From positions 124,001 to 188,000 of the forward strand of contig LIHN01000021.1 of the NCBI GenBank assembly GCA_001314545.1: DNA of 64,000 nucleotides. Reading direction: 5' to 3'. This stretch comes from Bacteroidetes bacterium HLUCCA01. GTDB lineage: Bacteria; Bacteroidota; Rhodothermia; Balneolales; HLUCCA01. Both the position numbers and the translations under genes were made by a program. Shown here in pieces: positions 1 to 64,000 of the stretch. The notes below the pieces were generated by a model, which ran no database searches, was not told the DNA's origin, and saw only the letters and a program-made list of their open reading frames with translations. How positions within the stretch are numbered: position 1 is the stretch's first letter; each line of letters begins with the position of its first letter.

Positions 1-2491
1 GAAGCTCACCAGCCATCATCTCGCGATTGGCACGAACTACAAATGGGTCGTCGAGGATGTTTCTTGGTCGGGCAGCGCCACCGGCTTCTGGTGTAACAGG
101 ACCCTCAATGGGTTGCTGCCATAAGAAGTTGGGTGCAATCTGAATATTACCTAACTGGTAGGCGAAACCACTCAAAACGTTGTACTGGTTTCCACTGCCG
201 GTGTCCTTAAGTTGCCATCCGGTAAAGGTCATGGTTTGGTCGTACCCCCCCTGAGCTACCAGTCCCATTACCGCAGACTGTGCATACCAGTTAAAATTAC
301 CTCGCTGCAGGGTAAGTTTAAGCTTTCCACCCCAGTTATCTTCGGGCTTTATTTCGTCTAAGTAGACGGTTTGGGAACCATCTGCATTCTCACGCATGAG
401 TTGAAATTCACGACCGTTCAGCGGCTGACCCGCCCAGATCACACCCGCTTCCAGTCCCAAAGAACCGAAGTCTCTGCCGGCTGCAAAGGTTAAACGACGA
501 GTTTTCGGCTGGGGAATAGCAAAGGAGCTTTCAGCCTGACCTTGCTTGGCAACGTCTTCATGGTAAATAGCGGCCATATCCCATACACCCGGCTGGAACC
601 GGTACTTCAGCAGGAATGCCGGGTTGGCACCCCACCATAACTGCGGTCCAAATGCGAATTTCAGTCCTTGATATTTACCACGTCCGGCTGCTTCGAAACC
701 AAATGGTGCGATACCATTATACACATCAATCTGATCGCCATAGTTAGCTTCCGGATACAATCCAAAGAAATCCCCTTCATAGCCCCAGTGGTACCGACCT
801 GTACGGTAGAATCCGGTCAGGTCAAAGTGCTGGTGTGTCCAGCTGTAGCTGGCATTGTACACCATCACCCGGTTGATATCCTGCAGGGTTGCAATGCCTT
901 CGGGGGTGTTTACTTCCAGCTGTCGACCCCGGTTTTCATAGAAGATCTCATCGATAGGGTTTTGAGCTACGTTACCAAGCACATTAAACTGAACTTCGGC
1001 ACGCATATTCGGAGCGGGTTCTGCTTCCACACCGATGTAAAATGACTGCATGTGATCAAAACCCTGTTCGTCCGGGAATTGTCGGGTATTTGGATCGGCT
1101 GCATCGGGGGTTGTAATCAGGTCGCCACCGGTATTAAAGGTGGTAAACTCCGATGTAAACCGGCTCAGACGGATACCGGAGAGACGCTGTACCTGCTGTG
1201 CTGCACGATCACCCCGTGCCTGGAGCACGGCGTCCATTATGTTGATATCTTCAAAATACTGTGTAACGCTCTCGAGGGTGGTTCCGGGTGCGTATACATC
1301 CAGCTGATGGGCTCGTTTGAGTACGTAGTAAGCAGCCCGGGGGAAAAGTTCGAAATGACCTGCTGCATCGGTCGGGCCTTTGGCCATGATACCAAACCAC
1401 TCTTCGTTCATGTTGTTCTGTCCGGCCACAAAGTCGATAGGGTACCCGCCGTTGGCCCAGGAAGCGCCGGTGTTATGAACATCCAGATCTTCGGTTTGTC
1501 CGAGTTTCCACCAACCGTCGCTCCACTGGAATGTAAATCCACCGATGGAGTTGTCGGCGCGACCCATACCTGCTGCGTTCTGGTAAATATCCAACCAGTT
1601 GCGATGTTTGTAGTAGGCCTGCATCAGCTGGTCTTCCTGATTGGTCCGGGCGTTGAAGGCATCAGAACCAAATTCGGTAAGCAATACCGGCTTCCCGTAC
1701 TCGGCAGCTACGCGGTCGTATAAATCGGTGAAGGTTTCACCACGGTACACGTTAGCGCCGAAAATATCAATATCGGGTGCGTAACGAACCACCAGATCCA
1801 TGAACAGCAGGTCACCGTTAGCCATGGCTATCGGCCGATCCTGGTCGATGGCTTTCATGGCCAGTGCGCCTTCGTTGAACAGCTGGTACATCGCTGTTGC
1901 ACGAATTGTTGAGTTCCGGTCTTCTATCGGGATATCTTCGGTTTCAGCGCCGCCCCAGAAAAGGCCGTAGTTGTTCTCGTTACCCAGCAGGTACAGAAGT
2001 AATCCGCGGGTACCGCGGAACTCTTCAACCATAGCGGTCACTTCGCTGATCAGCAGTTCCTGAACGCGGGGATCGGAATACTCGGTGTTGGCCATCCAGC
2101 CATCTTCCAGCATTACCCCGTAGCGACCAAACGAATGGTTTAGCATGGTATAAATGCCATAATTATCATAAATATATTCGACCCATCGTGGAGTGATCCC
2201 CGTGTAAACACGGATGGCGTTCACTCCCATATTTTGGAGCAGCCCCATTTCATAGTCGAGGGCGTTTTTGATAAAGCTGTCGGGTTGTCCCCAGAAATTG
2301 TAATCATAATTGGTACCAATCGGGAAATAATCCCAGTTCATACCATTGACCATAAGAGGTTCTCCGTCTACGAGCAACCTCCATCCGTCCGCATTTTCCT
2401 GTACAATCACGCGATCTGTCTGGGCAGACGCGGTAACTGAGATACATAGCAGTATGCTCAGCAAACTCAAATAGTGTTTCACTCTTCTCAT
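1..2491 (-). CDS. Secreted clan-A-type glycoside hydrolase fused to an outer-membrane beta-barrel-like region (3' end outside window)
   Basis: Reading leftward from ATG at 2491 gives an uninterrupted frame of at least 830 codons that leaves the window. Residues 1-24 form a signal peptide (MRRVKHYLSLLSILLCISVT then ASAQ). Residues about 25-400 look like a GH2/GH5-like TIM barrel. E172 in LLGNENNYG fits the acid/base of clan-A enzymes and E273 in LLTEFGSD fits the nucleophile, about 100 residues apart as usual. From about residue 430 onward the sequence changes to alternating aromatic/polar strands (FDLTGFYRTGRYHWGY, LKLTLQRGNFNWYAQ) typical of porin-like barrels. The substrate is not determined. 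The neighbouring CBM protein and GH3 enzyme suggest a beta-glucan. The catalytic half is fairly sure; the barrel reading is inferred from strand pattern. Confidence 0.75.
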   Translation of the reverse strand, partial: MRRVKHYLSLLSILLCISVTASAQTDRVIVQENADGWRLLVDGEPLMVNGMNWDYFPIGTNYDYNFWGQPDSFIKNALDYEMGLLQNMGVNAIRVYTGITPRWVEYIYDNYGIYTMLNHSFGRYGVMLEDGWMANTEYSDPRVQELLISEVTAMVEEFRGTRGLLLYLLGNENNYGLFWGGAETEDIPIEDRNSTIRATAMYQLFNEGALAMKAIDQDRPIAMANGDLLFMDLVVRYAPDIDIFGANVYRGETFTDLYDRVAAEYGKPVLLTEFGSDAFNARTNQEDQLMQAYYKHRNWLDIYQNAAGMGRADNSIGGFTFQWSDGWWKLGQTEDLDVHNTGASWANGGYPIDFVAGQNNMNEEWFGIMAKGPTDAAGHFELFPRAAYYVLKRAHQLDVYAPGTTLESVTQYFEDINIMDAVLQARGDRAAQQVQRLSGIRLSRFTSEFTTFNTGGDLITTPDAADPNTRQFPDEQGFDHMQSFYIGVEAEPAPNMRAEVQFNVLGNVAQNPIDEIFYENRGRQLEVNTPEGIATLQDINRVMVYNASYSWTHQHFDLTGFYRTGRYHWGYEGDFFGLYPEANYGDQIDVYNGIAPFGFEAAGRGKYQGLKFAFGPQLWWGANPAFLLKYRFQPGVWDMAAIYHEDVAKQGQAESSFAIPQPKTRRLTFAAGRDFGSLGLEAGVIWAGQPLNGREFQLMRENADGSQTVYLDEIKPEDNWGGKLKLTLQRGNFNWYAQSAVMGLVAQGGYDQTMTFTGWQLKDTGSGNQYNVLSGFAYQLGNIQIAPNFLWQQPIEGPVTPEAGGAARPRNILDDPFVVRANREMMAGEL

Positions 2492-2544
2492 AACTGTGGA
2501 TTGGTTAATAGATGGTATGGAAGTCGCTAAAGTTCCGTCGAGAG

Positions 2545-2597
2545 AAAAAAAAGGGTTCGTACCACTCCGGTAATTAGCCGGTCGAGGCACGAACCCT
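2545..2597 (-). terminator. Rho-independent terminator after the CBM/T9SS gene
   Basis: A 9-bp perfect stem (AGGGTTCGT at 2552-2560 with ACGAACCCT at 2589-2597) is followed, on the minus strand, by a run of eight T (A-run at 2545-2552 on plus). It lies just past the stop codon at 2606 and before the start of the glycosidase gene at 2491, so the two minus-strand genes are at least partly uncoupled. Confidence 0.7.
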
Positions 2598-2605
2598 AAC
2601 AATCA

Positions 2606-5236
2606 TTACTTGATGAGTGTCATTTTCTTCATCATAGTATTGTTGCCAGCCTGGAGACGATACAGATACATGCCACTGGAGAGGGCACTTGCATCGAAGG
2701 TTACCGAATGGCTGCCGGCCGGGCGGGTTTCATTCACGAGGGTTGCTACACGCTGACCCATCATGTTGAATACTTCCAGTTGAACCTGTCCGCTTTCGGG
2801 GAGGTCAAACCGGATACTGGTAGTCGGGTTGAACGGATTCGGGAAGTTCTGGCTGAGTGCGAACTCTACAGGCATTCCTGTGAGATCATCAACGCTGGTT
2901 CCTTCTCCGCCGGATACTACCGTTGCAAGAGCAGGCTCAGAAATCAGCTCTGTTTCAGTATCGTATTGATACAACCAGAAGTTGTATTCCGTTGCCGGAT
3001 CCAGACTTGCGATGATAAACCCGAAAGCTGCGTTTCCGTCGCCATCTCCTGCGGTGGTACCAAACTCATATTCGGTTCCCTCGAGTGGGTTTTCCAGAGC
3101 GTCAGCGGTCTTGGCGTAGAACAGACGGTAAACAATATTGGCCTGCTCAGCATTATTCGGGCCGGCAGCCAGGAAGGCTTCACCGGCACCAACGGGGGTC
3201 TCGCCAATGGTATTGCTGGCCTGGAAGCCAATCGGGGTACCAGGAGCAGTAACTGCCGCTTCTCCACCGAAGGTCATGTCATCCCAGTAGTAGGTTTCAC
3301 CCGTACCCGGTGTGTTGAAATCAAAGAAGACGGAGGCTTTGTTATAGCGGCTGGCAAGATTGAGTGCCGCGGTACCTGCTGCCTGATTGGCAAAATCAAA
3401 TGTAAGGGTTTCCCATTCACCGGCAACAGTGGTGCGTGCTTCCGTTTCAACAGTTACAGTTGGGTCATCCGAATTTTCCACTTTTAAGCGAACCGGGATA
3501 TCAGCCGTTGGTGACCATACCCGAAGGCTCATGGTAGTATTCTGCTGATCGAATGGAATGGCGTTTGCAAAACCATCTGGTCCCTCATCTTCACCCACGG
3601 TTGTTCCGGCCCATCCTTCAGATGGTGCTGCATCAGTACCCTTAACGGTTCGAACAACACGATTGGCGCTATTGGTGGGATCTTCAACAATTTCAGAAGC
3701 TGCACCGCCGAAGTCGGCCAGTTTGTAGTCCTGCTCGGTGTCTTCAAAAGTTACGGGCAGGTCCAACGTGTTGGTATCATCCCCGCCATCACCACCGCCG
3801 TTATCTCCGCCGTCACCATCACCGGCCGTAGTAGCCGTAACAGCTGCCGGCGCAGAGTATTCCTCTGCATTCGTATCATACTGGTACAGCCAAAACGTGT
3901 ACGAAGTAGCAGGCTCAAGACCGCCGAGTACAAATCCGAATGCTGCAACACCGCCGCCATCACCGGCAGTGGTGCCGAAGCTATATTCTGTGGCTGTGAG
4001 CGGATCTTCTACATTATCGGCTTCCGGGGCGTAGAAAAGACGGTATTCAATTCCACCCTGACCAACGTTATTGGGTCCTACAGCCAGGAATATATCACCG
4101 GGATTCATCGGTACTGCGGCAGGAGCACCGTCTGCGGCAAATCCTTCCGGAGCAGCCGGTCCGGTAGCGGAACCCTCTCCGCCAAAGACCATATCATCCC
4201 AGTAGTAGGTTTGTCCGGTGCCTGGTGTATTAAAATCGAAGAAAATGGAGGCTTTATTATAGGTACTGGCAAAATTCAGTGCTGCGGTACCGGAAGCCTG
4301 GGAAGCGAAATTGAAAACAAGCGTTTCCCACTCACCTGCAACGGTGGTGCGGGCCTCAGTTTCAACTGTCATCGTGTTGTCATTGGAGTTTTCAACCTTG
4401 AGACGTACGGGAATATCAGCCACGGGCGACCATACACGAACACTCATCGTGGTGTTGCCGGAGCTGAACGGAATAGGCGTGGCAAAGCCGGAAGGCTCAC
4501 CAACCGTCGCACCAGCCCAACCCTCTGAAGGCACACCTGATGTTCCTTTGGTGCTGCTTACCACCAGGTTTCCGGAATCGGTAGGATCGGTAATAATCTC
4601 GGAGAAATTTCCACCGAAATCGGCCAATGCATAGTTCAGATCGGCGTCTTCAAATGTAACAGGAAGATCCAGACCGCTGGCAACAGCTTCGGTTTCAGTC
4701 AGAACAACGTTGTCAATGTAGACATCATCGTTGCTGAGCCCCATTTCGAAGCCTACTTTCATTTCAGGATATTTGGCGGAAAGCGTGAAGGTAACTTCGT
4801 ACGTTTCCATGGTAGTGGTCAGTTCTACATTACGCTCCGACTGCACAGCAAAGTTGCCGTTGTTCTCACCGAAGAACAGTCTGACCTGCCGTTCTGCCAC
4901 GTTGGAGCGGGCATCAAATGATACCTTATATGCCTGCCCGATTGTGAGTGCATCTATTTGCTGTTGAGTGAGAATTTGGTTGAGCTGAATATGCCAGACG
5001 GCACCGCCTGCTCCGGAAATTCCGGTTACGGCTACCTCGCCGTCAACTATATTGAACGATGCGTTTACATTTTCAGCCTGGAAATTGGTCCAGGGAGCCA
5101 GTTCACCGCTGGCAAAATCGCCATTGATGAGGATGTTGTCAGCCGTCTGAGCCTGCGCTGTACTGGTTACGCCGGTAAAGACGAAACCCAGTGCAACGAA
5201 AAACATCAAAGCTGCGCGTTGTACGTTTTGTTTCAT
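2606..5236 (-). CDS. T9SS-secreted multi-CBM surface glycan-binding protein
   Basis: 876 aa from ATG at 5236, chosen because the next residues are a clean signal peptide (MKQNVQRAALMFFVALGFVF, cleavage after AQA near residue 29); the longer open frame upstream has no signal. Domains: CBM4/9-like jelly roll 35-182 (ILINGDFASGELAPW...YIDNVVLTE); a beta-sandwich module 189-353 (LPVTFED...TYYWDDMVFGG) of the type found in marine laminarinases; a fibronectin-like module about 357-470; a Gly/Asp linker 471-489; second copies of both modules to about 775; and a T9SS type A sorting domain from about 795 (LSQNFPNPFNPTTSI to the end). No catalytic domain is visible, so it probably binds or presents polysaccharide at the cell surface for the adjacent glycosidase. 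Confidence 0.85.
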   Translation of the reverse strand: MKQNVQRAALMFFVALGFVFTGVTSTAQAQTADNILINGDFASGELAPWTNFQAENVNASFNIVDGEVAVTGISGAGGAVWHIQLNQILTQQQIDALTIGQAYKVSFDARSNVAERQVRLFFGENNGNFAVQSERNVELTTTMETYEVTFTLSAKYPEMKVGFEMGLSNDDVYIDNVVLTETEAVASGLDLPVTFEDADLNYALADFGGNFSEIITDPTDSGNLVVSSTKGTSGVPSEGWAGATVGEPSGFATPIPFSSGNTTMSVRVWSPVADIPVRLKVENSNDNTMTVETEARTTVAGEWETLVFNFASQASGTAALNFASTYNKASIFFDFNTPGTGQTYYWDDMVFGGEGSATGPAAPEGFAADGAPAAVPMNPGDIFLAVGPNNVGQGGIEYRLFYAPEADNVEDPLTATEYSFGTTAGDGGGVAAFGFVLGGLEPATSYTFWLYQYDTNAEEYSAPAAVTATTAGDGDGGDNGGGDGGDDTNTLDLPVTFEDTEQDYKLADFGGAASEIVEDPTNSANRVVRTVKGTDAAPSEGWAGTTVGEDEGPDGFANAIPFDQQNTTMSLRVWSPTADIPVRLKVENSDDPTVTVETEARTTVAGEWETLTFDFANQAAGTAALNLASRYNKASVFFDFNTPGTGETYYWDDMTFGGEAAVTAPGTPIGFQASNTIGETPVGAGEAFLAAGPNNAEQANIVYRLFYAKTADALENPLEGTEYEFGTTAGDGDGNAAFGFIIASLDPATEYNFWLYQYDTETELISEPALATVVSGGEGTSVDDLTGMPVEFALSQNFPNPFNPTTSIRFDLPESGQVQLEVFNMMGQRVATLVNETRPAGSHSVTFDASALSSGMYLYRLQAGNNTMMKKMTLIK

Positions 5237-5260
5237 AACAAGGTGTGTTAGTGATTGATA

Positions 5261-5276
5261 TTGGAATCGCTTCCAA
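5261..5276. promoter_or_regulatory. Probable LacI-family operator in the divergent control region
   Basis: TTGGAATCGCTTCCAA is a 16-bp near-perfect palindrome (one mismatched pair) with the central CG typical of LacI/GalR operators. It lies 25 bp upstream of the CBM/T9SS gene start and about 410 bp from the divergently transcribed LacI-family gene, its likely reader. Repression of the surface protein is inferred from position. Confidence 0.65.
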
Positions 5277-5533
5277 ATTAACTTACCGTAAACACTAATG
5301 CAAATATTTTTCCTATTTGTAAGATTTTTTTTCCCTCTTTTCCCCGGCCGCCACAACCCACCGCACCGATGAACAAAAAGTCAAAAATCCCGAATTGTGT
5401 TTTTTTATTTATATAAATATTGATTTAACCTTATTTATTTATTGTTTGACAGATTTATATTTATTTTTTTAGCCCATATAGCCTGTAAAACGACTTTTGA
5501 AAATCCCCGCAAATGAGTTTTGTTTTCACTGTT

Positions 5534-5615
5534 GTGAAAATATTTTTCACAATCGGTAGTTTTCACTTGCAAGTCTGCACACTTCCTTGTTAGTTTGTGT
5601 GAAAATATTTTTCAT
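5534..5615. promoter_or_regulatory. Twin copies of a 17-bp AT palindrome upstream of the LacI-type regulator
   Basis: GTGAAAATATTTTTCAC at 5534-5550 recurs at 5599-5615 with only the last base changed. Each is a near-perfect inverted repeat, and the copies are 65 bp apart, close to six helical turns. Extra TTTTCAC half-sites lie at 5523 and 5560. The region 5237-5683 holds no gene and is AT-rich, so it is read here as the control region of both divergent genes. The binding protein is unknown; the AATATT centre differs from usual LacI operators. Confidence 0.55.
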
Positions 5616-5683
5616 CCCCAACATTATCCGGAAAGACCCTTCGTTTTTCGTGTCACCGGACATCTACATCGGCAGGTATCCAC

Positions 5684-6739
5684 ATGATTAAAAAAGTCAC
5701 CTTAAAAGATATTGCGGAAGATTCCGGTCTTTCTATTTCCACGGTTTCGCGGGCTCTTACCCGAAGCGGGAAAATCAGCAAGGAAAACGAACGCCTTGTT
5801 TTTGAAAGCGCACATCGCCTGAATTATCCGCTGGCTGCACAGAACACCCCCATCGAACTGCGCGAAAATATCAACATTGCCCTGGTGACCCGCCATTATA
5901 CCGGTGAGTTCTTTGCTTCACTTTTTGAAGGATTCGATCTGGCAACCGAACGCACCAATACCCGCATGAGTCTGATCAGTGTGAGCCATCGCTCATCAAC
6001 CCCTGCCAAGATCCTTGCCAGCCTGAAACGACGTCATTATGATGCCGCTGTTATTTTCCTGCCCGACTATACCTCGTCTGATTACACAACGATGCTGGCG
6101 TCCATACCGGCAGATTTTCCGGTTATATCCATCGCACCCATTGCAAATCCGGTCTTTGATACGATTACCTTTGACAACTACCGGGGAGGACATCTGGTTG
6201 CTCAGCATTTTGAAGAACTGGGGTACAGAAACCTCGGTATTGTGCAGGGACCTTTCAACAAATCCGAAGCCATGCTCCGGAAAAACGGCTTCATCGATTA
6301 TATACAGGCTTCTCCACAGCTGAATCTGGTCTGGGAATTCAATGGCGACTATTCCATACAGCGTGGAAAAGAGGCTTATGAGTTCTATAAAAAATCGGTC
6401 GTCAAACCGGATGCCATATTTTGCAGTAACGACGGAACCACCATCGGCTTCATGCACAGCGCTATCCGCGATGGAGTAAATATCCCCGGGGAAGTGGCCG
6501 TTGTTGGGTTTGATGACCTGCCTACCTGCGACCTGTACACTCCCACCATTTCATCAGTTCATACCTCCTATGAGCTGCTTGGTCGTAAGGTCATTGAGGT
6601 TATTACCGAAAAACTCTCCCAGGATAGTCCAGCCCATCAAACCGGGTACATGAGCCTGGTACCGGTATCACTTACCGTCAGGGAAAGTTCCACCGAACTG
6701 ACCCGAACTTTTAAAAACCACTATAAATCCCTGACCTGA
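5684..6739 (+). CDS. LacI/GalR-family transcriptional regulator
   Basis: 351 aa. Residues 5-25 form the LacI helix-turn-helix (VTLKDIAEDSGLSISTVSRA), followed by a hinge and a periplasmic-binding-protein-like sensor domain from about residue 60 (NINIALVTRHYTGEFFASLF), ending in the usual AVVGFDDLP stretch. Length is normal for the family. It is divergent from the CBM/T9SS gene and only 7 bp upstream of the GH3 gene, so it is probably co-transcribed with the GH3 enzyme and controls the locus in response to an oligosaccharide. The ligand cannot be told from the sequence. Confidence 0.92.
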   Translation: MIKKVTLKDIAEDSGLSISTVSRALTRSGKISKENERLVFESAHRLNYPLAAQNTPIELRENINIALVTRHYTGEFFASLFEGFDLATERTNTRMSLISVSHRSSTPAKILASLKRRHYDAAVIFLPDYTSSDYTTMLASIPADFPVISIAPIANPVFDTITFDNYRGGHLVAQHFEELGYRNLGIVQGPFNKSEAMLRKNGFIDYIQASPQLNLVWEFNGDYSIQRGKEAYEFYKKSVVKPDAIFCSNDGTTIGFMHSAIRDGVNIPGEVAVVGFDDLPTCDLYTPTISSVHTSYELLGRKVIEVITEKLSQDSPAHQTGYMSLVPVSLTVRESSTELTRTFKNHYKSLT

Positions 6740-6746
6740 TTGCCCA

Positions 6747-9107
6747 ATGACAGGTCAAAAGACCACCGCCGGAAAGCCGCCGGCCAACGCCCCCTACAAA
6801 AACCCAACCCTGCCCGTCAGTGAGCGCGCCGATGATCTTCTGGGTCGGATGACAACCTACGAAAAAATCGGCCAGATGACCCAGCTGGACATTACGCTGA
6901 TCAACACAACAGGCAAACAGCGCGACATCCGGCTGGATGCCGGTAGGGCCCGGCATCTTATCCGCAACCATCATATTGGTTCGTTTCTGAATGGCGAGGC
7001 GGTTGACGCGGCTGACTGGTACGCTTTTATGGAACCCTTAACCCGCATTGCGATGGAGGAGTCCCGACTTGGAATTCCCATCCTATACGGCATCGACCAT
7101 ATCCACGGCGCTACCTATCTGCAGCATTCCACCATCTTCCCCCAAGGCATCAATCTGGGTGCTACATTCAATCCGGAGCACGCCCGCAACACCGGTGCCG
7201 TCACCGCGCTGGAATGCGCCGACCTGGGCCATCACTGGGTGTTTGCCCCGGTGCTCGACCTCGGCGTGAATCCACTTTGGGCACGATTTTACGAAACTTA
7301 CGGGGAAGACCCTTACCTCGCCGGGCTCCTCGGTGCAGCATTTGTGGATGGCATGCAGAACCACCCCGAAACCTCACCGTATCGCGTTGCTGCCACAGCC
7401 AAGCATTTTCTGGGATACTCCAACCCCGCATCCGGATGGGATCGTACTCCGGCCAGCCTGTCCATGCAGGAAATCCACGAATTCCACCGCCCGTCTTTTC
7501 AGAAAGCCATTGACGCCGGTCTGAAAACCATCATGGTCAACAGCGGCGAAATCAACGGCATACCCGTGCACGCATCCCGGGAAATTCTGACCAATCTCTT
7601 ACGGGAGCAAATGGGCTTTGAAGGCGTCATCGTCACAGACTGGGATGACATCGGCAAGCTGGTCGACTTCCACTACACGGCGGCCAATTTCAAAGAAGCT
7701 ACCTTCGATGCCATAAAGGCCGGAATCGACATGAGCATGACTCCGCTCCATCTCAAATTCAACACCGCCCTGCAGGAACTGGTTGAGGAAGGTCGGGTCA
7801 GCACGGCGCGTATCGATGCCTCCGTGCGCCGCATCCTCACCCTGAAGTTCGAACTGGGCCTTTTTGAACACCCTTTCCCGCGCAAAGATCGCCTGCACCG
7901 CATCGGGTCTGCCGCCAACCGGGCAAAAGCCTCCGAAGCCGCCCGCGACTCCATTGTTTTACTCAAAAACGAAAAAGAAACGCTTCCGGTGATTAAACCC
8001 CGGAAAATTGGTGTCTTCGGCATGGCAGTCCGAAGCCGTCGTAACCTATGCGGGGGCTGGACGCTGGCCTGGCAGGGTGGCGATGAAGACCGATTCCCCG
8101 GGGATATGGCCACCGTATTTACCGCGCTGCAGCAGGAGTTTCCGGACGCTGAAATTGTGCATCTGGATGTACCGGTGGATACGCAGCCGAAAAAGGACCC
8201 GCAAACATCACATCTCCATCTGCACGATGGAACAGCCATAAACAGCACGACGCTCAAGCCAACACCAGTTACCGGTAAAAGCCGCAAACAGTTTGAACAG
8301 AATCTTAAAGGGTGTGACCTGCTGATCTACGCCGGAGGCGAGGAGCCCTATTGTGAGTTTGTGGGCAACATCAACGACCTGCATCTACCTGCCGCCGAAA
8401 CCGCCGCTATCAGAGAGGTTCGTTGCCACAGCAATGCCCCAATGGTCATGGTCTTGATTGAAGGTCGACCCCGGCTCATCCACCACATCATTGACCTGGC
8501 AGATGCCGTGCTTTTTGCCGGCCTTCCGGGTCCCGAAGGCCCAGAGGCCATAGCAGGTATTCTGAGTGGCCGGCACAACCCCGCAGGGCGCCTGCCCTTC
8601 TCCTACCCTATGAGCCCGAACCATCATCTGACCTACAACCACAAGCGAAGCAATCTGTATTTCTTTGATCCGGACGTGGCCAATCACATCATTCAGGGCA
8701 ACACCACAGCCTCGCTTTTCCCCTTCGGTTTCGGTCTGAGCTATACCACATTCGCCTACAGTAACCTTCGACTGAGCACCACCAAAGCCCTTCCCGGTGA
8801 TGAAATTACGGGAACCGTCACCGTCTCCAATACGGGTAACCGCGATGGCATAGAAACCGTACTCTGGTTCACTTCCACCCACCACGGAAAAGTATCCCGA
8901 CCGGTAAAGGAGCTCAGGCACTTCGAAAAAGTATCACTGCCCGCGGGCGAGTCGGCCACCGTCACCTTCCGGTTCACCCCCGAAATGCTGACCTACCCGA
9001 ACGGGCACGGTGAGCCGGTACTAGAAAACGGCAGCTATAGTGTCCGGGTTGGCGGGCTAGAACGAAAATTCAGAGTGGAACAGCCATCGCGTTCTAAAAA
9101 CGTCTGA
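6747..9107 (+). CDS. Cytoplasmic family 3 glycoside hydrolase (beta-glucosidase type)
   Basis: 786 aa with the GH3 N-terminal barrel (KIGQMTQLD near 45; KHFLGY; the nucleophile D298 in VIVTDWDD), the C-terminal alpha/beta domain (LLKNEKETLPV, LFAGLPGPEGPEAIAG) and a terminal fibronectin-like domain (GTVTVSNTGNRDG). No signal peptide is present, so it should act in the cytoplasm on imported oligosaccharides or glucosides. It starts 7 bp after the LacI-type gene. No Shine-Dalgarno is seen. No SusC/SusD transporter pair is visible in this window, so the import route is open. Confidence 0.9.
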   Translation: MTGQKTTAGKPPANAPYKNPTLPVSERADDLLGRMTTYEKIGQMTQLDITLINTTGKQRDIRLDAGRARHLIRNHHIGSFLNGEAVDAADWYAFMEPLTRIAMEESRLGIPILYGIDHIHGATYLQHSTIFPQGINLGATFNPEHARNTGAVTALECADLGHHWVFAPVLDLGVNPLWARFYETYGEDPYLAGLLGAAFVDGMQNHPETSPYRVAATAKHFLGYSNPASGWDRTPASLSMQEIHEFHRPSFQKAIDAGLKTIMVNSGEINGIPVHASREILTNLLREQMGFEGVIVTDWDDIGKLVDFHYTAANFKEATFDAIKAGIDMSMTPLHLKFNTALQELVEEGRVSTARIDASVRRILTLKFELGLFEHPFPRKDRLHRIGSAANRAKASEAARDSIVLLKNEKETLPVIKPRKIGVFGMAVRSRRNLCGGWTLAWQGGDEDRFPGDMATVFTALQQEFPDAEIVHLDVPVDTQPKKDPQTSHLHLHDGTAINSTTLKPTPVTGKSRKQFEQNLKGCDLLIYAGGEEPYCEFVGNINDLHLPAAETAAIREVRCHSNAPMVMVLIEGRPRLIHHIIDLADAVLFAGLPGPEGPEAIAGILSGRHNPAGRLPFSYPMSPNHHLTYNHKRSNLYFFDPDVANHIIQGNTTASLFPFGFGLSYTTFAYSNLRLSTTKALPGDEITGTVTVSNTGNRDGIETVLWFTSTHHGKVSRPVKELRHFEKVSLPAGESATVTFRFTPEMLTYPNGHGEPVLENGSYSVRVGGLERKFRVEQPSRSKNV

Positions 9108-9118
9108 AAGTGCAGACC

Positions 9119-10198
9119 TCACCCCACGGCAGGAACCAGCACCGCATCCTCATCCAGTACCTTTCGTGTGACATGCTGTTCGTCTGAGAGAATCCGAAGC
9201 CAGACCTCATCGGCAAACCGGTAAAAGGGTTGCTTTTCATGCAGCCATCCAAAATGCAGGAGCACGGGTGTAACTTCCATATATTCGTCTTTGCCGGGGA
9301 AAATGCCCAGCAGACGGGTCAGCACCCTGCGCAATTCAACGGCTCTTATGCCCCGAAGTGCATGCACCAGCGGCGAGGTATATAGTCGGCAGGAAACCTG
9401 CTCAAAATTGTGATCATGGGTAGTCAAATCGGCGATGTAGTCCATCTGCGCGCTGGTGTGTCCGTTAATCCACGGGAAGACCGGTACATCCAGGTCCGAC
9501 ATCGCCATGGCCAGCGACCACTCGCACGATTCCTCCGTACGACCTTTTTCCTTCAGCCGGCTCTGAAAATGTGTGAGGTGCATGTTGTCCAGAAACCAGG
9601 CCGCCTTCGTGCAGACCTGTTGGGCCAGCTCCCTGTCCCGCACATACATCACGCCAGACTGGACCCGGTTCAGATAGGTCAGTCCAAAGCGGGACAGTGT
9701 GGTACGACGTCGTTGCAGCAGAATATCTTTGAGCACGCCCAATCCCTTGGGACCGCCAAAAAAGGGATCGGAACTCAGGCTTCCCGTTGCGGTAAACCGG
9801 TACGCCCTCAGCGCGGTCCACAAATCGTCGGGTTTGCGACAGAAAATCATGTCTGCATCCAGGAACAGCGTGCGGTCATACCGGGCATAGCGATGCACAT
9901 TGTGCTTGAATCCGGTAATCGATCGGTGTTCCGGCTCCAGAAACACGATATCATCCACCAGATGACGGATGTCCAGTCGGCGCAGCAGAGCCTCGTGCTG
10001 GGGTTCGCAGGCCAGAGCCACCGGTCTGTGCGCATCGTACCGACGGAGCGATTCGATGGAGGCAATGGCGAATTTCAGGTATTTGACATCGCCATAGACC
10101 GGATAAACGTATCCTTCCACATCCTCGTGCAACGGGGTTGGTCGGGACTGGAGAAAGTGAGCCAGTGAGGATAGCTGATTGGAAGTCATGTAGGGCAA
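9119..10198 (-). CDS. Nucleotide-sugar glycosyltransferase, GT8-like fold
   Basis: 359 aa. An N-terminal GT-A fold (VYPVYGDVKYLKFAIASIES) carries a DAD metal-binding motif at residues 114-116 within LFLDADMIF, as in glycogenin/GT8-type enzymes. The C-terminal third is unassigned. No membrane segment is seen, so it is probably cytoplasmic. The gene is convergent with GH3 (11 bp apart), and no operon partner reveals acceptor or donor. An alternative start is the Met at residue 4. Confidence 0.7.
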   Translation of the reverse strand: MPYMTSNQLSSLAHFLQSRPTPLHEDVEGYVYPVYGDVKYLKFAIASIESLRRYDAHRPVALACEPQHEALLRRLDIRHLVDDIVFLEPEHRSITGFKHNVHRYARYDRTLFLDADMIFCRKPDDLWTALRAYRFTATGSLSSDPFFGGPKGLGVLKDILLQRRRTTLSRFGLTYLNRVQSGVMYVRDRELAQQVCTKAAWFLDNMHLTHFQSRLKEKGRTEESCEWSLAMAMSDLDVPVFPWINGHTSAQMDYIADLTTHDHNFEQVSCRLYTSPLVHALRGIRAVELRRVLTRLLGIFPGKDEYMEVTPVLLHFGWLHEKQPFYRFADEVWLRILSDEQHVTRKVLDEDAVLVPAVG

Positions 10199-10283
10199 AT
10201 CTGAAGGTGGATGGTAAACACCCGTAAGATCGCCCTGCTGTATTAGCGGAATACTACCGTCGTGTAAAGGTTATGTTAACAAG

Positions 10284-10304
10284 AAAAAAACACCGGCTTG
10301 CCGG
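10284..10304 (-). terminator. Weak terminator-like hairpin after yajQ
   Basis: CCGGCTTGCCGG at 10293-10304 can form a short 4-bp stem and is followed on the minus strand by seven T. It lies 27 bp past the yajQ stop. The stem is short, so this is tentative. Confidence 0.4.
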
Positions 10305-10330
10305 GCCGAGGCAGACCAGCAGCAGCACCC

Positions 10331-10822
10331 TCAGGATTTCATATTCTCGAACTGCACCGGAATTTCCAGATTCTCCTTGCGGAGCATCGCCATCACCGCC
10401 TGTAAATCGTCTATTTTCTTGCCGGTAACCCGGACTTTATCGTCGTGGATGGATGCCTGGACTTTGAGCTTGGTATCCTTAATCAGCTTAATGATGATTT
10501 TGGCGTTATCCCGGCTGATACCTTCCTTCAGCAGCACGTTGAATTTGAGTCCGCCGTGCGAGGTCCCCTCGGGCTCCTGAAAATCGATGGACTTGTGACT
10601 CAGATTCCGCTTCACGAAGTTGGCGGTGAGCATTTCCTTGACGGCCTTGACCTTCATATTGTCTTCGGTAACCACCGAAATGACTTTATTTTTCTTGTTA
10701 AATTCCACCTCCGTGCGCGAATCACGGAAGTCGTACCGGGTCTGGATTTCCTTGATGGTATTGTTGATGGCGTTATCGACTTCCTGAAGGTCTATCTGGT
10801 TTACTACGTCTAATGATGGCAT
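10331..10822 (-). CDS. yajQ: YajQ-family nucleotide/cyclic-di-GMP-binding protein
   Basis: 163 aa, the normal family length, beginning MPSLDVVNQIDLQEVDNAIN, which matches the conserved YajQ N-terminus (PSFDIVSEVDLQEV type). Conserved blocks RYDFR, GLKFNVLL and KVQASIHDDKVRVTGKK are present. Family members are soluble; the Xanthomonas homologue binds cyclic di-GMP, while the role here is not shown. The gene is divergent from the S1-domain gene with an 86-bp intergenic region. Confidence 0.93.
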   Translation of the reverse strand: MPSLDVVNQIDLQEVDNAINNTIKEIQTRYDFRDSRTEVEFNKKNKVISVVTEDNMKVKAVKEMLTANFVKRNLSHKSIDFQEPEGTSHGGLKFNVLLKEGISRDNAKIIIKLIKDTKLKVQASIHDDKVRVTGKKIDDLQAVMAMLRKENLEIPVQFENMKS

Positions 10823-10908
10823 GATGGGATGTTTTTGGGACGATGATTGGCAAATACCGCTATATTTTAAGTGAAGTTACGTATTTAATCCAAAAAAGGC
10901 GCTCCCGC

Positions 10909-11805
10909 ATGTTTCACCTCGGCCAGTACCAGATTCTAAAAGTGGATGAAATCAGCGATTTTGGCTACTTTCTCATCAATCCGGACATACCGGAACCCGA
11001 TCCGGACGAAGAACGGACCGAAGAAGAACGCCGCGCCCGTCGCATCCTGCTGCCGAAACGACTCACGCCGAAAGTCCCCAAACCCGGCGACCTCCTGCGG
11101 GTTTTTGTCTACAAGGACAACGAAGAGCGCCTTACCGCCACCCTGCAGGAACCCCTGATTACCCTGGGCGGCTTCGCCCGCCTGGAGGCCCGCAATGTGG
11201 ACGAGCGGGGTGCCTGGCTGAAATGGGGACTCGACAAAGATCTCTTCGTACCCTACCGGGAACAGACCGTGAAAATGGTGGAGGGAGGCAAGTACCTGGT
11301 CCACCTGTACATCGACGATAAAACCGATCGGCTTGCTGCCACAGCCCGCATCGACCGCCACCTGCAAAATACCGATCTGTCCCTGGCGGAAGGACAGCAG
11401 GTTTCCCTGATTATCTGGAAGAAAACCGACCTCGGCTACAACGTAATCATCGAGGGTAAGCACAAGGGACTGGTCTACCACAATGATATCTTTGAGCCGG
11501 TGCACAGTGGCGAGGAACGCACCGGATACATTCAGACCATTCGCGAAGACGTGAACCTGGACGTAACCCTCCGTCCGGTGGGGTACCGTAAAATTGAGCC
11601 CAAAGCTGGGAAAATCCTGGAGGCGTTGGACGAGGAGGGCGGAGTGCTGCTGCTGCATGACAAAAGCGATCCCGATGAAATCCGGAATCGCCTGCAGATG
11701 AGCAAAAAAACCTTCAAGCAGGCCATCGGCCGGTTGTACAAAGAGGGTCGCATTGTGATTACGGACACCCATATTGAGCGGGTGAATGCTACTCCGGAAG
11801 GATGA
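10909..11805 (+). CDS. CvfB-like multi-S1-domain RNA-binding protein
   Basis: 298 aa from the ATG at 10909; the earlier in-frame Met at 10843 would add 22 residues without family character. The order matches the CvfB family: S1-like domains (GQYQILKVDEISDFGYFL; GGFARLEARNVDERGAWLKWGLDKDLFVPY; GYNVIIEGKHKGLVYHNDIFE) and a C-terminal winged helix (SKKTFKQAIGRLYKEGRIVI). Staphylococcal CvfB is an RNA-binding regulator; function here is by homology only. Confidence 0.88.
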   Translation: MFHLGQYQILKVDEISDFGYFLINPDIPEPDPDEERTEEERRARRILLPKRLTPKVPKPGDLLRVFVYKDNEERLTATLQEPLITLGGFARLEARNVDERGAWLKWGLDKDLFVPYREQTVKMVEGGKYLVHLYIDDKTDRLAATARIDRHLQNTDLSLAEGQQVSLIIWKKTDLGYNVIIEGKHKGLVYHNDIFEPVHSGEERTGYIQTIREDVNLDVTLRPVGYRKIEPKAGKILEALDEEGGVLLLHDKSDPDEIRNRLQMSKKTFKQAIGRLYKEGRIVITDTHIERVNATPEG

Positions 11806-12073
11806 TGCAGGGATAGGCAGCCGCCGGGCATCCGGCTTAGCGGTTGAATCTGCTGCTTTGGATAATACGCCGGCGATGGGAAGCGACCTGGGAGCTTTTA
11901 TAAGACCGGGCTGCCGGCGATGGATAACGGCTTAAAGGAACCGCTGCGGGTTCTGCCGATGGAGCGGGGGCGTGTCCGGCGATACGATTGCACGAGACTG
12001 TACGAACATCCGGCAATATTTCGGGTAAAATCGTACCTTTAACTAAACATATGCTGACTCACACTGTACTGTC

Positions 12074-12331
12074 ATGACCCTATCCAAAAAGCGCAGAATC
12101 ATCTTTGTGGCCCTTGCCGCAGTCATTGCATCCATTGTGATTATCGATGCCAATCGCATTTTCAATCCGGATGAGTACATCATAGTACCGCATGGCAATC
12201 ACAATCACTACCTGCCGCGCGACCGTGACGAGAGTGTGCCGGTTCACAGCTTCCCGATGGTCAGACCGCGACCCAATGAAACCATCACTCCGGACGGCAG
12301 GGTGGTTCCGCGCGAGGATTTTCAGCCTTAA
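12074..12331 (+). CDS. Small membrane-anchored protein with one histidine-triad (HxxHxH) motif
   Basis: 85 aa. Residues 8-27 are one hydrophobic segment (IIFVALAAVIASIVII), then a periplasmic tail. The tail contains VPHGNHNHYLPRD, in which HGNHNH fits the HxxHxH zinc-binding triad of streptococcal Pht proteins, normally repeated several times in much larger surface proteins. The remainder is Pro/Arg-rich with a PDGRVVP stretch. The region before it, 11806-12073, holds no gene. Zinc binding is inferred from the motif; no partner gene is evident. Confidence 0.7.
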   Translation: MTLSKKRRIIFVALAAVIASIVIIDANRIFNPDEYIIVPHGNHNHYLPRDRDESVPVHSFPMVRPRPNETITPDGRVVPREDFQP

Positions 12332-12371
12332 ACCGACACCGCACGGGTGGTGTACAACTGACCATCGTCGT

Positions 12372-13049
12372 TTAGCGCTTCAATTTGGCGGTCAAGGCTC
12401 CGTGCAGCTGATTCAGATACGCCTCCATCATAGGCGCCCGGTCGTCCAGCGGTCGCTGAAAGAGCTCTGTGAGATGGGCCAGTCCTTCCGGGGTGAGTCC
12501 GGGCAGCTGGTGCAGCCACCGCCAGGCCGTAGTCCCCCTCGCCACCGGTTTATTCACCATTACAAAAACGGCATCCAGCAGCAACTCGGTGTAGATGCCG
12601 CATAAATACGCCTGCAGGCCGGTATTTTCGGTGCGTATAGCCGAGCGCAGTTTCATGCGGGCTTCGCCTACCCTGAAATGTACATCCTTGATGGTGGCAG
12701 CGCTGTGTGAGAATGATGCAAAACGCTCGCGTGCGTCGGTGATAAGCTCGTCAACCGTACCGGCCGGATCGCGCACGGGCGTGGCGTCCATCAGCTGATA
12801 CACATACGGACCGCCCCGGGAGATATCCAGGGTGATTTCATCGTAGGTTCTCCATCGCACCTCCACCCGTCGGGCGCCGTGAATTCGCTCCAGAAAGCCG
12901 TGATAGTCGGAGGTGAGCACGTAGAAGTCCACATCCGACTCATCGGTCATGCCCCCGTAGGAGGCACTGCCCGATACATAGCACCCCATGACGCCGGCAT
13001 CTGTGGCGTACAGGTCTACAATCTCATTAAATAGGGCATCCAGATTCAT
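12372..13049 (-). CDS. Predicted nucleotidyltransferase-fold protein
   Basis: 225 aa. Residues 24-45 (VSGSASYGGMTDESDVDFYV) match the pol-beta superfamily signature GSxxxG...DxD, with D38 and D40 as likely metal ligands. The C-terminal half is helical, as in aminoglycoside- or MNT-type nucleotidyltransferases. No HEPN partner is next to it, so a MNT/HEPN toxin-antitoxin role is not supported. Target unknown. Confidence 0.65.
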   Translation of the reverse strand: MNLDALFNEIVDLYATDAGVMGCYVSGSASYGGMTDESDVDFYVLTSDYHGFLERIHGARRVEVRWRTYDEITLDISRGGPYVYQLMDATPVRDPAGTVDELITDARERFASFSHSAATIKDVHFRVGEARMKLRSAIRTENTGLQAYLCGIYTELLLDAVFVMVNKPVARGTTAWRWLHQLPGLTPEGLAHLTELFQRPLDDRAPMMEAYLNQLHGALTAKLKR

Positions 13050-13077
13050 GGATGAAAGATAGCAACTCGCCGGAATT

Positions 13078-13197
13078 TCACTTCATAAAAAGGACCGGCA
13101 TGGAGTGCGCCGCGCCTGACTCGTGGCGGAGACGGACCACGTAGAGGCCCGAGGCCAGTCCTGAGGCGTCAAAGGTCACCCGGTGGGTATCAGTACC
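13078..13197 (-). pseudogene. Orphan T9SS type A sorting-domain tail
   Basis: In a frame shifted from the dat reading frame, this stretch reads THRVTFDASGLASGLYVVRL...VLFMK and a stop codon. It aligns residue for residue with the end of the intact T9SS sorting domain at 2606 (SHSVTFDASALSSGMYLYRL...LIK). No start codon or upstream domain is present, and it begins across the last codons of dat. It is best read as the 3' scar of a deleted secreted-protein gene. Confidence 0.75.
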
Positions 13198-14044
13198 CCC
13201 GATCAAAACGTTTCAGCAGCTCATCCTGCAGCGCTTTGGCTACGGGGCCGCGCCGGCCGTCGCCCACCGGGGCTCCGTCCAGCGTCACAATCGGTTGCAC
13301 GTCCGTGGTAGTACCGGATACAAACAGCTCGCTGAGGCGGGAGACCTCCGTATCACGTATGGCCACCTCGCGCAGCGGAATACCCAGGTCGCGCGCCATT
13401 TCAACGACCGTCATGCGGGTGATGCCGTTCAGGATGTAGTGGGATACCGGATAGGTGTAGAGCACCCCGTCTATGACTCCGAACACATTCGCATTGGGCG
13501 ACTCGGTGAGCACGCCGTCACGCACCATCAATGCAGTGCCAACCCCCGCTTTGGTCGCTTCGTTGGTAGCCAGTACATTCGGCAGGAGGTTCACCGTTTT
13601 CAGATTGCAGCGCGACCATCGTACATCACTGATGGTAATGGCACTGATACCGCTGTCATGCAGTCCGGTATGGGGAACAAAGGCTGCAGCCGATAAAAAA
13701 ACCGTCGGTTTAACCGGGGGCAGCGGAAATCCATGGGTTCTCGGGAACGCTGTTCCCCGGGAAATCTGCAGGTATACCGTGGCCTGACCCTCCGTCAGAT
13801 TGTTTTTTTCGAGGATCTCCTGATGCAATTCGGGAATACGCGCACGCTCATCGGCATCCAGTTCTATGCCCAGTCCGGCCAGTCCCTGATCCATTCGGGC
13901 GAGGTGGTCTTCCAGGCGAAAAAGGTGGCCATTAATAACCCGGGTAACCTCGTAAATACCATCCCCGAATAAAAATCCACGGTCCATGGGTGAAATTCGA
14001 GCCTCATCGGCCTGCTGAAAGGATCCGTTCAGATAAACATACAT
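13190..14044 (-). CDS. dat: D-amino acid transaminase (fold-type IV PLP enzyme)
   Basis: 284 aa from ATG at 14044 (MYVYLNGSFQQADEARISPM). GRGFLFGDGIYEV-like start, YLQISRGTAFPRTHGFP and WSRCNLKTVNLLPNVLA with the PLP lysine K149 match D-alanine aminotransferases rather than branched-chain transaminases. It interconverts D-alanine/D-glutamate and keto acids in the cytoplasm, supplying peptidoglycan precursors. The last codons abut a T9SS tail remnant in another frame, so the extreme C-terminus (FDRGY) may be altered by a deletion junction. Confidence 0.85.
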   Translation of the reverse strand: MYVYLNGSFQQADEARISPMDRGFLFGDGIYEVTRVINGHLFRLEDHLARMDQGLAGLGIELDADERARIPELHQEILEKNNLTEGQATVYLQISRGTAFPRTHGFPLPPVKPTVFLSAAAFVPHTGLHDSGISAITISDVRWSRCNLKTVNLLPNVLATNEATKAGVGTALMVRDGVLTESPNANVFGVIDGVLYTYPVSHYILNGITRMTVVEMARDLGIPLREVAIRDTEVSRLSELFVSGTTTDVQPIVTLDGAPVGDGRRGPVAKALQDELLKRFDRGY

Positions 14045-14233
14045 GGTGTAAACTCCTGCACTTTGGATATTCGTAGTGTGAATACAGGAATATAGCAGAA
14101 ATTGGATTTTGCGAAGGTCTCTGCAGTCAAAAAATATTTTCCCTCGTACCACTTGTACTTGGCTTTATGGTGAAATGCAGCGTCAACAAAACAGAGTCAT
14201 TCTATTCAATCAGTACTAACTCCTCCGATGTAA

Positions 14234-14512
14234 TGGTTTCAGGAGATATTAAAAAAAGAGTGGTTTGAAAGGAAGCCTGGATCCAAGTCACCAGATCTCA
14301 CAGTTGCATCTGCAGGTTGGGTCGGTTATTATAGCTCTGTTCAATCGTTATTAGCAGGAATAATTCATGTCCGAAACTACATCACCCTGGTTTGCGCACA
14401 CCCCCCATTGCCAAACCTGACAATGCATATGGGAGAACTTACGGTGGAGACTGCACCCGGCCCGGGAACCTGTATAACCGTTGACCTGCCGATTAGTCCC
14501 GGGCACATTTAG
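14234..14512 (+). pseudogene. Remnant of a histidine-kinase ATPase C-terminus
   Basis: The 508-bp gap between dat and the zinc-ribbon gene holds one open stretch with no plausible start. Its end, MGELTVETAPGPGTCITVDL, matches the final strands of the GHKL ATPase domain of sensor kinases (the G-x-L-x-V-E-S-x-x-G-x-G-T pattern). The preceding residues do not show the N, G1 or G2 boxes. It appears to be a decayed kinase gene tail. Confidence 0.55.
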
Positions 14513-14552
14513 CAACGGGTCTTACTAATTTCAAACCGGACTTTTCTACATT

Positions 14553-15059
14553 ATGTCCAATCGCGCTAAAGACAGCTACAACACAACCTTAGACGATTTC
14601 CTGAACGAGGATGTGCTGGTGGTATGTCCGTCTTGCGAAGGGAAAGCCATCGTCAAGGCCGCACCGCTGCGCCAGGCTGCCGATGATGAACAGCGTGTAC
14701 GGGTAATCTGCGCCGGATGCGGCTACAGCAAAACCCTCCGGGAAACCCCGAAGACTGTACTGTATCAGACCTCCCGACGGACGGTCACCGGACGGGTTTT
14801 CGGCATGGGCGGGGCGGCAGACCCCTTTTTCGAACTCCCCCTATGGCTGACCACACCGTTCGAGGGTGAACTGCTCTGGGCCTACAATCGCAGTCACCTC
14901 CTGTTTATCAAAGCCCACGTGGAAGCGTCCCTGCGCGAACGAAACGGACAGGAAAACCGCAATCGCAGCCTTGGGAGTCGACTGCCGCGATGGATGACAT
15001 CGGCCAAAAACCGGACTTCCGTGAGTAAGAAAATCGACGAACTGCTGGCGCGCTGCTGA
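14553..15059 (+). CDS. Hypothetical protein with N-terminal zinc ribbon
   Basis: 168 aa, soluble, not assigned to a named family here. Two cysteine pairs, CPSC (residues 25-28) and CAGC (51-54), make a zinc ribbon. The middle (ADPFFELPLWLTTPFEGELLWAYN) resembles a domain seen in uncharacterised Actinobacterial and Bacteroidota proteins, and the C-terminus is basic (RNRSLGSRLPRWMTSAKNRT). It stands alone, with no operon partner. Confidence 0.6.
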   Translation: MSNRAKDSYNTTLDDFLNEDVLVVCPSCEGKAIVKAAPLRQAADDEQRVRVICAGCGYSKTLRETPKTVLYQTSRRTVTGRVFGMGGAADPFFELPLWLTTPFEGELLWAYNRSHLLFIKAHVEASLRERNGQENRNRSLGSRLPRWMTSAKNRTSVSKKIDELLARC

Positions 15060-15175
15060 AAAGACCGCTGCGTGATGCGATGAGCACGGCATTCCCAAGC
15101 AAGCTATTTGTTGTTTAAACAACTATTTGGTATTTTCCGTGTGAAATACAACACAAAATGTGAAACCCAACCCAT

Positions 15176-16207
15176 ATGGAACTCGGACTGTACACCTTCG
15201 TTGAAAACACCCCGCTGCCCGGCGGCGAAATCCTGAGCACCCGCCAACGAATCGCCAATATGCTGGAAGAAGCCGAACTGGCCGATCAGGCCGGACTGGC
15301 GATGTATGCTATCGGGGAGCACCACCGGGAGGAATACGTGGCTTCCTCGCCGTCAACCCTGCTGGCCGCCATCGCCGCGCGCACCCGGAACATCCGGCTG
15401 AGCAGTGCCGTGACCGTGCTGGGCAGTGAAGATCCGGTTCGGGTGTACCAGCAATTTGCCACCATCGACCAGCTCAGCGGCGGTCGGGCCGAAATCATTG
15501 CCGGTCGGGGCTCGTTTATTGAATCCTTCCCGCTGTTCGGACAAGACCTGAATGACTACGATGAAATTTTTGCCGAGAAGTTGCAGCTGCTGATGGCTCT
15601 GCGGGAAAACACGATCATCGACTGGAAAGGAAAGCATCGTCCCCCGATTGACGGTCGCGGTGTGTTTCCACAGCCGCTTCAGGAAAAAATACCCCTGTGG
15701 ATTGCCGTGGGAGGCACTCCGCAGTCGGCCTACCGGGCCGGATACCTGGGACTCCCCATGGCCATAGCCATCATCGGTGGGTATCCGGAGCAGTTCAAAG
15801 GCATGGCCGAGTTGCACCGTCGGGGCGCCGAGGAGGGCGGACATCCCCGGCAGCGACTCAGTATCAACTCCCACGGATTCATCGCCGATACCTCGCAGGA
15901 AGCCTCCGACCTTGCATTTCCGGCGTTCAAAACCACCATGGACAAAATTGGTCGGGAGCGCGGCTGGGGTCCGATGTCGCGCGCACAATTTGACGCCTCC
16001 ACTACGCTTCGGGGCGCCAATGTGGTGGGGAGTCCGCAGCAGGTCATTGATAAAATCCTGTTTCAGCACGAAGTCTTCGGGCACGACCGCTTCCTGCTGC
16101 AGATGAGCGTGGGCAGTGTACCGCACAAGAAGATGCTGCGATCTATCGAGTTGTTTGCTACTGAAGTGAAACCGGCCGTTGAAAAAGCACTGGGGGTGAC
16201 GGCATAG
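15176..16207 (+). CDS. Luciferase-like (LLM class) flavin-dependent oxidoreductase
   Basis: 343 aa with the bacterial-luciferase TIM-barrel features: [13 protein letters not shown] start, [16 protein letters not shown], the [20 protein letters not shown] block, and [20 protein letters not shown]. Length is normal for the family. Family members use FMN or F420 for monooxygenase or dehydrogenase reactions; the substrate cannot be predicted. It is a single-gene unit. Confidence 0.88.
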
Positions 16208-16260
16208 GGCAGTTTCGATGAAAACCCGGGTGCAGGGGCACGCTTTAGCGCCGGACTTCG

Positions 16261-16668
16261 TCAGACCACTACCTTAGATGGATGCAATACAGGCAACACG
16301 GAGTTTTTGAAATCACGAAGGTTTCCCGTGACAATTGCATCGATGTCTCCAAGCTCCAGGGCCGTATAATGGAGAATAGCGTCTTCTATATCACTGAAGT
16401 CAGATGACAGTGCCAACGCAACCGCCCGATGCGATACGGGCACGATACGGATGATTTCAATAAGTACACGGAGATGTTGCCTTGCCTCAGCTTTATTCCC
16501 TCCCCGTGCGAGCACGTACCAGCTGGTTGAAATACACTCGGATGTAGCATACAATGCGACCCGCCCCTCCCGGGCAAGCTGTAATACCCTGGCTGAATGA
16601 ACCACATTCGGCTCTCTGTTTTGCAGAACATCCAGCACAATATTGGTACCAATAAACAACTTTTTCAA
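16261..16668 (-). CDS. PIN-domain (VapC-like) toxin, first catalytic Asp replaced by Gly
   Basis: The family N-terminus is usually KKLFIDTNIVLDVL; here it reads KKLFIGTNIVLDVL, with GGT in place of the expected GAC/GAT codon. The only fitting start is TTG at 16668, since the ATG-initiated frame at 16842 overlaps the antitoxin and lacks domain character. Later acidic residues (SDFSDIEDAI, GDIDAIVTGNLRDF) are kept. Length 135 aa fits the family. PIN toxins are Mg-dependent RNases; losing the first Asp should cripple catalysis. It follows its antitoxin after 67 bp. Confidence 0.75.
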   Translation of the reverse strand: MKKLFIGTNIVLDVLQNREPNVVHSARVLQLAREGRVALYATSECISTSWYVLARGGNKAEARQHLRVLIEIIRIVPVSHRAVALALSSDFSDIEDAILHYTALELGDIDAIVTGNLRDFKNSVLPVLHPSKVVV

Positions 16669-16735
16669 AACTATATCAGACCATTCTATGAGCCTTTCAA
16701 TCAATGGCAACCGCTGTTGGCTCGTTGTTATATTA

Positions 16736-17020
16736 TCATACTCCCTTTGGATCCGGGTCTGTAACAGATACATTGCGACGGGCCCGCTGTTCACGTGCAT
16801 AAGTTCTTCCATCGGGAGGAACATCCGGGGAAGCAGCACCAACTAAAGCCTGAATTTCCGGAGAAATGACTGCAGAAACACGGGTGTTTTTTGTGGTGAT
16901 TTCCGTGAAATAATTACCCACCAGTTCTGAAACCGAGACACCTTCCTGCTGAGCATATTCTTTAACTCGCTGAATTAGATTCTCATCAACGTACAGCGTT
17001 AATTTCTTTCCTGTAGCCAT
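16736..17020 (-). CDS. Ribbon-helix-helix-type antitoxin paired with the PIN gene
   Basis: 94 aa. The first half, KKLTLYVDENLIQRVKEYAQ then SVSELVGNYFTEI, matches DUF6364/RHH-type antitoxins that precede PIN toxins. The last third (SPDVPPDGRTYAREQRARRN) is unlike the usual acidic toxin-binding tail, which may reflect drift of an inactivated module. Twin palindromes directly upstream suggest autoregulation. Confidence 0.7.
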   Translation of the reverse strand: MATGKKLTLYVDENLIQRVKEYAQQEGVSVSELVGNYFTEITTKNTRVSAVISPEIQALVGAASPDVPPDGRTYAREQRARRNVSVTDPDPKGV

Positions 17021-17023
17021 CTT

Positions 17024-17052
17024 TATACGTATATGTTTTATCTATACGTATA
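17024..17052. promoter_or_regulatory. Twin TATACGTATA palindromes at the antitoxin promoter
   Basis: The perfect 10-bp palindrome TATACGTATA occurs at 17024-17033 and 17043-17052, 19 bp centre to centre, starting 3 bp upstream of the antitoxin ATG. Two closely spaced palindromes are the usual operator layout for RHH antitoxins, so this is the likely autoregulatory operator. Confidence 0.7.
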
Positions 17053-17254
17053 AACTAAATCGATACACACAAAAACGCAACCCGCAATGCATTTTTGTCT
17101 CGCCTTAACCGGTGCAGCACTGTGAGTACATAGCGCAGCATCGTTTTTATTTAAGATATTATTGTCTTATTTATGAGTTACCCCTATCTTGATATTAGTA
17201 CACACAATGCAATTTTGTTGCATTTGTCAGCTTATAAATGGGTATTTTCAGCGT

Positions 17255-17638
17255 ATGAATCTGCGAAACACCGTTACGGCCCTCTGGATGGTATCCCTGC
17301 TGTCCGTCGTATTCAGCGACCTGGTGATTGTTGCGTCATGGAAGCTGAACGAGGCCTACATCGCCCGTACAATGTGTGTTGAGCGGGATGTTGCCGAATC
17401 CGATTGCGGGGGTACCTGCTATCTGACGGCCCAGCTGGAAGCCCGGAACAATCCGGAACCGGACAGCGTGCCTCTGGCCACCCTGCTGGAGCAGTCTCGT
17501 TCGCTGACGGCCACTCTCCCGGAGTCGATGGCCGCACTACAGCCCCGGAAAAAGGAGCATGAGGGTGCATGGACCGGCCATGAAACACCACCCTCCGAGG
17601 AGCTTGTCGCGGAGATTTTCCATCCTCCGCGCGCGTAA
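17255..17638 (+). CDS. Small Cys-containing membrane/exported protein upstream of the copper receptor
   Basis: 127 aa from ATG at 17255 (MNLRNTVTALWMVSLLSVVF), chosen because it opens a hydrophobic N-terminal segment. The mature part, WKLNEAYIARTMCVERD...CGGTCYLT, matches a small Bacteroidota family with a C-x(n)-C-x3-C pattern found next to metal receptors. It lies upstream of the OprC-like receptor in the same direction and may handle copper; this role is inferred from context. The C-terminal part is low-complexity. Confidence 0.6.
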   Translation: MNLRNTVTALWMVSLLSVVFSDLVIVASWKLNEAYIARTMCVERDVAESDCGGTCYLTAQLEARNNPEPDSVPLATLLEQSRSLTATLPESMAALQPRKKEHEGAWTGHETPPSEELVAEIFHPPRA

Positions 17639-17897
17639 CGGCCTCCACGCGCGCAATTGCCACTCCCTTCCTGCCAGATGTGATGGATTGAATCCTGCAA
17701 TACGACGGGCTGTCCCGAATTACTGCGCGGTGACTCCGTGTAGTATGCAGCGCCGAAAACAGATGCAGGCACACCCATCCCCCAATCTTGCCGGTACTGG
17801 GGTCCACCGGATAAATTCCTGTACCAAACCGTAATATCGGGTGGGGAACCTCACCGATGGGGAGTTGGCGTAACATCATGCCGTTACCAAATCGCGT

Positions 17898-17921
17898 CAT
17901 GCGCTGTACATACAGCGCATG
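17898..17921. promoter_or_regulatory. Perfect 10-bp inverted repeat in the copper-receptor leader
   Basis: CATGCGCTGT (17898-17907) and ACAGCGCATG (17912-17921) form a perfect stem with a 4-nt ACAT loop, ending 28 bp before the receptor ATG. No T-run follows. It could be a protein-binding operator or a leader hairpin near the ribosome site. The surrounding gap 17639-17949 holds no gene. Confidence 0.5.
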
Positions 17922-17949
17922 CATCGCGCTCACTAAAATTAGTTTAACC

Positions 17950-20376
17950 ATGCAATCAGCTATTATTAAGACATTTTTATCTCTTTTATTCCTCGGCGCC
18001 GTTCTTGTTCCGGCGACAAACCTCAAGGCCGCAACGCAGTCGGAGGATGAAGCCCTCGCATTCGTTGTGCGCAATGAAGCCACCAGCCAACCCGTGGCGC
18101 ACGTGCTGTATCGCTACGGAAACCAGCAAGGCAGCACCACCCAGGACGGTCGCATCCAGCTGACCCTGCGCGATGAAACCCTGCTGGAGCTCTCGCATGT
18201 GAGCTACGGCTCGCGCACCCTGTCCAACGAGGAGATCCGGCAGGTCGCAACAACGGGATCCCTGCTGTGGAGGGAGCGCACCACCCAGATGCAGCCGGTT
18301 ACCGTGGTTTCGGTGCGACCCGGCGAGCAGTCGCGCACCGTACTCGACCTGGACACCGGCGATAAACTCTCCCACGATGCGGGGTCTTTTCTGCAGAACC
18401 TGGCTGCCTTCTCGGGCGTGCGCAAAGGCGGAGGTTACGGGTACGACCCGGTGCTTCGCGGGTTCAAATACGATCAACTGAATGTAGTGATTGACGGGAG
18501 TATGAGTGCCTCTGCCGCTTGCCCGAATCGCATGGATCCACCCACCTCGCAAGTAGCCATGAATATGGTAGAACGGGTGGAAGTGCTTAAAGGTCCGTAC
18601 GCCCTTCGCTACGGCAACGGTTTCGGCGGAACCATCAATTTTATCTCGGCCGAACCCGATTTCACCGAGCAGCTCACTCCCTATGGCCGGCTTTCAGCCA
18701 GTACGGAAAGCAACAATGCGGTCTACCGCTACGAAGCCGTCACCGGCGTGCGAACCGCCCGGAGCGACGTCTCGCTGTTCGGGTCGTGGTCGGAGGCCGA
18801 TTCCTACACCGACGGCCGGGGACGGGATATCGCCGCGGCCTATGAGCGTGGAAGCTACGGCCTGAAAGCCGCCGTGAATCCATCGCCCGCTCACCGGGCT
18901 GACCTGAGCCTGCAGCGGAACGTTGCCAGCAACACCGAATTTGCTTCCCTGCCCATGGACCTGATTTCTGATGAAACCTGGCTGGGGAACCTGACCTGGC
19001 AATACACTCCCACGTCACACGCCTCCCATTCCGGGGATCAAGACCGGGCGCGTGGCGGCAGCCTTGTCGCTGGCGGCAACCACACTGCCGGTGCCTCACC
19101 ACAGGCAGCTCCCACATCCGCCTCCCATAGCGGGCTTCTCCACCATCTGGAAGCCAACATCTGGTTCTCCTACGTGGACCATTTCATGAGCAACGAGCTG
19201 CGCGACCTCAACCCGCGCACGGTCAACGCCGGTACCCAGGCTGAAACCCTGAACTTTGGCGCCCGCACCGAAGCCCAGATGAACCTGCCCCGCGGCGGAA
19301 CAACCTACCTGGGCATCGACTTCCGTAGTGAACAGGCCGAGGGAGTCCGCGAGCGGGAAATGCTCATGGGACCGATGGCAGGTCGAACGCTGTTGGACAA
19401 TGCCTGGCAGAAAAGCCGCATCCATACAGCAGGACTCTTCGCTGAAATGCAGCAATCCGCCGGCAGCTATCGCTATGTAATCGCCGCGCGGCTGGATGTA
19501 AACCACGCCGAAGCGCTCGACCCTGACGAGCGGTTTCTGAGCGTGAACACGGATCTGACCGTCACCCAGCTGAATCCATCGGTGAGTGCGGGCATCATTC
19601 GCAGCTGGAATGAAGCGTTGGAAACCGGAATCTGGGCCGGTCGGTCGGTACGCAGCGCCGGCATTACCGAACGGTATATCAATTTCTTCCCCGTCGGCCT
19701 CGACCCCTACGAAATGCTGGGCAATCCGTCGCTGACCCAGGAGGTCAACCATCAGATTGATGTCATCACGAGCTGGAACGCGCCCACACTTCGTGCCGAG
19801 GTGAACCTGTTTCAGTCGCTCATCACCGATTACATCACTTCGCGTATTGATCCCGATCTGGCCCCGCGCATGGCAACGGCTCCGGGCGTGCGACGTTACG
19901 TCAACGTAGACCGTGCCTGGATTGCGGGGGTCGAGGTGAGCCTGAACCAGCTTCTGGGCCGTCATCTCAGCCACGGCGCACAGCTGGCCTGGACCTATGG
20001 GCAAAATCTGGAGACCGATGAAGCCCTGCCTGAAATTGCCCCCCTCGACCTGCGCTATCATCTTGGAGCGACCCTCTGGGAGGGGCGGATTCAGCCCGAG
20101 GTATCGGTAAGGCATGTTCGCGCCCAGGACCGGGTATCGGCCAGTTTCGGGGAGCTGCCGTCCGAGGCGTTCACACGGGTAGACATGCAGCTGGTGGTCA
20201 GGCCATCGTCGGCCGGTGCGCAGTCGGCCTGGAGCAACCTGCGCATCGTAGGCGGGGTACAGAACCTGTTCGATGTCGCCTACTATGAGCATTTGAGCCG
20301 GAACATCGCCGGGGTTGGCCAACCCATCTACGAGCCGGGCAGAAATGTGTATGTAACGGTAGGCTATAGCTTCTGA
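17950..20376 (+). CDS. TonB-dependent copper receptor, OprC/NosA type
   Basis: 808 aa from ATG at 17950, giving a signal peptide (IIKTFLSLLFLGAVLVPATN). A carboxypeptidase-regulatory-like domain follows (about 33-110), then the plug (VLDLDTGDKLSHDAGSFLQN...VEVLKGPYALRYG) and a 22-strand-type barrel ending in aromatic F (VYVTVGYSF). CPNRMDPP at 191-198 is the signature of OprC/NosA copper receptors. Residues about 353-398 carry a Ser/His/Gly/Ala-rich insertion flanked by SHASHSG and SASHSG, probably an extracellular loop expansion. It should import copper across the outer membrane using TonB energy. Confidence 0.88.
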   Translation: MQSAIIKTFLSLLFLGAVLVPATNLKAATQSEDEALAFVVRNEATSQPVAHVLYRYGNQQGSTTQDGRIQLTLRDETLLELSHVSYGSRTLSNEEIRQVATTGSLLWRERTTQMQPVTVVSVRPGEQSRTVLDLDTGDKLSHDAGSFLQNLAAFSGVRKGGGYGYDPVLRGFKYDQLNVVIDGSMSASAACPNRMDPPTSQVAMNMVERVEVLKGPYALRYGNGFGGTINFISAEPDFTEQLTPYGRLSASTESNNAVYRYEAVTGVRTARSDVSLFGSWSEADSYTDGRGRDIAAAYERGSYGLKAAVNPSPAHRADLSLQRNVASNTEFASLPMDLISDETWLGNLTWQYTPTSHASHSGDQDRARGGSLVAGGNHTAGASPQAAPTSASHSGLLHHLEANIWFSYVDHFMSNELRDLNPRTVNAGTQAETLNFGARTEAQMNLPRGGTTYLGIDFRSEQAEGVREREMLMGPMAGRTLLDNAWQKSRIHTAGLFAEMQQSAGSYRYVIAARLDVNHAEALDPDERFLSVNTDLTVTQLNPSVSAGIIRSWNEALETGIWAGRSVRSAGITERYINFFPVGLDPYEMLGNPSLTQEVNHQIDVITSWNAPTLRAEVNLFQSLITDYITSRIDPDLAPRMATAPGVRRYVNVDRAWIAGVEVSLNQLLGRHLSHGAQLAWTYGQNLETDEALPEIAPLDLRYHLGATLWEGRIQPEVSVRHVRAQDRVSASFGELPSEAFTRVDMQLVVRPSSAGAQSAWSNLRIVGGVQNLFDVAYYEHLSRNIAGVGQPIYEPGRNVYVTVGYSF

Positions 20377-20385
20377 TGGGAGATA

Positions 20386-20442
20386 GTGAGGCTGGGGAGT
20401 TATGGGAAAGCAGGCCTCTGCTGGCAGAACCCTCAGCCTCAC
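20386..20442 (+). other. Inverted repeat after the copper-receptor gene
   Basis: GTGAGGCTG at 20386-20394 pairs perfectly with CAGCCTCAC at 20434-20442 around a 39-nt spacer, 10 bp past the receptor stop. It may act as a 3'-end structure although no T-run follows. Apart from this, 20377-20703 shows nothing identifiable. Confidence 0.35.
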
Positions 20443-20703
20443 TGTTCAACGTAGCCGTCTTGATTTTCTTAACGGTGAATCGCCTCATAACAAAAACAAA
20501 GACGAATCCCACAATCACGCAGGAATGGTCGATTTACAGAGGTTCGGACTGTTAAACTTTTTTTGTGGAAACCAGCCTTTTTGTGTGAGGCTACTAACAG
20601 AGGCAATCAGAGAAGCTCTCTCAAGCTGGAATCATTGATTACAAACGCAGGTAGTGAGGGGAAGTTTTCACTTGTTCATAACAGAAAATCCAGGCTATAA
20701 GCA

Positions 20704-21942
20704 CTACCCCCGATACCGCACCAACAACCACGCTCCCGAAAACAGCACCAAAACCCCCGTAAACAAGACGGTCAGTTCGAGCCCTGCCCTGTCGGCTATG
20801 ACCCCGGCAAAAATAGCCCCCAGCGCATAGCCTCCATCCCTCCACAATCGAAAAACGCCTACACTTTCCGCGCGGTCGACAGGATGGGTGAGGTCGCCGA
20901 TTGCGGCCAGAAACGTTGGATAAACCATGGCAGTGCCGGTTCCAAGCAATGCCGCCAGGATGAGGTACATCCAAAAGAGTCCGCCGGAGGCAAACACGGA
21001 AGCAGAAGGAGATACCAGACTAAAACCAATGAGACTCGCGCCTTGAACGAACAATCCGCTCCACAACATCGCCTTCCGTCCTGTGAAATCTGATAACTTT
21101 CCGGTGGCGATTTGCAGTAAGCCCCAAAAAGCGGGATATACAGCCACCACGATGCCGGTTTGCGCAAGACTGAGTCCCGATGCCATGAGCAGCAAGGGGA
21201 ATACCCCCCAGGCCATCCCATCTTTGAAATTGGTGAACATCCCCGCCTGCGATACCGCCTGCAGATTGCGGTCTCCCCAGCTGACATTCCAGAAGATGCG
21301 TTCACCCCTGGGCTGCATGCTGGTTGAGGACGCCTCGTGCTGCACAAAAGCTGCCGTATCGCGAACCAGGAAAATCGACATCAACAGTCCGGCCACGGCC
21401 AGACCAATGCCCAAATAGAACGGATACGGACGCAATCCAAACTCCGTGGCGATCCACCCGGTGAGAAATGCCACAATGGCAACGGCAAGATACCCGGCAA
21501 ATTCGTTGAGCCCCATGGCCAGTCCCCGGTCTTTTTGTCCGGCCAGATCGATTTTCATAATAACGTTGGCCGACCAGGCCAGTCCCTGATTAATCCCCAA
21601 CAGCACGTTAGCGGCCACAATCCAGTTCCAGTCGGGTGCCCACATCAGCATAAAAGGTACGGGAATGCCAAAAATCCATCCTAAAATGAGCATATTTTTG
21701 CGCCCATACTGCTGGGCAAACCGTCCGGCAACATAATTAGCGAGGGCTTTTGTGATGCCGAACACCACAATGAAGGAGAAGATGGCGGAACGTGCCGCGA
21801 TACCGAACTCCGTTTCGGCGATCTCCGGGAGGATGGTGCGCTCAAGACCGACCATGCCGCCGACGAAGGCGTTGATGAGCACCAGCAGGGAAAATTGAGG
21901 CCAGTTACGGCGAAGTCCGGGTGTTGACCTAGTTAGCAACAA
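20704..21942 (-). CDS. Major facilitator superfamily transporter
   Basis: 412 aa with about 12 hydrophobic helices. Typical MFS signatures are present: the loop 2-3 motif GRFAQQYGRKNM near residue 75 and a second-half loop GKLSDFTGRKAML. The substrate is not evident. It faces the receptor gene convergently and ends 27 bp upstream of the orphan antitoxin stop on the same strand, with no operon partner that would reveal its cargo. Confidence 0.85.
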   Translation of the reverse strand: MLLTRSTPGLRRNWPQFSLLVLINAFVGGMVGLERTILPEIAETEFGIAARSAIFSFIVVFGITKALANYVAGRFAQQYGRKNMLILGWIFGIPVPFMLMWAPDWNWIVAANVLLGINQGLAWSANVIMKIDLAGQKDRGLAMGLNEFAGYLAVAIVAFLTGWIATEFGLRPYPFYLGIGLAVAGLLMSIFLVRDTAAFVQHEASSTSMQPRGERIFWNVSWGDRNLQAVSQAGMFTNFKDGMAWGVFPLLLMASGLSLAQTGIVVAVYPAFWGLLQIATGKLSDFTGRKAMLWSGLFVQGASLIGFSLVSPSASVFASGGLFWMYLILAALLGTGTAMVYPTFLAAIGDLTHPVDRAESVGVFRLWRDGGYALGAIFAGVIADRAGLELTVLFTGVLVLFSGAWLLVRYRG

Positions 21943-21968
21943 AATCCAGTTAGTAATTTATTTCCTAC

Positions 21969-22202
21969 TCATCCAGACACCAACTTCCGAGCATTTTCAA
22001 GGACATCATCAACACCAACACGATTAACGGTACCCGACTCAACCTCTTTTTTCCTTCGGATGGCTACTTCGGTCCATGCCTGCTCTATTCGAGCATCACC
22101 GCGTTTTTCCAAACTACGTAACAGCCGGGAAGCTAACCTGGCACGATCTTTACTATTAAGCTTTAGCGCAGATGTTTCTATTTCGAGGAATTGATTTGAC
22201 AT
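21969..22202 (-). CDS. Orphan addiction-module antitoxin component
   Basis: 77 aa (MSNQFLEIETSALKLNSKDR; an alternative ATG lies two codons upstream at 22208). Pattern LNSKDRARLASRLLRSLE and AWTEVAIRRKKEVESGTV match the putative addiction-module family (TIGR02574-type), which normally precedes a RelE/ParE toxin. Here only 26 bp separate its stop from the end of the MFS gene, and no toxin is present on either side. Confidence 0.7.
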   Translation of the reverse strand: MSNQFLEIETSALKLNSKDRARLASRLLRSLEKRGDARIEQAWTEVAIRRKKEVESGTVNRVGVDDVLENARKLVSG

Positions 22203-22295
22203 GTACATCTCATTGTTTTGATATATTAATAATCTACAGAATAAACTGAAAAGTTTACAATCCAGTTCAATGTAACTATCCATTCAAACTCACCC

Positions 22296-23648
22296 ATGCC
22301 TGATCACACCCTCGTTGTAATTGGTGGAGATGCCGCCGGAATGAGCGCCGCCTCACGCGTGCGACGCACCCAATCCGACCGCCCCATCATCGTTTTTGAA
22401 AAAGGTCGCCATACCTCCTACGCCGCATGCGGCATGCCCTATTACATCGCCGGGGAAATCAGCACCTCCGGGAAGCTCATCGCCCGCACGCCCGAGGAAT
22501 TTCGCGAAAAACATGCCATTGATGCGCGCACGGGTCACGAAGTCACCGCCATAAACACCGGGGCCAAAACCGTAACCGTGCACAACCTCGCCACCGGCGA
22601 GACGTTCGACCAACCGTACGGCGACCTGCTCATCGCCACCGGCGCCTCCCCCATCCGCCCTCCCATCGATGGTATCAACACGCCGGGTGTTTTCAGCCTC
22701 AGCAGCCTGCAATCGGGCATCGATGTGTGGAATTGGCTGGATGGGCGTAAACCCCGAAACGCGGTGGTGGTGGGTGGAGGGTATATCGGACTCGAAATGG
22801 CGGAGGCCTTTCTGCGGCGCGGACTTCGAACCACCCTCATCGATATGGCAGCGCAGGTAATGACGACGATGGATGCCGACATGGCCGGGCTCATTCCCCC
22901 GTTCATGCGCGAGGCCGGGGTGGAGGTACGTCTGGAGGAGAAACTGGTCGGCTTTACATCGAATGACGATGGCGAAATCGAGTCCGTCATCACCGATAAA
23001 GGTCCCATTGCGGCCGATGTGGTTGTGATGGGACTCGGCGTGAAGCCCAACGCCCGTCTCACGGAACTGGCGGGCATCGCACTGGGTGCAGGCGGAGCGA
23101 TACACGTGAATCAACGGATGGAAACGTCGGCGCCGAACGTATGGGCAGCGGGCGATTGTGCCGAGTCGTTTCACCGGATTTCGGGCAGACAGGTAGCCAT
23201 TGCCCTGGGCACGATTGCCAATAAACACGGCGTTGTTGCCGGCACCAACATCAGCGGCGGGAATGCGGTATTTCCGGGGGTACTGGGCACAGCGATTACC
23301 AAATTCAACGAGCTTGAAATTGCCCGAACCGGACTGAGCGAGCGGGAAGCGCGGGAGCTGGGCATGGATGTGGAAGTGGCCATGATTAAGAGTCGAACGC
23401 GATCGGGATATTATCCCGGCAGCGATCGCATTACCGTTAAATTGACGGCGGAGGCCGACACGGGCCGGCTTCTTGGCGGACAAATCATCGGGATGCCGGG
23501 GTCGGGCAAACGCATAGATACCGTAGCCACGGCGATCATGGCCAACCTCACCGCCCACGACCTCGCCTTTGCCGACCTATCGTACGCCCCGCCATTTTCC
23601 CCCGTTTGGGACCCGGTACAAACGGCCGCCCGACAGCTGCTGAAATAG
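22296..23648 (+). CDS. CoA-disulfide-reductase-like FAD/NAD(P) oxidoreductase
   Basis: 450 aa. N-terminal FAD site VVIGGDAAGMSAASRVRR; the single-cysteine active site SYAACGMPYY with C45, as in CoA disulfide reductase / NADH oxidase / persulfide reductase; the NAD-binding GGGYIGLEMAEAFLRRG; the second FAD motif VWAAGDCAE; and the dimerisation domain at the end. No rhodanese domain is fused. Likely a cytoplasmic redox enzyme for CoA or sulfane sulfur; the exact substrate cannot be told. Confidence 0.87.
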   Translation: MPDHTLVVIGGDAAGMSAASRVRRTQSDRPIIVFEKGRHTSYAACGMPYYIAGEISTSGKLIARTPEEFREKHAIDARTGHEVTAINTGAKTVTVHNLATGETFDQPYGDLLIATGASPIRPPIDGINTPGVFSLSSLQSGIDVWNWLDGRKPRNAVVVGGGYIGLEMAEAFLRRGLRTTLIDMAAQVMTTMDADMAGLIPPFMREAGVEVRLEEKLVGFTSNDDGEIESVITDKGPIAADVVVMGLGVKPNARLTELAGIALGAGGAIHVNQRMETSAPNVWAAGDCAESFHRISGRQVAIALGTIANKHGVVAGTNISGGNAVFPGVLGTAITKFNELEIARTGLSEREARELGMDVEVAMIKSRTRSGYYPGSDRITVKLTAEADTGRLLGGQIIGMPGSGKRIDTVATAIMANLTAHDLAFADLSYAPPFSPVWDPVQTAARQLLK

Positions 23649-23843
23649 GGGGTGCCCTTAGCGGCAAGTCAAACAGATGGATAGAACACCCATTCATTCG
23701 CTACGAACAACCAACACGTTTATATATAAAATAAGCCGATTTCGACCCAACTCTCGCTGGCAACCATTATAAAAGTGGGGGTTTAGATTGCACAATCAAC
23801 ATTGTAGCAACGAGCGTTATTCTGTATTTTGATTAAAAGGAGA

Positions 23844-24095
23844 ATGGAGAATTTTATGAAACCTACAAGTTTATTAGCTCGAATTAGTCGCAAACCGGAT
23901 ATTTACCACGGAAAACCCACTGTCCGTGGATTACGCTATTCGGTGGATATGCTGCTAGAGCTTATGGCCTCTGGAATGACTCACCAAGAAATTTTGGACG
24001 ATTATCCCGATCTAGAGAACGATGATCTTTTGGCTTGCTTGGAATATGCCGCTAGGCTAACGCAAACTAAATCGTTTCAACGAGTAGCTTTGTGA
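23844..24095 (+). CDS. DUF433-family antitoxin
   Basis: 83 aa (MENFMKPTSLLARISRKPDI). The block CHGKPTVRGLRYSV-like (here YHGKPTVRGLRYSVDMLLEL), MTHQEILDDYPDLENDDLLA and CLEYAAR is diagnostic of DUF433. ATG at 23844 has AAGGAG just upstream; Met at 23856 is possible. It overlaps the toxin start by 4 bp, a standard antitoxin-toxin arrangement. Confidence 0.82.
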   Translation: MENFMKPTSLLARISRKPDIYHGKPTVRGLRYSVDMLLELMASGMTHQEILDDYPDLENDDLLACLEYAARLTQTKSFQRVAL

Positions 24096-24445
24096 ACGTT
24101 CTGGTAGACGCCCAACTTCCGAAAAGACTCTCGGATTTCTTGAAATCCAAAGGTCTGAATGCTATGCATACGATCGAGCTTCCCGATCAAAATAGGTCGT
24201 CCGATGGATACATCATTAAGATAGCCGAGGAGCAAAGTCGCATAGTGATTTCGAAAGACAGTGATTTTTTGGACAATTATATTTTATCAGGAAAACCATC
24301 CAGACTGTTGATTGTTTCGACAGGTAACATTACCAACAATGAATTGATTACTTTATTCGCCAAGAACTTGGTTGAGCTTAAATCACTCTTTGCAAAGAAT
24401 TCAGTTATAGAAATAAGCCGTACCGAAATTATAGTGCACTACTGA
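24092..24445 (+). CDS. DUF5615 PIN-like toxin
   Basis: 117 aa starting at GTG 24092 within GTGA, overlapping the DUF433 stop. MNVLVDAQLPKRLSDFL, VISKDSDF (with the two family Asp residues) and SRLLIVSTGN match the DUF5615/Mut7-C-like PIN fold that pairs with DUF433. Active-site acids D6, and D58/D60 in the SKDSD stretch, are retained, so it appears intact. Expected to be a Mg-dependent ribonuclease. Confidence 0.82.
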   Translation: MNVLVDAQLPKRLSDFLKSKGLNAMHTIELPDQNRSSDGYIIKIAEEQSRIVISKDSDFLDNYILSGKPSRLLIVSTGNITNNELITLFAKNLVELKSLFAKNSVIEISRTEIIVHY

Positions 24446-24644
24446 TAGTTAGTAATGCCCTCAATTGTAACCCCCTCAACGAGCTTGCTACAAACCGTTT
24501 TAAACGTTCGTGAGCTTTTTCGCTGTAGGGCGGACAAGCGGGTTGTTGGACTGTATCACCCTGCTCTATGTCAGGTACCTGTGAGTAGGTGACTACCGGG
24601 AAAAGCAGTAAACCGAAGAGTACTAGAAAAGAATATGTTTTCAT
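24429..24644 (-). CDS. Possible small secreted protein
   Basis: 71 aa from ATG 24644 with a signal-peptide-like start (MKTYSFLVLFGLLLFPVVTY, then SQ) and a short polar tail containing one cysteine (QQPACPPYSEKAHERLKRF). It overlaps the 3' end of the convergent toxin gene by 17 bp. No family recognised; the final residues (LRALLTISSAL) may be non-native. Confidence 0.35.
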   Translation of the reverse strand: MKTYSFLVLFGLLLFPVVTYSQVPDIEQGDTVQQPACPPYSEKAHERLKRFVASSLRGLQLRALLTISSAL

Positions 24645-24662
24645 GGTGGTTTTAATCAAAAC

Positions 24663-25103
24663 CTATCCCGGATACCCGCCAAAAATGTAGCCTTTAAGGT
24701 CCTCGATTTCAAGATTTTTCTGTTCGATGGTGGCCTTAACCAGGTCACCGATGGAGACAACTCCCACCAGTTTCTGGCTGTCATCCAGTACGGGAAGGTG
24801 CCGGATTTTCTTTTGCGTCATGATGTTAAGACCGTGGTCAACACTGTGCTGAGGGCCTAAGCAAATCACGCGATCGGTCATAATTTCACTTACCTTGGTT
24901 TCGCGTGAAGCTCGACCCTTTAAGATAATCTTATTCCGATAGTCGCGTTCAGAGACTATTCCACACAATCGGTCTCCATCCAGCACTACAAGCGCTCCCA
25001 CATTATACTCCGCCATTTTCTCGATTGCTTCATATACCGTATTGGCGGGTGTTACATGGTAAATGACCGTACCTTTTCGACTGAGAATATCCTGAATGGT
25101 CAT
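24663..25103 (-). CDS. Stand-alone CBS-domain-pair protein
   Basis: 146 aa: two CBS domains (about 8-65, MAEYNVGALVVLDGDRLCGI; and 75-130, KIRHLPVLDDSQKLVGVVSI) with the usual GIVSERDYR and GVVSIGDLV ends. CBS pairs bind adenosyl ligands such as AMP, ATP or SAM. No enzyme domain is attached, so it is probably a cytosolic energy-state sensor. The short candidate secreted protein lies just downstream. Confidence 0.88.
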   Translation of the reverse strand: MTIQDILSRKGTVIYHVTPANTVYEAIEKMAEYNVGALVVLDGDRLCGIVSERDYRNKIILKGRASRETKVSEIMTDRVICLGPQHSVDHGLNIMTQKKIRHLPVLDDSQKLVGVVSIGDLVKATIEQKNLEIEDLKGYIFGGYPG

Positions 25104-25390
25104 GGTGTTCCTTTATTTTGAATCTATTGACGTATGATGGCATGCTTATGGGGTTGCAGTTGCGTACCCATAACTGGAGTGTGAGTGCCTTGCAACCGGA
25201 TGCAAGGGTAAAAACCCTTGCTTGCAGCGGGGACGTTCAGGCGATCCGTTTTAGGGGATGCGTACTGAAGAGGTGTACCCTATGTAACTCTCATTATAAT
25301 CAGAAATTTAACACTGTCAACCCATTGATGAATCAAGCTCCATAAATATTCAGTCTGAGTGTCGTCCTGGTCACCATAGCCAACCCCATC

Positions 25391-25520
25391 CAAACTCTGC
25401 ACCGTTTGAAACAGGTGAAGATGACAACCTCACTCAAACTCTGCACCATTTGAAACAGGTGAAGATGACAACCTCACTCAAACTCTGCACCATTTGAAAC
25501 AGGTGAAGATGACAACCTCA
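25391..25520. repeat. Three tandem copies of a 44-bp unit
   Basis: Copies at 25391-25434, 25435-25478 and 25479-25520 differ at one position (CACCGTTT versus CACCATTT) and abut with no spacer. They end 4 bp before the stop of the beta-barrel gene. The rest of the gap 25104-25390 shows only a 7-bp stem hairpin at 25202-25221 (GCAAGGG/CCCTTGC) and no gene. Confidence 0.85.
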
Positions 25521-25524
25521 AGGC

Positions 25525-26727
25525 TCAAAAGCTCCACGTAATCGAAGCCGTAAATACCCGTCCCGAGTTTGAGAATATGGAGTCGCCGCTGCCCGCAAAC
25601 CACTGTCCGAGCACCTGAACATCCAGATTTTGTGCGACCGACCCTATAACGGCCGGACTCACAAACGCCCCCTTTTCATCGGGGTACCAGATGGCCGCCA
25701 GGGACCCATCCACCAACGGATGTAGCGCGTAGCGTACCTGGGATGTGAGCTGATAGCGGGTCAATGAAGGGTTATCCGGCGCGAGGGTGGCTCCGAAAAG
25801 CATGAAATCGTCCGTGCCACCCCGATGATTGTACAACGCCTCGATCACGCCAAACATCCCGCTCCGAAACATGTATTCAACCGAAACCGCAGCAATGTAC
25901 GCGGATGAAACCCCCTCGCGCCCGCTGTAATAACTGAGCTCACCCTTGATTCCGGCTCCCCGGAAATCACACGCAAATCCGGCTCCAGCCACGAAACGCT
26001 CCCTATAATACCCTCCCATCAGCTGAATGTCATAACCACGGGCACCAAACGCATACAAGAATGCCGCTACGCTCTGTTCCAGGTCGCTTGCCGGACGCAC
26101 AGCCACCTCCATGCGGGAATTAAACCCCAAAAAACGCTGTACCCGCACCGCACCACTGCCCGGTCGCTCGGGATAATCAAAATCGTAGAAGGAGTACTGA
26201 TTAAACAGGTCGTTCGGGTTGCTGATGAGGTTCACACCCCAGTTCACGCGCTGTCGGCCTACGCGTATGTTCCAGTCGCCACGGTCCCACTCGGCATAAA
26301 AGCGATCGGGAATGTGATGCAAAAACCAGGAATCGCGCCGGGCAACCATCCACGATGCGTTCACCAGTCCGGTATCGGTGTCGATCAACCCCGCATAACC
26401 CGGAACATCGCGTACCAGATCGCCGGCAAACAGACGGGTTCGCATCTGCCAGTGCATGCTGAATCCGCTGTCAGACACATACGCCAGATTCAGTCGTTTC
26501 TGGAGGCGGTACTCCCACCAGATTCCATCGGAGGCCGCGCCCGGCATTTCGGCGGCGATGCGCACCGGACTGCCCTGAACGTAGCCGCTGAACCGGATAT
26601 GTTCGGAAAGCTGCGCAACGGAGGGCGAGGCGGATGCGAACAGGAGCAGCAGCATAAACAGGGGCAGCGACCGCGTCAAGGCCGGCATCCGTACGAAGTG
26701 ACCGGTTGTCGTTGTTTTACCTGCCAT
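25525..26727 (-). CDS. Outer-membrane beta-barrel protein of the ABC-export cluster (DUF1302-like)
   Basis: 400 aa from ATG 26727, which overlaps the stop of the ABC ATPase remnant. A signal sequence follows (LPLFMLLLLFASASPSVAQL). The mature part is strand-rich and contains RGDWNIRVGRQRVNWGVNLI, typical of DUF1302-type barrels, and ends with F (ASITWSF). It is the last gene of the LolA-like/ABC cluster and may once have served as its outer-membrane partner. It looks intact although the transporter genes are not. Confidence 0.7.
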   Translation of the reverse strand: MAGKTTTTGHFVRMPALTRSLPLFMLLLLFASASPSVAQLSEHIRFSGYVQGSPVRIAAEMPGAASDGIWWEYRLQKRLNLAYVSDSGFSMHWQMRTRLFAGDLVRDVPGYAGLIDTDTGLVNASWMVARRDSWFLHHIPDRFYAEWDRGDWNIRVGRQRVNWGVNLISNPNDLFNQYSFYDFDYPERPGSGAVRVQRFLGFNSRMEVAVRPASDLEQSVAAFLYAFGARGYDIQLMGGYYRERFVAGAGFACDFRGAGIKGELSYYSGREGVSSAYIAAVSVEYMFRSGMFGVIEALYNHRGGTDDFMLFGATLAPDNPSLTRYQLTSQVRYALHPLVDGSLAAIWYPDEKGAFVSPAVIGSVAQNLDVQVLGQWFAGSGDSIFSNSGRVFTASITWSF

Positions 26728-26791
26728 GGTGCTCGATTTCCCTGGTTTCGTCCTCGCTAACGGCCCCATCCACCATGGTAATCACCCGTCG
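26717..26791 (-). pseudogene. C-terminal stub of an ABC transporter ATPase
   Basis: The frame reads RRVITMVDGAVSEDETREIE and stops at 26717, matching the end of LolD/MacB-type ATPases (D-x-R-V-I-x-M-x-D-G-x-I). Walker A, signature and Walker B regions are absent because the stub begins inside the end of the upstream permease fragment. Its stop overlaps the barrel gene start (ATGGCAGGTAA), preserving an ancestral coupling. Confidence 0.75.
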
Positions 26792-27021
26792 GGCACGTAG
26801 AGTCGGGCAAAGCCTTCCGACAAAAACCCGGGATTATGCACCTGAACATGGGTGATTTCGCTCTCGATGAGGTAGTTTACCCGTTGCTGCATCATGCCGT
26901 TGATCATACCGACGGTAACCACGCCGGCCCAGAGCCCGACCGTGATGGCAGCCAGCAGTACGCCGCTGCGGGCGGGCTTCCTCCAGATGTTTCTCCATGA
27001 TAAAATAAAGAGGGTTTTCAT
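26782..27021 (-). pseudogene. N-terminal fragment of a second FtsX/LolC-type ABC permease
   Basis: 79 codons: ILSWRNIWRKPARSGVLLAA is the first membrane helix of the MacB/LolC family, continuing to ITHVQVHNPGFLSEGF, then the frame breaks at a junction with the ATPase tail. Family members have about 400 residues, so roughly 320 are missing together with most of the ATPase gene. The start overlaps the upstream permease stop by 4 bp. Confidence 0.8.
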
Positions 27022-27732
27022 GATCGTGCGGCCTCCAATACGTTTAAACGGTAGATTTTAAGCAGCGGAAACAGGAAGACCACCACGGCAATCAGGAAGA
27101 CAAAAAACGCCTGGGTATAGAACAAATCGGGCGCGAACGACATGGGAATGACCGGATCGAAACCCATTTCCAGCACGGTTTCAGCGGAACTGCCCGTCAG
27201 GTGAATCGGATCAATCAGCTTGAGGATGGTCCATGAAAGGGCGATGCCGCCGACGGCACCGATACTGCTGATAAACAGGGTCTCCAGCAGTATCACCATC
27301 GACAAGCTGCCGCGTTTCATGCCCACCGAAAGCAGCACGCCAAACTCGCGAAGGCGCTCCATGGTCATAGTGAGCACCGTGCCCCAGAAGCCAAATCCAA
27401 TCACGATGTACAAGATGACCGCCAGCAGCCGGGGCATGGCCATATCCATCTCCATGAGATCCAGGATTTCGGGCAGCAATTCGGGCCAGGTGTACACCAC
27501 CAGCTCGGTGCCGTCCAGTTCGCGGCGCAGCGATGCGGCCACGGCGTCGGTCTGGCGCGCCTGCGAGGGATTGATGAGCAGGGCGGTGATATGGTCTTCG
27601 GCGGAGAGCAGAAACTGGGCCACATCCAACGGCATGAATACCGCGGTGTTGTTCATCTCCATCACCGGCGGTGATGAGGGTGCGGCGACGGTTACGCCAG
27701 AGGTTTCGCCAGGCGAGTTTGAGGTACATCAT
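27018..27732 (-). pseudogene. First FtsX/LolC-type ABC permease, internally deleted and frameshifted
   Basis: The ATG at 27732 gives the family start (MMYLKLAWRNLWRNRRRTLI) in one frame. After about 21 codons the homology jumps to another frame, beginning MEMNNTAVFMPLDVAQFLLS, and continues through the last three membrane helices to RLNVLEAARS. The periplasmic domain between helix 1 and this point (some 150-200 residues in the family) is gone. An internal start at 27665 could still make a C-terminal fragment of 215 residues. Confidence 0.8.
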
Positions 27733-27870
27733 GGCGATGTGCGTTGGGTGTGTGTAAGTGGATGGCCGAATTTTCCGGCCATCTCCGGGTTTGGATTATT
27801 TCGGGTTGTGGGAGATTTTAGGGTTTATGTCCGGTGTAGGCAGCTATCCGGATTTCAGGTGTTATCCGGG

Positions 27871-28671
27871 TTAAGGACGCATGCGCTGCATGTTGGCACG
27901 CGAGAAAAAGGAGGCGTCGAGGTCGACGTCAAAGTCGATGGTATGTTGGGTGAGGATGGTGCGTTCGTTCGACTTCCCGGCGGGTGTTACGGTGATGCGG
28001 GTCGGTACCCGCCGGTTGCCGAAGGACTTGATTTCGTCCATTTCCATGGTGGTGACCCGATGGTCGCGCTGATCGTAATTTTCGATACGCAGCTGAATGT
28101 AGTCCTCCGCGGCGACCCACATCAGCACTTTGCCCCATACTACCGGGGTGTCAGGTTTGGGGATGAGTTCTATCACGTAGGCTTGCTGACCGTTGTAGGT
28201 TTCGGTGCGCAGCAGACGGTGTTCGAAATCCCTCACCGGGTCGGACTCACGTACGAGGTCGTCGTTGGTAAAGTCGGATCCCATCCAGGATTGTGCCATC
28301 ATCGACGAGGGTAATCGCGTGGTGCGGTCTATTCGGGGGTCGTAATTCCAGATGTCGTTGCCGCGCATCAGGAAAGCCGTACCCTGATCGCGCGCAGGTG
28401 CAGTAATGATGATGAGGGAGTGGTCGGTGCCCATGTGCCAGGAGCGCATGGAAACTTCGCGGCTGTAGCGGGGACGTTCAATGGTCATGGTCATTTCCGC
28501 GTATTGTCGCTCGCCGCGCATGGCTTCTTCCATGTTGCGGATGATTTCGGTGGGGTTGGGGTCGGAGTCGGGTGCTGTTTCGGATGTAATGCCGTTACGG
28601 TTGACGGATGCCGTGGTCACATCAACGCACACCATCAATGCCGATAAAAGAAGGATGTATGCATAGTTCAT
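27871..28671 (-). CDS. LolA-like outer-membrane lipoprotein-sorting protein
   Basis: 266 aa with a signal peptide (YAYILLLSALMVCVDVTTAS). The mature part has the LolA-like fold pattern: IIRNMEEAMRGERQYAEMTM, FLMRGNDIWNYDPRIDRTTR, WGKVLMWVAAEDYIQLRIEN. In Bacteroidota such proteins sit in clusters with two ABC permeases, an ATPase and a barrel, as here. It is the first gene of the cluster, 138 bp upstream of the broken permease; a hairpin (GATGGCCG/CGGCCATC, 27761-27783) lies in the gap. It looks intact. Confidence 0.8.
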   Translation of the reverse strand: MNYAYILLLSALMVCVDVTTASVNRNGITSETAPDSDPNPTEIIRNMEEAMRGERQYAEMTMTIERPRYSREVSMRSWHMGTDHSLIIITAPARDQGTAFLMRGNDIWNYDPRIDRTTRLPSSMMAQSWMGSDFTNDDLVRESDPVRDFEHRLLRTETYNGQQAYVIELIPKPDTPVVWGKVLMWVAAEDYIQLRIENYDQRDHRVTTMEMDEIKSFGNRRVPTRITVTPAGKSNERTILTQHTIDFDVDLDASFFSRANMQRMRP

Positions 28672-28813
28672 GGCTTCCTGTGTTAGGTGTTTTGGGGGTC
28701 GCGATCGTTGATATAGCAGTCTCTTCCGTTTCCCATTTGGTTAGAACCTGCTCAACTTCGCTGCCAAACCATTTTTTAAAACTATACATTTCGAGGGACA
28801 TTTGATGTAAGCA

Positions 28814-28866
28814 AAAATGTACATACATTACACATGTTCGCAATTGGCGTACATTTTCGTACATTT
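28814..28866. promoter_or_regulatory. GTACATTT repeats at the higBA promoter
   Basis: AAAATGTAC at 28814-28822 and its inverse GTACATTTT at 28849-28857, plus a direct copy GTACATTT at 28859-28866, lie within 65 bp of the higB ATG. The arrangement suits binding by the HigA helix-turn-helix protein for autoregulation; binding is inferred. Confidence 0.55.
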
Positions 28867-28877
28867 ATCATAACACT

Positions 28878-29222
28878 ATGCGCGTTAACCTAATCAAGGA
28901 AGTTACGATTCGAAAATTCGCACAGAAACATGCCCCCTCTGCTAACGCTTTCGCAAATTGGATTTTCACAATAAAAAATGCAGACTGGAAATTCCCGGAA
29001 GATGTTAAGAAGACGTTTAATTCGGCATACTTTTTGGGTCAAAGCAGTCGTAAGATTGTATTTGACGTAGGAGGGAATAAGTATCGTGTTATATGCTCAT
29101 ATCATTTTGGTGTGAACAATGTATTTCCTTTCGTTAGCTGGATTGGTACGCATGCCGAGTACACGGAGCTATGTAAAAGAGGGGAACAGTTTGAAGCTGA
29201 AAATTTTCAAAACTATGTATAG
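28878..29222 (+). CDS. higB: HigB-type mRNA interferase toxin
   Basis: 114 aa. RKFAQKHAPSANAFANWIFT, FDVGGNKYRVICSYHF and FPFVSWIGTHAEY match the HigB_toxin family (RelE fold), which cleaves mRNA on the ribosome. The conserved basic residues (K52-like R and R69-type in NKYRVI) and the C-terminal GTHAEYTEL are present. Length is typical. It lies 6 bp upstream of higA, in the toxin-first order characteristic of higBA. Confidence 0.88.
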   Translation: MRVNLIKEVTIRKFAQKHAPSANAFANWIFTIKNADWKFPEDVKKTFNSAYFLGQSSRKIVFDVGGNKYRVICSYHFGVNNVFPFVSWIGTHAEYTELCKRGEQFEAENFQNYV

Positions 29223-29228
29223 AAAACC

Positions 29229-29654
29229 ATGAGCGACTTAAAATACAGCGTAATAAAAGACATCGAACAGTATTACACCTACTGTAAAACATTAGAGACC
29301 CTGCTGGTTGAGGAAGGTGAGTCTGTACATAATCAGGATGAAATTGAACTGCTCACACTGCTAATCAAAACCTGGGATAAGCAGGATAGCAGCGAAGCAA
29401 CGATAGATCCCGTTACTTTTTTAAAGCAACTGATGGAAACAAATGGCTTGTCACAAAATCAACTGGCTGAAATAGCGGGCGTCGGGAAAAGCTATATGTC
29501 TGAAATTCTGAACTACAAGAAATATATGTCCAGGGATATCATTCGGATACTAGCCCGGCATTTCAGCGTGCAACAGGAAGCACTCAATAAAACCTATGAA
29601 CTAACTGGTAGATCAAAAACATTGCGGGACAAAAAGCGTCACCAAACTGCCTGA
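29229..29654 (+). CDS. higA: HigA-type antitoxin with helix-turn-helix
   Basis: 141 aa. An N-terminal helical toxin-binding part precedes an HTH_XRE-like domain at about 77-127 (LSQNQLAEIAGVGKSYMSEI, NYKKYMSRDIIRILARHFSV). The order and 6-bp spacing after higB fit a functional module. Both genes are AT-richer than their neighbours, consistent with horizontal acquisition. Confidence 0.87.
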   Translation: MSDLKYSVIKDIEQYYTYCKTLETLLVEEGESVHNQDEIELLTLLIKTWDKQDSSEATIDPVTFLKQLMETNGLSQNQLAEIAGVGKSYMSEILNYKKYMSRDIIRILARHFSVQQEALNKTYELTGRSKTLRDKKRHQTA

Positions 29655-29741
29655 GTCTGAGCGCAATGAGTACTGACCGTCTACCTGCTCAGCACACTAT
29701 CTAACCAATAAGCGCGCCCGGCACACCAGACCGTATGTCCT

Positions 29742-30110
29742 TTAACACACCCCGTCCGGACCGCACACGTCCCCGTCGGTTCCGGCCACGGTTACGGGTT
29801 TCATCTCGTCCCTAACTTTCTCCAGGACCTGCATAAAAATCGATATTGGCTGGGCTCCCGAAACCGCATACTTCTGATTCACCACGAAGAACGGAACCCC
29901 CTGGATCCCGAGTCGTTGTGCGGTCATACTATCGGCATCAATCTCTTTTTCGAGGGCTGCATCCCCCAGGGCTTCCCGGATGACGGCCTGGTCGAGTCCC
30001 GCCTGTGCGGCAACATCCACCAGATAGTCGGTACGGTCGATGTAGCAAAACGGACAAACGACGTCAGACCAGATGTCGATTTCGATGGGAGCAGCTTGGG
30101 ATGGTTTCAT
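29742..30110 (-). pseudogene. FrnE/DsbA-type disulfide oxidoreductase with an in-frame internal deletion
   Basis: From ATG 30110 the reading frame encodes 122 aa, against about 210-240 for the family. The N-terminus is complete (IEIDIWSDVVCPFCYI, CPFC at 19-22) and so is the C-terminus (TAQRLGIQGVPFFVVNQKYA with the cis-Pro loop, AVSGAQP, CGPDGVC end). Between FCYI and DYLVDVAAQAGLD about 100 residues of the helical insertion domain and part of the thioredoxin core are missing. The frame is kept, but a working fold is unlikely. Confidence 0.75.
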
Positions 30111-30166
30111 AGCAGCAGGCTTGGGCGTGAATAGGATGGATGATGTCACGGGTAAGTTACGGGAAT

Positions 30167-31669
30167 TTACCAAACCCCGTAACGCAGCGTGACGCCCGTC
30201 ATGCCGAAACTGATATCGCTGCTGGTGAGGTCGCCCAGCGGATGTTTCGTGAAAAGCTCAATGGCAATGGCATTTCGTCCGGGACGAAACGCGTACATGA
30301 CCGACACGTTCAGCAGCCGGCCGGCATCCACCCGTTGAAAAGCCCCTGTCGTACTGCGAGTTTCGTAGCTTTCTACCGATGCGTTGGTCCAGACGCTGCC
30401 TTCGGTACCGGCTAACACCTCCCCTCCGTATCGGAATCCCTCCGCCACCGACGACTCGTTCAGGTAGACCATAGATGAAACCCCGGCGGCAATGGATAGT
30501 CCCCGTCCTGCCTGACGATACACCTCGAAAACTCCCTGCAGCGGGATTTCAAAAGCCAGCAAATTATAGCGTGTTTCGGTGGTAATGCGGGCATTAACTT
30601 CGCCGGCACGCGATGGAATAGCACTGACTTGCTGATCCACATCCGGATTGGCGGTTGCGAACTGATTATACGCGAGGAGTCCGCCGGTGGAAAGGCTGAT
30701 GCGACGGGTGATCTGCCAGTGACGCAAGGCTCCGGCTGTGAACCCGATTCCATCGGTACCACCTTGAGCGGTATGCGTGGTGTTGGTCCCCATCACGAGG
30801 GAGGCGCGGTTGCGGGATGCAGACCCTGGTGAGCGCAGCTCGTGGGTTTCATAGCTTTCGGGAGGGGCAGCAGCTAACGCTGTTCGGAGAGGGCCTTCGG
30901 TGAGCGGATATTCGTTTTGAGGGATGTCGGCTTCGGCCGGTGCCTCGCGAAGCGTGTCGGTTGTTGCTGGATGCAGATTCTGAGCGATGATGTTTTCGCG
31001 AAGAGTATCGGTCGGCACGGAACGGTGGCCCTGTGCAATTGCATCATCACGTTGGGGATCTGCCTGTACGGGATGCAGATTTTGTGTAAGGTCATTTTCA
31101 GGATGGAGGGATTCATCGAGGGAATCGTCCTGCGCTGCAAATAACTGCGCCACATGGTCCGGACTACCCGGGGGAGCATCCGTGACGGTGCTATTCGTGA
31201 CCGTTTCGTCCGGCGCAGAACCAGCCGGAACAGTACCACCCGAGACAGAGCTACTTCCAACATCGCCTCCTGATACCGCACTTTCCGGAACCACAGCGCC
31301 ATTCGGAACCGATTCGCTCGAGACAGTACCATCCGAAGCAGTACCACCGGATACTGTACTTTCCGGAACCACAGCGCCATTCGGAGCAGCGCCGCTCGTG
31401 ACCGTTTCGTTAGGACCTGCAACACCACTCGCAACACCGCCTCCCGGAGCGCCTCCCTCCCGCCAATCCAATCCGTAATACCCCATCACAGCCAGAACGC
31501 CCAAAGCCAGTACGAGCCCGGCCGCCATCCGCATCCAACCCGGAAACCTCGCAGCACCCCTGTTCAGCGACTGCTCCAGTCGAGCCAACGCTGCCGGATC
31601 AACCTCCTCATGGTAGGCATCAAAGACCTCCCGCACCGAGTCGGCAAAACGCTCATCGAACGGTTTCAT
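30167..31669 (-). CDS. Anti-sigma-like membrane protein with repeat linker and C-terminal barrel
   Basis: 500 aa. Residues 1-43 are a short cytoplasmic part (FADSVREVFDAYHEEVDPAA), 46-65 a membrane helix (MRMAAGLVLALGVLAVMGYY), 70-280 a low-complexity linker with internal repeats (NGAVVPES-VSGG twice, 26 residues apart; AQNLHP/DTLRE units), and 285-500 a beta-barrel-like domain (ISLSTGGLLAYNQF, SDISFGMTGVTLRYGVW). It overlaps the ECF sigma gene by 4 bp and is presumably its anti-sigma partner spanning to the outer membrane. The linker DNA also shows the repeats. Confidence 0.75.
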   Translation of the reverse strand: MKPFDERFADSVREVFDAYHEEVDPAALARLEQSLNRGAARFPGWMRMAAGLVLALGVLAVMGYYGLDWREGGAPGGGVASGVAGPNETVTSGAAPNGAVVPESTVSGGTASDGTVSSESVPNGAVVPESAVSGGDVGSSSVSGGTVPAGSAPDETVTNSTVTDAPPGSPDHVAQLFAAQDDSLDESLHPENDLTQNLHPVQADPQRDDAIAQGHRSVPTDTLRENIIAQNLHPATTDTLREAPAEADIPQNEYPLTEGPLRTALAAAPPESYETHELRSPGSASRNRASLVMGTNTTHTAQGGTDGIGFTAGALRHWQITRRISLSTGGLLAYNQFATANPDVDQQVSAIPSRAGEVNARITTETRYNLLAFEIPLQGVFEVYRQAGRGLSIAAGVSSMVYLNESSVAEGFRYGGEVLAGTEGSVWTNASVESYETRSTTGAFQRVDAGRLLNVSVMYAFRPGRNAIAIELFTKHPLGDLTSSDISFGMTGVTLRYGVW

Positions 31670-32208
31670 GATCGCCCTCCGAATTGGTTGATGTACAAAT
31701 ATTGCAGCCGTTGCCGGGCGCGGGTCAGATTCGAACGCGATGTGCCCGGCGAGATGTCGAGCAGTCCGCCGATTTCATCGTGACTATATCCTTCTACCTC
31801 AAAAAGGTTGAAGACCAGGCGTTGCATGGGTGGCAGCTGGTCGAATAATCGGATGATGTCTTCGGCGTTGAGCTGCAGCTCCTGGGTTGCCTGATATTCG
31901 GTTTCGGGTACATCCTGATCGGTAAGCATGTGTGTATGATACCGGCGCGCAGCGCGGTAATGGTCGAGCGCAGTGTTCACCAAAATGCGACGAAACCAGG
32001 CTTTGAAGGGCCGTTCGGAGTCGTATCGATCGATATGTTCGAATACTTTCATGAAGGCATCATTTACCATTTCCAGCGCCTCCTCCCGATGGAAGGCATA
32101 ACGCAGGCAAACCGACATAGCAAAGGCATAGTACCTTGTAAAAAGGTCTTTCTGGTGCTTTGGGGACCGTTCCCGGCATCCGTCGATTAACTCCTGATCG
32201 GGGTTCAA
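31666..32208 (-). CDS. ECF-type RNA polymerase sigma factor
   Basis: 180 aa with sigma region 2 (FTRYYAFAMSVCLRYAFHRE, ALEMVNDAFMKVFEHIDRYD, PFKAWFRRILVNTALDHYR) and region 4 (LPPMQRLVFNLFEVEGYSHD, EIGGLLDISPGTSRSNLTRA). Length is standard. It overlaps the downstream anti-sigma-like gene by ATGA. The target regulon is not shown by the sequence. Confidence 0.93.
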   Translation of the reverse strand: MNPDQELIDGCRERSPKHQKDLFTRYYAFAMSVCLRYAFHREEALEMVNDAFMKVFEHIDRYDSERPFKAWFRRILVNTALDHYRAARRYHTHMLTDQDVPETEYQATQELQLNAEDIIRLFDQLPPMQRLVFNLFEVEGYSHDEIGGLLDISPGTSRSNLTRARQRLQYLYINQFGGRS

Positions 32209-32314
32209 TGGGGTGGTTTAGTCGATATCTGGTGCATTGTTTATGATGCATAACCTACTGCCGGCAGCGATCAGGAGCAATAGTTGCGTACTGCGGAGGG
32301 ATGCTTTGCGTACA

Positions 32315-33622
32315 TTATTCAGTGCGGGGATCAACCACATGTCCCATAAACAGCAAGGTGTTGGTCGTTCGCTCACGAATTCCGTACAGGAATGGCCGGT
32401 CGATGACGAAGGTCGGCTTTGTCGGTTCGGGTCCCACACTTTCAACCCGGATCCCTATGGTCGTAATGGCCGCGGCCTCCGTACCTTCTTCGTTCACGTC
32501 GATGTAGGAGTCCTGCTTCACGAAGCCTACGAATACCGGCGTGTCCGACAAGGCTGAAAAATCGGCCGCTCCTCCCTCAAAGGCCTGTTGCATACCCAAA
32601 TTCTGCAGGGTTTCATTCAGGAAGAAACTGTTTGTGCGGTACTTGAATTTGGGCAGGTACACATCCGCAGCCATCCATTCGTTGGTATTACCAAGCCTGC
32701 GGGTAACCTCCAGCCACTCCTCGCCGTCGAAGGCGTTCATGAAGGATTCAAACGCATGATCATCGGGAATCACAATGACCATGGAAAAGTTGCGTCGACC
32801 ATACGGAAGCTCCACAACGCGGTATCCCTCGCCGGACGTGTAACGCGCGGTCACCTCACCCGACATAGTCGGAACCTGTGCGGTAGAACCATCCAAAAAC
32901 GTAAACGTTCGGTCCTGCGTAGCACTCTCATCAAATTTGTTGGTCCAGTCGCCCTTGTAGTAAATCGCATTCATGAGCACCATCACCAGGTCGGGCGTTA
33001 GCTCATTTAGCACGCTTTCGATAAGGCCGTTGGTGTTATCCGATGCCCATTGATTGATCACATCCACCGAACGGGGATCACTAAAATCGAGGTCCTGTAC
33101 CAGAGCATCAAATTCTGCTTTCAATGCGTCGGTGAAGGCAGGCTTGACATCGAATACGTGGTGATAAAACACGCTGTTGGCCAGACTCAACTTCACGGTT
33201 TTGTCGGCTTCGAGCAGCTGTTTCACGAGGTCGCGGTACACACGGTTGATATCGGCAATATCCAGGTCGGCAGGATACCCGAGCATGTCGCGAATCTGCG
33301 TGTAGGTCTGTCCTTCCGCGCCATTAAGCAGCATGGTGAGGGCCGCCGACGCGCTCAGGGGCGAGAGCATCAGGTTTTTCTGGAGGTTGCCGGAAGCGGC
33401 TTCCATGTAGAAGGACACCCCGAAGCGGTTATTTTCTTCAATCACCTCGGCCGACTGGGGGCTGAGGCTGAACTCAAATGGTTCGGGAACTTCGTCGGCC
33501 TTATTCGCATCACTGATATCACAGGATGCCAGCGTGAATACAGACAGCAACAGGAATAGGACTCCAGAAAGCATGAGCAGCGTTGAACGGTGGCTGCACA
33601 GGTCGGGTGGTGTAGGTTTCAT
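32315..33622 (-). CDS. Serpin lipoprotein (serine protease inhibitor)
   Basis: 435 aa from ATG 33622, with a lipoprotein signal ending LASC. The serpin fold is complete: NLMLSPLSASAALTMLLNGA, LANSVFY, VLMNAIYYKGDWTNKF, FSMVIVIPDD, and the C-terminal FVIDRPFLYGIRERTTNTLL followed by FMGH. The hinge NEEGTEAAAITT is canonical for an inhibitory serpin; by counting from it, the scissile bond falls around Glu-Ser in IGIRVESVG (P1 uncertain by one or two residues). It likely protects cell-surface proteins against external or self-made proteases. Confidence 0.9.
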   Translation of the reverse strand: MKPTPPDLCSHRSTLLMLSGVLFLLLSVFTLASCDISDANKADEVPEPFEFSLSPQSAEVIEENNRFGVSFYMEAASGNLQKNLMLSPLSASAALTMLLNGAEGQTYTQIRDMLGYPADLDIADINRVYRDLVKQLLEADKTVKLSLANSVFYHHVFDVKPAFTDALKAEFDALVQDLDFSDPRSVDVINQWASDNTNGLIESVLNELTPDLVMVLMNAIYYKGDWTNKFDESATQDRTFTFLDGSTAQVPTMSGEVTARYTSGEGYRVVELPYGRRNFSMVIVIPDDHAFESFMNAFDGEEWLEVTRRLGNTNEWMAADVYLPKFKYRTNSFFLNETLQNLGMQQAFEGGAADFSALSDTPVFVGFVKQDSYIDVNEEGTEAAAITTIGIRVESVGPEPTKPTFVIDRPFLYGIRERTTNTLLFMGHVVDPRTE

Positions 33623-33846
33623 GATCAGGAAGTTGAGGTTTGGTGATGGGTATACCTGTAGGTACGCAGACCAGACATCAAACGCTGCAAGAGAACCCAT
33701 ACAATGTATTCATCCGGGAGTCACCAAGCTGAATACCGTACATCAATCCGCTGTTACACCGGCTCAATTACGCACCGGTGGTAATCATCATCTGTAACCA
33801 TAAAACCGTGGTTTATTACAGGTTCATCGGTATCCGACAAGACACA

Positions 33847-35166
33847 CTACTGATTTGAGAACACGCGCGGAGCGACACGAAGCATCACAAAGGCCCAGCT
33901 TTGGTGCGCCTGCGGATTCACCGCGCCTTTCACAGCATTCATGGTATCGGTCTGCAACATAATGGAATACCCGAAAACGAAGGAAGCCGACGGGGCCGGA
34001 CGCCAGGTCGCTACAAAATCCAGCTCGGTGCCCAAATACGAATCCAGCGTCTGGCCCGTGCCGGCATCCACTACGTCGCGATGGGCCATGAACTGATGCA
34101 CGTGCAGCGCCAGGGTCAGATCAGCGCGGGCCGACCAGCTGAGCTTCTGAAATACATCCACCAGTCCTACGTCAAAACCGCCTCCGGGCTGGCGAAAGGC
34201 ATTGCCTACGTGAAAATAGTCCATAAATCCATAAAACTTATGATTGGTGCCATACAAGGGCATAAAGGAGTTGTTCGAGGTGGAACCCGATTCCGACCCC
34301 GATGAAATATCCAGTCCCAGCCCCAGGGTCAGATCATCCAGTTTGCGGGTGGATTCCAGCCCGACCAGCCAGGCAGCCGTTTCGTTACCGGCCGCATCGT
34401 CCCCGGTTTGATAGTATCCCTCGCCCTGCACATTGTACTCACCGAGACGATATTGCATGAAGGTTCCCATTGTCTGCATCCAGGCCATACTTTCATCGGC
34501 CAACTGACGGCCGTCGTTGTGCAGCAGCACACTTACCGAGGCTTCATCGTATTGCTTGTTCACCCAGATAAACTGCATGGTTTTATTGTTGGCGGCCCCA
34601 AGGGGATAAAAATTGTCGATAAGCCTGGCAGGCTCGGCAAAACCGGCCTGGTTCCAGGTCAGGGCGACATCGACGGTGATGCGCAGGGGTGTCAAGGTAT
34701 GGCGAAATAACAGGGCATCGTGGGAGCGACCCTGCTGGGCCCAGTCCAGATTACCCAGAAAACGGGCGTTGTCATAGTTGAGCTGCATCCGGCCGAATCG
34801 CACCAGCCAGGCCTCGTTGAATGCATACTGCGCCCAGGCTTCGTACACATTGCTCAGATTGGCTTCGGTTTTATAAATCTGTCCGTGGTTGCCCCAGATG
34901 CGCACATCCTGCATCACCAGTCGAACCGCAATAGGCGAATCCGTGAAATTGAGCGCCAGACGCGAGCGTTGTTCCACAAACGCCGCCGGATTTTGCCCTT
35001 CCAGGATGGGGGTTTTGAATCCGTTACGAACTTCCAGCCGGGGACGAATCTCCAGGTCGGCGGTGAATTGCTGGGCGATGCTGTCTGTAACGGTTGAGAG
35101 TACTGCGATGAGGGCTGCCAGGGCGATGGCGGCGCTGGTTAGAGGTGTTGCGTGCGTAGGTATCAT
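33847..35166 (-). CDS. Alginate-export-type outer-membrane beta-barrel
   Basis: 439 aa with signal peptide (AALIAVLSTVTDSIAQQ). The mature protein has the pattern of the alginate_exp family (FTADLEIRPRLEVRNGFKTP, LRFGRMQLNYDNARFLGNLD-like). In Bacteroidota such barrels often lie near the nitrite-reductase genes, as here, 210 bp after ccsA in the same direction. The transported solute is unknown; the family name does not imply alginate export. Confidence 0.75.
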   Translation of the reverse strand: MIPTHATPLTSAAIALAALIAVLSTVTDSIAQQFTADLEIRPRLEVRNGFKTPILEGQNPAAFVEQRSRLALNFTDSPIAVRLVMQDVRIWGNHGQIYKTEANLSNVYEAWAQYAFNEAWLVRFGRMQLNYDNARFLGNLDWAQQGRSHDALLFRHTLTPLRITVDVALTWNQAGFAEPARLIDNFYPLGAANNKTMQFIWVNKQYDEASVSVLLHNDGRQLADESMAWMQTMGTFMQYRLGEYNVQGEGYYQTGDDAAGNETAAWLVGLESTRKLDDLTLGLGLDISSGSESGSTSNNSFMPLYGTNHKFYGFMDYFHVGNAFRQPGGGFDVGLVDVFQKLSWSARADLTLALHVHQFMAHRDVVDAGTGQTLDSYLGTELDFVATWRPAPSASFVFGYSIMLQTDTMNAVKGAVNPQAHQSWAFVMLRVAPRVFSNQ

Positions 35167-35303
35167 GAGTAGTTAACGGATAGTGATGCTTGTTGACAGA
35201 ATTCCTGACGGATCTGCGAAGTAGTAGATTTTTTTCCAATGTTGACGCCCCCTGGTCAGGAGCCATTCGCGTATTGGTCCGGCAACCGGTACGCCGGGCT
35301 GCA

Positions 35304-35373
35304 CCAGCAAACGGGGCACCTAAGAACCGTGGACCGTACCAGCAAACGGGGCACCTAAAGACCGGTGGAATGA
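35304..35373. repeat. Tandem duplication of a 35-bp unit
   Basis: The first 20 bases (CCAGCAAACGGGGCACCTAA) recur exactly at 35304 and 35339; the remaining 15 diverge. It lies just after the ccsA stop, in the 210-bp gap before the barrel gene start. Confidence 0.7.
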
Positions 35374-35376
35374 CCT

Positions 35377-36240
35377 TTAACCGGTGTACGTATGCACACT
35401 ATTGGCCGCTGAAGGCAGGTAATTCACCCCAAACCAGCAGATCATCAGCACGATGAAGGCCATAGACAGCACCCAGAGCGGACCTACAACCTGCCGCGGA
35501 CGATGATGCCGGTAGTGCACATAGGCCAGGTACATAATCCAGGTGAGGAAAGCCCATGTTTCCTTGGGATCCCACATCCAGTAGTGACCCCAGGCTTCTT
35601 TGCCCCAGAGCGCCCCGAAAAGCAGTCCCAGGGTAAGAAATCCAAGGCCGATGTAGACCAGATTATCGGCCAGCTGCATGGACCAGGGAACGACCTTACC
35701 GTCCGCATCGGTTTCCGGTCCGAGAACGGGCAGAAATCGGCTCAGCGACAAGGCCTGTTTCTCGAAATAGTACAGCCAGAGCCCTTTCACAGCTACAATT
35801 GCCGAAACGGCCAGCACGGCATAGGCAAACATGTACACAATCACATGGGGCACAAACCATATGCTTTGCAGGGCAGGCATGAGGTCGCGGTCGTACACAC
35901 CGGGCCGCATCAGATTAATCATCAGAAAGACAATGGCCATCACCCCGCTGTAGTGCAGAATCCATTTGTAATTCCATCGGATGTAGGTCGTATACCCAAT
36001 AGCCGGCAGGAACAGGGCATACCAAAGCCGGGTTTCTCCGAGGGTACGCATGGGCGGTCTGCCCAGATCCATCCACAACATCCAGGTAAATCCGGCCAGT
36101 ACCAGGATGCCGGACAGGAAGGTGGCGTGGGCCAGCAGGGTTACCGTACGACGCTTTCCGGCACTCAGAAACAGGAACATGCCCAGGGCCCACATACCGA
36201 TGGCCAGGGCTTTATAGGGAGTTGGGTCGAGGTTCATCAT
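35377..36240 (-). CDS. ccsA: Cytochrome c biogenesis protein CcsA (ResC type)
   Basis: 287 aa, about eight membrane helices. The tryptophan-rich haem-handling motif appears as GALWGKEAWGHYWMWDPKET, with flanking histidines for haem. Together with ResB it forms the system II synthetase that exports haem and attaches it to CXXCH motifs outside the membrane. Its start overlaps the ResB stop by 4 bp. It presumably serves the NrfA/NrfH haems encoded upstream. Confidence 0.93.
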   Translation of the reverse strand: MMNLDPTPYKALAIGMWALGMFLFLSAGKRRTVTLLAHATFLSGILVLAGFTWMLWMDLGRPPMRTLGETRLWYALFLPAIGYTTYIRWNYKWILHYSGVMAIVFLMINLMRPGVYDRDLMPALQSIWFVPHVIVYMFAYAVLAVSAIVAVKGLWLYYFEKQALSLSRFLPVLGPETDADGKVVPWSMQLADNLVYIGLGFLTLGLLFGALWGKEAWGHYWMWDPKETWAFLTWIMYLAYVHYRHHRPRQVVGPLWVLSMAFIVLMICWFGVNYLPSAANSVHTYTG

Positions 36241-37619
36241 GATACGAGCTCCGATTCATACGTGGGGGTTACGGCTTTTTTCTGCGGATTGGTTGATACC
36301 GCGTCTTCTTCTACAAGCATAGCGAATGCACCTTCATCATGAACCTGCGCTTCCTGCCCGGTTTCAGTGTCTTCCGCCGGAAGCGGGGCCTTGCCCAGGA
36401 ACATCAGGTAGACCGATCCCAGTAAAAGCATGAAAATTCCGGTATAGACCACCGGCAGCCAGGGGTCGCGTATCAGCTCAATCACCGAAAGCTGGGAGTA
36501 CCGGCCGAAACGCTGGTCATAACTGTACTGATACAGTTTCCAGCCCTCGGCGCTGACGGGCTTGTTCACCTCGATGCGGGTATCAAAAACATCACCGGAA
36601 GCCGTGTAAACAGCCACATCGGAACTGTAGGAGGCTGAACCCGGAATGGTCATAGCCACCGCATAGGTGCTGTCAATGGGCAGGAACATGTGCGTCAGCA
36701 TAAAACTGCCGCTGGAGATCCACCCCTCGATGGAGCGTCCCTGGCCCGACCTTGCCCGTACCAATGCCGCCGGAGCAGCACCGTGTTCGTTTACCGGCTC
36801 GTATCGACCATCAAACGCCATAGCCAGCGGATAATATTCCAGCACTTCGATGTCCAGTCCGGCGATGGTTCCCCGTGCACCTTTCGTGATTTCGAACATC
36901 TGCGTTTCGATGCCATCTACCATTCGGGCGGAATCGGAGGTAACAACCGTCATTTTCGGATTGAACTCTTCCATGTTGAAACTGTACAGCTGCAGGGCTA
37001 CGGGTAGTTCACGCAGCTGTCCGCGCTGATCAGTTCCAACCCAGACCACCTCTCCGGGACGCAGATCCATGGTTATACGCTGCAAATCGGCTGCGCCGAG
37101 AATTCCGGCCAGCAGGGCGATGTACAACCCGGCATGATTCAGAAAGAAACCGATGTTCCGACCCCTGAACGGGAGCAGTCGTTTCAGGGTGGCCATGCCC
37201 AATGAGGCCGTAAAAAAGGCGATTCCAAACAGAAACGGCCATGAGCGGGTCATGTGGTTTAGACCGAGTTTCTGAACCCAGACCGGATTACCCTGGCTGC
37301 CCTGCAGGGTAAACCCCATGAGCAATACCAGAAAAGTAATCAGGGCGATGGAAGTAATGGCCGCCGGGGCCCTGGCCAGCCAGCGGACGATTTCCAAATT
37401 TCGCGCAAACGACCACAACACCACCAGCAAGAGCGTAATTCCGCCCCCGAGGTACGCATTCAAAGGCCAGGAAAGCGTCTGCGGGTCCAGTCCGCCGATG
37501 GTGAGCTGCAGGGAAAAACCGGTAATGAGCAGGGCCAGACAGATAAACCAACCCTCGGCATACCCCCAGGGTTTAACCCAGATAGGTTTGCCGGAGCCGG
37601 ATGTTGGTGCTGAATTCAT
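36237..37619 (-). CDS. resB: Cytochrome c biogenesis protein ResB (Ccs1 type)
   Basis: 460 aa. Four membrane helices (e.g. WFICLALLITGFSLQLTIGG, VVYTGIFMLLLGSVYLMFLG at the end) surround a large periplasmic domain with the ResB pattern (FFLNHAGLYIALLAGILGAA, DLRPGEVVWVG). It works with CcsA in system II cytochrome c maturation. The gene starts 5 bp after nrfA and overlaps ccsA by 4 bp, so it is co-transcribed with the nitrite reductase. Confidence 0.9.
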   Translation of the reverse strand: MNSAPTSGSGKPIWVKPWGYAEGWFICLALLITGFSLQLTIGGLDPQTLSWPLNAYLGGGITLLLVVLWSFARNLEIVRWLARAPAAITSIALITFLVLLMGFTLQGSQGNPVWVQKLGLNHMTRSWPFLFGIAFFTASLGMATLKRLLPFRGRNIGFFLNHAGLYIALLAGILGAADLQRITMDLRPGEVVWVGTDQRGQLRELPVALQLYSFNMEEFNPKMTVVTSDSARMVDGIETQMFEITKGARGTIAGLDIEVLEYYPLAMAFDGRYEPVNEHGAAPAALVRARSGQGRSIEGWISSGSFMLTHMFLPIDSTYAVAMTIPGSASYSSDVAVYTASGDVFDTRIEVNKPVSAEGWKLYQYSYDQRFGRYSQLSVIELIRDPWLPVVYTGIFMLLLGSVYLMFLGKAPLPAEDTETGQEAQVHDEGAFAMLVEEDAVSTNPQKKAVTPTYESELVS

Positions 37620-37624
37620 AACGG

Positions 37625-39160
37625 TTAGTCCTCAAAGATATATCTTCCTTCAAATTCAGGATCGTTGCGCAGTTCATCCCATCGGTCGTGGCGTGCCGCG
37701 GCTTCGCTGAGCCATTGCGGAACCACCTCGTCCAGAAATACGTCCTTACGGGCGCGCCAGTCTTCCAGATCGATGCCCAGATACGCCTGTGCAAGCTGCT
37801 TGCTGGAAACATCGGGCAAGGGAACAGGACCGGTATGACCCAGTTCGAACAGTACCTGCATGATTTCACGATGGGCACGGTGCGCCAGATCCAACCCGTC
37901 ACCGATGGTACGGGTCAACTCCAGAGGCGCATGGAAGGAACCACCGTGGGTGGCCGCCGCATAGTCCCATCGCCATTGGGCATGGCGTACCAGATGGAGG
38001 GCGTCACGCATCTGGTCATCGGTAGCACCCATATTCCAGGCATATTCAGCCGTGAGATGCACCTCCACCAGAATCTCTTCCAGTTTCACGCGTACTTCTT
38101 TGACCATATCCTGCCGGTCGATGACATTGCGAATCAGTTCCTGCTCGCTTTCGCGGTGGCAGGTCTGGCAGGAATTGGAGATGTTATTGAGCGGACTCTG
38201 AATGCGGTGGTCTGTGAATTTTACCCCGCCTTCGGATTTATAGGGCATATGACAGTCGGCACAGGAAACACCCCGCTGGTAGTGAATCCCCTGCATGAAG
38301 ACTTCATAATCCGGGTGCTGGGCCTTAATCATGGGTGCTTTGCTGAGCGGGTGAATCCAGTCGGCGAAGCCCATGTTGTCGTAGTATTCAGCCATTTCTT
38401 CGGCGGTAGTACCATTGTCCCAGGGGAAAGTCAGGTAGTTGTTTTCTCCGAAGTAATATTCTACATGGCACTGGGCGCAGGTCAGATTCCGCATCTCCTG
38501 ATGGGAAGCTTCTTCAATATTGATACCGAGTCGGTCGTAGGTTTCGGCCAGGGCCGGCAAGGTGATACGCAGGGTCATGGTTTCCGGATCGTGGCAGCTG
38601 GCACAGTTGATGGGATTAACCACCTCGGCGCCGGTTTCCGACAGCATCATGGAGTAGAAGCCGTCCGGACCGTGCTCTTCCATGACGCGGGCCACATCGG
38701 GCGACTTACACGTCCAGCAGGTAGCCGGCATCGGACCGTCACCGGGATTCATCGGAGCGCCGGTTCGCAGCGAGGCCCGTACATCCTGAATCGAATAGGT
38801 GTGGCCGCGCGACAGGTTATAATCGCGCGAGAAGGCATAACCGGCAAACAGAATCACGAACTGTGGATTTTCCTGGAGCAGGTCGCGCCGCTGGGAACCC
38901 AGGTGTTTACTCCGGAAGGAGGTATCCGCCATCTGAGCATAGGTGCCGAATTGCCGTGGAAAGTACCGGCCCCAGGCTTCCGCACGTGGCTCCAGCGAGT
39001 CCAGATCGGTGGTTCGAATCTGCGTGAACTGGGCTTCGGTACGGCGTTCTACGATGGTATAGGTGAACACACCCAGCAGGAAGACGACCAGCATCGTGGC
39101 CAGAAAGATAGCCCATCCCAACCAGGGTTTTTCTTGAATAATATTTCCGAGGGATTTCAT
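37625..39160 (-). CDS. nrfA: Pentahaem cytochrome c nitrite reductase NrfA
   Basis: 511 aa with an N-terminal anchor/signal segment (WAIFLATMLVVFLLGVFTY). The first haem motif is CWTCK (148-152), the lysine-ligated catalytic haem diagnostic of NrfA; four CXXCH motifs follow at 186, 228, 300 and 331. It reduces nitrite to ammonium by six electrons in the periplasm. Its partner NrfH is 123 bp upstream and the haem-attachment genes follow directly. Confidence 0.96.
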   Translation of the reverse strand: MKSLGNIIQEKPWLGWAIFLATMLVVFLLGVFTYTIVERRTEAQFTQIRTTDLDSLEPRAEAWGRYFPRQFGTYAQMADTSFRSKHLGSQRRDLLQENPQFVILFAGYAFSRDYNLSRGHTYSIQDVRASLRTGAPMNPGDGPMPATCWTCKSPDVARVMEEHGPDGFYSMMLSETGAEVVNPINCASCHDPETMTLRITLPALAETYDRLGINIEEASHQEMRNLTCAQCHVEYYFGENNYLTFPWDNGTTAEEMAEYYDNMGFADWIHPLSKAPMIKAQHPDYEVFMQGIHYQRGVSCADCHMPYKSEGGVKFTDHRIQSPLNNISNSCQTCHRESEQELIRNVIDRQDMVKEVRVKLEEILVEVHLTAEYAWNMGATDDQMRDALHLVRHAQWRWDYAAATHGGSFHAPLELTRTIGDGLDLAHRAHREIMQVLFELGHTGPVPLPDVSSKQLAQAYLGIDLEDWRARKDVFLDEVVPQWLSEAAARHDRWDELRNDPEFEGRYIFED

Positions 39161-39282
39161 AATAGTTGTTTTTCAGGTGTTTAGTGCAGCGTTAATACTA
39201 ATTTCTTCTTGTGCTTTTTTATGCTGATGCGGGAAGTGGAGTGTGCAGCAGGCGGTTCATGCAACCCCTTCTACCCGATGGA

Positions 39283-39876
39283 TTAATGTGGGTTGGTGAG
39301 ATTCCGGAGCCATTCCGGCATGGGGGAATCGGGTAAGGGAACAAAGCCATCAGGCACCGATCCCGCACTGCGTACCGTACCATGTGGAACATCGCGGTGA
39401 CAGTCCCAGCAGACCGGTCCCTGCCCCTGTTTGGCTTCGTCAAAGCTGGTGTGCCCGGCCACCACCTGATGATTCAGGTCGTCATGGCAGCGCTGGCAGT
39501 TCGCCTGTACCACTCTTCGGCCCGGCTCGTGCATAATGATGACATCGGGTTCGGTTCGCAGGGTAAAAATAGTGGCATGTCGCAGCCCGTCTTTGGCCTT
39601 GAAATAGTAATGTTCCACCACATTGGTCTGTGGGACGTGGCAATCGTTACAGGTAGCATGCTCGCGATGGGAACTATGAAACCAGGTGGCATACTGCGGA
39701 GCCATTACGTGGCAGTTTACACAGGTTTCAGGCGAGTCCGACATATAACTGATTGCGTTGGAAACAACCAGTGCATAAATCGTGAGTCCGGAGAAGGCCC
39801 CGGTCAGTATGAGAACCGGTAAGCGCCAGTTGGGCGGCGGCAGAATACGCTTGATGATTTCAGTCAGACGTGCCAT
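39283..39876 (-). CDS. nrfH: Tetrahaem quinol dehydrogenase NrfH
   Basis: 197 aa. One N-terminal membrane helix (LPVLILTGAFSGLTIYALVV) and four CXXCH motifs at 52, 76, 127 and 156, the NapC/NirT-type layout. It oxidises menaquinol and passes electrons to NrfA. First gene of the nrfHA-resB-ccsA unit; the longer C-terminal tail (PDGFVPLPDSPMPEWLRNLT) is slightly beyond the minimal family length. Confidence 0.94.
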   Translation of the reverse strand: MARLTEIIKRILPPPNWRLPVLILTGAFSGLTIYALVVSNAISYMSDSPETCVNCHVMAPQYATWFHSSHREHATCNDCHVPQTNVVEHYYFKAKDGLRHATIFTLRTEPDVIIMHEPGRRVVQANCQRCHDDLNHQVVAGHTSFDEAKQGQGPVCWDCHRDVPHGTVRSAGSVPDGFVPLPDSPMPEWLRNLTNPH

Positions 39877-40016
39877 GACAATACTATCGATTATTGTGTG
39901 TAGCAGACCGCTGACGCAGGAATAATAAACCGCCTAAGGCCAGACGGAAGCGTCCGATCCGGATACACCCGGGTGCATTTAAATATTTTTTACAATACCA
40001 ATATAACGATGAGCGA

Positions 40017-40027
40017 TGTCAGTGACA
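40017..40027. promoter_or_regulatory. TGTCA-G-TGACA inverted repeat upstream of nrfH
   Basis: TGTCAGTGACA is palindromic around its central G and lies 141 bp upstream of the nrfH start in a 429-bp AT-rich gap (39877-40305) without genes. It is a possible site for a CRP/FNR-type regulator of nitrite reduction, but it is short and unreplicated. Confidence 0.3.
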
Positions 40028-40201
40028 ATAGATATAAGATATATTAGTCTTTATTTATAACCAGTTAAAATTAGCCATATTGTTGATAATATCTGTTAAG
40101 CAAAATATGTCAATAGCCTTATAAAGAGTTTTTTAGCATAATTAGCTCCATAAAAAAACCGCATCGAGGCGGGCTATAAATTTATGCGGGAGGTTCCGGC
40201 A

Positions 40202-40234
40202 GGTAGGTTGCTGCACCTTTGGCAGCAACCTACC
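40202..40234. other. Perfect 13-bp hairpin in the nrf/porin intergenic region
   Basis: GGTAGGTTGCTGC (40202-40214) pairs perfectly with GCAGCAACCTACC (40222-40234) over a 7-nt loop. No T-run follows on either strand, so it is not a classic terminator; it may be a transcript-end or processing structure. Confidence 0.55.
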
Positions 40235-40270
40235 ACAGGCACGGATTTCAAAAAGCGGACATCGTTTGCG

Positions 40271-40298
40271 AAAAAAAGCTGTTCGTCTCCCGAACAGC
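40271..40298 (-). terminator. Rho-independent terminator after the porin gene
   Basis: GCTGTTCG (40278-40285) and CGAACAGC (40291-40298) form an 8-bp stem with a 5-nt loop, followed on the minus strand by seven T (A-run 40271-40277). It lies 8 bp past the porin stop. Confidence 0.85.
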
Positions 40299-40305
40299 AC
40301 TGCAA

Positions 40306-41727
40306 TCAGATACCGATCTCCACCTGAAAGCGCAGGTACCAGTCTTCACGATCAGGCTGGTTACCAAAGCGCCAGTCAGACCGGGTACGGGTGACCTCGC
40401 CCTGCAGCTTCAGCGAATGCTCCCAGATGTAGCGGGTCACCCCGAAACTCAGCTGATTGCGGTCCGGATACACCGCCGCTACATCGCGCAGTACGGTCTG
40501 CACGGAATAACGGGTAATCAACTCATAGTTCGACCGAAACAGGTAACTCAGCTGCACATCGTGACCGTCACCGGCAAACACGGCGCTGTACGAGCCCACC
40601 GCCGGCATGATGAGGTCCGGAGCCAGGTTGCTGAGCATCATCTGATCCGGGAACTCCGCCGTTATGGCCGTGCCGTCAACCGACCGCAGCATATAGGCGT
40701 ACATGGCAGAAAACCCCTGATACTTGAACATCCCGTCAAAAAAGAACGAGGTCAGATCCCGGGTATCAAACAGACTCCCGCCGGTCTGCCCCCCGGTGCG
40801 CTGCGCGCCCTGATTGAGATGATAGGTGGCCGACAACAACAGCTTCGGGGTTTGATTCCGGCGGATGTCGCCCTCGAAAAACATGCCCATTTCACCAAAA
40901 GGCATCACCTCTACCCGACCGGTATACGCCAGGTCGGTGCTCAGATTGCGGGTCCAGTTCCGACCATTACCCGTACTCACCGCCGTTTTGATGTTCCACG
41001 AGAAGGCATCATCGTACTCATTGAGGTAGTAGGCATGCACCCCGTAGTCACGGTCGATGGTGAACCGGGCGTTGTTGATACTTCGGTCGGTCAGCTGGAG
41101 TGCACCGGATGAGTTCAGCCGCTGCCGGTTCCCGGGAAGCTTGGTCTGACCAAATCCGAGGTTGATTCTTGGATTCGGCCGGTAAAAGAACATGGCATCA
41201 CGAATAATGTTAATGCCATCCCCATCGCGCAGGGTTCCCACATCGCCGGGTGAAAAGGATAACTGAATGGCGTACAAGAATTTGGGGTTCCCAACAAACC
41301 CGTCAAACCGGAGTCGGAGTCGACGAACCACGCCTTCCACGGTATCGTCCCGACCATCATTCAGATTGAGGGTCGACCGGTTCTGCATTCTGAAACGGAT
41401 GTTCATCCGGAAGGTACTGTCCGGCGAGGTAATGCCCAGTCCGGAACCGTAGGTATAGTAAGGAAGGGTGGGAAACCGGATGTCGTCATCCAGCAGATCG
41501 AGTACAATCCCCAGGCTATCTGCGCCAGGGGAGTATACCGCTGCGGGTGCATCGGCCTCCGCAAGGGAATTCATCGCTGAAGAAGGTCCCTCAGCCGTCG
41601 AGGTTGCGGCTTTCGCAGATGCCTCGTTGTTGGATGATAGCGTAAGGGGCTGACGGGCATGAACAACCCATGGAGCAAATACCAACATCAGTGCGGTAAA
41701 TAAAAAAAGCAGGTTTCCGGATTTCAT
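40306..41727 (-). CDS. Phosphate-selective-type porin (OprO/OprP family)
   Basis: 473 aa from ATG 41727, giving a signal peptide (LLFLFTALMLVFAPWVVHAR). A short disordered acidic/Ala stretch precedes a 16-strand barrel: PDSTFRMNIRFRMQNRSTLN, GYVGNPKFLYAIQLS-like, INLGFGQTKLPGNRQRL, ending FQVEIGI. OprO/P-type porins are named for phosphate or pyrophosphate but the family is broad. It precedes nrfH in the same direction, separated by a terminator, so it is not in the nrf transcript. Confidence 0.82.
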   Translation of the reverse strand: MKSGNLLFLFTALMLVFAPWVVHARQPLTLSSNNEASAKAATSTAEGPSSAMNSLAEADAPAAVYSPGADSLGIVLDLLDDDIRFPTLPYYTYGSGLGITSPDSTFRMNIRFRMQNRSTLNLNDGRDDTVEGVVRRLRLRFDGFVGNPKFLYAIQLSFSPGDVGTLRDGDGINIIRDAMFFYRPNPRINLGFGQTKLPGNRQRLNSSGALQLTDRSINNARFTIDRDYGVHAYYLNEYDDAFSWNIKTAVSTGNGRNWTRNLSTDLAYTGRVEVMPFGEMGMFFEGDIRRNQTPKLLLSATYHLNQGAQRTGGQTGGSLFDTRDLTSFFFDGMFKYQGFSAMYAYMLRSVDGTAITAEFPDQMMLSNLAPDLIMPAVGSYSAVFAGDGHDVQLSYLFRSNYELITRYSVQTVLRDVAAVYPDRNQLSFGVTRYIWEHSLKLQGEVTRTRSDWRFGNQPDREDWYLRFQVEIGI

Positions 41728-41807
41728 AATAAACTGTGTATTTAGTTGCAGGCTGTTTACTTTTCGCAGATAAGGTAAAGACAAATTCTAAACAGATTCT
41801 GAATCGT

Positions 41808-42353
41808 ATGATTACACCCGAACAGGCGGGAAAATTACTCACCGAGTGGATTGAAACTCCCAACCTGCAACATCACTGCCGGATGGTGGCCACGGCAATG
41901 CAGGCCTGCGCACAGAAGCTGGGGCATAACGAGGCTACGGTGCAGGAATGGTGGCTGGCCGGCCTGCTGCACGACCTGGACTGGGAAAAGTATCCTGATG
42001 AACACCCGAATTACGCCCTTGAGCATGTGCTGCCCCAAACCGGTCTGAGCCAGGCCGCTTTACTGGCAATAAAAGCCCATGCACCGGAACGTACGGGAAA
42101 GCAGCCGGAATCTGAAATCGAGCGTTACCTTTTTGCCTGTGACGAACTCAGCGGATTCATGCATGCGGTTTCCCTGATGCGACCCGACGGATTCACGGGC
42201 ATGAAAGCCAAATCCGTTACAAAAAAGCTGAAAGACAAGAAGTTCGCTGCCAATGTGAGCCGCGAAGATATTTCCCGCGGCGCAGAACTCATAGAGGCAG
42301 ACCTCAACGCCCATATTGAGTTTCTGGCCGGGGTTTTCGAAAAAATGCCGTAA
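41808..42353 (+). CDS. HD-domain phosphohydrolase-like protein
   Basis: 181 aa from ATG 41808 (MITPEQAGKLLTEWIETPNL). H21 in NLQHHCRMV, the HD pair in AGLLHDLDWEKYPDEHP and a later D in LFACDELSGF fit the HD metal site. This compact form matches HDIG-type predicted hydrolases; substrate unknown. Convergent with panD, 3 bp apart. Confidence 0.8.
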   Translation: MITPEQAGKLLTEWIETPNLQHHCRMVATAMQACAQKLGHNEATVQEWWLAGLLHDLDWEKYPDEHPNYALEHVLPQTGLSQAALLAIKAHAPERTGKQPESEIERYLFACDELSGFMHAVSLMRPDGFTGMKAKSVTKKLKDKKFAANVSREDISRGAELIEADLNAHIEFLAGVFEKMP

Positions 42354-42356
42354 TTC

Positions 42357-42722
42357 CTACAGGTATTCTTCTATCGATTCGATGTGGTTGTTCTCATCAG
42401 TGAACACAACCAGAGGAATATGCTTGTCCAGCTCCTCATCGGAAAGGGAGCAAAATGCCAGCACGTGAACAATATCGCCTTCCTTGGCGTGCAGGGCGGC
42501 CCCACCGTTCATGCACACCTCACCGCTTCCGCGCTTGCCGGGAAGCACGTAGGTCATGATACGCGAGCCGTTCGATGCATTGTTGATATAGAGCTGCTCG
42601 TACTTTTTAATTTTGGCCGCATCCAGCAGGTCCTCGTCAATAGTAATGGATCCCTTGTACTTCACGTTGGCCTCGGTAACCCGTACAGTGTGGATTTTCG
42701 CTTTAAGTATGTTATGATGCAT
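42357..42722 (-). CDS. panD: Aspartate 1-decarboxylase, pyruvoyl type
   Basis: 121 aa. Gly24-Ser25 in YKGSITID is the self-processing site that creates the pyruvoyl cofactor, and Y58-type residues plus YVLPGKRGSGEVCMNGGAAL match PanD. It makes beta-alanine from aspartate, normally for pantothenate/CoA. Its start overlaps the end of the upstream papain-like gene by 11 bp, so it belongs to an unusual three-gene operon. Confidence 0.93.
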   Translation of the reverse strand: MHHNILKAKIHTVRVTEANVKYKGSITIDEDLLDAAKIKKYEQLYINNASNGSRIMTYVLPGKRGSGEVCMNGGAALHAKEGDIVHVLAFCSLSDEELDKHIPLVVFTDENNHIESIEEYL

Positions 42723-43833
42723 AATGAATTTCTGTTATAGATGTGTTGACAGCCGAATTATGGCTTGCTACGGTCTCGAAACAAAGTTTTTGCCCATTTT
42801 GTTCGATGGTTGCCTTCATGGCATGCGTATCATAGACAAACCGGTAAGGTTCCCCGGGATTGAAAGCCGGTCCGGTCGACTGACGCACCTCCACGTCAAA
42901 ATCCAGCTCCCCCCGTACCGTGTATCGTTTCAAGATAACACATTTTTCACTTTCGCGGATGAGTTCATGCCAGCCTCCCTCGCCCACTCCGCCAAGCCAC
43001 TGCGCCGTAGTCGGCACGCCTGCAGGACGAATCCGGGGTTCGGCAACATAACCGGGATTGCTGTCGTCACTGAGCGACAGGTAATCGCCCCAGAAAAAGT
43101 TGGCTGAAACCTGACGCAGGAAGAAGCGTAGCGATTCAATACGGCCCATCGGGAAGGTGCGAAGTTCACCGTTTCGGTAGGTGTATGTGAGGTGGTCTTT
43201 ACGGGCGTTGATCACATTACTGATCGGACTGGCTACAAAGGTTTCGGGGAAATCGACCTGCCAGCGCATAACAGAGCCCTCAGGAAGACCTGCTTTAAGT
43301 ACCTGCTCCACAAAACGTGAACAGTTGTTATTTCCCTTGGCAAAAGCACTGTAGATAACGCAGCCTTCCAGACACTGGGCATCGGCCGACAGCCGGGCCT
43401 TATAAAAGGAAATGTGTGGCGCGAGGGAGCAGTATAAAACACCGTCGCCATGGGTGTACACGTTGTTGGCTTCCAGCTCTTCCAGCAATTCAGGCAGGTT
43501 GACAACCCGGGTTTCGTCGCCCGCACCTTCCACCTGACAAACGGTATGCAGCCGGAGTGCGGGATCGGTAAAAGCACTGCGGGCCCGGCCATAGCCACGG
43601 GGCGTGATGTAACGACCGAAGTCGTAGTAGCAGGCCTCGCCGCTGTCTCTGCTGATCAGAATAATGGCCGCATGCCCGACTTTAAAATTCAGGTTTTTGA
43701 CGATGCCCATTTTTTTAAGCCACATATACCAGCGCTCATCACCACGGGCTGTGACGTCAGGCCAGGCCAGAACCAGGGCCAGATCGTTGTAACCGGCGAA
43801 CTCCGGGGTTTGTTCGATGACGGGTTTATGCAT
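42712..43833 (-). CDS. Uncharacterised protein with a possible permuted papain-like (NlpC/P60/LRAT) core
   Basis: 373 aa, soluble. H54 in FKVGHAAIILISRD and C171 in GNNNCSRFVEQVLKAG have the spacing and context of the His-first, NC-later order in permuted NlpC/P60 or LRAT-like amidases/acyltransferases. The C-terminal half is unassigned. It may correspond to a Bacteroidota DUF family (DUF6695-like), which I cannot confirm. It overlaps the upstream PLP-enzyme gene by 8 bp and panD by 11 bp, so the three proteins are probably made together. Confidence 0.6.
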   Translation of the reverse strand: MHKPVIEQTPEFAGYNDLALVLAWPDVTARGDERWYMWLKKMGIVKNLNFKVGHAAIILISRDSGEACYYDFGRYITPRGYGRARSAFTDPALRLHTVCQVEGAGDETRVVNLPELLEELEANNVYTHGDGVLYCSLAPHISFYKARLSADAQCLEGCVIYSAFAKGNNNCSRFVEQVLKAGLPEGSVMRWQVDFPETFVASPISNVINARKDHLTYTYRNGELRTFPMGRIESLRFFLRQVSANFFWGDYLSLSDDSNPGYVAEPRIRPAGVPTTAQWLGGVGEGGWHELIRESEKCVILKRYTVRGELDFDVEVRQSTGPAFNPGEPYRFVYDTHAMKATIEQNGQKLCFETVASHNSAVNTSITEIHYAS

Positions 43834-44797
43834 AGACCTCTCCGTGCGGTTTGATATTGGCCTTGAGCCACTCCTTATTGTACAATTTGCTCAGATAGCG
43901 CGAGCCGTGATCGGCAAAAAACAGTACCACGTGGTCGGTCGGGGCGAAGGTGTCTTTACGCTGCAGAAACGAACCGGTAACAGCCGCGCTGGAGAATCCG
44001 GCAAGAAATCCGGTTTTGTCTTTCAGCCAGTACGCCGCCTCAACTGCCTGGTGATCGTGTATCTGCCAGATATCACTGACATAGGCAACATCCAGATTTC
44101 CGGGCAAAAATGACCTTCCGATGCCCTCAATCTGGTAGGGGCCGGGTGAGCCGGGAACCCCCGAGCGGTAGTATTCCTGTAAAACGGATCCTACCGGTTC
44201 AACGCCGATGATCTGCACCTCCTCACGCATGGATTTCAGATAGCGACCGGTTCCCGTGATAGTTCCTCCGGTTCCCAGTCCGGCTATAAAATGCGTAACC
44301 TCACCCCGCGTCTGTTTCCAAACTTCCGGTCCGGTAGTCTCCATGTGGGCCAGACTGTTGGCGTCATTGAAATACTGATTGCAGAAGAACGTCCCCGGGG
44401 TATTTCGCACATAAGCGGCAGCCCGACCAAGTGTGGAATCGGGATCGTTCATATCTCCGGAGGAAGGGCACTCGGTGAGTTCAGCATCATACAGGCGCAG
44501 AATTTCACGCTTTTCTTCGGAGCACTTCTTGCTGATAAAAAAATGACTTTTATATCCCCTCGATTTACACAGCATGGCAAGTCCGATTGCCGTATTGCCG
44601 CTGCTCGCCTCAACTACGGTATCACCCGGATGGAGCAGACCGTCTTTTTCAGCACACTGTATCATGTACAGAGCCGGACGATCCTTGGATGACATACCGG
44701 GGTTAAGATAATCTGCCTTGATGTAGACAGAACATCCCGCCAATTGACTAAGAAACTCAGAATGAAATAAAGGGGTGTTGCCGATGCGATGTAACAT
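43826..44797 (-). CDS. Cysteine synthase / cystathionine beta-synthase-family PLP enzyme
   Basis: 323 aa. IGNTPLF start, PLP lysine K38 in NPGMSSKDRPA, substrate loop VVEASSGNTAIGLAM, phosphate-binding GLGTGGTITGTGRYLK, and FLAGFSSAAV near the end. The family performs beta-replacement on serine or O-acetylserine. A CBS regulatory tail is absent. It heads the operon with the papain-like protein and PanD; in that setting it could act in cysteine supply or in a specialised pathway, which the sequence alone cannot decide. Confidence 0.85.
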   Translation of the reverse strand: MLHRIGNTPLFHSEFLSQLAGCSVYIKADYLNPGMSSKDRPALYMIQCAEKDGLLHPGDTVVEASSGNTAIGLAMLCKSRGYKSHFFISKKCSEEKREILRLYDAELTECPSSGDMNDPDSTLGRAAAYVRNTPGTFFCNQYFNDANSLAHMETTGPEVWKQTRGEVTHFIAGLGTGGTITGTGRYLKSMREEVQIIGVEPVGSVLQEYYRSGVPGSPGPYQIEGIGRSFLPGNLDVAYVSDIWQIHDHQAVEAAYWLKDKTGFLAGFSSAAVTGSFLQRKDTFAPTDHVVLFFADHGSRYLSKLYNKEWLKANIKPHGEVYA

Positions 44798-44888
44798 GAA
44801 TTACGTTCAGTTCTGATTCGCTTGCTCCCGCGCCACGATTACCAGCCCGAGAACAGTGTACGGGCATATTATGGTGGCAAACTACGGT

Positions 44889-46157
44889 TCAAATCTGTAG
44901 GTTTTCTGTAGAATCCACACCAAAATCAATGCGGACCATATGCAGATTTTCCTGAACGAGGTAGTTTAAAGTAAAATGGTAGGTTTCACAAATCTGCCGG
45001 GCAATGGCCAGTCCCAACCCTGTATTGCCATCATCTCCGCGTATAAAACGCTGCAGTAAATTCCGGGGGTCACCCGTGTAGAGCCTGCCGGTATTCACCA
45101 CCTCCAGCATGGTTCCGGTATAACTGACCCGGATGAGTCCGCCGTCAAGATTATGTTTGACGGCATTTTTGATCAGATTGGTGATGAGCACCACAGCCAG
45201 ACCATAATCCATACGAACCCGGTTGTCCTGCAGCTCCGTGTCAATCCGGATGTTCCGAAGCTGGATAAGCTCCCCGAACTCTTCGAGAGCCTGCTGAATA
45301 ATGACCATAGGTCGGACCAGAGAGGTGTCATCAAACTCCTTATTTCCGATTTTACTGAGCAGCAGCAACGACTTGTGAATATGGGAGAGCTTGGTGGCCG
45401 CAACATAGGCCCTTCGCGCCTGATCCAGAACCACTTCATTGCCGGCATACTCATTGATCAGCTCTTCGGTAGTGGTCTTGACAACGGCAAGGTGCGTCTG
45501 CAGCTCGTGCGAGATATTTTCATTGAACTCCTTGACCCGCTGGTAGTCGCCGGACATCTTCTGAAGCATGGCGTTCAACGTCTGGTTAAGCATATGAAAT
45601 TCGTGCACATCCGATGCGTCAAAAACCGGAGCTTCTTCCTGAACCCGGTAGCTCCCGAGTTTATGCAATGTGCGGAAGAAAGGCGACCAGATGCGTTCAG
45701 TCTGAATGTTGACGACCACCAGAATGGTCAGGGTCATGAGCAGCAGTAATCCCATCGTAATAAAAACCGATCCCTTGGCGATTTCGCCTTTACTCAGGGT
45801 AATCTGTCGGAGAATGACTGTACCCTTATTGGGGCGGCCACCCGATTCCAGAACAAAGCGGAGCTCACGGTAGCGTTCGGGTTCAATATCCGGGTAGATT
45901 TGCAGCAAGGTGTCTGTAAATACGGGTTCTGTCACCAGCAGACTGCCTTCAATCAGCTCGCTGACCCCCTGAACCTCGGGCAGAACGCCTGTCCGCTCAA
46001 AATCACGCTCCATCCGTTCCATTTCATACGTCAGGTATTCATCGGCTTCCTGATAGGCAATCCACCGGATGGTGTAGTTGATAAATACCGTTCCCACAAT
46101 CATGACCGGAAGCAGGGCCAGGCCAATTTGATTGATGGTTTTTCGGATGAGTTTCAT
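44889..46157 (-). CDS. Two-component sensor histidine kinase
   Basis: 422 aa with two membrane helices (10-32 and about 130-152) around a roughly 100-residue sensor domain. The HisKA motif is FNENISHELQTHLAV with H217; the ATPase domain has NLIKNAVKHN and GNTGLGLAIARQI. No HAMP domain is obvious, but a short linker 153-205 takes its place. The gene is coupled by ATGA to the tetrapeptide-repeat ORF that separates it from its response regulator. Confidence 0.9.
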   Translation of the reverse strand: MKLIRKTINQIGLALLPVMIVGTVFINYTIRWIAYQEADEYLTYEMERMERDFERTGVLPEVQGVSELIEGSLLVTEPVFTDTLLQIYPDIEPERYRELRFVLESGGRPNKGTVILRQITLSKGEIAKGSVFITMGLLLLMTLTILVVVNIQTERIWSPFFRTLHKLGSYRVQEEAPVFDASDVHEFHMLNQTLNAMLQKMSGDYQRVKEFNENISHELQTHLAVVKTTTEELINEYAGNEVVLDQARRAYVAATKLSHIHKSLLLLSKIGNKEFDDTSLVRPMVIIQQALEEFGELIQLRNIRIDTELQDNRVRMDYGLAVVLITNLIKNAVKHNLDGGLIRVSYTGTMLEVVNTGRLYTGDPRNLLQRFIRGDDGNTGLGLAIARQICETYHFTLNYLVQENLHMVRIDFGVDSTENLQI

Positions 46158-46408
46158 GATACGTTCTTCTGATTGAATTCACCTTCATGACCCGGAGGGG
46201 GGCAGACCAAGACAGGCTTTATGACGGGATTTACGACGGACGTTACGGTGGGCTTTACGACAGACGTTATGACGGACGTTACGGCGGGATTTATCGCAGG
46301 CTTAATGACGGGATTTACGACGGACGTTATGGCATGCGTTATGACCGGATAAACGGTGGGCTTTATCTCAGGCGTTATGACGGAATTTATGGCAGGCGGA
46401 AGGTACAC
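46154..46408 (-). CDS. Small ORF encoding a tetrapeptide-repeat protein between response regulator and kinase
   Basis: 84 codons from GTG 46408, beginning 14 bp after the response-regulator stop and ending in TGA that overlaps the kinase ATG (ATGA). The translation is about fifteen units of [P/S]-[V/A/T]-[I/V]-[K/N/T] (PVIK, SVVN, SVIT, PAIN), then a tail VLVCPPPGHEGEFNQ. No signal peptide or known domain. Translational coupling argues that it is translated; alternatively it is an expanding DNA repeat that kept an open frame. The plus strand is also open, which weakens the coding case. Confidence 0.4.
   Translation of the reverse strand: MYLPPAINSVITPEIKPTVYPVITHAITSVVNPVIKPAINPAVTSVITSVVKPTVTSVVNPVIKPVLVCPPPGHEGEFNQKNVS
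46205..46400. repeat. 12-bp tandem repeat tract
   Basis: About 190 bp of degenerate 12-mers of the type GGNNTTTAYGAC / GGACGTTAYGGC (plus strand). Copies differ mainly at third codon positions of the minus-strand frame, and length is a multiple of three. It lies between the response-regulator and kinase genes. Confidence 0.8.
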
Positions 46409-46422
46409 GTTATAACCTGAGG

Positions 46423-47100
46423 TTAGGGTATTTCCAGCTTGTAGCCTACCCCGTAGACCACTTTAATGGGGTCTTCGGCACCTGCCTGCCGGAGCTTCTT
46501 CCGGAGATTTTTGATGTGGGAGTAAATGAAATCGAAGGAGTCAGCAACATCCATATGATCGCCCCACACGTGCTCGGCCATACCTTCCCGGGTCAGAACC
46601 CGACCCGGATTGGAGGCGAAAAACAGCAATAACTTATACTCGGTTTTGGTCAGGTCCAGCAGATTATGCGCAACGGTCACCTCCTGTTTTTGGGTATCGA
46701 TGATAATACCGCCGATTTGCAGAGATTGGCGACCGTCAAAACGGTATCGGCGAAGCAGCGACTTGATACGGGCCATGAGCTCTGCCATATCGAAAGGCTT
46801 GGAAATGTAGTCATCGGCCCCCAGATCGAGGCCTTCGATACGGTCGTTGACGGCATCCCTGGCCGAGATAATCATAATGGCCGTCTGGGGTTTGCTCTGT
46901 TTCATTCGGCGCACCACCTCCAGACCGGATCCGCCGGGCAGATTCAGGTCTACTATGAGCAGGTCATAATCGTAGACAGTCGACTTCTCCAGAGCCTCTG
47001 GCAGGCTGGAGGCGGTTTCGCAAACGTAGCCCTGCCGGTCCAGCATCTGCTGAATCTGTTGCTGAAGCGGGGTATGGTCTTCGATGAGTAAGATTTTCAT
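46423..47100 (-). CDS. OmpR/PhoB-type response regulator
   Basis: 225 aa from ATG 47100 (MKILLIEDHTPLQQQIQQML). Receiver domain with acidic pocket ED at 7-8, phospho-acceptor D51 (LLIVDLNLPG), and switch residues; then a winged-helix DNA-binding domain (LDLTKTEYKLLLFFASNPGR, SFDFIYSHIKNLRKKL). Pairs with the kinase encoded downstream. The regulon is not shown. Confidence 0.93.
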   Translation of the reverse strand: MKILLIEDHTPLQQQIQQMLDRQGYVCETASSLPEALEKSTVYDYDLLIVDLNLPGGSGLEVVRRMKQSKPQTAIMIISARDAVNDRIEGLDLGADDYISKPFDMAELMARIKSLLRRYRFDGRQSLQIGGIIIDTQKQEVTVAHNLLDLTKTEYKLLLFFASNPGRVLTREGMAEHVWGDHMDVADSFDFIYSHIKNLRKKLRQAGAEDPIKVVYGVGYKLEIP

Positions 47101-47177
47101 GCAATGAAAGTTTGCGTGGTAACACCCATTCCGGATCGACCGGTACCGGAGTCTACAAAATCCGCGGTGAACCCGGC

Positions 47178-47213
47178 CTGCATCCGTGGCTGCATCCGTG
47201 GCTGCATCCGTGG
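47178..47213. repeat. Three copies of a 12-bp unit upstream of the response regulator
   Basis: CTGCATCCGTGG occurs three times in a row at 47178-47213, 78 bp upstream of the response-regulator ATG, in its leader or promoter region. Confidence 0.8.
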
Positions 47214-47410
47214 AAAACATACGAAGTTAACAGCATTAAAATGGATCAATCCAGATTGTTTACAGATTTGCTGTTTAGTTTTTTATCTTTTTCGGCGTTA
47301 CAGCAAGGTCTTATCGTCTGGCAAGTTGAGCGGGTTGATGCATAGCGCAGGCAACCGCAACATTGCCCGCGTATGGGTCTGTGCATGCTCTTCACCTATT
47401 ACAAATTACT

Positions 47411-48100
47411 ATGATCCACGCATTCAAAAAAGGCATCCTCCGCGATATTGTCCTGGAAGTAGTTGACATTCGCTGCCTGGCTCACCTGCGTAACCTCTAC
47501 AGCGATTACATTCCGTGGTCGGGTGCGGCCATACGGCCAACGGCGCTGGTTTACCTGCTCAACGATATCATTATGCACCAGCGAACCCACGTTGTGGAAT
47601 GTGGCAGCGGGATTTCGACATTGCTGATAGCCAGCATGATTAAATCCAGTGGTATGAAAACCCGGTTTTGTTCGGTCGACCATAACGCGCAATGGCTGGA
47701 CATTCTGCGCACCCAGCTCAAAGCCAATGACACGCTGTCTTGCGTGGAGCTGATTCACGCTCCGCTGTCCCCAACCCAGTCGGGCTGGTCGGGCGAGGCC
47801 AACTGGTACGACGAGGAAACCCTGAAAAGCTGTCTGAGCCCCGAACCGATCGACCTCCTCTTTGTTGATGGCCCTCCTGCCAATGAAAGCCACATTTCAC
47901 ATTCCCGCTACCCGGCCCTCCCGTTTTTCAGTAACCGATTACACGAGGACGCCACGGTCATTCTGGACGATTCCTGCAGGAGGCCCGAGCGCGAAATCGC
48001 CGCCCGCTGGAACCGGGAATTCGGTCTGAATCTGGAGCAGAATGTACTGAAGGGCGATATCTTCATTCACACCCGGGGCAACCGGTTTAACGTGCTGTAG
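47411..48100 (+). CDS. Class I SAM-dependent methyltransferase-like protein
   Basis: 229 aa from ATG 47411 (MIHAFKKGILRDIVLEVVDI). HVVECGSGISTLLIASM is the SAM-binding motif I, FCSVDHNAQWLDIL motif II, and PIDLLFVDGPP the motif-IV-like segment, as in the FkbM/O-methyltransferase-like group. Substrate unknown. Single-gene unit; a terminator follows at 48330. Confidence 0.8.
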   Translation: MIHAFKKGILRDIVLEVVDIRCLAHLRNLYSDYIPWSGAAIRPTALVYLLNDIIMHQRTHVVECGSGISTLLIASMIKSSGMKTRFCSVDHNAQWLDILRTQLKANDTLSCVELIHAPLSPTQSGWSGEANWYDEETLKSCLSPEPIDLLFVDGPPANESHISHSRYPALPFFSNRLHEDATVILDDSCRRPEREIAARWNREFGLNLEQNVLKGDIFIHTRGNRFNVL

Positions 48101-48121
48101 ACGCTGCACTTCAAAGCTTCA

Positions 48122-48247
48122 GCAACTAACATCGCCTGGCAGAGATGCCGCATGACCCTCACGGCAACTAACGTCGCCTGGCGGAGATGCCGCATGACCA
48201 TTACGGCAAATAACGTCGCCTGGCGGAACAGCCGGATGACCCTCAGA
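48122..48247. repeat. Three tandem copies of a 42-bp unit
   Basis: Copies at 48122-48163, 48164-48205 and 48206-48247 share about 85-90 percent of bases and abut directly. The 42-bp period is 14 codons and the plus strand stays open (ATNVAWRRCRMTLT-type units), continuing to a stop at 48346; the minus strand is open too. The repeats begin 21 bp after the methyltransferase stop. The remaining gap to 48430 holds only a terminator. Confidence 0.85.
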
Positions 48248-48329
48248 GCATCTCCCGTCATCAACCGGCGGCTGTCATCCGATTTTGCCGGGAATCGCAC
48301 ACATCCTGAACTAATCGAACACCTGAATC

Positions 48330-48357
48330 AAAAAAGCCGGCATTGACCGGCTTTTTT
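48330..48357. terminator. Bidirectional rho-independent terminator
   Basis: AAAAAAGCCGG and CCGGCTTTTTT flank a 6-nt loop (CATTGA). The A/T runs on both sides allow termination in both directions, serving the plus-strand methyltransferase and the convergent AbgT gene. Confidence 0.9.
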
Positions 48358-48430
48358 GTTGTTGAAGTACAGCGTTACGGTCACATACTCCAAGTAAATC
48401 GGGGCGTGTGACTAAACCTTAGAAACGCTC

Positions 48431-49984
48431 TTACGGGTACACGTAGCTGGACTGCAGCCCGAGGGGTATGCCCAGCGCCCAGTAGGCCAGCAGAAAAAGC
48501 GTCCAGGTAACCAGGAAAATTACCGAATAGGGCAACATCATAGATACCAGCGTCCCGATTCCGGTCGACTTCACGTAGCGCTGACAAAAGACCACAATCA
48601 GCGGAAAGTACGGCAGGAGCGGGGTAATAATATTAGACACCGAATCGCCCACACGGTAGGCAGCCTGGGTAAGGTCAGGCGAAATTCCCAATTGCATGAG
48701 CATGGGCACAAAAATGGGTGCAATCAACGCCCACTTCGCCGAAGCCGAACCGACCAGCAGGTTCACAAAAGCCGAAAGAAAGATGATACCGACGATGGTT
48801 GCCTGACCAGGTAACTGCAAGGCTTCCAGAAAGTTGGCTCCTTTCAAGGCAATCAGGATGCCGATATTCGACTGACCGAAAGCATCGATAAACAACGCAC
48901 AGAAAAACGCCATAACCATATAATAGCCCATACTCTGCATGGCCTTGGTCATCGTTGAAATCATATCTTTGCTGGACGTAAACACCCCGGCAGCATAGCC
49001 ATAAATTATACCGGGCACCGCGGTTACCAGGAAGATAATCGGGACGATGGAGCGCATCAGCGGTGCGGCGAAGGTAGTCAGTTCTCCGTCCGGATCCCGC
49101 AGGGGGGAGTCGCCCGGAAAGGCCCATAGCACCAGGAGTCCGAGAAAGCCCATCATGCCGAGGGTCGCAAACCAAAACGCTCTCGACTCCTTCGCAGAAA
49201 CATCTTCCATCGTAGGCAGCTCTTCGCCATCTGCGGGTTCAACCTTCACGCCCTGCAGCCGGGGTTCCACAATCTTGTCGGTGATGTACCAGCCCACCAG
49301 GACGATCAGAATAGACGATGCGGCCGTAAAACCCCAGTTATTCAACGGATTCAATAACATCTCCGGATTAACCAGCTGGGCGGCTTCCTGGGTAAAGCTT
49401 TGCAGGAGGGGATCGATGCCGGATGGAATAAAATTCGCCGAAAATCCACCGGAAACCCCGGCAAAGGCGGCTGCAATACCCGCCAGCGGATGCCGGCCGG
49501 CTGCATAGAAAATCACACCTCCCAGCGGAATTACCAGCACATATCCTGCATCCGCCGCCGTGTGTGAGACGATGGCAACCAGAATAAGCATGGGCGTGAG
49601 GAGTGCCCGTGGCGTAAATCCGAGTAATTTTTTCAGTCCCACGTTGATGTAACCGGAATGTTCGGCAATACCAATCCCCAGCATGGCTACCAGGACCACA
49701 CCCAATGGAGCAAAGTTCATAAACACCGAAACCATCGAGGTCAGAAACAAGGCCAGTCGCTCTCCGGTGAGCAGGTTGGTAACCTGAAGCTCCTGCCCGT
49801 TCCGTGGGTCAATCTCCCCGAAATCGATGGGCGAAAGAAGGGCGGAGAAAATCCAGACCAGCAGCATGAGTCCGAGGAAGAGCATGGCCGGATCGGGGAG
49901 CTTGTTACCGGCCCATTCGATGAAATCCAGTGCCCGACCCAGCAGTCCGGTCTGTTTAGTTGAATCCTTATCGGTAGTTGCCAT
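48431..49984 (-). CDS. AbgT-family transporter
   Basis: 517 aa with about 11-13 hydrophobic helices. FIEWAGNKLPDPAMLFLGLM, SHTAADAGYVLVIPLGGVIF, GFSANFIPSGIDPLLQSFTQ and VGDSVSNIITPLLPYFPLIV are AbgT hallmarks. The family includes the p-aminobenzoyl-glutamate importer AbgT and sulfonamide exporter MtrF, so cargo could be p-aminobenzoyl-glutamate or another small acid. Confidence 0.92.
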   Translation of the reverse strand: MATTDKDSTKQTGLLGRALDFIEWAGNKLPDPAMLFLGLMLLVWIFSALLSPIDFGEIDPRNGQELQVTNLLTGERLALFLTSMVSVFMNFAPLGVVLVAMLGIGIAEHSGYINVGLKKLLGFTPRALLTPMLILVAIVSHTAADAGYVLVIPLGGVIFYAAGRHPLAGIAAAFAGVSGGFSANFIPSGIDPLLQSFTQEAAQLVNPEMLLNPLNNWGFTAASSILIVLVGWYITDKIVEPRLQGVKVEPADGEELPTMEDVSAKESRAFWFATLGMMGFLGLLVLWAFPGDSPLRDPDGELTTFAAPLMRSIVPIIFLVTAVPGIIYGYAAGVFTSSKDMISTMTKAMQSMGYYMVMAFFCALFIDAFGQSNIGILIALKGANFLEALQLPGQATIVGIIFLSAFVNLLVGSASAKWALIAPIFVPMLMQLGISPDLTQAAYRVGDSVSNIITPLLPYFPLIVVFCQRYVKSTGIGTLVSMMLPYSVIFLVTWTLFLLAYWALGIPLGLQSSYVYP

Positions 49985-50285
49985 AAAAAATATCCACTTA
50001 GGTGAAGGTGTATATCAACGCCGAAGTGCCGGGGCACAACGGCTGGAAGTGCGACTTTCGGCCAGCCGCCCGCAGTTCAATCGTGGAATATAATGAATAG
50101 CAGGGTGAATTTCGGAAGGAAATGGCAGCAAATACGGTAGATGTGACCACCCGCGACCAGGCACGCACTGCAGGGCTCATCGCTGACGGTACGAGGCAAG
50201 ACGAAAACAATCCCCCAGACCGGAGCACGGGTGGGGCATTTCAGTACACTGCATTCTGACGCGGGAAACATCGTCCCGCAGGCGG
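49985..50285. other. Intergenic stretch without recognised genes
   Basis: Between the AbgT start and the ahcY terminator no coding frame or RNA gene is supported. A short GCGGGA...TCCCGC stem near 50260-50280 is the only structure seen. No SAM or SAH riboswitch pattern was recognised. Confidence 0.5.
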
Positions 50286-50323
50286 GAACCGGCGCAAAAA
50301 AAAGGCCTGACCCACAAATGTGA
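50286..50323 (-). terminator. Rho-independent terminator after ahcY
   Basis: AAGGCCTG (50292-50299) and CAGGCCTT (50316-50323) form an 8-bp outer stem, with further CCCACA/TGTGAG pairing inside. On the minus strand it is followed by an eight-T run. It lies 47 bp past the ahcY stop. Confidence 0.8.
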
Positions 50324-50370
50324 GCCAGGCCTTGTAAATACAGCCGGAATCTTCTGCAAACCGGCGTTTT

Positions 50371-51681
50371 TTAGTAGCGGTAGTAATCCGGCTTGAACGG
50401 ACCTTGTGGATCAACACCGATATACTCGGCCTGATCCGGACTCAGCTCATCCAGCACCACACCCAGTTTGGCCAGGTGGAGTCGGGCTACCTGCTCATCC
50501 AGATGCTTGGGCAGTGTGTAGACTTTGTTCTCGTACTGGTCTACGTTGTTCCAAAGCTCAATCTGAGCGATAGTCTGGTTGGTAAAGCTGGCCGACATCA
50601 CAAAACTTGGATGACCGGTAGCACAGCCCAGATTCACCAGCCGACCTTCGGCCAGCAGGATGATATCCTTGCCGTCAACCGTGTATTTATCCACCTGCGG
50701 CTTGATCGTATCTTTCGTATCGCCAAAGTTTTCGTTCAGCCATTTCACATCGATTTCATTATCGAAGTGGCCGATATTGGCAACAATCGCCTTGTCTTTC
50801 ATCAGTCGGAAATGCGCTCCGGTAATGATATTCTTGTTCCCTGTTGCGGTCACTAAGATGTCGGCTTCCTTAACGGCTTCCATCATGGGCTTGACTTCGA
50901 AACCTTCCATGGATGCCTGCAGGGCGCAGATCGGGTCAATTTCGGTAACAATAACACGGGCACCGGCGCCGCGCAGTGATTCAGCGGAGCCCTTGCCCAC
51001 ATCGCCAAAACCGCCTACAACAGCTACTTTACCGGCAATCATAATGTCCGTGGCACGACGGATAGCATCCACGCAGGACTCACGGCAACCGTATTTATTG
51101 TCGAATTTGGACTTGGTGACCGAATCGTTCACGTTGATAGCCGGCACAGGCAGGGTACCTTTTTTCATACGCTCGTAGAGTCGGAGCACACCGGTGGTGG
51201 TCTCCTCGGAAATACCCTTGATGGCCTTGGCCAGCTCGGGGTACTGGTCCAGAACAACGTTGGTCAGGTCGCCTCCGTCATCCAGAATCATATTCAGCGG
51301 ACGGTCTTCGCTGCCGAAGAACAGGGTTTGTTCGATGCACCACTCGTACTCGGGCTCGCTCATACCTTTCCAGGCAAACACGGGGATTCCGGCGGCGGCA
51401 ATGGCGGCAGCGGCGTGGTCCTGGGTAGAGAAAATATTACAGGACGACCAGCGGACTTCAGCGCCGAGTTCAACCAGGGTTTCAATGAGCACCGCAGTCT
51501 GGATGGTCATGTGGAGGCAACCGGCGATGCGCGCACCTTTCAGCGGTTGCTTCGGGCCGTATTCCTCGCGCAGTGCCATCAGGCCGGGCATTTCCGCCTC
51601 GGCAAGGGTGATTTCCTTTCGACCCCAGTCGGCCAGGGAAATATCTTTTACTTTGTAATCCAAAACTTTTTCTTCAATCAT
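50371..51681 (-). CDS. ahcY: S-adenosylhomocysteinase
   Basis: 436 aa. [20 protein letters not shown] start, [36 protein letters not shown], the NAD-binding [20 protein letters not shown], and the conserved C-terminal FKPDYYRY. It hydrolyses S-adenosylhomocysteine to adenosine and homocysteine, relieving inhibition of methyltransferases. Complete and typical length for the bacterial form. Confidence 0.97.
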
Positions 51682-51773
51682 GAATGCTTATATAAAATGA
51701 ATAAAATTAGCGCATTAAGTTACGACGAAATGCGGGTTTTCCCAATGCTGTACGGCCTGAATTGATGGTAAAC

Positions 51774-52325
51774 TTAACGCGAGGCGACGCCCAGGTGTTC
51801 CTGAAGCATGGCAACAATTTTGTTATAATCGCGCTCGTGACCGCCGGTTCCCATTTCGGTGCTGATGTATTTTCCGTCCGGACCGATGAACACTTTGTAG
51901 GGGATTCCTGATATTTCCAGGGCGGTTGATACCTCGTTGTCATCGTACACATAGATAAAGGAATACTCGTGGTTCGACTTAAACTCACGAACGTCTTCCA
52001 TTTCATCGCTCCATCCCGGTGAGACTGCCAGCACCACAAATTGATCAGGATATTCATCCAGGATTTGCTGGAAGGTGGGCATACTGTTCAGACAGGGCAC
52101 ACACCAGGTCTCCCAGAAATCGACCAGCACCAGTTTGCCTTCAAAATCGGATACGTTGATGCGGGTTTCGCCGTCTTCAATAGCTACAAAACTGGCGTTT
52201 TCGATGGTCGTCAGGTAGTCGGGATTGCCGGATACTTCACTCCCGCCCTTGCGCATGTCGATGAACATGACGGCGAAGAGTGCGATGATGGTGATGACGG
52301 CCAGTATTTTGATTACGGTTTTCAT
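51774..52325 (-). CDS. TlpA/ResA-like membrane-anchored thioredoxin
   Basis: 183 aa. One N-terminal helix (VIKILAVITIIALFAVMFID) anchors a periplasmic thioredoxin fold with WCVPC at 74-78 (VDFWETWCVPCLNSMP) and a cis-proline loop SGIPYKVFIGPDG. Such proteins reduce apocytochrome cysteines or other periplasmic thiols. It is 92 bp upstream of ahcY in the same direction but functionally unrelated. Confidence 0.88.
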   Translation of the reverse strand: MKTVIKILAVITIIALFAVMFIDMRKGGSEVSGNPDYLTTIENASFVAIEDGETRINVSDFEGKLVLVDFWETWCVPCLNSMPTFQQILDEYPDQFVVLAVSPGWSDEMEDVREFKSNHEYSFIYVYDDNEVSTALEISGIPYKVFIGPDGKYISTEMGTGGHERDYNKIVAMLQEHLGVASR

Positions 52326-52601
52326 AGGGTACGGAGGTACATCGGGATAGATAAACCCGGGCAGATTGTGGGCTGCGTGGGTTGGTTTTCGTATGTTATA
52401 GCTTCAAAGGTAACGCTTTTTGATGGCAGATAGTTTTAAATGAATTAAAATTCACCCGGTTACGCCGTCCCCGATTCAGAAAATCACTCACGTGCAAGCT
52501 CCCTTGATTGCAGCGATGTGTTTAATCCCTCCAATACCGTTGACCGACCGCCTGGTGCAGTAAATTATTACCTGCCAACCATTCCCAACTTTCACCCCTC
52601 C

Positions 52602-53381
52602 ATGCATTGTCCCTTATGTACCACAGAACCCGGCGCTGATCCGGCCTCCGGCCGCCCCGAACGAACGTCAGCGGCTGGTCTGTCGCGGGATAGTAACCTC
52701 ACCGGGCTGGTTTCCGCTGACCGGATCACTCGACCTCCGGATCGGCCATCAGGGCCCGGTGACACAGGGCATGAGAGCGCCGCCGGCCTGGTCTCTGCAG
52801 ACGGCCGTCCGTTTCGATGGTGTCCGACCTGCTGGCTGGTCTATTACACCGGGGCATCCTATCCGAATCGGGAGGAGGAGCGTCTTCGATACGAAACGCA
52901 CAACAACGAGAGCGATGACCCGGGATATCAGTCCTTTTTACGCCGGGCTATAGCTCCCATAGGAGATTTCCTCCACCCCGGGATGCGCGCGCTCGACTAT
53001 GGGAGTGGTCCGGGTCCGGCCATGCCGGTGGTACTCGGGGATTTGGGAATATCGTGCAGCTTGTATGACCCCATTTATGCCCCTGAGAAACCGGAGGGGT
53101 TGTTTGACCTGATTACCTGCACCGAAACTTTTGAGCATTTTCATCGACCGGCAGAGTCGCTCCGTCACATAAACGGCCTGCTTGCTGCGGGAGGGTTACT
53201 GGCCGTCATGACCGAACAATGGACCGATTTGTCCCGTTTCGGCCGATGGTACTACACCCGTGATGAAACGCATGTGTGTTTTTATCATCACGAAACCTTC
53301 AACTGGATTGCCGAAGAGTTTGGATTTAAGGTATTGCACGATGACCGCAGGCGCGTGGTGTGCATGCAGAAAACGAATTAA
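52602..53381 (+). CDS. Class I methyltransferase with zinc-knuckle N-terminus and a low-complexity insertion
   Basis: 259 aa from ATG 52602 (MHCPLCTTEPG). The zinc knuckle CPLC (3-6) would pair with CPTC (71-74, WCPTCWLVYY) but an inserted stretch of about 55 residues with a repeated (S)AAGLVSAD motif separates them; homologues usually place the two pairs close together. The Rossmann domain follows (RALDYGSGPGPAMPVV, LFDLITCTETFEHF). Members of this group methylate small molecules or sugars; the target is unknown. Confidence 0.8.
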   Translation: MHCPLCTTEPGADPASGRPERTSAAGLSRDSNLTGLVSADRITRPPDRPSGPGDTGHESAAGLVSADGRPFRWCPTCWLVYYTGASYPNREEERLRYETHNNESDDPGYQSFLRRAIAPIGDFLHPGMRALDYGSGPGPAMPVVLGDLGISCSLYDPIYAPEKPEGLFDLITCTETFEHFHRPAESLRHINGLLAAGGLLAVMTEQWTDLSRFGRWYYTRDETHVCFYHHETFNWIAEEFGFKVLHDDRRRVVCMQKTN

Positions 53382-53574
53382 TGACCGAATCGAAATGTGC
53401 GGGAGATGGATGGACAGCAATTCGCACCCAGATAAACGGAAGCGTACTGTGCTATACCATATTACAGCAAAACGGAAGATCGTACCCGGTAGCCGGTGTT
53501 GGAATCCACCTGTTTTCGCACATGCATGTTGACCTCAAGCCATGAACTTCGTATATTTCAAATCTTGAAAAAAT

Positions 53575-53648
53575 GCACCCGTAGCTCAACTGGATAGAGT
53601 ACCTGACTACGAATCAGGCGGTTCCAAGTTCGAATCTTGGCGGGTGTA
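53575..53648 (+). tRNA. tRNA-Arg (anticodon ACG)
   Basis: A complete cloverleaf: acceptor GCACCCG/CGGGTGT, D arm with GCTC...GAGT, anticodon loop CTACGAA (ACG, decoding CGU/CGC), variable loop, T arm CCAAG-TTCGAAT-CTTGG. CCA is not encoded. A terminator follows 7 bp later. The BREX island begins beyond it, making it a candidate integration site. Confidence 0.95.
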
Positions 53649-53655
53649 CTTGATA

Positions 53656-53699
53656 AAGCCCGTAACCTATTTATTTACAATTGGTTACGGGCTTTTTTT
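53656..53699 (+). terminator. Rho-independent terminator after tRNA-Arg
   Basis: AAGCCCGTAACC (53656-53667) pairs perfectly with GGTTACGGGCTT (53683-53694) and runs into a seven-T tract. Confidence 0.9.
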
Positions 53700-53820
53700 A
53701 TGCCATAGGTACCAACGTAGGTACCAACAAAATCTCGTTTTGCTCTTGAATTTGCAGAGACCTGCCCTTTCACATACTTCTACCAGTGAGTGCTTTTAAA
53801 GCTATGTAACAACAGCGTGA

Positions 53821-54009
53821 TTAGCTTGCCTGGTCGTTTAGATGCTTTCCAATCGTATCTCTGAACCAATTCCGTCCACGGGCATTGGCGATATCAGACA
53901 ACTCTAAGAACCGGTCCCGGTAGTAGGGCTTAATGCAACTGGTTGTGTAATTTTGTGCCAGTAATCGGGATGTTCCAAGAAAAAACAAGATAGGAGCATG
54001 TGCTATTAA
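53821..54009 (-). pseudogene. Unidentified C-terminal gene fragment downstream of brxL
   Basis: An open stretch with no convincing start reads LGTSRLLAQNYTTSCIKPYY, then RDRFLELSDIANARGRNWFR and GKHLNDQAS before a stop at 53821. The IANARGRNWFRDTI segment resembles the C-terminal lid of CbbX/SpoVK-type AAA ATPases (x-NAR-x-VRN-x-F-E), but the match is weak. It overlaps the end of brxL in another frame. Likely a remnant of an island gene. Confidence 0.35.
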
Positions 54010-56075
54010 CTAGCAGTACCACCTGTACTCCAACGGATGTAGGTAACTTCAAAGGCTTTGCAGGGTCTATATTGCTGCAAGCGATTGGCAAAGGTGAAGG
54101 TGTCGTTCATTTCATAGTGCTGGAAAATATCCAAGCCACGATCCAGGGATATTTTCCAACCGGTATCCGTAACAATGTGGCGAGCATGGATGGTGCCAGC
54201 AGAATCATAACACCACGTGAAGGTAATGCCTACCGCACTGGCAGCTTCTTTCATTTTATCAAGGTTTTCTTTCTGCTGATCCCCTTTAAACTCGTCTTCT
54301 ACGGTGAGTAATTCGACCGTCATTTCCTGGTCGGCCGCTTTGTTCTTGGCCACTGTTTCAAGAAATTCCATAAAATTCCGCATTTGATAGAACAAGCGTA
54401 TATACGGGTCAGTGACTGTAATTTTGGTTGCACCTGTGAGGTATGGACCAAACAGCGTGTCGTAGGTAACACCTCTCTGATTTTCCTGAATGGTCAGATG
54501 TTTCTCTTGAAGCTCCGCAGTAATAGCCACCGGAACCTCAAGTTCCAGTTGTGCAGAGGTTGATGTCGTTGCTTCGTGCTCTTCACCATCATCTCCCGAT
54601 AGAACGACTTTGTTGTAGAAACCCGGATATTCCGTCTCTTCCAGGGTTTTAACCTGTTTGACATTTCCGGTACCATCTTCATAGGTGAAGCGCACTTCGC
54701 CGTAGGTCGTGTCTATTCGCATGAGCTGATCTTTGACCCGTTTACGACCTTCGATTGCGAAACGCAATACTTCTTCTACTTCTTCCTTCGTAGCTCCCCC
54801 ATGCGGAAACAAGATTTTCATCAGTCCGGAGAACGTCTTGTTGATGCCGTCTCTATCGCGTGTTGAAATATCACTCGATAAGGTGAAGTAGTCTTTGTAC
54901 TGATCAGAATAATCCTGATTCCGCATAGACCTGAGAATTTCAGCTAAATAGTCCACCACAAAACCATAGCCCGCAGAGAACATTTCACCACGGATGATAT
55001 CAACCTCCCAACCGGGTATGTAAAAATGAATACGGTCCAAGAATGCAGAGTCATAGAACTTGTCCGGAAGCTCGTAAAACAGGTCCGAGTGTTTGAGCAT
55101 ATAAGGAACCGTGTGCCGGGTATTACCCACAAATACCATAGACGCTTCTGCACCCAGGGTTTCTACCCCACGCGAGAATGTCTTATTGGCCATGTAGTTT
55201 TTCATGATGTCTACCAAAGCCTTATCTACACGTTTCTGCTTTCCGGCAAATTCATCGAAAGCTACACAATCCCAATATCCAACCAACCCGATTTTCCCGG
55301 AGGAGTTGTTCACAAAGAGTTTGGGGACGGTTACTTCACCACCGGATATTAAAATTCCGTGAGGGGAGAACTCGGAATAAATATGGGATTTTCCAGTCCC
55401 CTTCGGCCCCAATTCAATCAGATTGTAATTGCGTTCGCAGTAGGGAATTAGGCGTATTAATTGCGTGAGCTTACTGCGCCGACCGAACAATTCGGGATTA
55501 AATCCAATGCTCTGGATCAACAGGTCAATCCATTCTTCCGTTGTAAACTGCTTGCGCAATTCAAGATAACGCGCAAAGTCGAAATAGGATAATTGTATGG
55601 GCTTTAATGACGATAAAACCCACGGACTAACACCCTTATCTTCCGTAAACTCATACTCCAAATCGGCAATACACCAAACTCCGCCTACCAATAATTTTGG
55701 GTGTTTTTTTACGGTACCCGAGTCCACCAATACTTCTTTGATACCCAGGTTGGAAAACTGAGCCTGATACACATCTTTCTTGTCATTAAGGTCAACACTG
55801 ATTTTATCAATGACCTTGTACCGACCTTTTTCTTTAATATTCGAGCGTACCAGGCCGGCCTCATTCCGGTGTACATAATGTTTCGCCAGAATCTCTTTCA
55901 CCGTCTCTATACCCGTTTGGATGGTTTCCTCGTCACTGGTCGCACAGTATTGACCCAGCAGGTATTCCAACACATACGATGGCACAATCGCATTACCTTT
56001 GACGGTTTTTACCAGATCTTTACGAACTACAAGCCCGGCAAAATGAGTGTTAATTTTTTGATCAAGCTGGTTCAT
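54006..56075 (-). CDS. brxL: BREX protein BrxL (Lon-like AAA+)
   Basis: 689 aa. N-terminal DNA-binding-type region (about 1-150), AAA+ core with Walker A GPKGTGKS (223-230) and Walker B CVAFDEFAG (270-278), sensor region FVGNTRHTVPYMLKHSDLFY, and a C-terminal domain (DPYIRLFYQMRNFMEFLE, TGWKISLDRGLDIFQ). Length and order match BrxL of type I BREX, which blocks phage replication with the other BREX proteins. It is 11 bp after pglZ and ends the operon. Confidence 0.93.
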   Translation of the reverse strand: MNQLDQKINTHFAGLVVRKDLVKTVKGNAIVPSYVLEYLLGQYCATSDEETIQTGIETVKEILAKHYVHRNEAGLVRSNIKEKGRYKVIDKISVDLNDKKDVYQAQFSNLGIKEVLVDSGTVKKHPKLLVGGVWCIADLEYEFTEDKGVSPWVLSSLKPIQLSYFDFARYLELRKQFTTEEWIDLLIQSIGFNPELFGRRSKLTQLIRLIPYCERNYNLIELGPKGTGKSHIYSEFSPHGILISGGEVTVPKLFVNNSSGKIGLVGYWDCVAFDEFAGKQKRVDKALVDIMKNYMANKTFSRGVETLGAEASMVFVGNTRHTVPYMLKHSDLFYELPDKFYDSAFLDRIHFYIPGWEVDIIRGEMFSAGYGFVVDYLAEILRSMRNQDYSDQYKDYFTLSSDISTRDRDGINKTFSGLMKILFPHGGATKEEVEEVLRFAIEGRKRVKDQLMRIDTTYGEVRFTYEDGTGNVKQVKTLEETEYPGFYNKVVLSGDDGEEHEATTSTSAQLELEVPVAITAELQEKHLTIQENQRGVTYDTLFGPYLTGATKITVTDPYIRLFYQMRNFMEFLETVAKNKAADQEMTVELLTVEDEFKGDQQKENLDKMKEAASAVGITFTWCYDSAGTIHARHIVTDTGWKISLDRGLDIFQHYEMNDTFTFANRLQQYRPCKAFEVTYIRWSTGGTAS

Positions 56076-56086
56076 TGGATACTATT

Positions 56087-58585
56087 TTAAAGGTCAAAAT
56101 CACTGGTAAACGAGCGACGTATGGTGTACCTCAACGATTTATACTCTTTGTAGTGGGTAGTGCCGGCATGTTTTTCTTCAAGGCGTAGTATAACTTCACG
56201 ACCATTCGATTCGTCTGCTTTTCTGGACAGAATAAAACGAACTTTTACTTCCCGGTCTCTGGGATTTTCGGATGTGAGGTCAAAATTCACTTCATGGCTG
56301 TCGGATATAAGCTCCTCATTTTCATTGAAAATCCCTGCCCGAAGTTTACGCATTTGTACTTTGTCGGTAGCCGGTGATGTCTGATATAACGTTACAGCAA
56401 ACTGACCCGAAGTAATCACGGTGTTGGCTCCACGAATAATCTCCACGTCAACCATGTTGACGTCACTCAACCGTTTTTTCCGAATCTTAACAACCGGAAT
56501 TACAACTTCCTGCAGTGTAGCACCGCCATGTACAAATCGGCTTCCGGAGCCCTTTAAACGAAGACGATTAATTGATTTTGGGACCTGGATTTCCATGGCA
56601 CCGGACAGCCCCAATTGGGCACTGGTGAAGGAATGCAGACTTGGTTTCTTTTCCAGACCTTTACCCAATATAAACCTTCGATCCCGGTACAGTATCTGGT
56701 CTCCCTCGGCTTCAACACCCGAAAAGTCACTATCATCAATAGCGCGGTTCTGGTAGATGAATCCGTGGTCGGCCGTTACCAAAATGTTGCTGGCATTGGC
56801 ATTGGTGAGCTTTTTTATCAACTTTATTATGTCGCCGAACGATTCCTCAACGGCTTCAAAGACACGTTCTTCGGTCTCTCGTTTATCGCCGGTAGCATCG
56901 ATACGGTTGTGATACACATAAATGACATCATGATCGCGTACAAGTTCGCGACTCTCATCGCCTTTCATCGCCATTAACTCATCGGACTTGCACACTACGG
57001 CCCGACTCCCAAGTAATTGGGCCAATATTTTCTGGCGATTGGTTTTACCCTGTGAGGGCAGTTGGTCTACCAGCACTGTACCCGAGTCGTTGTCAGCGAT
57101 GGTAAGCGTTTGATTTGGGAGTAACGCCGCCATACCCAGCTGGGTGTAGCTGGGAAGCATCGAAAGCATCGGCTCCAGTTCAGCACCGAACTTGTCTTCC
57201 TGACGAACCAGACTTAAAAGTTCTTTTCCAATTTCATAGCGCATCGCGTCTGATATAATCACACACACCTTCACCTGTTGGTCCAGGTAGGGCTGTACCC
57301 AATGTTGAAAGAACTTGTTCTGGCTCACCACAGGCTGAGCGTCCCACGCATCACAGGTATCCACGTACTGCTGAAACTGATCACCCAGTTTGAGCAGGTA
57401 GTTATTTGAATACAGGTTTTCAATCTGATCAGCAAGACTTGCCATCAATGACGCCTGACCCGACATTCGCACGTGATAGGTAAACTTGCGGTAGAGCTGA
57501 TCAATCTGATGCCAGTGCAGGGTATACAATTGTACCCCATCGGTGAAACTTTCCATGGTTAATCGGACTTCGCTGAGCACTTGGATAAATGATGCGGCAT
57601 AATCGATAGCCTCATAGAGATGATCGAAGTCGTCATACCAATACCCCCGCCGACGTTGCCGGATCCATCCTTGTACGTCACCTTGAGAGACGGTCTTGCT
57701 TCCAACCGCCCGCACCAAATCGCTGATAATTTTTTGATCAATCAGCCGGAAATAATCCAATTCAAGCAATTCCCTGAAATCACGCTCAGAAAGATCCTGC
57801 TCAATAGCCAATACTGTAGCACATTCAGCAGACAAACGCTCGAACGATTGCTGATGCCGGCGACTATCTTTCCAGCGTTTCAAAAAAACCAGGGCGTCGC
57901 CAGACAATTTTATATCCCCGTCTGTACCCATGGCGTAGCACGACTTGAACAGCTCGATGCAAAAATCGCGTACACTTGGTTCATCCGATTGGTAGCCATA
58001 CTGTCGGCCCAATTGTTGCCACAGGAAATCATCCAGACGACACCGTTCGATGAGCTTTATCTTTTCATCCCGTTCTTCAGCGAGGTCTTCAAGCAAGTTT
58101 TCCGTTATGGTATCAATACGCGCCTCTGCGGCTGAACAAACGGCCAACATTTTCAGACGCACCAATCCTACGGTGTCATCATTTTTGAGCAGCTTCTTGA
58201 GGTCTTCCCGGCGCTTTGCTGCATGAAAAAACTCGGGATGTTTCTCTACAATCTCTACGAATTCGATTCCCAACTCCAACTCGGAAAGCCAGATAGCGGC
58301 CTGGTCGGTGCGAAACTCACCATGCGCAAGTTGTACATCAAGCAGCCAGTTATCCAGGTCCGCGGGCTGTGGACCCTCATGATACAGCAGAAATTTCTGT
58401 TCCGGTTGCTCACGCAATATCCTATACTTGACACCAAACTGGTTATTGGTAAGTTCCAGTTTCTCGACTTGCTGAAGATCAACGGCGTCAAATTCATTGC
58501 GTAACTCCTGTTTTGCATCATACCAAAGTACGATACGATGCTTCTCAAAGAGTTTTTCAAGAGCTTTTGCCATACGGTCACTCAT
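56087..58585 (-). CDS. pglZ: BREX phosphatase-fold protein PglZ
   Basis: 832 aa. The alkaline-phosphatase-like PglZ core includes VCVIISDAMRYEIGKELL (D446 region), VYHNRIDATGDK and ILVTADHGFIYQNR, the expected metal-ligand blocks. The N-terminal part (KHRIVLWYDAKQELRNEFDA) matches type A PglZ of BREX-1. Essential for BREX methylation and defence in studied systems, though its biochemical substrate is unsettled. The 158-bp gap upstream carries four repeated motifs, suggesting its own promoter. Confidence 0.93.
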   Translation of the reverse strand: MSDRMAKALEKLFEKHRIVLWYDAKQELRNEFDAVDLQQVEKLELTNNQFGVKYRILREQPEQKFLLYHEGPQPADLDNWLLDVQLAHGEFRTDQAAIWLSELELGIEFVEIVEKHPEFFHAAKRREDLKKLLKNDDTVGLVRLKMLAVCSAAEARIDTITENLLEDLAEERDEKIKLIERCRLDDFLWQQLGRQYGYQSDEPSVRDFCIELFKSCYAMGTDGDIKLSGDALVFLKRWKDSRRHQQSFERLSAECATVLAIEQDLSERDFRELLELDYFRLIDQKIISDLVRAVGSKTVSQGDVQGWIRQRRRGYWYDDFDHLYEAIDYAASFIQVLSEVRLTMESFTDGVQLYTLHWHQIDQLYRKFTYHVRMSGQASLMASLADQIENLYSNNYLLKLGDQFQQYVDTCDAWDAQPVVSQNKFFQHWVQPYLDQQVKVCVIISDAMRYEIGKELLSLVRQEDKFGAELEPMLSMLPSYTQLGMAALLPNQTLTIADNDSGTVLVDQLPSQGKTNRQKILAQLLGSRAVVCKSDELMAMKGDESRELVRDHDVIYVYHNRIDATGDKRETEERVFEAVEESFGDIIKLIKKLTNANASNILVTADHGFIYQNRAIDDSDFSGVEAEGDQILYRDRRFILGKGLEKKPSLHSFTSAQLGLSGAMEIQVPKSINRLRLKGSGSRFVHGGATLQEVVIPVVKIRKKRLSDVNMVDVEIIRGANTVITSGQFAVTLYQTSPATDKVQMRKLRAGIFNENEELISDSHEVNFDLTSENPRDREVKVRFILSRKADESNGREVILRLEEKHAGTTHYKEYKSLRYTIRRSFTSDFDL

Positions 58586-58619
58586 AATTCACCGGCCTTT
58601 AATCGCGATTCGACAACCG

Positions 58620-58741
58620 TTTTTATTCTGCACGAATACCATGCAGAATAAAAACAACAATCCATTAAATACTTGTTATTCATATATATAAATGAAGGTT
58701 CCATCGTAATTTATTCGGCAAATCTCGACGTTTATTCTGCA
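58620..58741. promoter_or_regulatory. Four-copy TTTATTC(T/G)GCA operator-like cluster upstream of pglZ
   Basis: The 13-bp arms TTTTTATTCTGCA (58620-58632) and TGCAGAATAAAAA (58642-58654) are a perfect inverted repeat with a 9-nt loop. Two direct copies follow: TTTATTCGGCA at 58710-58720 and TTTATTCTGCA at 58731-58741, 21 bp apart (two helical turns). The cluster fills the gap between the AlbA/wHTH gene and pglZ. The pattern suits a cooperative DNA-binding protein controlling pglZ-brxL. Confidence 0.7.
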
Positions 58742-58743
58742 TT

Positions 58744-60417
58744 TTACCCCACAAGTTGCCAGACAGGACTTTTTTTTGAGCCCTTATTGACAATAGTACC
58801 CCGTCGCCTAAGTTTGGTTAGTATATTTGCAACCTTATTCGACTTTTGAGCAGCATCCAAGGCATCGCTTAATTTTTTTTCCAAGAGTTTATCAATTTCC
58901 GAACGGGAAGCTTGACCAAACTCTTTCAGATAATCGGTTATTAGCTTGCAGTAATAATCGTCGTCCTGAGCACGCATTTTGATATAATCCGCTTTGCTCG
59001 CAGTTACCTTGGCAACGGAAGCGGACACATGGAAATTGGGTTTTCTACCCTCAATTAAACCATCACGTCGTAATTTCTTTATTACATCATCATTGAGCGG
59101 CAGTCGTTTTTGGACGCGATCCAATGCCAATATCTTTTCCAAAGACAAATCTGTTTTCTGAATGAGAAGACGGCTGTAAGCCGGATCGACCAAACCGCCA
59201 TAGACCGTCATTTTCACAGAATATGGGTCACTCAAATCATAGTCTGGCATAGGCAAGTAGCGCTGTGCCTGTCCCTTGTGAATCGTGTGGATGCCGTAAC
59301 CCATGGTATCAATCATATTAAGCTCGACCATAGCTTGCGCAAGAAATGGGTTACGGTAACGTCGAGGCGTTAATTCACCTGTCATGTAGTCTTCTGGACG
59401 ACCCTCAAAAAATGCTCCTTCATTCTCAAAAATTAAACGGTCGGGGGTTTCTGTAACAACTATTCTGCCGTTTCGGGAGTAGTCTTGATGAGCAATGCAA
59501 TTATGTAGGGCTTCAAGTACAATACGTTGGTCATATTTTGAAACCTCGACCGGCAGTAACTGATCATCCGGCAGCAATCGTAACTGAATATTTCGAATCT
59601 TCCGATATAGTTCCGAGGTGTTTAGCAAAAATGGGGGACCGAAATGTTCGTACGCTTTTTCTGGCCCCTCCAACTTCCAGGTTATTTGTGCCGGATATGG
59701 GCTCAAGAAATATGAAGACTCCGGCTTACCCAACAAGAGTAATGATGTACGGGTTAACTTTCCATCAAAGGTGAGTTTGGCTCGATCAAGAAAAGTCTCC
59801 AAAGGCCATTGCATTACCTCTTCAGGATTCAATCGATTCGAATGCTTTTTGGCAAAGAACTCACGTGCCTTTAGTAATGCTTTTTCGTCAAGATTGGAGG
59901 TTGTTGCCTCGGCTACAATTTGAGCCGACCAATCCAGTAAACGCGTTTGCTGGCGAATTTCATCCTGTTTGTCTAAGCCGAGACTGGTTAGGCTTTCTCC
60001 AGCACGGGCGTAATAATGTCCTTTCCATGCAATAGGCATGCCTCGAGGAGCCGGGGGGATTTCGAACAAAATTACTCTACCCTCACTCAATATTAGCTCA
60101 TGAATATTGCGAAATGTGATACTTGGTTCTGTATTCTCGGCAATCTGCATTTTAGTACTCTGTAGCCGTTCATGATTCTCCCTGTAATCACTACCAATCA
60201 CATCCCTTTTCTTGTTATCAACACCAAAAACCAGCCAGGCTTTTTCCATATTTCGCAAATTTGCTTCATTGGATAGGGCAGAAAAGTACTCGCCAATTTT
60301 ATCTGTGGAATAATCTTTACCAGCCTGTTTGAATTCCACAATCTCATTTTCCCAATCTGTAATTAAATCGGTTAATAGGGAGTGCAGCTCTTTATCTATA
60401 CGATTCTTTTCGCCCAT
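58744..60417 (-). CDS. AlbA/Schlafen-domain ATP-binding protein with C-terminal winged helix, within the BREX operon
   Basis: 557 aa. AlbA_2-type domain about 22-130 (ENEIVEFKQAGKD, NMEKAWLVFGVDN, GHYYARAGESL), then a GHKL ATPase-like domain (IVLEALHNCIAHQDYS; DRLIFENEG; NPFLAQAMVELNMIDTMGYG) and C-terminal winged-helix segments (LNDDVIKKLRRDGLIEGRKP). This architecture is annotated as transcriptional regulator or RecG-like ATPase. Its ATG overlaps the pglX stop by one base (TGATG), so it is made with pglX. AT-richer than pglX. It may regulate the island or add a defence function. Confidence 0.82.
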   Translation of the reverse strand: MGEKNRIDKELHSLLTDLITDWENEIVEFKQAGKDYSTDKIGEYFSALSNEANLRNMEKAWLVFGVDNKKRDVIGSDYRENHERLQSTKMQIAENTEPSITFRNIHELILSEGRVILFEIPPAPRGMPIAWKGHYYARAGESLTSLGLDKQDEIRQQTRLLDWSAQIVAEATTSNLDEKALLKAREFFAKKHSNRLNPEEVMQWPLETFLDRAKLTFDGKLTRTSLLLLGKPESSYFLSPYPAQITWKLEGPEKAYEHFGPPFLLNTSELYRKIRNIQLRLLPDDQLLPVEVSKYDQRIVLEALHNCIAHQDYSRNGRIVVTETPDRLIFENEGAFFEGRPEDYMTGELTPRRYRNPFLAQAMVELNMIDTMGYGIHTIHKGQAQRYLPMPDYDLSDPYSVKMTVYGGLVDPAYSRLLIQKTDLSLEKILALDRVQKRLPLNDDVIKKLRRDGLIEGRKPNFHVSASVAKVTASKADYIKMRAQDDDYYCKLITDYLKEFGQASRSEIDKLLEKKLSDALDAAQKSNKVANILTKLRRRGTIVNKGSKKSPVWQLVG

Positions 60418-63400
60418 CAGTCCTCCCTGGCCTCCAAGCCCGGTATCTTCTTCAAGGCCGCGCCGAGTTTGGGGTAGTTGACCTTCACACCGTCGTCGAG
60501 GTCGATCTCCACCTGCTCGGTGGCAAGCGGGTACAGCACCTCGCGCTCGTACTCTTCCAACTCGGAAATCATCTTGGTGATCTTCTCGATCTCCTTCAGG
60601 GCCTTAGTCTTCTCGCCCTGGCTGCTGCTGGCGCTGATGCTGACCGCCTCCAGGTGATTCTTGTGCGAGGTGAGCTTGGTGCGGAACTCGCGCAGATAGT
60701 CGTTAAGCACCACGCTGACCGTATCCGGGCGGTAACGGTGTATGTAGATCAGCGCATTGAAGCTGCCCTTGGGGCTGGAGAACAGCCAGTAGATGGGGCG
60801 CTTCTTGTAGCGCTTCACATGGTCGGTGTAGAACTCGCCGAGGAAGTAGTCGCGGATGCCGTAGTTGCGCTTGCCCTTGATGTTCAGCCCCTGTTCGACG
60901 AACCGGAGGTTTTCCTCGTAGTGCTCCTCGCCAAAGGCCACGCGCAGGAACTTGCGGAAGCGCTCGGCGATGTCGTCGGTGAACCAGTCTCCGTCGAGCA
61001 TGGGGATGACGTTGTCGTCATCGGCCGGAAAACTCGGCTCCGGGACCTGCTTCAGGTAGTCCTCGATGGTCTCGCCCTGGTTGGCCAGGATCAGCCCCGG
61101 CTTGTCCAGCGCATAGCGGCCAAACATGCAGCCCACGGCATAGGAGACCAGCTCGCGCATGGTGTCGGCCAGCAGCAGTGCCTCCAGCTCGTCCTCGCTC
61201 TTGTCGTTGCCGTAGCGGTAGTGCGGGTTGCAGGTCAGGGTGATCTCGTTGAGCGGCACCTCGGGAGTCAGCTCATCCTGCAGGCCGTATGCCTCGATGA
61301 AGATCCGGTTGTTCTCTTCCTCCAGCCGCTGCATCTCCAGCGTCATCTCGCTCCAGTGGGAACGGAGCTTCTGGTAGGTGGCCTTTAAGCTTGGCTGGTG
61401 GTAGTCGGGATTCAGCAGCGGCAGGCTGGTGAAGTCCCAAGATGTTTCGTAAGAGTCCCAATCTGCTTTTGCCAAATACACGTTTTTCTTTGTACGGCCT
61501 GAAAGTTCAGGGTCGTCAACCTGCTTTAATGGCAAGCTAAGCACATGCGATAATTTGAAATCCAGGGTTGGCGCTAGCATTCGCAGGAAACTACTCGATA
61601 CCTTGCTGTTCAGAAATGCTTCAATTACTTCACAAGAAACAGAGCTGTTTACAAACCCCATCGGGCCTTTGGCATCGAACATGAAGCCGACCGGAACATC
61701 TCTAACAGCAAAGTCATTGCTGGAAATGCCAGACCAAGTAAACCCTGCTCTAAACCCATAGATACCATTGTAGTTATGGGACCTGATCCGCCCTGTTTTT
61801 TCATCTTTGAAATTCTTTAGTTCGACTCCATCATCAAACCAATTAACAAAGTGTTCAAAGTTTCCATACCATCGGCGTGATCCACCACCCTTCACATAAG
61901 GAAACCACCTTTTTTTCGACTCTTGAGCTGAAGCTTCGTTGGCCATTCCATATGCCACTTCGCTCTGAGATACTTCGTGCCATTCACGAAGAAATAGAGC
62001 ATTGCTGCCAGTTGTGAGTCCCTCACGCGTCACAATATATTCAGAGATGGTGGGGTAATTATGAAATGCTAAACGGACTTGTTCTGAGGCCCAAAAAACT
62101 AGAGGTTGCCCGGGGATTATTAGAAAATCATCGTCGCTAGCAGAGAATCTAATGTCGCTTTTAGGATTTTTGGCGGCACTTAATAGAGCCCGGTTCTTCT
62201 CGTCTTCATTTTTCCCTTCAGTTAATCTTATAAATTGGCCTTTTAGGCTTGGGTTTCGATTATTTGACAGAACAAACGCAGTCGTTGAAACAACCTCTCC
62301 ACCGATAGAGTCAAATGCCCTTTCACCTAATTGCGCCATAGAAAGGATGCTGCAATTAGTCAGGATGTTAGAACGGATCGCCTCGTACCTTGGTGCGAAC
62401 ATCCAGCCTTGCATCGTGATCATCGCTACATACCCATCACCAACGGCAAGTTTGGCGTTTCGGAGGATAAAGGCTTGGTATAAGTCGTACTTGCCGTCAA
62501 CGAAACTGTTTTCAAGCCAAGCTTGAAGATTGTCATTTAAATCCGCCTTTTTCTTATACGGCGGATTGGCAATCACTACATGGTATTTCGGGCTCAGGTA
62601 ATCGGCCTGCCGCAGGGCCTGTAGCACCTTCTGATGGGTCATGCTGATAAACATCTGCCCGGAGACGTTTTTTGATTCCAGAATCCTGAGCATGCCGTCC
62701 ACGTCGGTGACATCCGGCTGGATCAGGGACCCGAAGTTGTCGGCCTCTTCGAACTGGCGCAGGGTGGTTTGCAGTGGCGCGGTGAACAGGTCGCGCCCGA
62801 CAAAATCCATGTAATCCTTCAACTCATTGCCGTCGAAGTGGACGTTCTCCAGCACGCAGATGTTCGGCTTGACGCCCTTGTTGAAGAACCGGCGCTGCTT
62901 TGCGCGGGCCTTCATGGTGAGGGCAAAGGCCGCCAGCTCCCCGGCGCGTTCGTCTATCTCGATACCGTAGAGATTGTTCGTGAGGATCTTCTCCGGGATC
63001 TCGGCAGGCTCGTAGCCCTCCTCCTCGTAGATGGCATAGAGCAGGTCAAAGGCATAGGTGAGCATGTGGCCGGAGCCGCAGGCCGGGTCGCAAATCTTGA
63101 TCTCTTCCGGCTTGGCGATGCGCAGAAAGTCCGATTCGGCCTGTTCGGGCTTGATGTAGTAATCCATTCGCTCAACCAGCTTTGAGCCAGGGCGGTTGAG
63201 CAGCCACAGACGGCCGAGGGAGTTTTCCACCAGGTAACGGACGATCCAGTGCGGGGTGAAGAGCTGGGTGGCGGCGGGAATGTTCTCGGGCGTGATCTTC
63301 TTGTTCTTCTTCAGGCCGTCGAACACCTCGTCCTTCTTCTCGGAGATGTAGAACTGGTAGAGCCAGCCGATCACCTCGACATCCTCGCAGGCATCCGGTG

Positions 63401-63959
63401 TCATCGCCTCGCGGGTATAGGCAAGGATGGAGTTGCCCGAGAGCAGATCGTCGGGCATCAGCAGTTCGGTGTAGTCGTCGATGCGCTGGAACAGGAACGG
63501 CATGGCCTTGTTCCAGTAGTTGCAGGCGGCCACCACCAACAGGCGGTAGGCCTCGCCCTGCGGGTCGCGACTGGGCGCTTTGCCATCGAGCAGTGCGAAG
63601 ATCTGCTGACGGACCTTGTCGTGGACCATCTCTTCATCGATGTGGCCCATCTTGGCCTCGGCCAGAATCTCAGGCTGGAACTGTCCCTCTGAGGGCGACA
63701 CCACGCCGATGCGGGTGTAGCGGTTCACGTCCATGAAGCGCAGGGCGCAGAAGCGGTTGAACCAGATGTAGGCCACCCGTTCGATGACCTGTTCCTTGCC
63801 GTGCCCCTTGATCGCCTCTTCGAGCTTTTTGACGGCCTCGGCACGTTCACGCCGGGCGGCGCTGTTATCTGCGAGCACCAGCTTCAGTTTGGCAGAGACC
63901 TGCTCCAGCAAGCTGCGCCGGGCGAACTGGGCGAATTTTTTTAGTTTTGCTGTTTCCAT
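60417..63959 (-). CDS. pglX: BREX-1 adenine-specific DNA methyltransferase PglX (mosaic gene)
   Basis: 1180 aa. SAM-binding motif DPACGSGH at 290-297 and catalytic NPPY at 465-468; helical N-terminus and C-terminal helical domain as in BREX-1 PglX. It methylates adenine in the BREX site to mark self DNA and is needed for restriction. A Shine-Dalgarno GGAGGA lies 10 bp upstream, unusual here. The parts 60420-61430 and 62560-63959 are GC-rich with proteobacterial-looking codon choice; the middle, residues about 471-840, including the target-recognition region, is distinctly AT-richer. Confidence 0.93.
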   Translation of the reverse strand: METAKLKKFAQFARRSLLEQVSAKLKLVLADNSAARRERAEAVKKLEEAIKGHGKEQVIERVAYIWFNRFCALRFMDVNRYTRIGVVSPSEGQFQPEILAEAKMGHIDEEMVHDKVRQQIFALLDGKAPSRDPQGEAYRLLVVAACNYWNKAMPFLFQRIDDYTELLMPDDLLSGNSILAYTREAMTPDACEDVEVIGWLYQFYISEKKDEVFDGLKKNKKITPENIPAATQLFTPHWIVRYLVENSLGRLWLLNRPGSKLVERMDYYIKPEQAESDFLRIAKPEEIKICDPACGSGHMLTYAFDLLYAIYEEEGYEPAEIPEKILTNNLYGIEIDERAGELAAFALTMKARAKQRRFFNKGVKPNICVLENVHFDGNELKDYMDFVGRDLFTAPLQTTLRQFEEADNFGSLIQPDVTDVDGMLRILESKNVSGQMFISMTHQKVLQALRQADYLSPKYHVVIANPPYKKKADLNDNLQAWLENSFVDGKYDLYQAFILRNAKLAVGDGYVAMITMQGWMFAPRYEAIRSNILTNCSILSMAQLGERAFDSIGGEVVSTTAFVLSNNRNPSLKGQFIRLTEGKNEDEKNRALLSAAKNPKSDIRFSASDDDFLIIPGQPLVFWASEQVRLAFHNYPTISEYIVTREGLTTGSNALFLREWHEVSQSEVAYGMANEASAQESKKRWFPYVKGGGSRRWYGNFEHFVNWFDDGVELKNFKDEKTGRIRSHNYNGIYGFRAGFTWSGISSNDFAVRDVPVGFMFDAKGPMGFVNSSVSCEVIEAFLNSKVSSSFLRMLAPTLDFKLSHVLSLPLKQVDDPELSGRTKKNVYLAKADWDSYETSWDFTSLPLLNPDYHQPSLKATYQKLRSHWSEMTLEMQRLEEENNRIFIEAYGLQDELTPEVPLNEITLTCNPHYRYGNDKSEDELEALLLADTMRELVSYAVGCMFGRYALDKPGLILANQGETIEDYLKQVPEPSFPADDDNVIPMLDGDWFTDDIAERFRKFLRVAFGEEHYEENLRFVEQGLNIKGKRNYGIRDYFLGEFYTDHVKRYKKRPIYWLFSSPKGSFNALIYIHRYRPDTVSVVLNDYLREFRTKLTSHKNHLEAVSISASSSQGEKTKALKEIEKITKMISELEEYEREVLYPLATEQVEIDLDDGVKVNYPKLGAALKKIPGLEARED

Positions 63960-64000
63960 CTATTTAGGCTCCTCCGGGGCTGCAACGGCCAGGCGGGTTA
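63960..64000 (-). CDS. C-terminal end of the upstream BREX gene (probably brxC)
   Basis: The frame reads TRLAVAAPEEPK and stops at TAG (63962-63960), immediately followed by the pglX ATG at 63959. In type I BREX loci brxC precedes pglX, so this is probably its tail; too short to identify by itself. Its codons contain the GGAGGA that serves pglX. Confidence 0.5.
   Translation of the reverse strand, partial: TRLAVAAPEEPK

Follow-up and report, generated by a model that had tools for sequence, protein, structure and literature searches.

We found that a short gene at 12074–12331 of the window (the whole 64,000-nucleotide stretch of DNA analysed here) encodes a member of a conserved small-protein family that has no Pfam or NCBIfam model of its own. 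It is a histidine-triad-type family, probably handling zinc or copper. The observation made in the preliminary description is thereby confirmed, and its interpretation is in part supported. The gene, which lies on the plus strand as do the parts of it given below, starts with ATG and codes for 85 amino acids, including VPHGNHNHYLPRD; the coordinates take in the stop codon. Histidines 40, 43 and 45 form the triad (H40-G-N-H43-N-H45, 12191–12208). We consider it a real gene because homologues occur in 34 of the 59 genomes searched, the host genome included, and because the codon differences from a copy in the same genus are mostly silent (35 synonymous-only, 20 non-synonymous). A spurious ORF is ruled out by these homologues and this synonymous excess, and a chance motif by conservation of the triad in 102 distinct homologues. 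For the same pair, NG86 dN was 0.15 and dS 3.7 (dS is saturated), and the gene is under purifying selection.

The triad gene is solitary in the window. Its upstream neighbour on the same strand, ending at 11805, is a CvfB-like gene with S1_2 and CvfB_WH domains (Pfam), and the converging gene downstream (12372–13049) is nucleotidyltransferase-like, with Pfam matches below cut-off. No metal gene adjoins the window copy. A TonB receptor gene is located 5.5 kb downstream (17857–20376), preceded by a small cysteine-containing ORF (17189–17638) with no Pfam or NCBIfam match. The best NCBIfam match of this receptor is the copper receptor model TIGR01778, at 211 of 472 bits and thus below cut-off, which may be a weak hint at copper.

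A class-wide profile search detected the family in 159 of 244 genomes (112 of 162 among the well-assembled ones), and named records with a homologue include Fodinibius, Salinibacter, Salinivenus and Longimonas. In a 394-genome sample of the phylum, 63 genomes were matched, all of them from the order or class of the host. The assignment to a Gram-negative lineage was correct. Neither Pfam nor NCBIfam offers a family at cut-off for the window protein, and the best-ranked papers on these phyla, a small top of very long lists and hence a weak test, contained no description of a triad protein. Conservation was counted by column over 102 distinct proteins, derived from 146 matches after removal of two from Streptococcus oralis (144 rows); start codons of the homologues were set by a script rule. 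The conservation of the three histidines, the lack of which would have refuted the preliminary description, is nearly complete: HGxHxH is kept in 99 of the 102 proteins, with H43 and H45 invariant and lysine in place of H40 in the other three. These lysines were found only in copies from CusBA-type clusters (L072, L073/L141 and L140/L185). Each homologue has at most one triad (one HxxHxH in 99, none in three). G41, P65 and G75 are also invariant, P61 is found in 101 proteins and E69 and I71 in 95 each. The C-terminal module to which most of these residues belong, FPxxxPxxxExIxPxGxxV (residues 60–79, 12251–12310), is thus as conserved as the triad. Homologues are 76–137 amino acids long, apart from the two cupredoxin fusions in this set (252–253 amino acids). 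The 137-residue proteins, from three genomes of one family (L132:1676-2086, L133:1514-1924 and L134:1489-1899), have a second C-terminal module lacking histidines, plus extra cysteines.

An AF2 model from 69 sequences had a mean pLDDT of 92.8; besides the window protein, the set drew on the 71 class loci except L062, L071 and L093, hence on 68. The model contains a single helix (residues 5–26, 12086–12151), a beta hairpin made of strands 35–40 and 43–48 (12176–12217) and short strands at 69–71 and 77–79. In the hairpin, H40 closes the first strand and H43 starts the second. In 97 of 102 homologues, a simple script found more positive charge ahead of the helix than in the stretch between helix and triad; the predicted topology thus has the N-terminus inside and the triad hairpin in the periplasm. 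The initial characterization as a stand-alone, single-helix protein of 85 residues with a single triad agrees with the ORF, the modelled helix and the isolated gene. Lineage-specific cysteine pairs occur after the helix in two sets of homologues (L086, L088, L098–L100, L138 and L144; L120, L122, L124, L125 and L131). Cysteines in this position would fit disulfides and an oxidising compartment, hence the periplasm. No fold match emerged from the PDB by Foldseek (nothing at E 0.001 or better) or from VIA structure comparison (nothing at Z 2), both weak tests for a protein so small.

Gene neighbourhoods were compared across 71 class loci of about 3.5 to 16 kb each, with neighbours taken from a crude longest-ORF script and tblastn with few queries. 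In 61 of them none of the queried genes was matched. The matches in the remainder were a P-type ATPase only (L041, L042, L050 and L087), CcmF (L063 and L080), CusBA (L072 and L073) and COG0523 (L085 and L101). Linkage to metal genes was seen for all nine examined extra copies and for five sole copies of Balneolaceae, and was absent for the window copy and for 61 of the 71 loci; the extra copies support the preliminary description in this respect. Among the 61 is L081, which adjoins a ZnuD-like receptor (NF038289, 183.6 bits, cut-off 950) and also a second copy, 91% identical and split over two ORFs. A divergent TonB receptor gene lies beside the triad gene in 21 of the 71 loci (e.g., L042, L059 and L088). 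In a tree of 40 of the 42 receptor ORFs (two short ones omitted, several branches long), Balneolales and Rhodothermales receptors fell into separate clades. With only 21 loci and two separate clades, this receptor was rejected as one conserved partner. The Rhodothermales receptors are often accompanied by a gene whose match to DUF4249, seen in the L076 member, is below cut-off.

In each genome the copy with the lower score was taken as the extra one; the nine come from seven Balneolaceae genomes (G277, G423, G054, G313, G425, G390 and G426) and from G230 and G501. G527, also with two matches, was left out, and three further genomes had two matches within one ORF. All nine adjoin metal-related genes, at seven Balneolaceae heavy-metal islands and two COG0523/TonB receptor loci. 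The latter two, from Salinibacter altiplanensis (L101) and a MAG of the same family (L085/L178), combine the extra copy with a TonB receptor, DsrE and a COG0523 (cobW) GTPase. At L101 this GTPase is His-rich, and there is a ZIP match below cut-off. The L101 receptor is matched best by haem-receptor models, with ZnuD third, and the GTPase by CobW ahead of the zinc chaperone ZigA. Since all these receptor and GTPase matches are below cut-off, the metal at L101 is not fixed, and the link of the two loci to zinc is a soft one. In a weak peptide tree (81 columns), L101 and L085 were placed in different clades (support 98/92 and 90/83), which suggests two recruitments; one origin also appears compatible with the label test. 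Upstream of the COG0523 gene, L101:8256-8496 contains three GGTAGC units, and similar units, some of them inverted, follow the DsrE gene (7239–7300).

Twelve Balneolaceae copies lie in heavy-metal islands (L172, L173 (=L072), L073 (=L141), L174–L177 and L181–L185). Seven are second copies and five are sole copies (L175–L177, L181 and L182), and being related by descent the 12 are not independent; in the peptide tree they group with other Balneolaceae copies (85/36). Each of the 12 is near at least one of P-type ATPase, CusA/CusB-like protein, multicopper oxidase, DUF411 and azurin genes, and none of these was found near the nine non-island Balneolaceae copies that served as control (L036, L037, L038, L064, L074, L075, L078, L082 and L180). 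In nine of the 12, the genes for DUF411, the triad protein and a ResA-like protein directly adjoin in this order on the same strand. These nine islands vary in CcmF, DsbD, multicopper oxidase and P-type ATPases: CcmF is immediately upstream of DUF411 in five (L172 and L174–L177), and DsbD is downstream of the ResA-like gene in four (L172, L176, L183 and L184). At L173/L072, L073 and L185, a CusB-like, RND, P-II series precedes the triad gene, and azurin is the next gene in two of the three. Five of six P-type ATPases tested with NCBIfam pass the heavy-metal cut-off (TIGR01525), the sixth being cut by a contig end, and the RND protein of L072 passes the CusA/CzcA model TIGR00914 (1107 vs 701 bits). 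For the ATPases of L072 and L176 the zinc/cadmium models give higher scores than the copper ones, and for that of L183 copper fits best. The ATPase scores suggest that the islands are not tied to a single metal. The L176 oxidase is below the CueO cut-off (379.6 vs 525). In addition, four of the island copies carry a fused cupredoxin (L172, L175, L176 (=L121) and L177 (=L118)), as identified by PF00127, or for L175 by tblastn within one ORF. When one island-type copy was compared with 72,556 plasmid records, no match was found.

Because a near-invariant motif is accompanied by extra copies and fusions among metal-handling genes, the protein probably holds or passes metal outside the inner membrane. 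On balance we favor the view that it is tethered to the membrane and binds zinc or copper in the periplasm, as a buffer or a carrier. The conservation, the neighbourhoods and the fusions behind this reading are direct observations, complemented by the predicted topology and hairpin. A small inner-membrane protein with a cytoplasmic N-terminus would show one three-histidine hairpin to the periplasm, where the triad would bind a late transition metal ion, zinc or copper. The membrane anchor would hold the hairpin near transporters or redox partners, and the protein may buffer the metal or pass it to neighbouring periplasmic or membrane proteins. We infer metal binding, the identity of the metal and its hand-over from these features taken together. 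The solitary window copy would then be the housekeeping form, and further copies may have been taken up by COG0523/TonB-receptor loci, in Salinibacter and a relative, and by the Balneolaceae heavy-metal islands, some being fused there to a cupredoxin. Against this reading are the lack of metal genes next to the window copy and most others, the lack of a conserved fourth ligand, and the lysine in place of H40 in the CusBA-type clusters. The soft link to zinc, the mixed metal signals of the islands, the common descent of the island copies, the absence of a common upstream palindrome and the second repeat devoid of histidines also count against it. We regard as possible, though unlikely, a broader form of the proposal, in which a Rhodothermia-wide periplasmic metal carrier, a triad hairpin on a membrane stalk independent of Pht, would serve a general zinc/copper pool, and copies of it would have entered systems for metal uptake and heavy metals; encoded there between DUF411 and the ResA-like thioredoxin, and sometimes fused to a cupredoxin, it would load copper proteins directly.

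The preliminary description had suggested a zinc chaperone or sensor. A zinc chaperone is possible, though zinc is not the only candidate metal: the islands contain copper and zinc/cadmium-type genes and cupredoxins, and no ZnuA (PF01297) match was found in the window's genome, which is 98% complete. The idea of a sensor found no support, as the window protein has no other Pfam domain and the upstream regions share no palindrome, Zur-type or other, in a simple arm-and-spacer scan (L031–L101, up to 220 bases upstream, and some further regions).

The island gene order raises another explanation, a helper in cytochrome c or copper-oxidase maturation whose hairpin handles copper or haem next to CcmF, the ResA-like thioredoxin, DsbD and azurin. 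Besides the DUF411, triad, ResA-like order and the CcmF and DsbD genes described above, a compact operon at L186:6835-10069 (=L063) fits this view: its CcmF-like gene runs into the start of the triad gene, and the triad gene into that of the ResA-like gene. The triad gene there is the sole match in its genome. However, only two of the 71 class loci have CcmF nearby, no CcmF-like protein reaches the TIGR00353 cut-off, and both COG0523 loci have no CcmF or ResA-like match. We find a role in maturation improbable. We also give little credence to the view that the histidines serve the structure or bind a ligand that is not a metal, and that the metal neighbourhoods reflect hitch-hiking. The C-terminal module is as conserved as the triad, the repeat in L132–L134 is histidine-free and a TonB receptor of unknown ligand recurs in 21 loci with two receptor clades, all of which would suit such a role, but the nine extra copies beside metal genes and the four cupredoxin fusions argue for metal.

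The term "streptococcal-type" in the preliminary description implied a relationship to Pht proteins. The window protein scored 20.2 bits against PF04270 (cut-off 27; E 5.8e-4) and 15.2 bits against TIGR01363 (cut-off 33), and the proposed search of the phylum with the Strep_his_triad profile (PF04270) put none of 394 genomes above the cut-off. The family profile finds PhtD (9p1v, 4.3e-6) and PhtA (2cs7, 6.2e-5) in the PDB, and in hhalign the family matched eight S. oralis triads at 96.2% (E 2.4e-9), with only 17 columns aligned. A control with RarA/MgsA segments reached 92.6% (E 4.4e-7) over 22 columns with the same triads. Such an ATPase also comes close to the window protein in PF04270 searches of genomes (20.0 vs 19.9 bits) and proteins (17.7 vs 20.2 bits). 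After this control, Pht membership was not accepted from the Pfam match. The RarA/MgsA-type AAA+ ATPases, which come from the same class as the host (L187:103-1539 and L189:1011-2432; MgsA_C E 1e-64), carry the motif YPHAYHNHY[IV]P. Four PF04270 matches lie in frames of 475–479 amino acids, and the two of these that were read were typed as MgsA_C AAA+ ATPases. The motif is a source of false positives in histidine-triad searches, and the control is a warning that short histidine-triad matches should not be read as Pht homology. Outside the class PF04270 had a single match, in an 894-aa frame of G418; lacking a triad and matching Pfam only weakly, it was taken as chance. The triad family outscores the control in each protein-level test and by these comparisons is nearer to Pht, with a margin too small to demonstrate common descent; that the two converged on a short metal hairpin explains the data equally well. 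The strand placing of H40 and H43 matches that described for H83 and H86/H88 of PhtD (PMC3842936). The triad gene and ZnuA were found together in 23 of 59 genomes, the gene only in 11, ZnuA only in two and neither in 23, a pattern that follows family boundaries and proves little; cobW-type matches were present in all 59 and hence uninformative. Since the window's genome, one of these 11, has no ZnuA match, the Pht-to-AdcAII route is not available there if the genome is complete in this respect. With scores under both cut-offs, the RarA/MgsA control, ZnuA missing in 11 of 34 gene-bearing genomes and no Foldseek or VIA match in tests that are weak for so small a protein, a true distant Pht member that donates zinc to a ZnuA/AdcAII-type binding protein is improbable.

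Proteins this small are mostly left as hypothetical. The protein described here, with its near-invariant three-histidine site, occurs in 159 of the 244 genomes searched in a class, and the places of its copies and fusions suggest metal handling in more than one setting. Should it bind metal, it would offer a minimal, readily produced model for the passing of metals in the periplasm, and might account for part of this process in relatives with no ZnuA match.

In comparison with known systems, the extra copies at L101 and L085 sit in loci like those that combine COG0523 (cobW, PF02492) and TonB receptor genes, but the L101 receptor and GTPase pass no curated cut-off; the triad protein is not known to be part of COG0523, TonB receptor or ZnuD loci. 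The resemblance to copper and heavy-metal resistance (CusBA, P1B ATPases, azurin, DUF411 and CueO-type oxidase) is that Balneolaceae copies lie within or beside such genes, four as cupredoxin fusions. A difference is that the first histidine is gone from the copies that lie inside CusBA-type clusters. The triad protein is not known as a component of these resistance systems. With respect to Pht/HTP proteins, one report lists H83, H86, H88 and E63 as the zinc ligands of PhtD (PMC3842936), and another found htp genes in nine bacteria other than Streptococcus, among them Firmicutes and one actinobacterium (PMC3603884). Unlike PhtD, the triad family has no conserved equivalent of E63: residue 20, about 20 before the triad as E63 is in PhtD, falls within the membrane helix, with no acidic residue among the five letters most often found there, and the nearest candidate is position 25, D or E in 69 of 102 homologues. 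The host also differs from Pht/HTP hosts in having no ZnuA match. The family shares with Pht/HTP proteins a PHGxHxHY hairpin with three histidines and an extracytoplasmic location, here predicted; whereas those proteins carry several triads on a large surface protein, this one presents a single triad on 85 residues with a membrane helix, in a Gram-negative host.

Follow-up and report, generated by a model that had tools for sequence, protein, structure and literature searches.

A replaceable middle segment, AT-rich at silent sites, between conserved ends in the type 1 BREX pglX family

The pglX family of type 1 BREX systems very probably consists of two conserved, co-inherited ends around a replaceable middle at codons ~458–842, a confidence that applies jointly to our best explanation as a whole. 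The member described here lies at 60417–63959 on the minus strand of the window (the whole 64,000-nucleotide stretch of DNA analysed) and encodes an 1180-residue methylase and specificity protein. The PADLOC PglX model matches residues 1–1175 with E = 0, and the protein aligns nearly end to end with the solved PglX/BrxX chains of Salmonella (PDB 8c45, E = 8.9e-231) and E. coli (PDB 9ewz and 8zek), systems with the same operon partners. The operon runs on the minus strand at the window's end, with brxL at 54006–56075 (GC3 0.49), pglZ at 56087–58585 (GC3 0.50) and, between pglZ and pglX, a protein with Schlafen AlbA_2 and HATPase_c_4 domains by Pfam (58744–60417); brxC, brxB and brxA lie past the window edge, and the gene complement (brxA, brxB, brxC, pglX, pglZ and brxL) is complete. 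Codons 465–468 (62556–62567, minus strand) encode the catalytic NPPY motif of SAM-dependent N6-adenine methylases, aligned with the NPPY of 8c45. By the full-length model and structure match, the operon partners and NPPY, the gene is assigned as a predicted type 1 BREX pglX. Like type IIL/MmeI-like enzymes, which PglX resembles in structure (PMC11341690), it carries a gamma-class methylase followed by a target-recognition domain (TRD) in one chain; unlike them, it works with BREX partners, and its Pfam matches are to methylase families only, MmeI_Mtase among them, with no match to a nuclease-domain family such as the N-terminal nuclease of type IIL/IIG enzymes.

Within pglX, the GC content of the window drops from ~0.60 to 0.43–0.47 and then climbs back, a synonymous shift at third codon positions. 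GC3 is ~0.85 over codons 1–440, 0.33–0.60 over codons 481–840 and 0.86–0.93 over codons 841–1180, and a two-changepoint fit places the steps at codons 458 and 842 (window positions 62588 and ~61434), with a reduction of 52 units of sum of squares against a maximum of 4.3 among 20 codon-order shuffles (~12-fold). The sharp change that the first-pass annotation had placed at ~62550 and 61435 is thus recovered. The fit divides the gene, all on the minus strand, into a conserved N flank (codons 1–457, 62589–63959; GC3 0.83) with the N-terminal helical domain and the front half of the methylase, an exchanged low-GC3 middle (codons 458–842, 61434–62588; GC3 0.40) that is unrelated in most relatives, and a conserved C flank (codons 843–1180, 60420–61433; GC3 0.90) with most of the spacer helices and the C-terminal domain. 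By comparison, GC3 is ~0.64 in host genes of the window and 0.39–0.50 in the other BREX operon genes. pglX therefore has GC-rich ends inside an AT-rich operon, and its flanks are as odd in the operon as its middle is in the gene.

Mapped on 8c45 with the domain borders published in PMC11341690, the middle comprises a sub-segment that we call M1 (codons ~470–623, 62091–62552, minus strand), which makes up the rear half of the methylase fold, with the counterpart of the Salmonella 591–600 loop in it, and the TRD (codons ~624–811, 61527–62090, minus strand), equivalent to 8c45 residues 662–849; the spacer helices follow at codons ~812–924. The TRD accordingly lies in the inner segment, where it had been placed before. 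The exchanged segment, with NPPY at its left border, begins ~155 residues ahead of the TRD, within the methylase fold. Domain swapping of specificity, as initially proposed, is therefore right as to the swapping, but the unit is larger than the recognition domain and takes in the rear methylase half. The loop at Salmonella PglX 591–600 is among the regions targeted for altering the motif (PMC11341690), and the TRD is described as the most variable part of PglX (PMC11842806). By analogy with published PglX/BrxX structures, the middle, from NPPY to the start of the spacer helices, would set which DNA sequence is methylated and policed.

A genome scan yielded 80 loci, many from MAGs, of which 67 full-length pglX genes, the window gene included, were aligned; because several of the six search peptides fall within the conserved ends, the sample is biased towards genes with conserved flanks. 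Over the 67 genes, pairwise identity of the N flank correlates with that of the C flank at rho = 0.88 and with that of the middle at rho = –0.02, and 43 of the 47 pairs with N flanks at least 93% identical have middles below 50%. AU tests, based on fast IQ-TREE searches, reject each segment's tree on the other segments' data. The earlier reading of PglX as a recombinant, and the expectation of separate phylogenies for flanks and middle, are both borne out by these comparisons, in which exchange of the middle has been frequent enough to leave no link between its relatedness and that of the ends. The N flank and middle share one of 60 splits; the N and C flanks share just eight of 60, and therefore the ends also recombine somewhat and do not form one clean block. 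In the window gene, DNA homology to five relatives stops at nucleotides 1405–1409, just past the NPPY codons, and resumes at nucleotides 2485–2497. The reciprocal case is seen in L021/L068, whose middles are 94% identical between N and C flanks of 83%, and in L002/L014 the middle is likewise more alike than the ends. With differing genealogies and with similar segments between more divergent flanks (L021/L068 and L002/L014), pglX would qualify as a case of HsdS-like specificity exchange.

The two parts of the middle are also exchanged separately. In the 67-gene set, identities of M1 and the TRD are uncorrelated (–0.07), many pairs share M1 without the TRD whereas none share the TRD without M1 at the thresholds used, and clustering at 60% identity gives 52 clusters for the recognition domain, 24 for the rear methylase half and three for the N flank. 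The same pattern is seen among closely related hosts. In an E. coli set gathered via its N flank, one N flank occurs in 54 of 5426 genomes and its middle in a single genome; seven E. coli genes, one of them the plasmid query gene, and one E. fergusonii gene have N flanks 97–100% identical, and their rear methylase halves can reach 98–100% identity where the recognition domain is at 42%. In Acinetobacter plasmids, the pglX N flanks are 94–98% and the middles 33–62% identical. Such exchange would be the work of ordinary homologous recombination: an incoming BREX locus would cross over with the resident one within the conserved ends, and a single event of this kind could switch the host's methylation specificity. 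No donor–recipient pair with exact crossover points was found for the middle of the window gene, and a viral source of this middle was set aside after one viral_contigs scan gave no relative.

The composition of the middle is likewise a family-wide property. Mean GC3 over the 67 pglX genes is 0.69 in the N flank, 0.40 in the middle and 0.72 in the C flank; the N flank exceeds the middle in 67/67 (Wilcoxon 1e-12), for 65 of the 67 genes a dip gives the best two-step fit, and the median borders are codons 463 and 842. E. coli pglX genes share the dip, and it is also found in those of six Acinetobacter plasmids, enterobacterial plasmids, Rhodococcus, Sinorhizobium and Synechocystis (middles 0.16–0.57, flanks 0.39–0.76); in low-GC Acinetobacter the middle is lower still, at 0.16–0.24. 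Relative to host core genes, the middle is lower by a mean of 0.22, in 30 of 31 genomes, and the flanks and operon average the core level or a little more. Furthermore, in a sample of 20 type I loci drawn from genomes of the window's class only, with hsdM identified solely from motif and position, HsdS recognition domains are lower in GC3 than hsdM at all 17 loci where hsdM was found (mean 0.22) and lower than local genes at 20/20 (mean 0.13). The analogy to hsdS drawn at the outset therefore extends from swapping to low GC3. In HsdS, the recognition segment is similarly exchanged between conserved parts by recognition-domain swapping and domain movement (PMC3077401, PMC3983042); in PglX, by comparison, the specificity cassette sits inside the methylase polypeptide with half of the catalytic fold, whereas HsdS is a separate subunit with two TRDs. 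We read the dip as the probable mark of a shared swapping process, and not of one accident in the window genome.

Two simple causes of the low GC3 were examined and ruled out. Amino-acid content does not account for it, since GARP and FYMINK residue fractions across the family are nearly equal in the N flank (0.24/0.27) and the middle (0.24/0.30); the suggestion that the GC change goes beyond amino-acid content therefore holds. Low conservation or hypervariability is ruled out by four observations: GC3 changes little across conservation bins within each pglX region; poorly conserved brxC stretches keep a GC3 of ~0.5–0.6; the poorly conserved stretches of brxC and pglZ lack a dip like that of pglX; and one M1 class is more conserved (0.81) than its own N flank (0.74), yet has a GC3 of 0.43 versus 0.68. 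In brxL there is a small drop at the least conserved sites (0.53 versus 0.64), far less than in pglX. Nor is the low GC3 simply a fading donor signature, as GC4 stays low at saturated sites: in pairs such as L022/L036, the fourfold sites of the middle are saturated (0.78 versus 0.75 expected) at a GC4 of 0.49–0.57, compared with 0.80–0.87 in the ends. Identity in L022/L036 is 0.72–0.75 in N flank, middle and C flank alike, and the middle and flanks of this pair appear to have diverged together.

The cause that we lean towards, tentatively and at somewhat below an even chance, is missing homologous recombination. Middle alleles may be too different to recombine with each other and would then escape the GC-raising effect of homologous recombination, that is, GC-biased gene conversion, so that the middle would stay near the AT-biased mutational balance, like accessory DNA within a gene. 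GC-biased gene conversion predicts a higher GC3 where homologous recombination is frequent, which the pglX pattern fits, and Lassalle et al. (2015, PMC4450053) found that in 11 of 14 groups the core genes that recombine have the higher GC. That contrast is between whole core genes, whereas the pglX contrast lies inside one gene; the flanks are just slightly above host core GC3, which counts against regarding gene conversion as demonstrated. With less assurance again, silent-site GC depression may be a general, maintained signature of exchangeable specificity cassettes, PglX middles and HsdS recognition domains alike, through escape from GC-biased gene conversion.

The strongest competing reading holds that the middles circulate too fast to take on host composition, so that their GC3 would be set by an AT-rich pool in constant motion, made up of plasmids, phages and AT-rich hosts. 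Accessory DNA as a rule is rich in AT. In favour of such a pool, the GC3 of the middle tracks that of the host core weakly (slope 0.29), and middles are shared across phyla, as between Nitrosomonas (L006) and Oligosphaera (L043), where they are 97% identical. However, the flanks also track the host weakly (slopes 0.26 and 0.14) and are not AT-rich, GC4 is still low in the middle of L022/L036 where middle and flanks appear to have co-diverged, and the absolute level of the middle differs by host group from 0.16 to 0.76, unlike one pool. We regard a moving pool as fairly unlikely to be the cause of the dip, and somewhat prefer escape from gene conversion.

Selection on codons or mRNA is a considerably poorer candidate. 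The recognition part might need AT-ending codons, for example for slow translation or weak mRNA structure during inter-domain folding, and a functional demand is conceivable in that the dip is maintained and common to HsdS recognition domains. The extent of the dip argues otherwise. Low GC3 begins at the exchange border near NPPY and not at the recognition-domain border, spans the rear methylase half and takes in the highly conserved codons 460–469; the GC3 steps lie at codons 458 and 843 and the conservation steps at 471 and 833. The dip thus overlaps ~10 codons of conserved sequence at either border, which is what a composition tied to the exchanged DNA, and not to protein variability, would produce. 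The range of 0.16–0.76 is also hard to square with a fixed codon requirement. We therefore favour the absence of GC-biased gene conversion over codon selection.

It is highly improbable that one recent import gave an AT-rich donor's recognition segment to a GC-rich proteobacterial pglX in the window genome. The composition steps are sharp at both borders, the mosaicism is real, and the segment called an AT-rich target-recognition segment in the first-pass annotation is indeed AT-rich and swapped; but it is not one foreign insert, given the dip in 67/67 genes with mostly unrelated middles, the low GC4 persisting at saturated sites of the middle, and the low-GC Acinetobacter middles, which leave no single donor composition. 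In addition, the Desulforhopalus gene L001 has the window's middle at 96% identity along with the flanks, and therefore the window's middle predates the split of the two genes. Nor can the flanks be used as proteobacterial, as they had seemed, since flanks that match the window's N flank at 93% identity or more are spread over Desulforhopalus, Halothiobacillus, Oligosphaera and a Phycisphaerae MAG.

The latest event in the window's lineage was of another kind. Compared with L001, the DNA is 92.4% identical over a stretch that starts 156 nt ahead of pglX and ends at its stop, and 69–71% identical in the operon DNA aligned to either side of it; among the proteins, PglX is 94% identical, BrxC 72%, PglZ 72% and BrxA 58%. 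The imported block (~92% identity) occupies 60456–64000 on the minus strand and continues past the window to ~200–250 nt upstream of the pglX start. Its left junction falls close to the 3' end of brxC, beyond the window, where identity rises from ~0.7 to 0.97, and its right edge, which is approximate, falls in the last codons of pglX. The comparison shows that the whole pglX, its present middle included, was swapped as a cassette into a diverged AT-rich BREX operon; the gene is thus recombinant, as first claimed, but this event moved all of it, with junctions near the brxC and pglX ends. BrxC and PglZ are 97–99% identical among L001, L002 and L005, which have the GC-rich island in common, and the pglX middle of L001 is unlike the others'. 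Near-identical GC-rich BREX operons with differing pglX middles (BrxC 94–99%) are present in L001, L002, L005, L043 and L060 (from Desulforhopalus, Halothiobacillus, Desulfobulbus, Oligosphaera and a Phycisphaerae MAG), and in Desulforhopalus the host core GC3 is just 0.44 versus 0.78 in the BREX operon.

The GGAGGA ribosome site remarked on earlier is real, but it lies within the end of a 66-aa scar ORF (3' part at 63960–64000, minus strand; whole ORF at L082:3961–4161, starting upstream of the window), and the Desulforhopalus copy has the same ribosome-site sequence. The scar ORF joins the start of an HEC-02A-like ATPase gene to the end of an HEC-02B-like partner gene at a short similarity (CTGAAACAGGAGCT versus CTGACACTGGAGCT), and therefore the HEC-02A/HEC-02B-like pair was probably deleted at a short repeat within the imported block. 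Upstream of brxA, L082:9242–13755 encodes a 492-aa protein of unknown family and a 1012-aa DrmD/BrxHI-like helicase, and farther upstream, L082:14970–19550 carries a DnaB-like helicase gene and a phage-type integrase gene (L082:18228–19550), which are perhaps the edge of a mobile island. Consistent with a mobile island, no PglX match was present in four genomes of the same genus and family as the window strain.

Locus layouts vary elsewhere as well. The slot between pglX and pglZ is empty or otherwise occupied in relatives of the window operon; in Acinetobacter plasmids with similar flanking genes, it holds a DUF262 gene, a hypothetical gene or nothing, where the window has the Schlafen/HATPase gene. 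In L070, L073, L075, L077 and L079, all MAGs, PglX is split into two ORFs near the methylase/TRD hinge, the first of 597–628 aa and the second of 589–639 aa, and the space between the halves houses other defence genes, namely SIR2 with HerA, Shedu, a reverse transcriptase, and Schlafen or Fic-like genes. The 4-nt gene overlaps in L075, L077 and L079 speak against assembly error, and PADLOC already contains half-length PglX models.

Very improbable for pglX is site-specific phase variation, in which the middle would be switched by inversion or from silent cassettes in the genome. pglX duplication or phase variation has been reported for some BREX clusters, according to work cited in PMC11842806; however, a search of the whole genome gave one pglX match, with no second copy or silent cassette, a search of the borders gave no strong inverted or direct repeats, and the sole integrase noted lies ~14 kb away. 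Least credible of all is a middle made hypervariable by point mutation under relaxed or diversifying selection with no exchange, because the nearly identical middles of L021/L068 and L002/L014 between more divergent ends, the sharing of M1 with an unrelated TRD and the sharp identity steps need recombination, and poorly conserved parts of brxC lack a dip of pglX size.

Compared with the BREX PglX literature searched, which describes variability and single-residue retargeting, the present analysis maps the variable unit as a cassette for exchange that starts at NPPY, consists of two parts shuffled independently and carries a GC3 signature; no description of such a dip in PglX or HsdS was found in an open-access library among papers on PglX recombination and GC content or on HsdS GC or AT content. 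An AT-rich island in a specificity gene is, by this example, not by itself evidence of one recent foreign insert. If the dip does arise from missing gene conversion, the pglX family would be an internal test of gene conversion versus selection in bacterial base composition: one gene on one mRNA would hold recombining and non-recombining compartments, an internal control for genomes that are GC-richer than mutation bias predicts, and swappable cassettes would be findable from sequence alone. For BREX itself, our observations indicate that target changes come about through exchange of a defined cassette, half of the catalytic domain included, and the shared borders of this cassette could guide functional tests.
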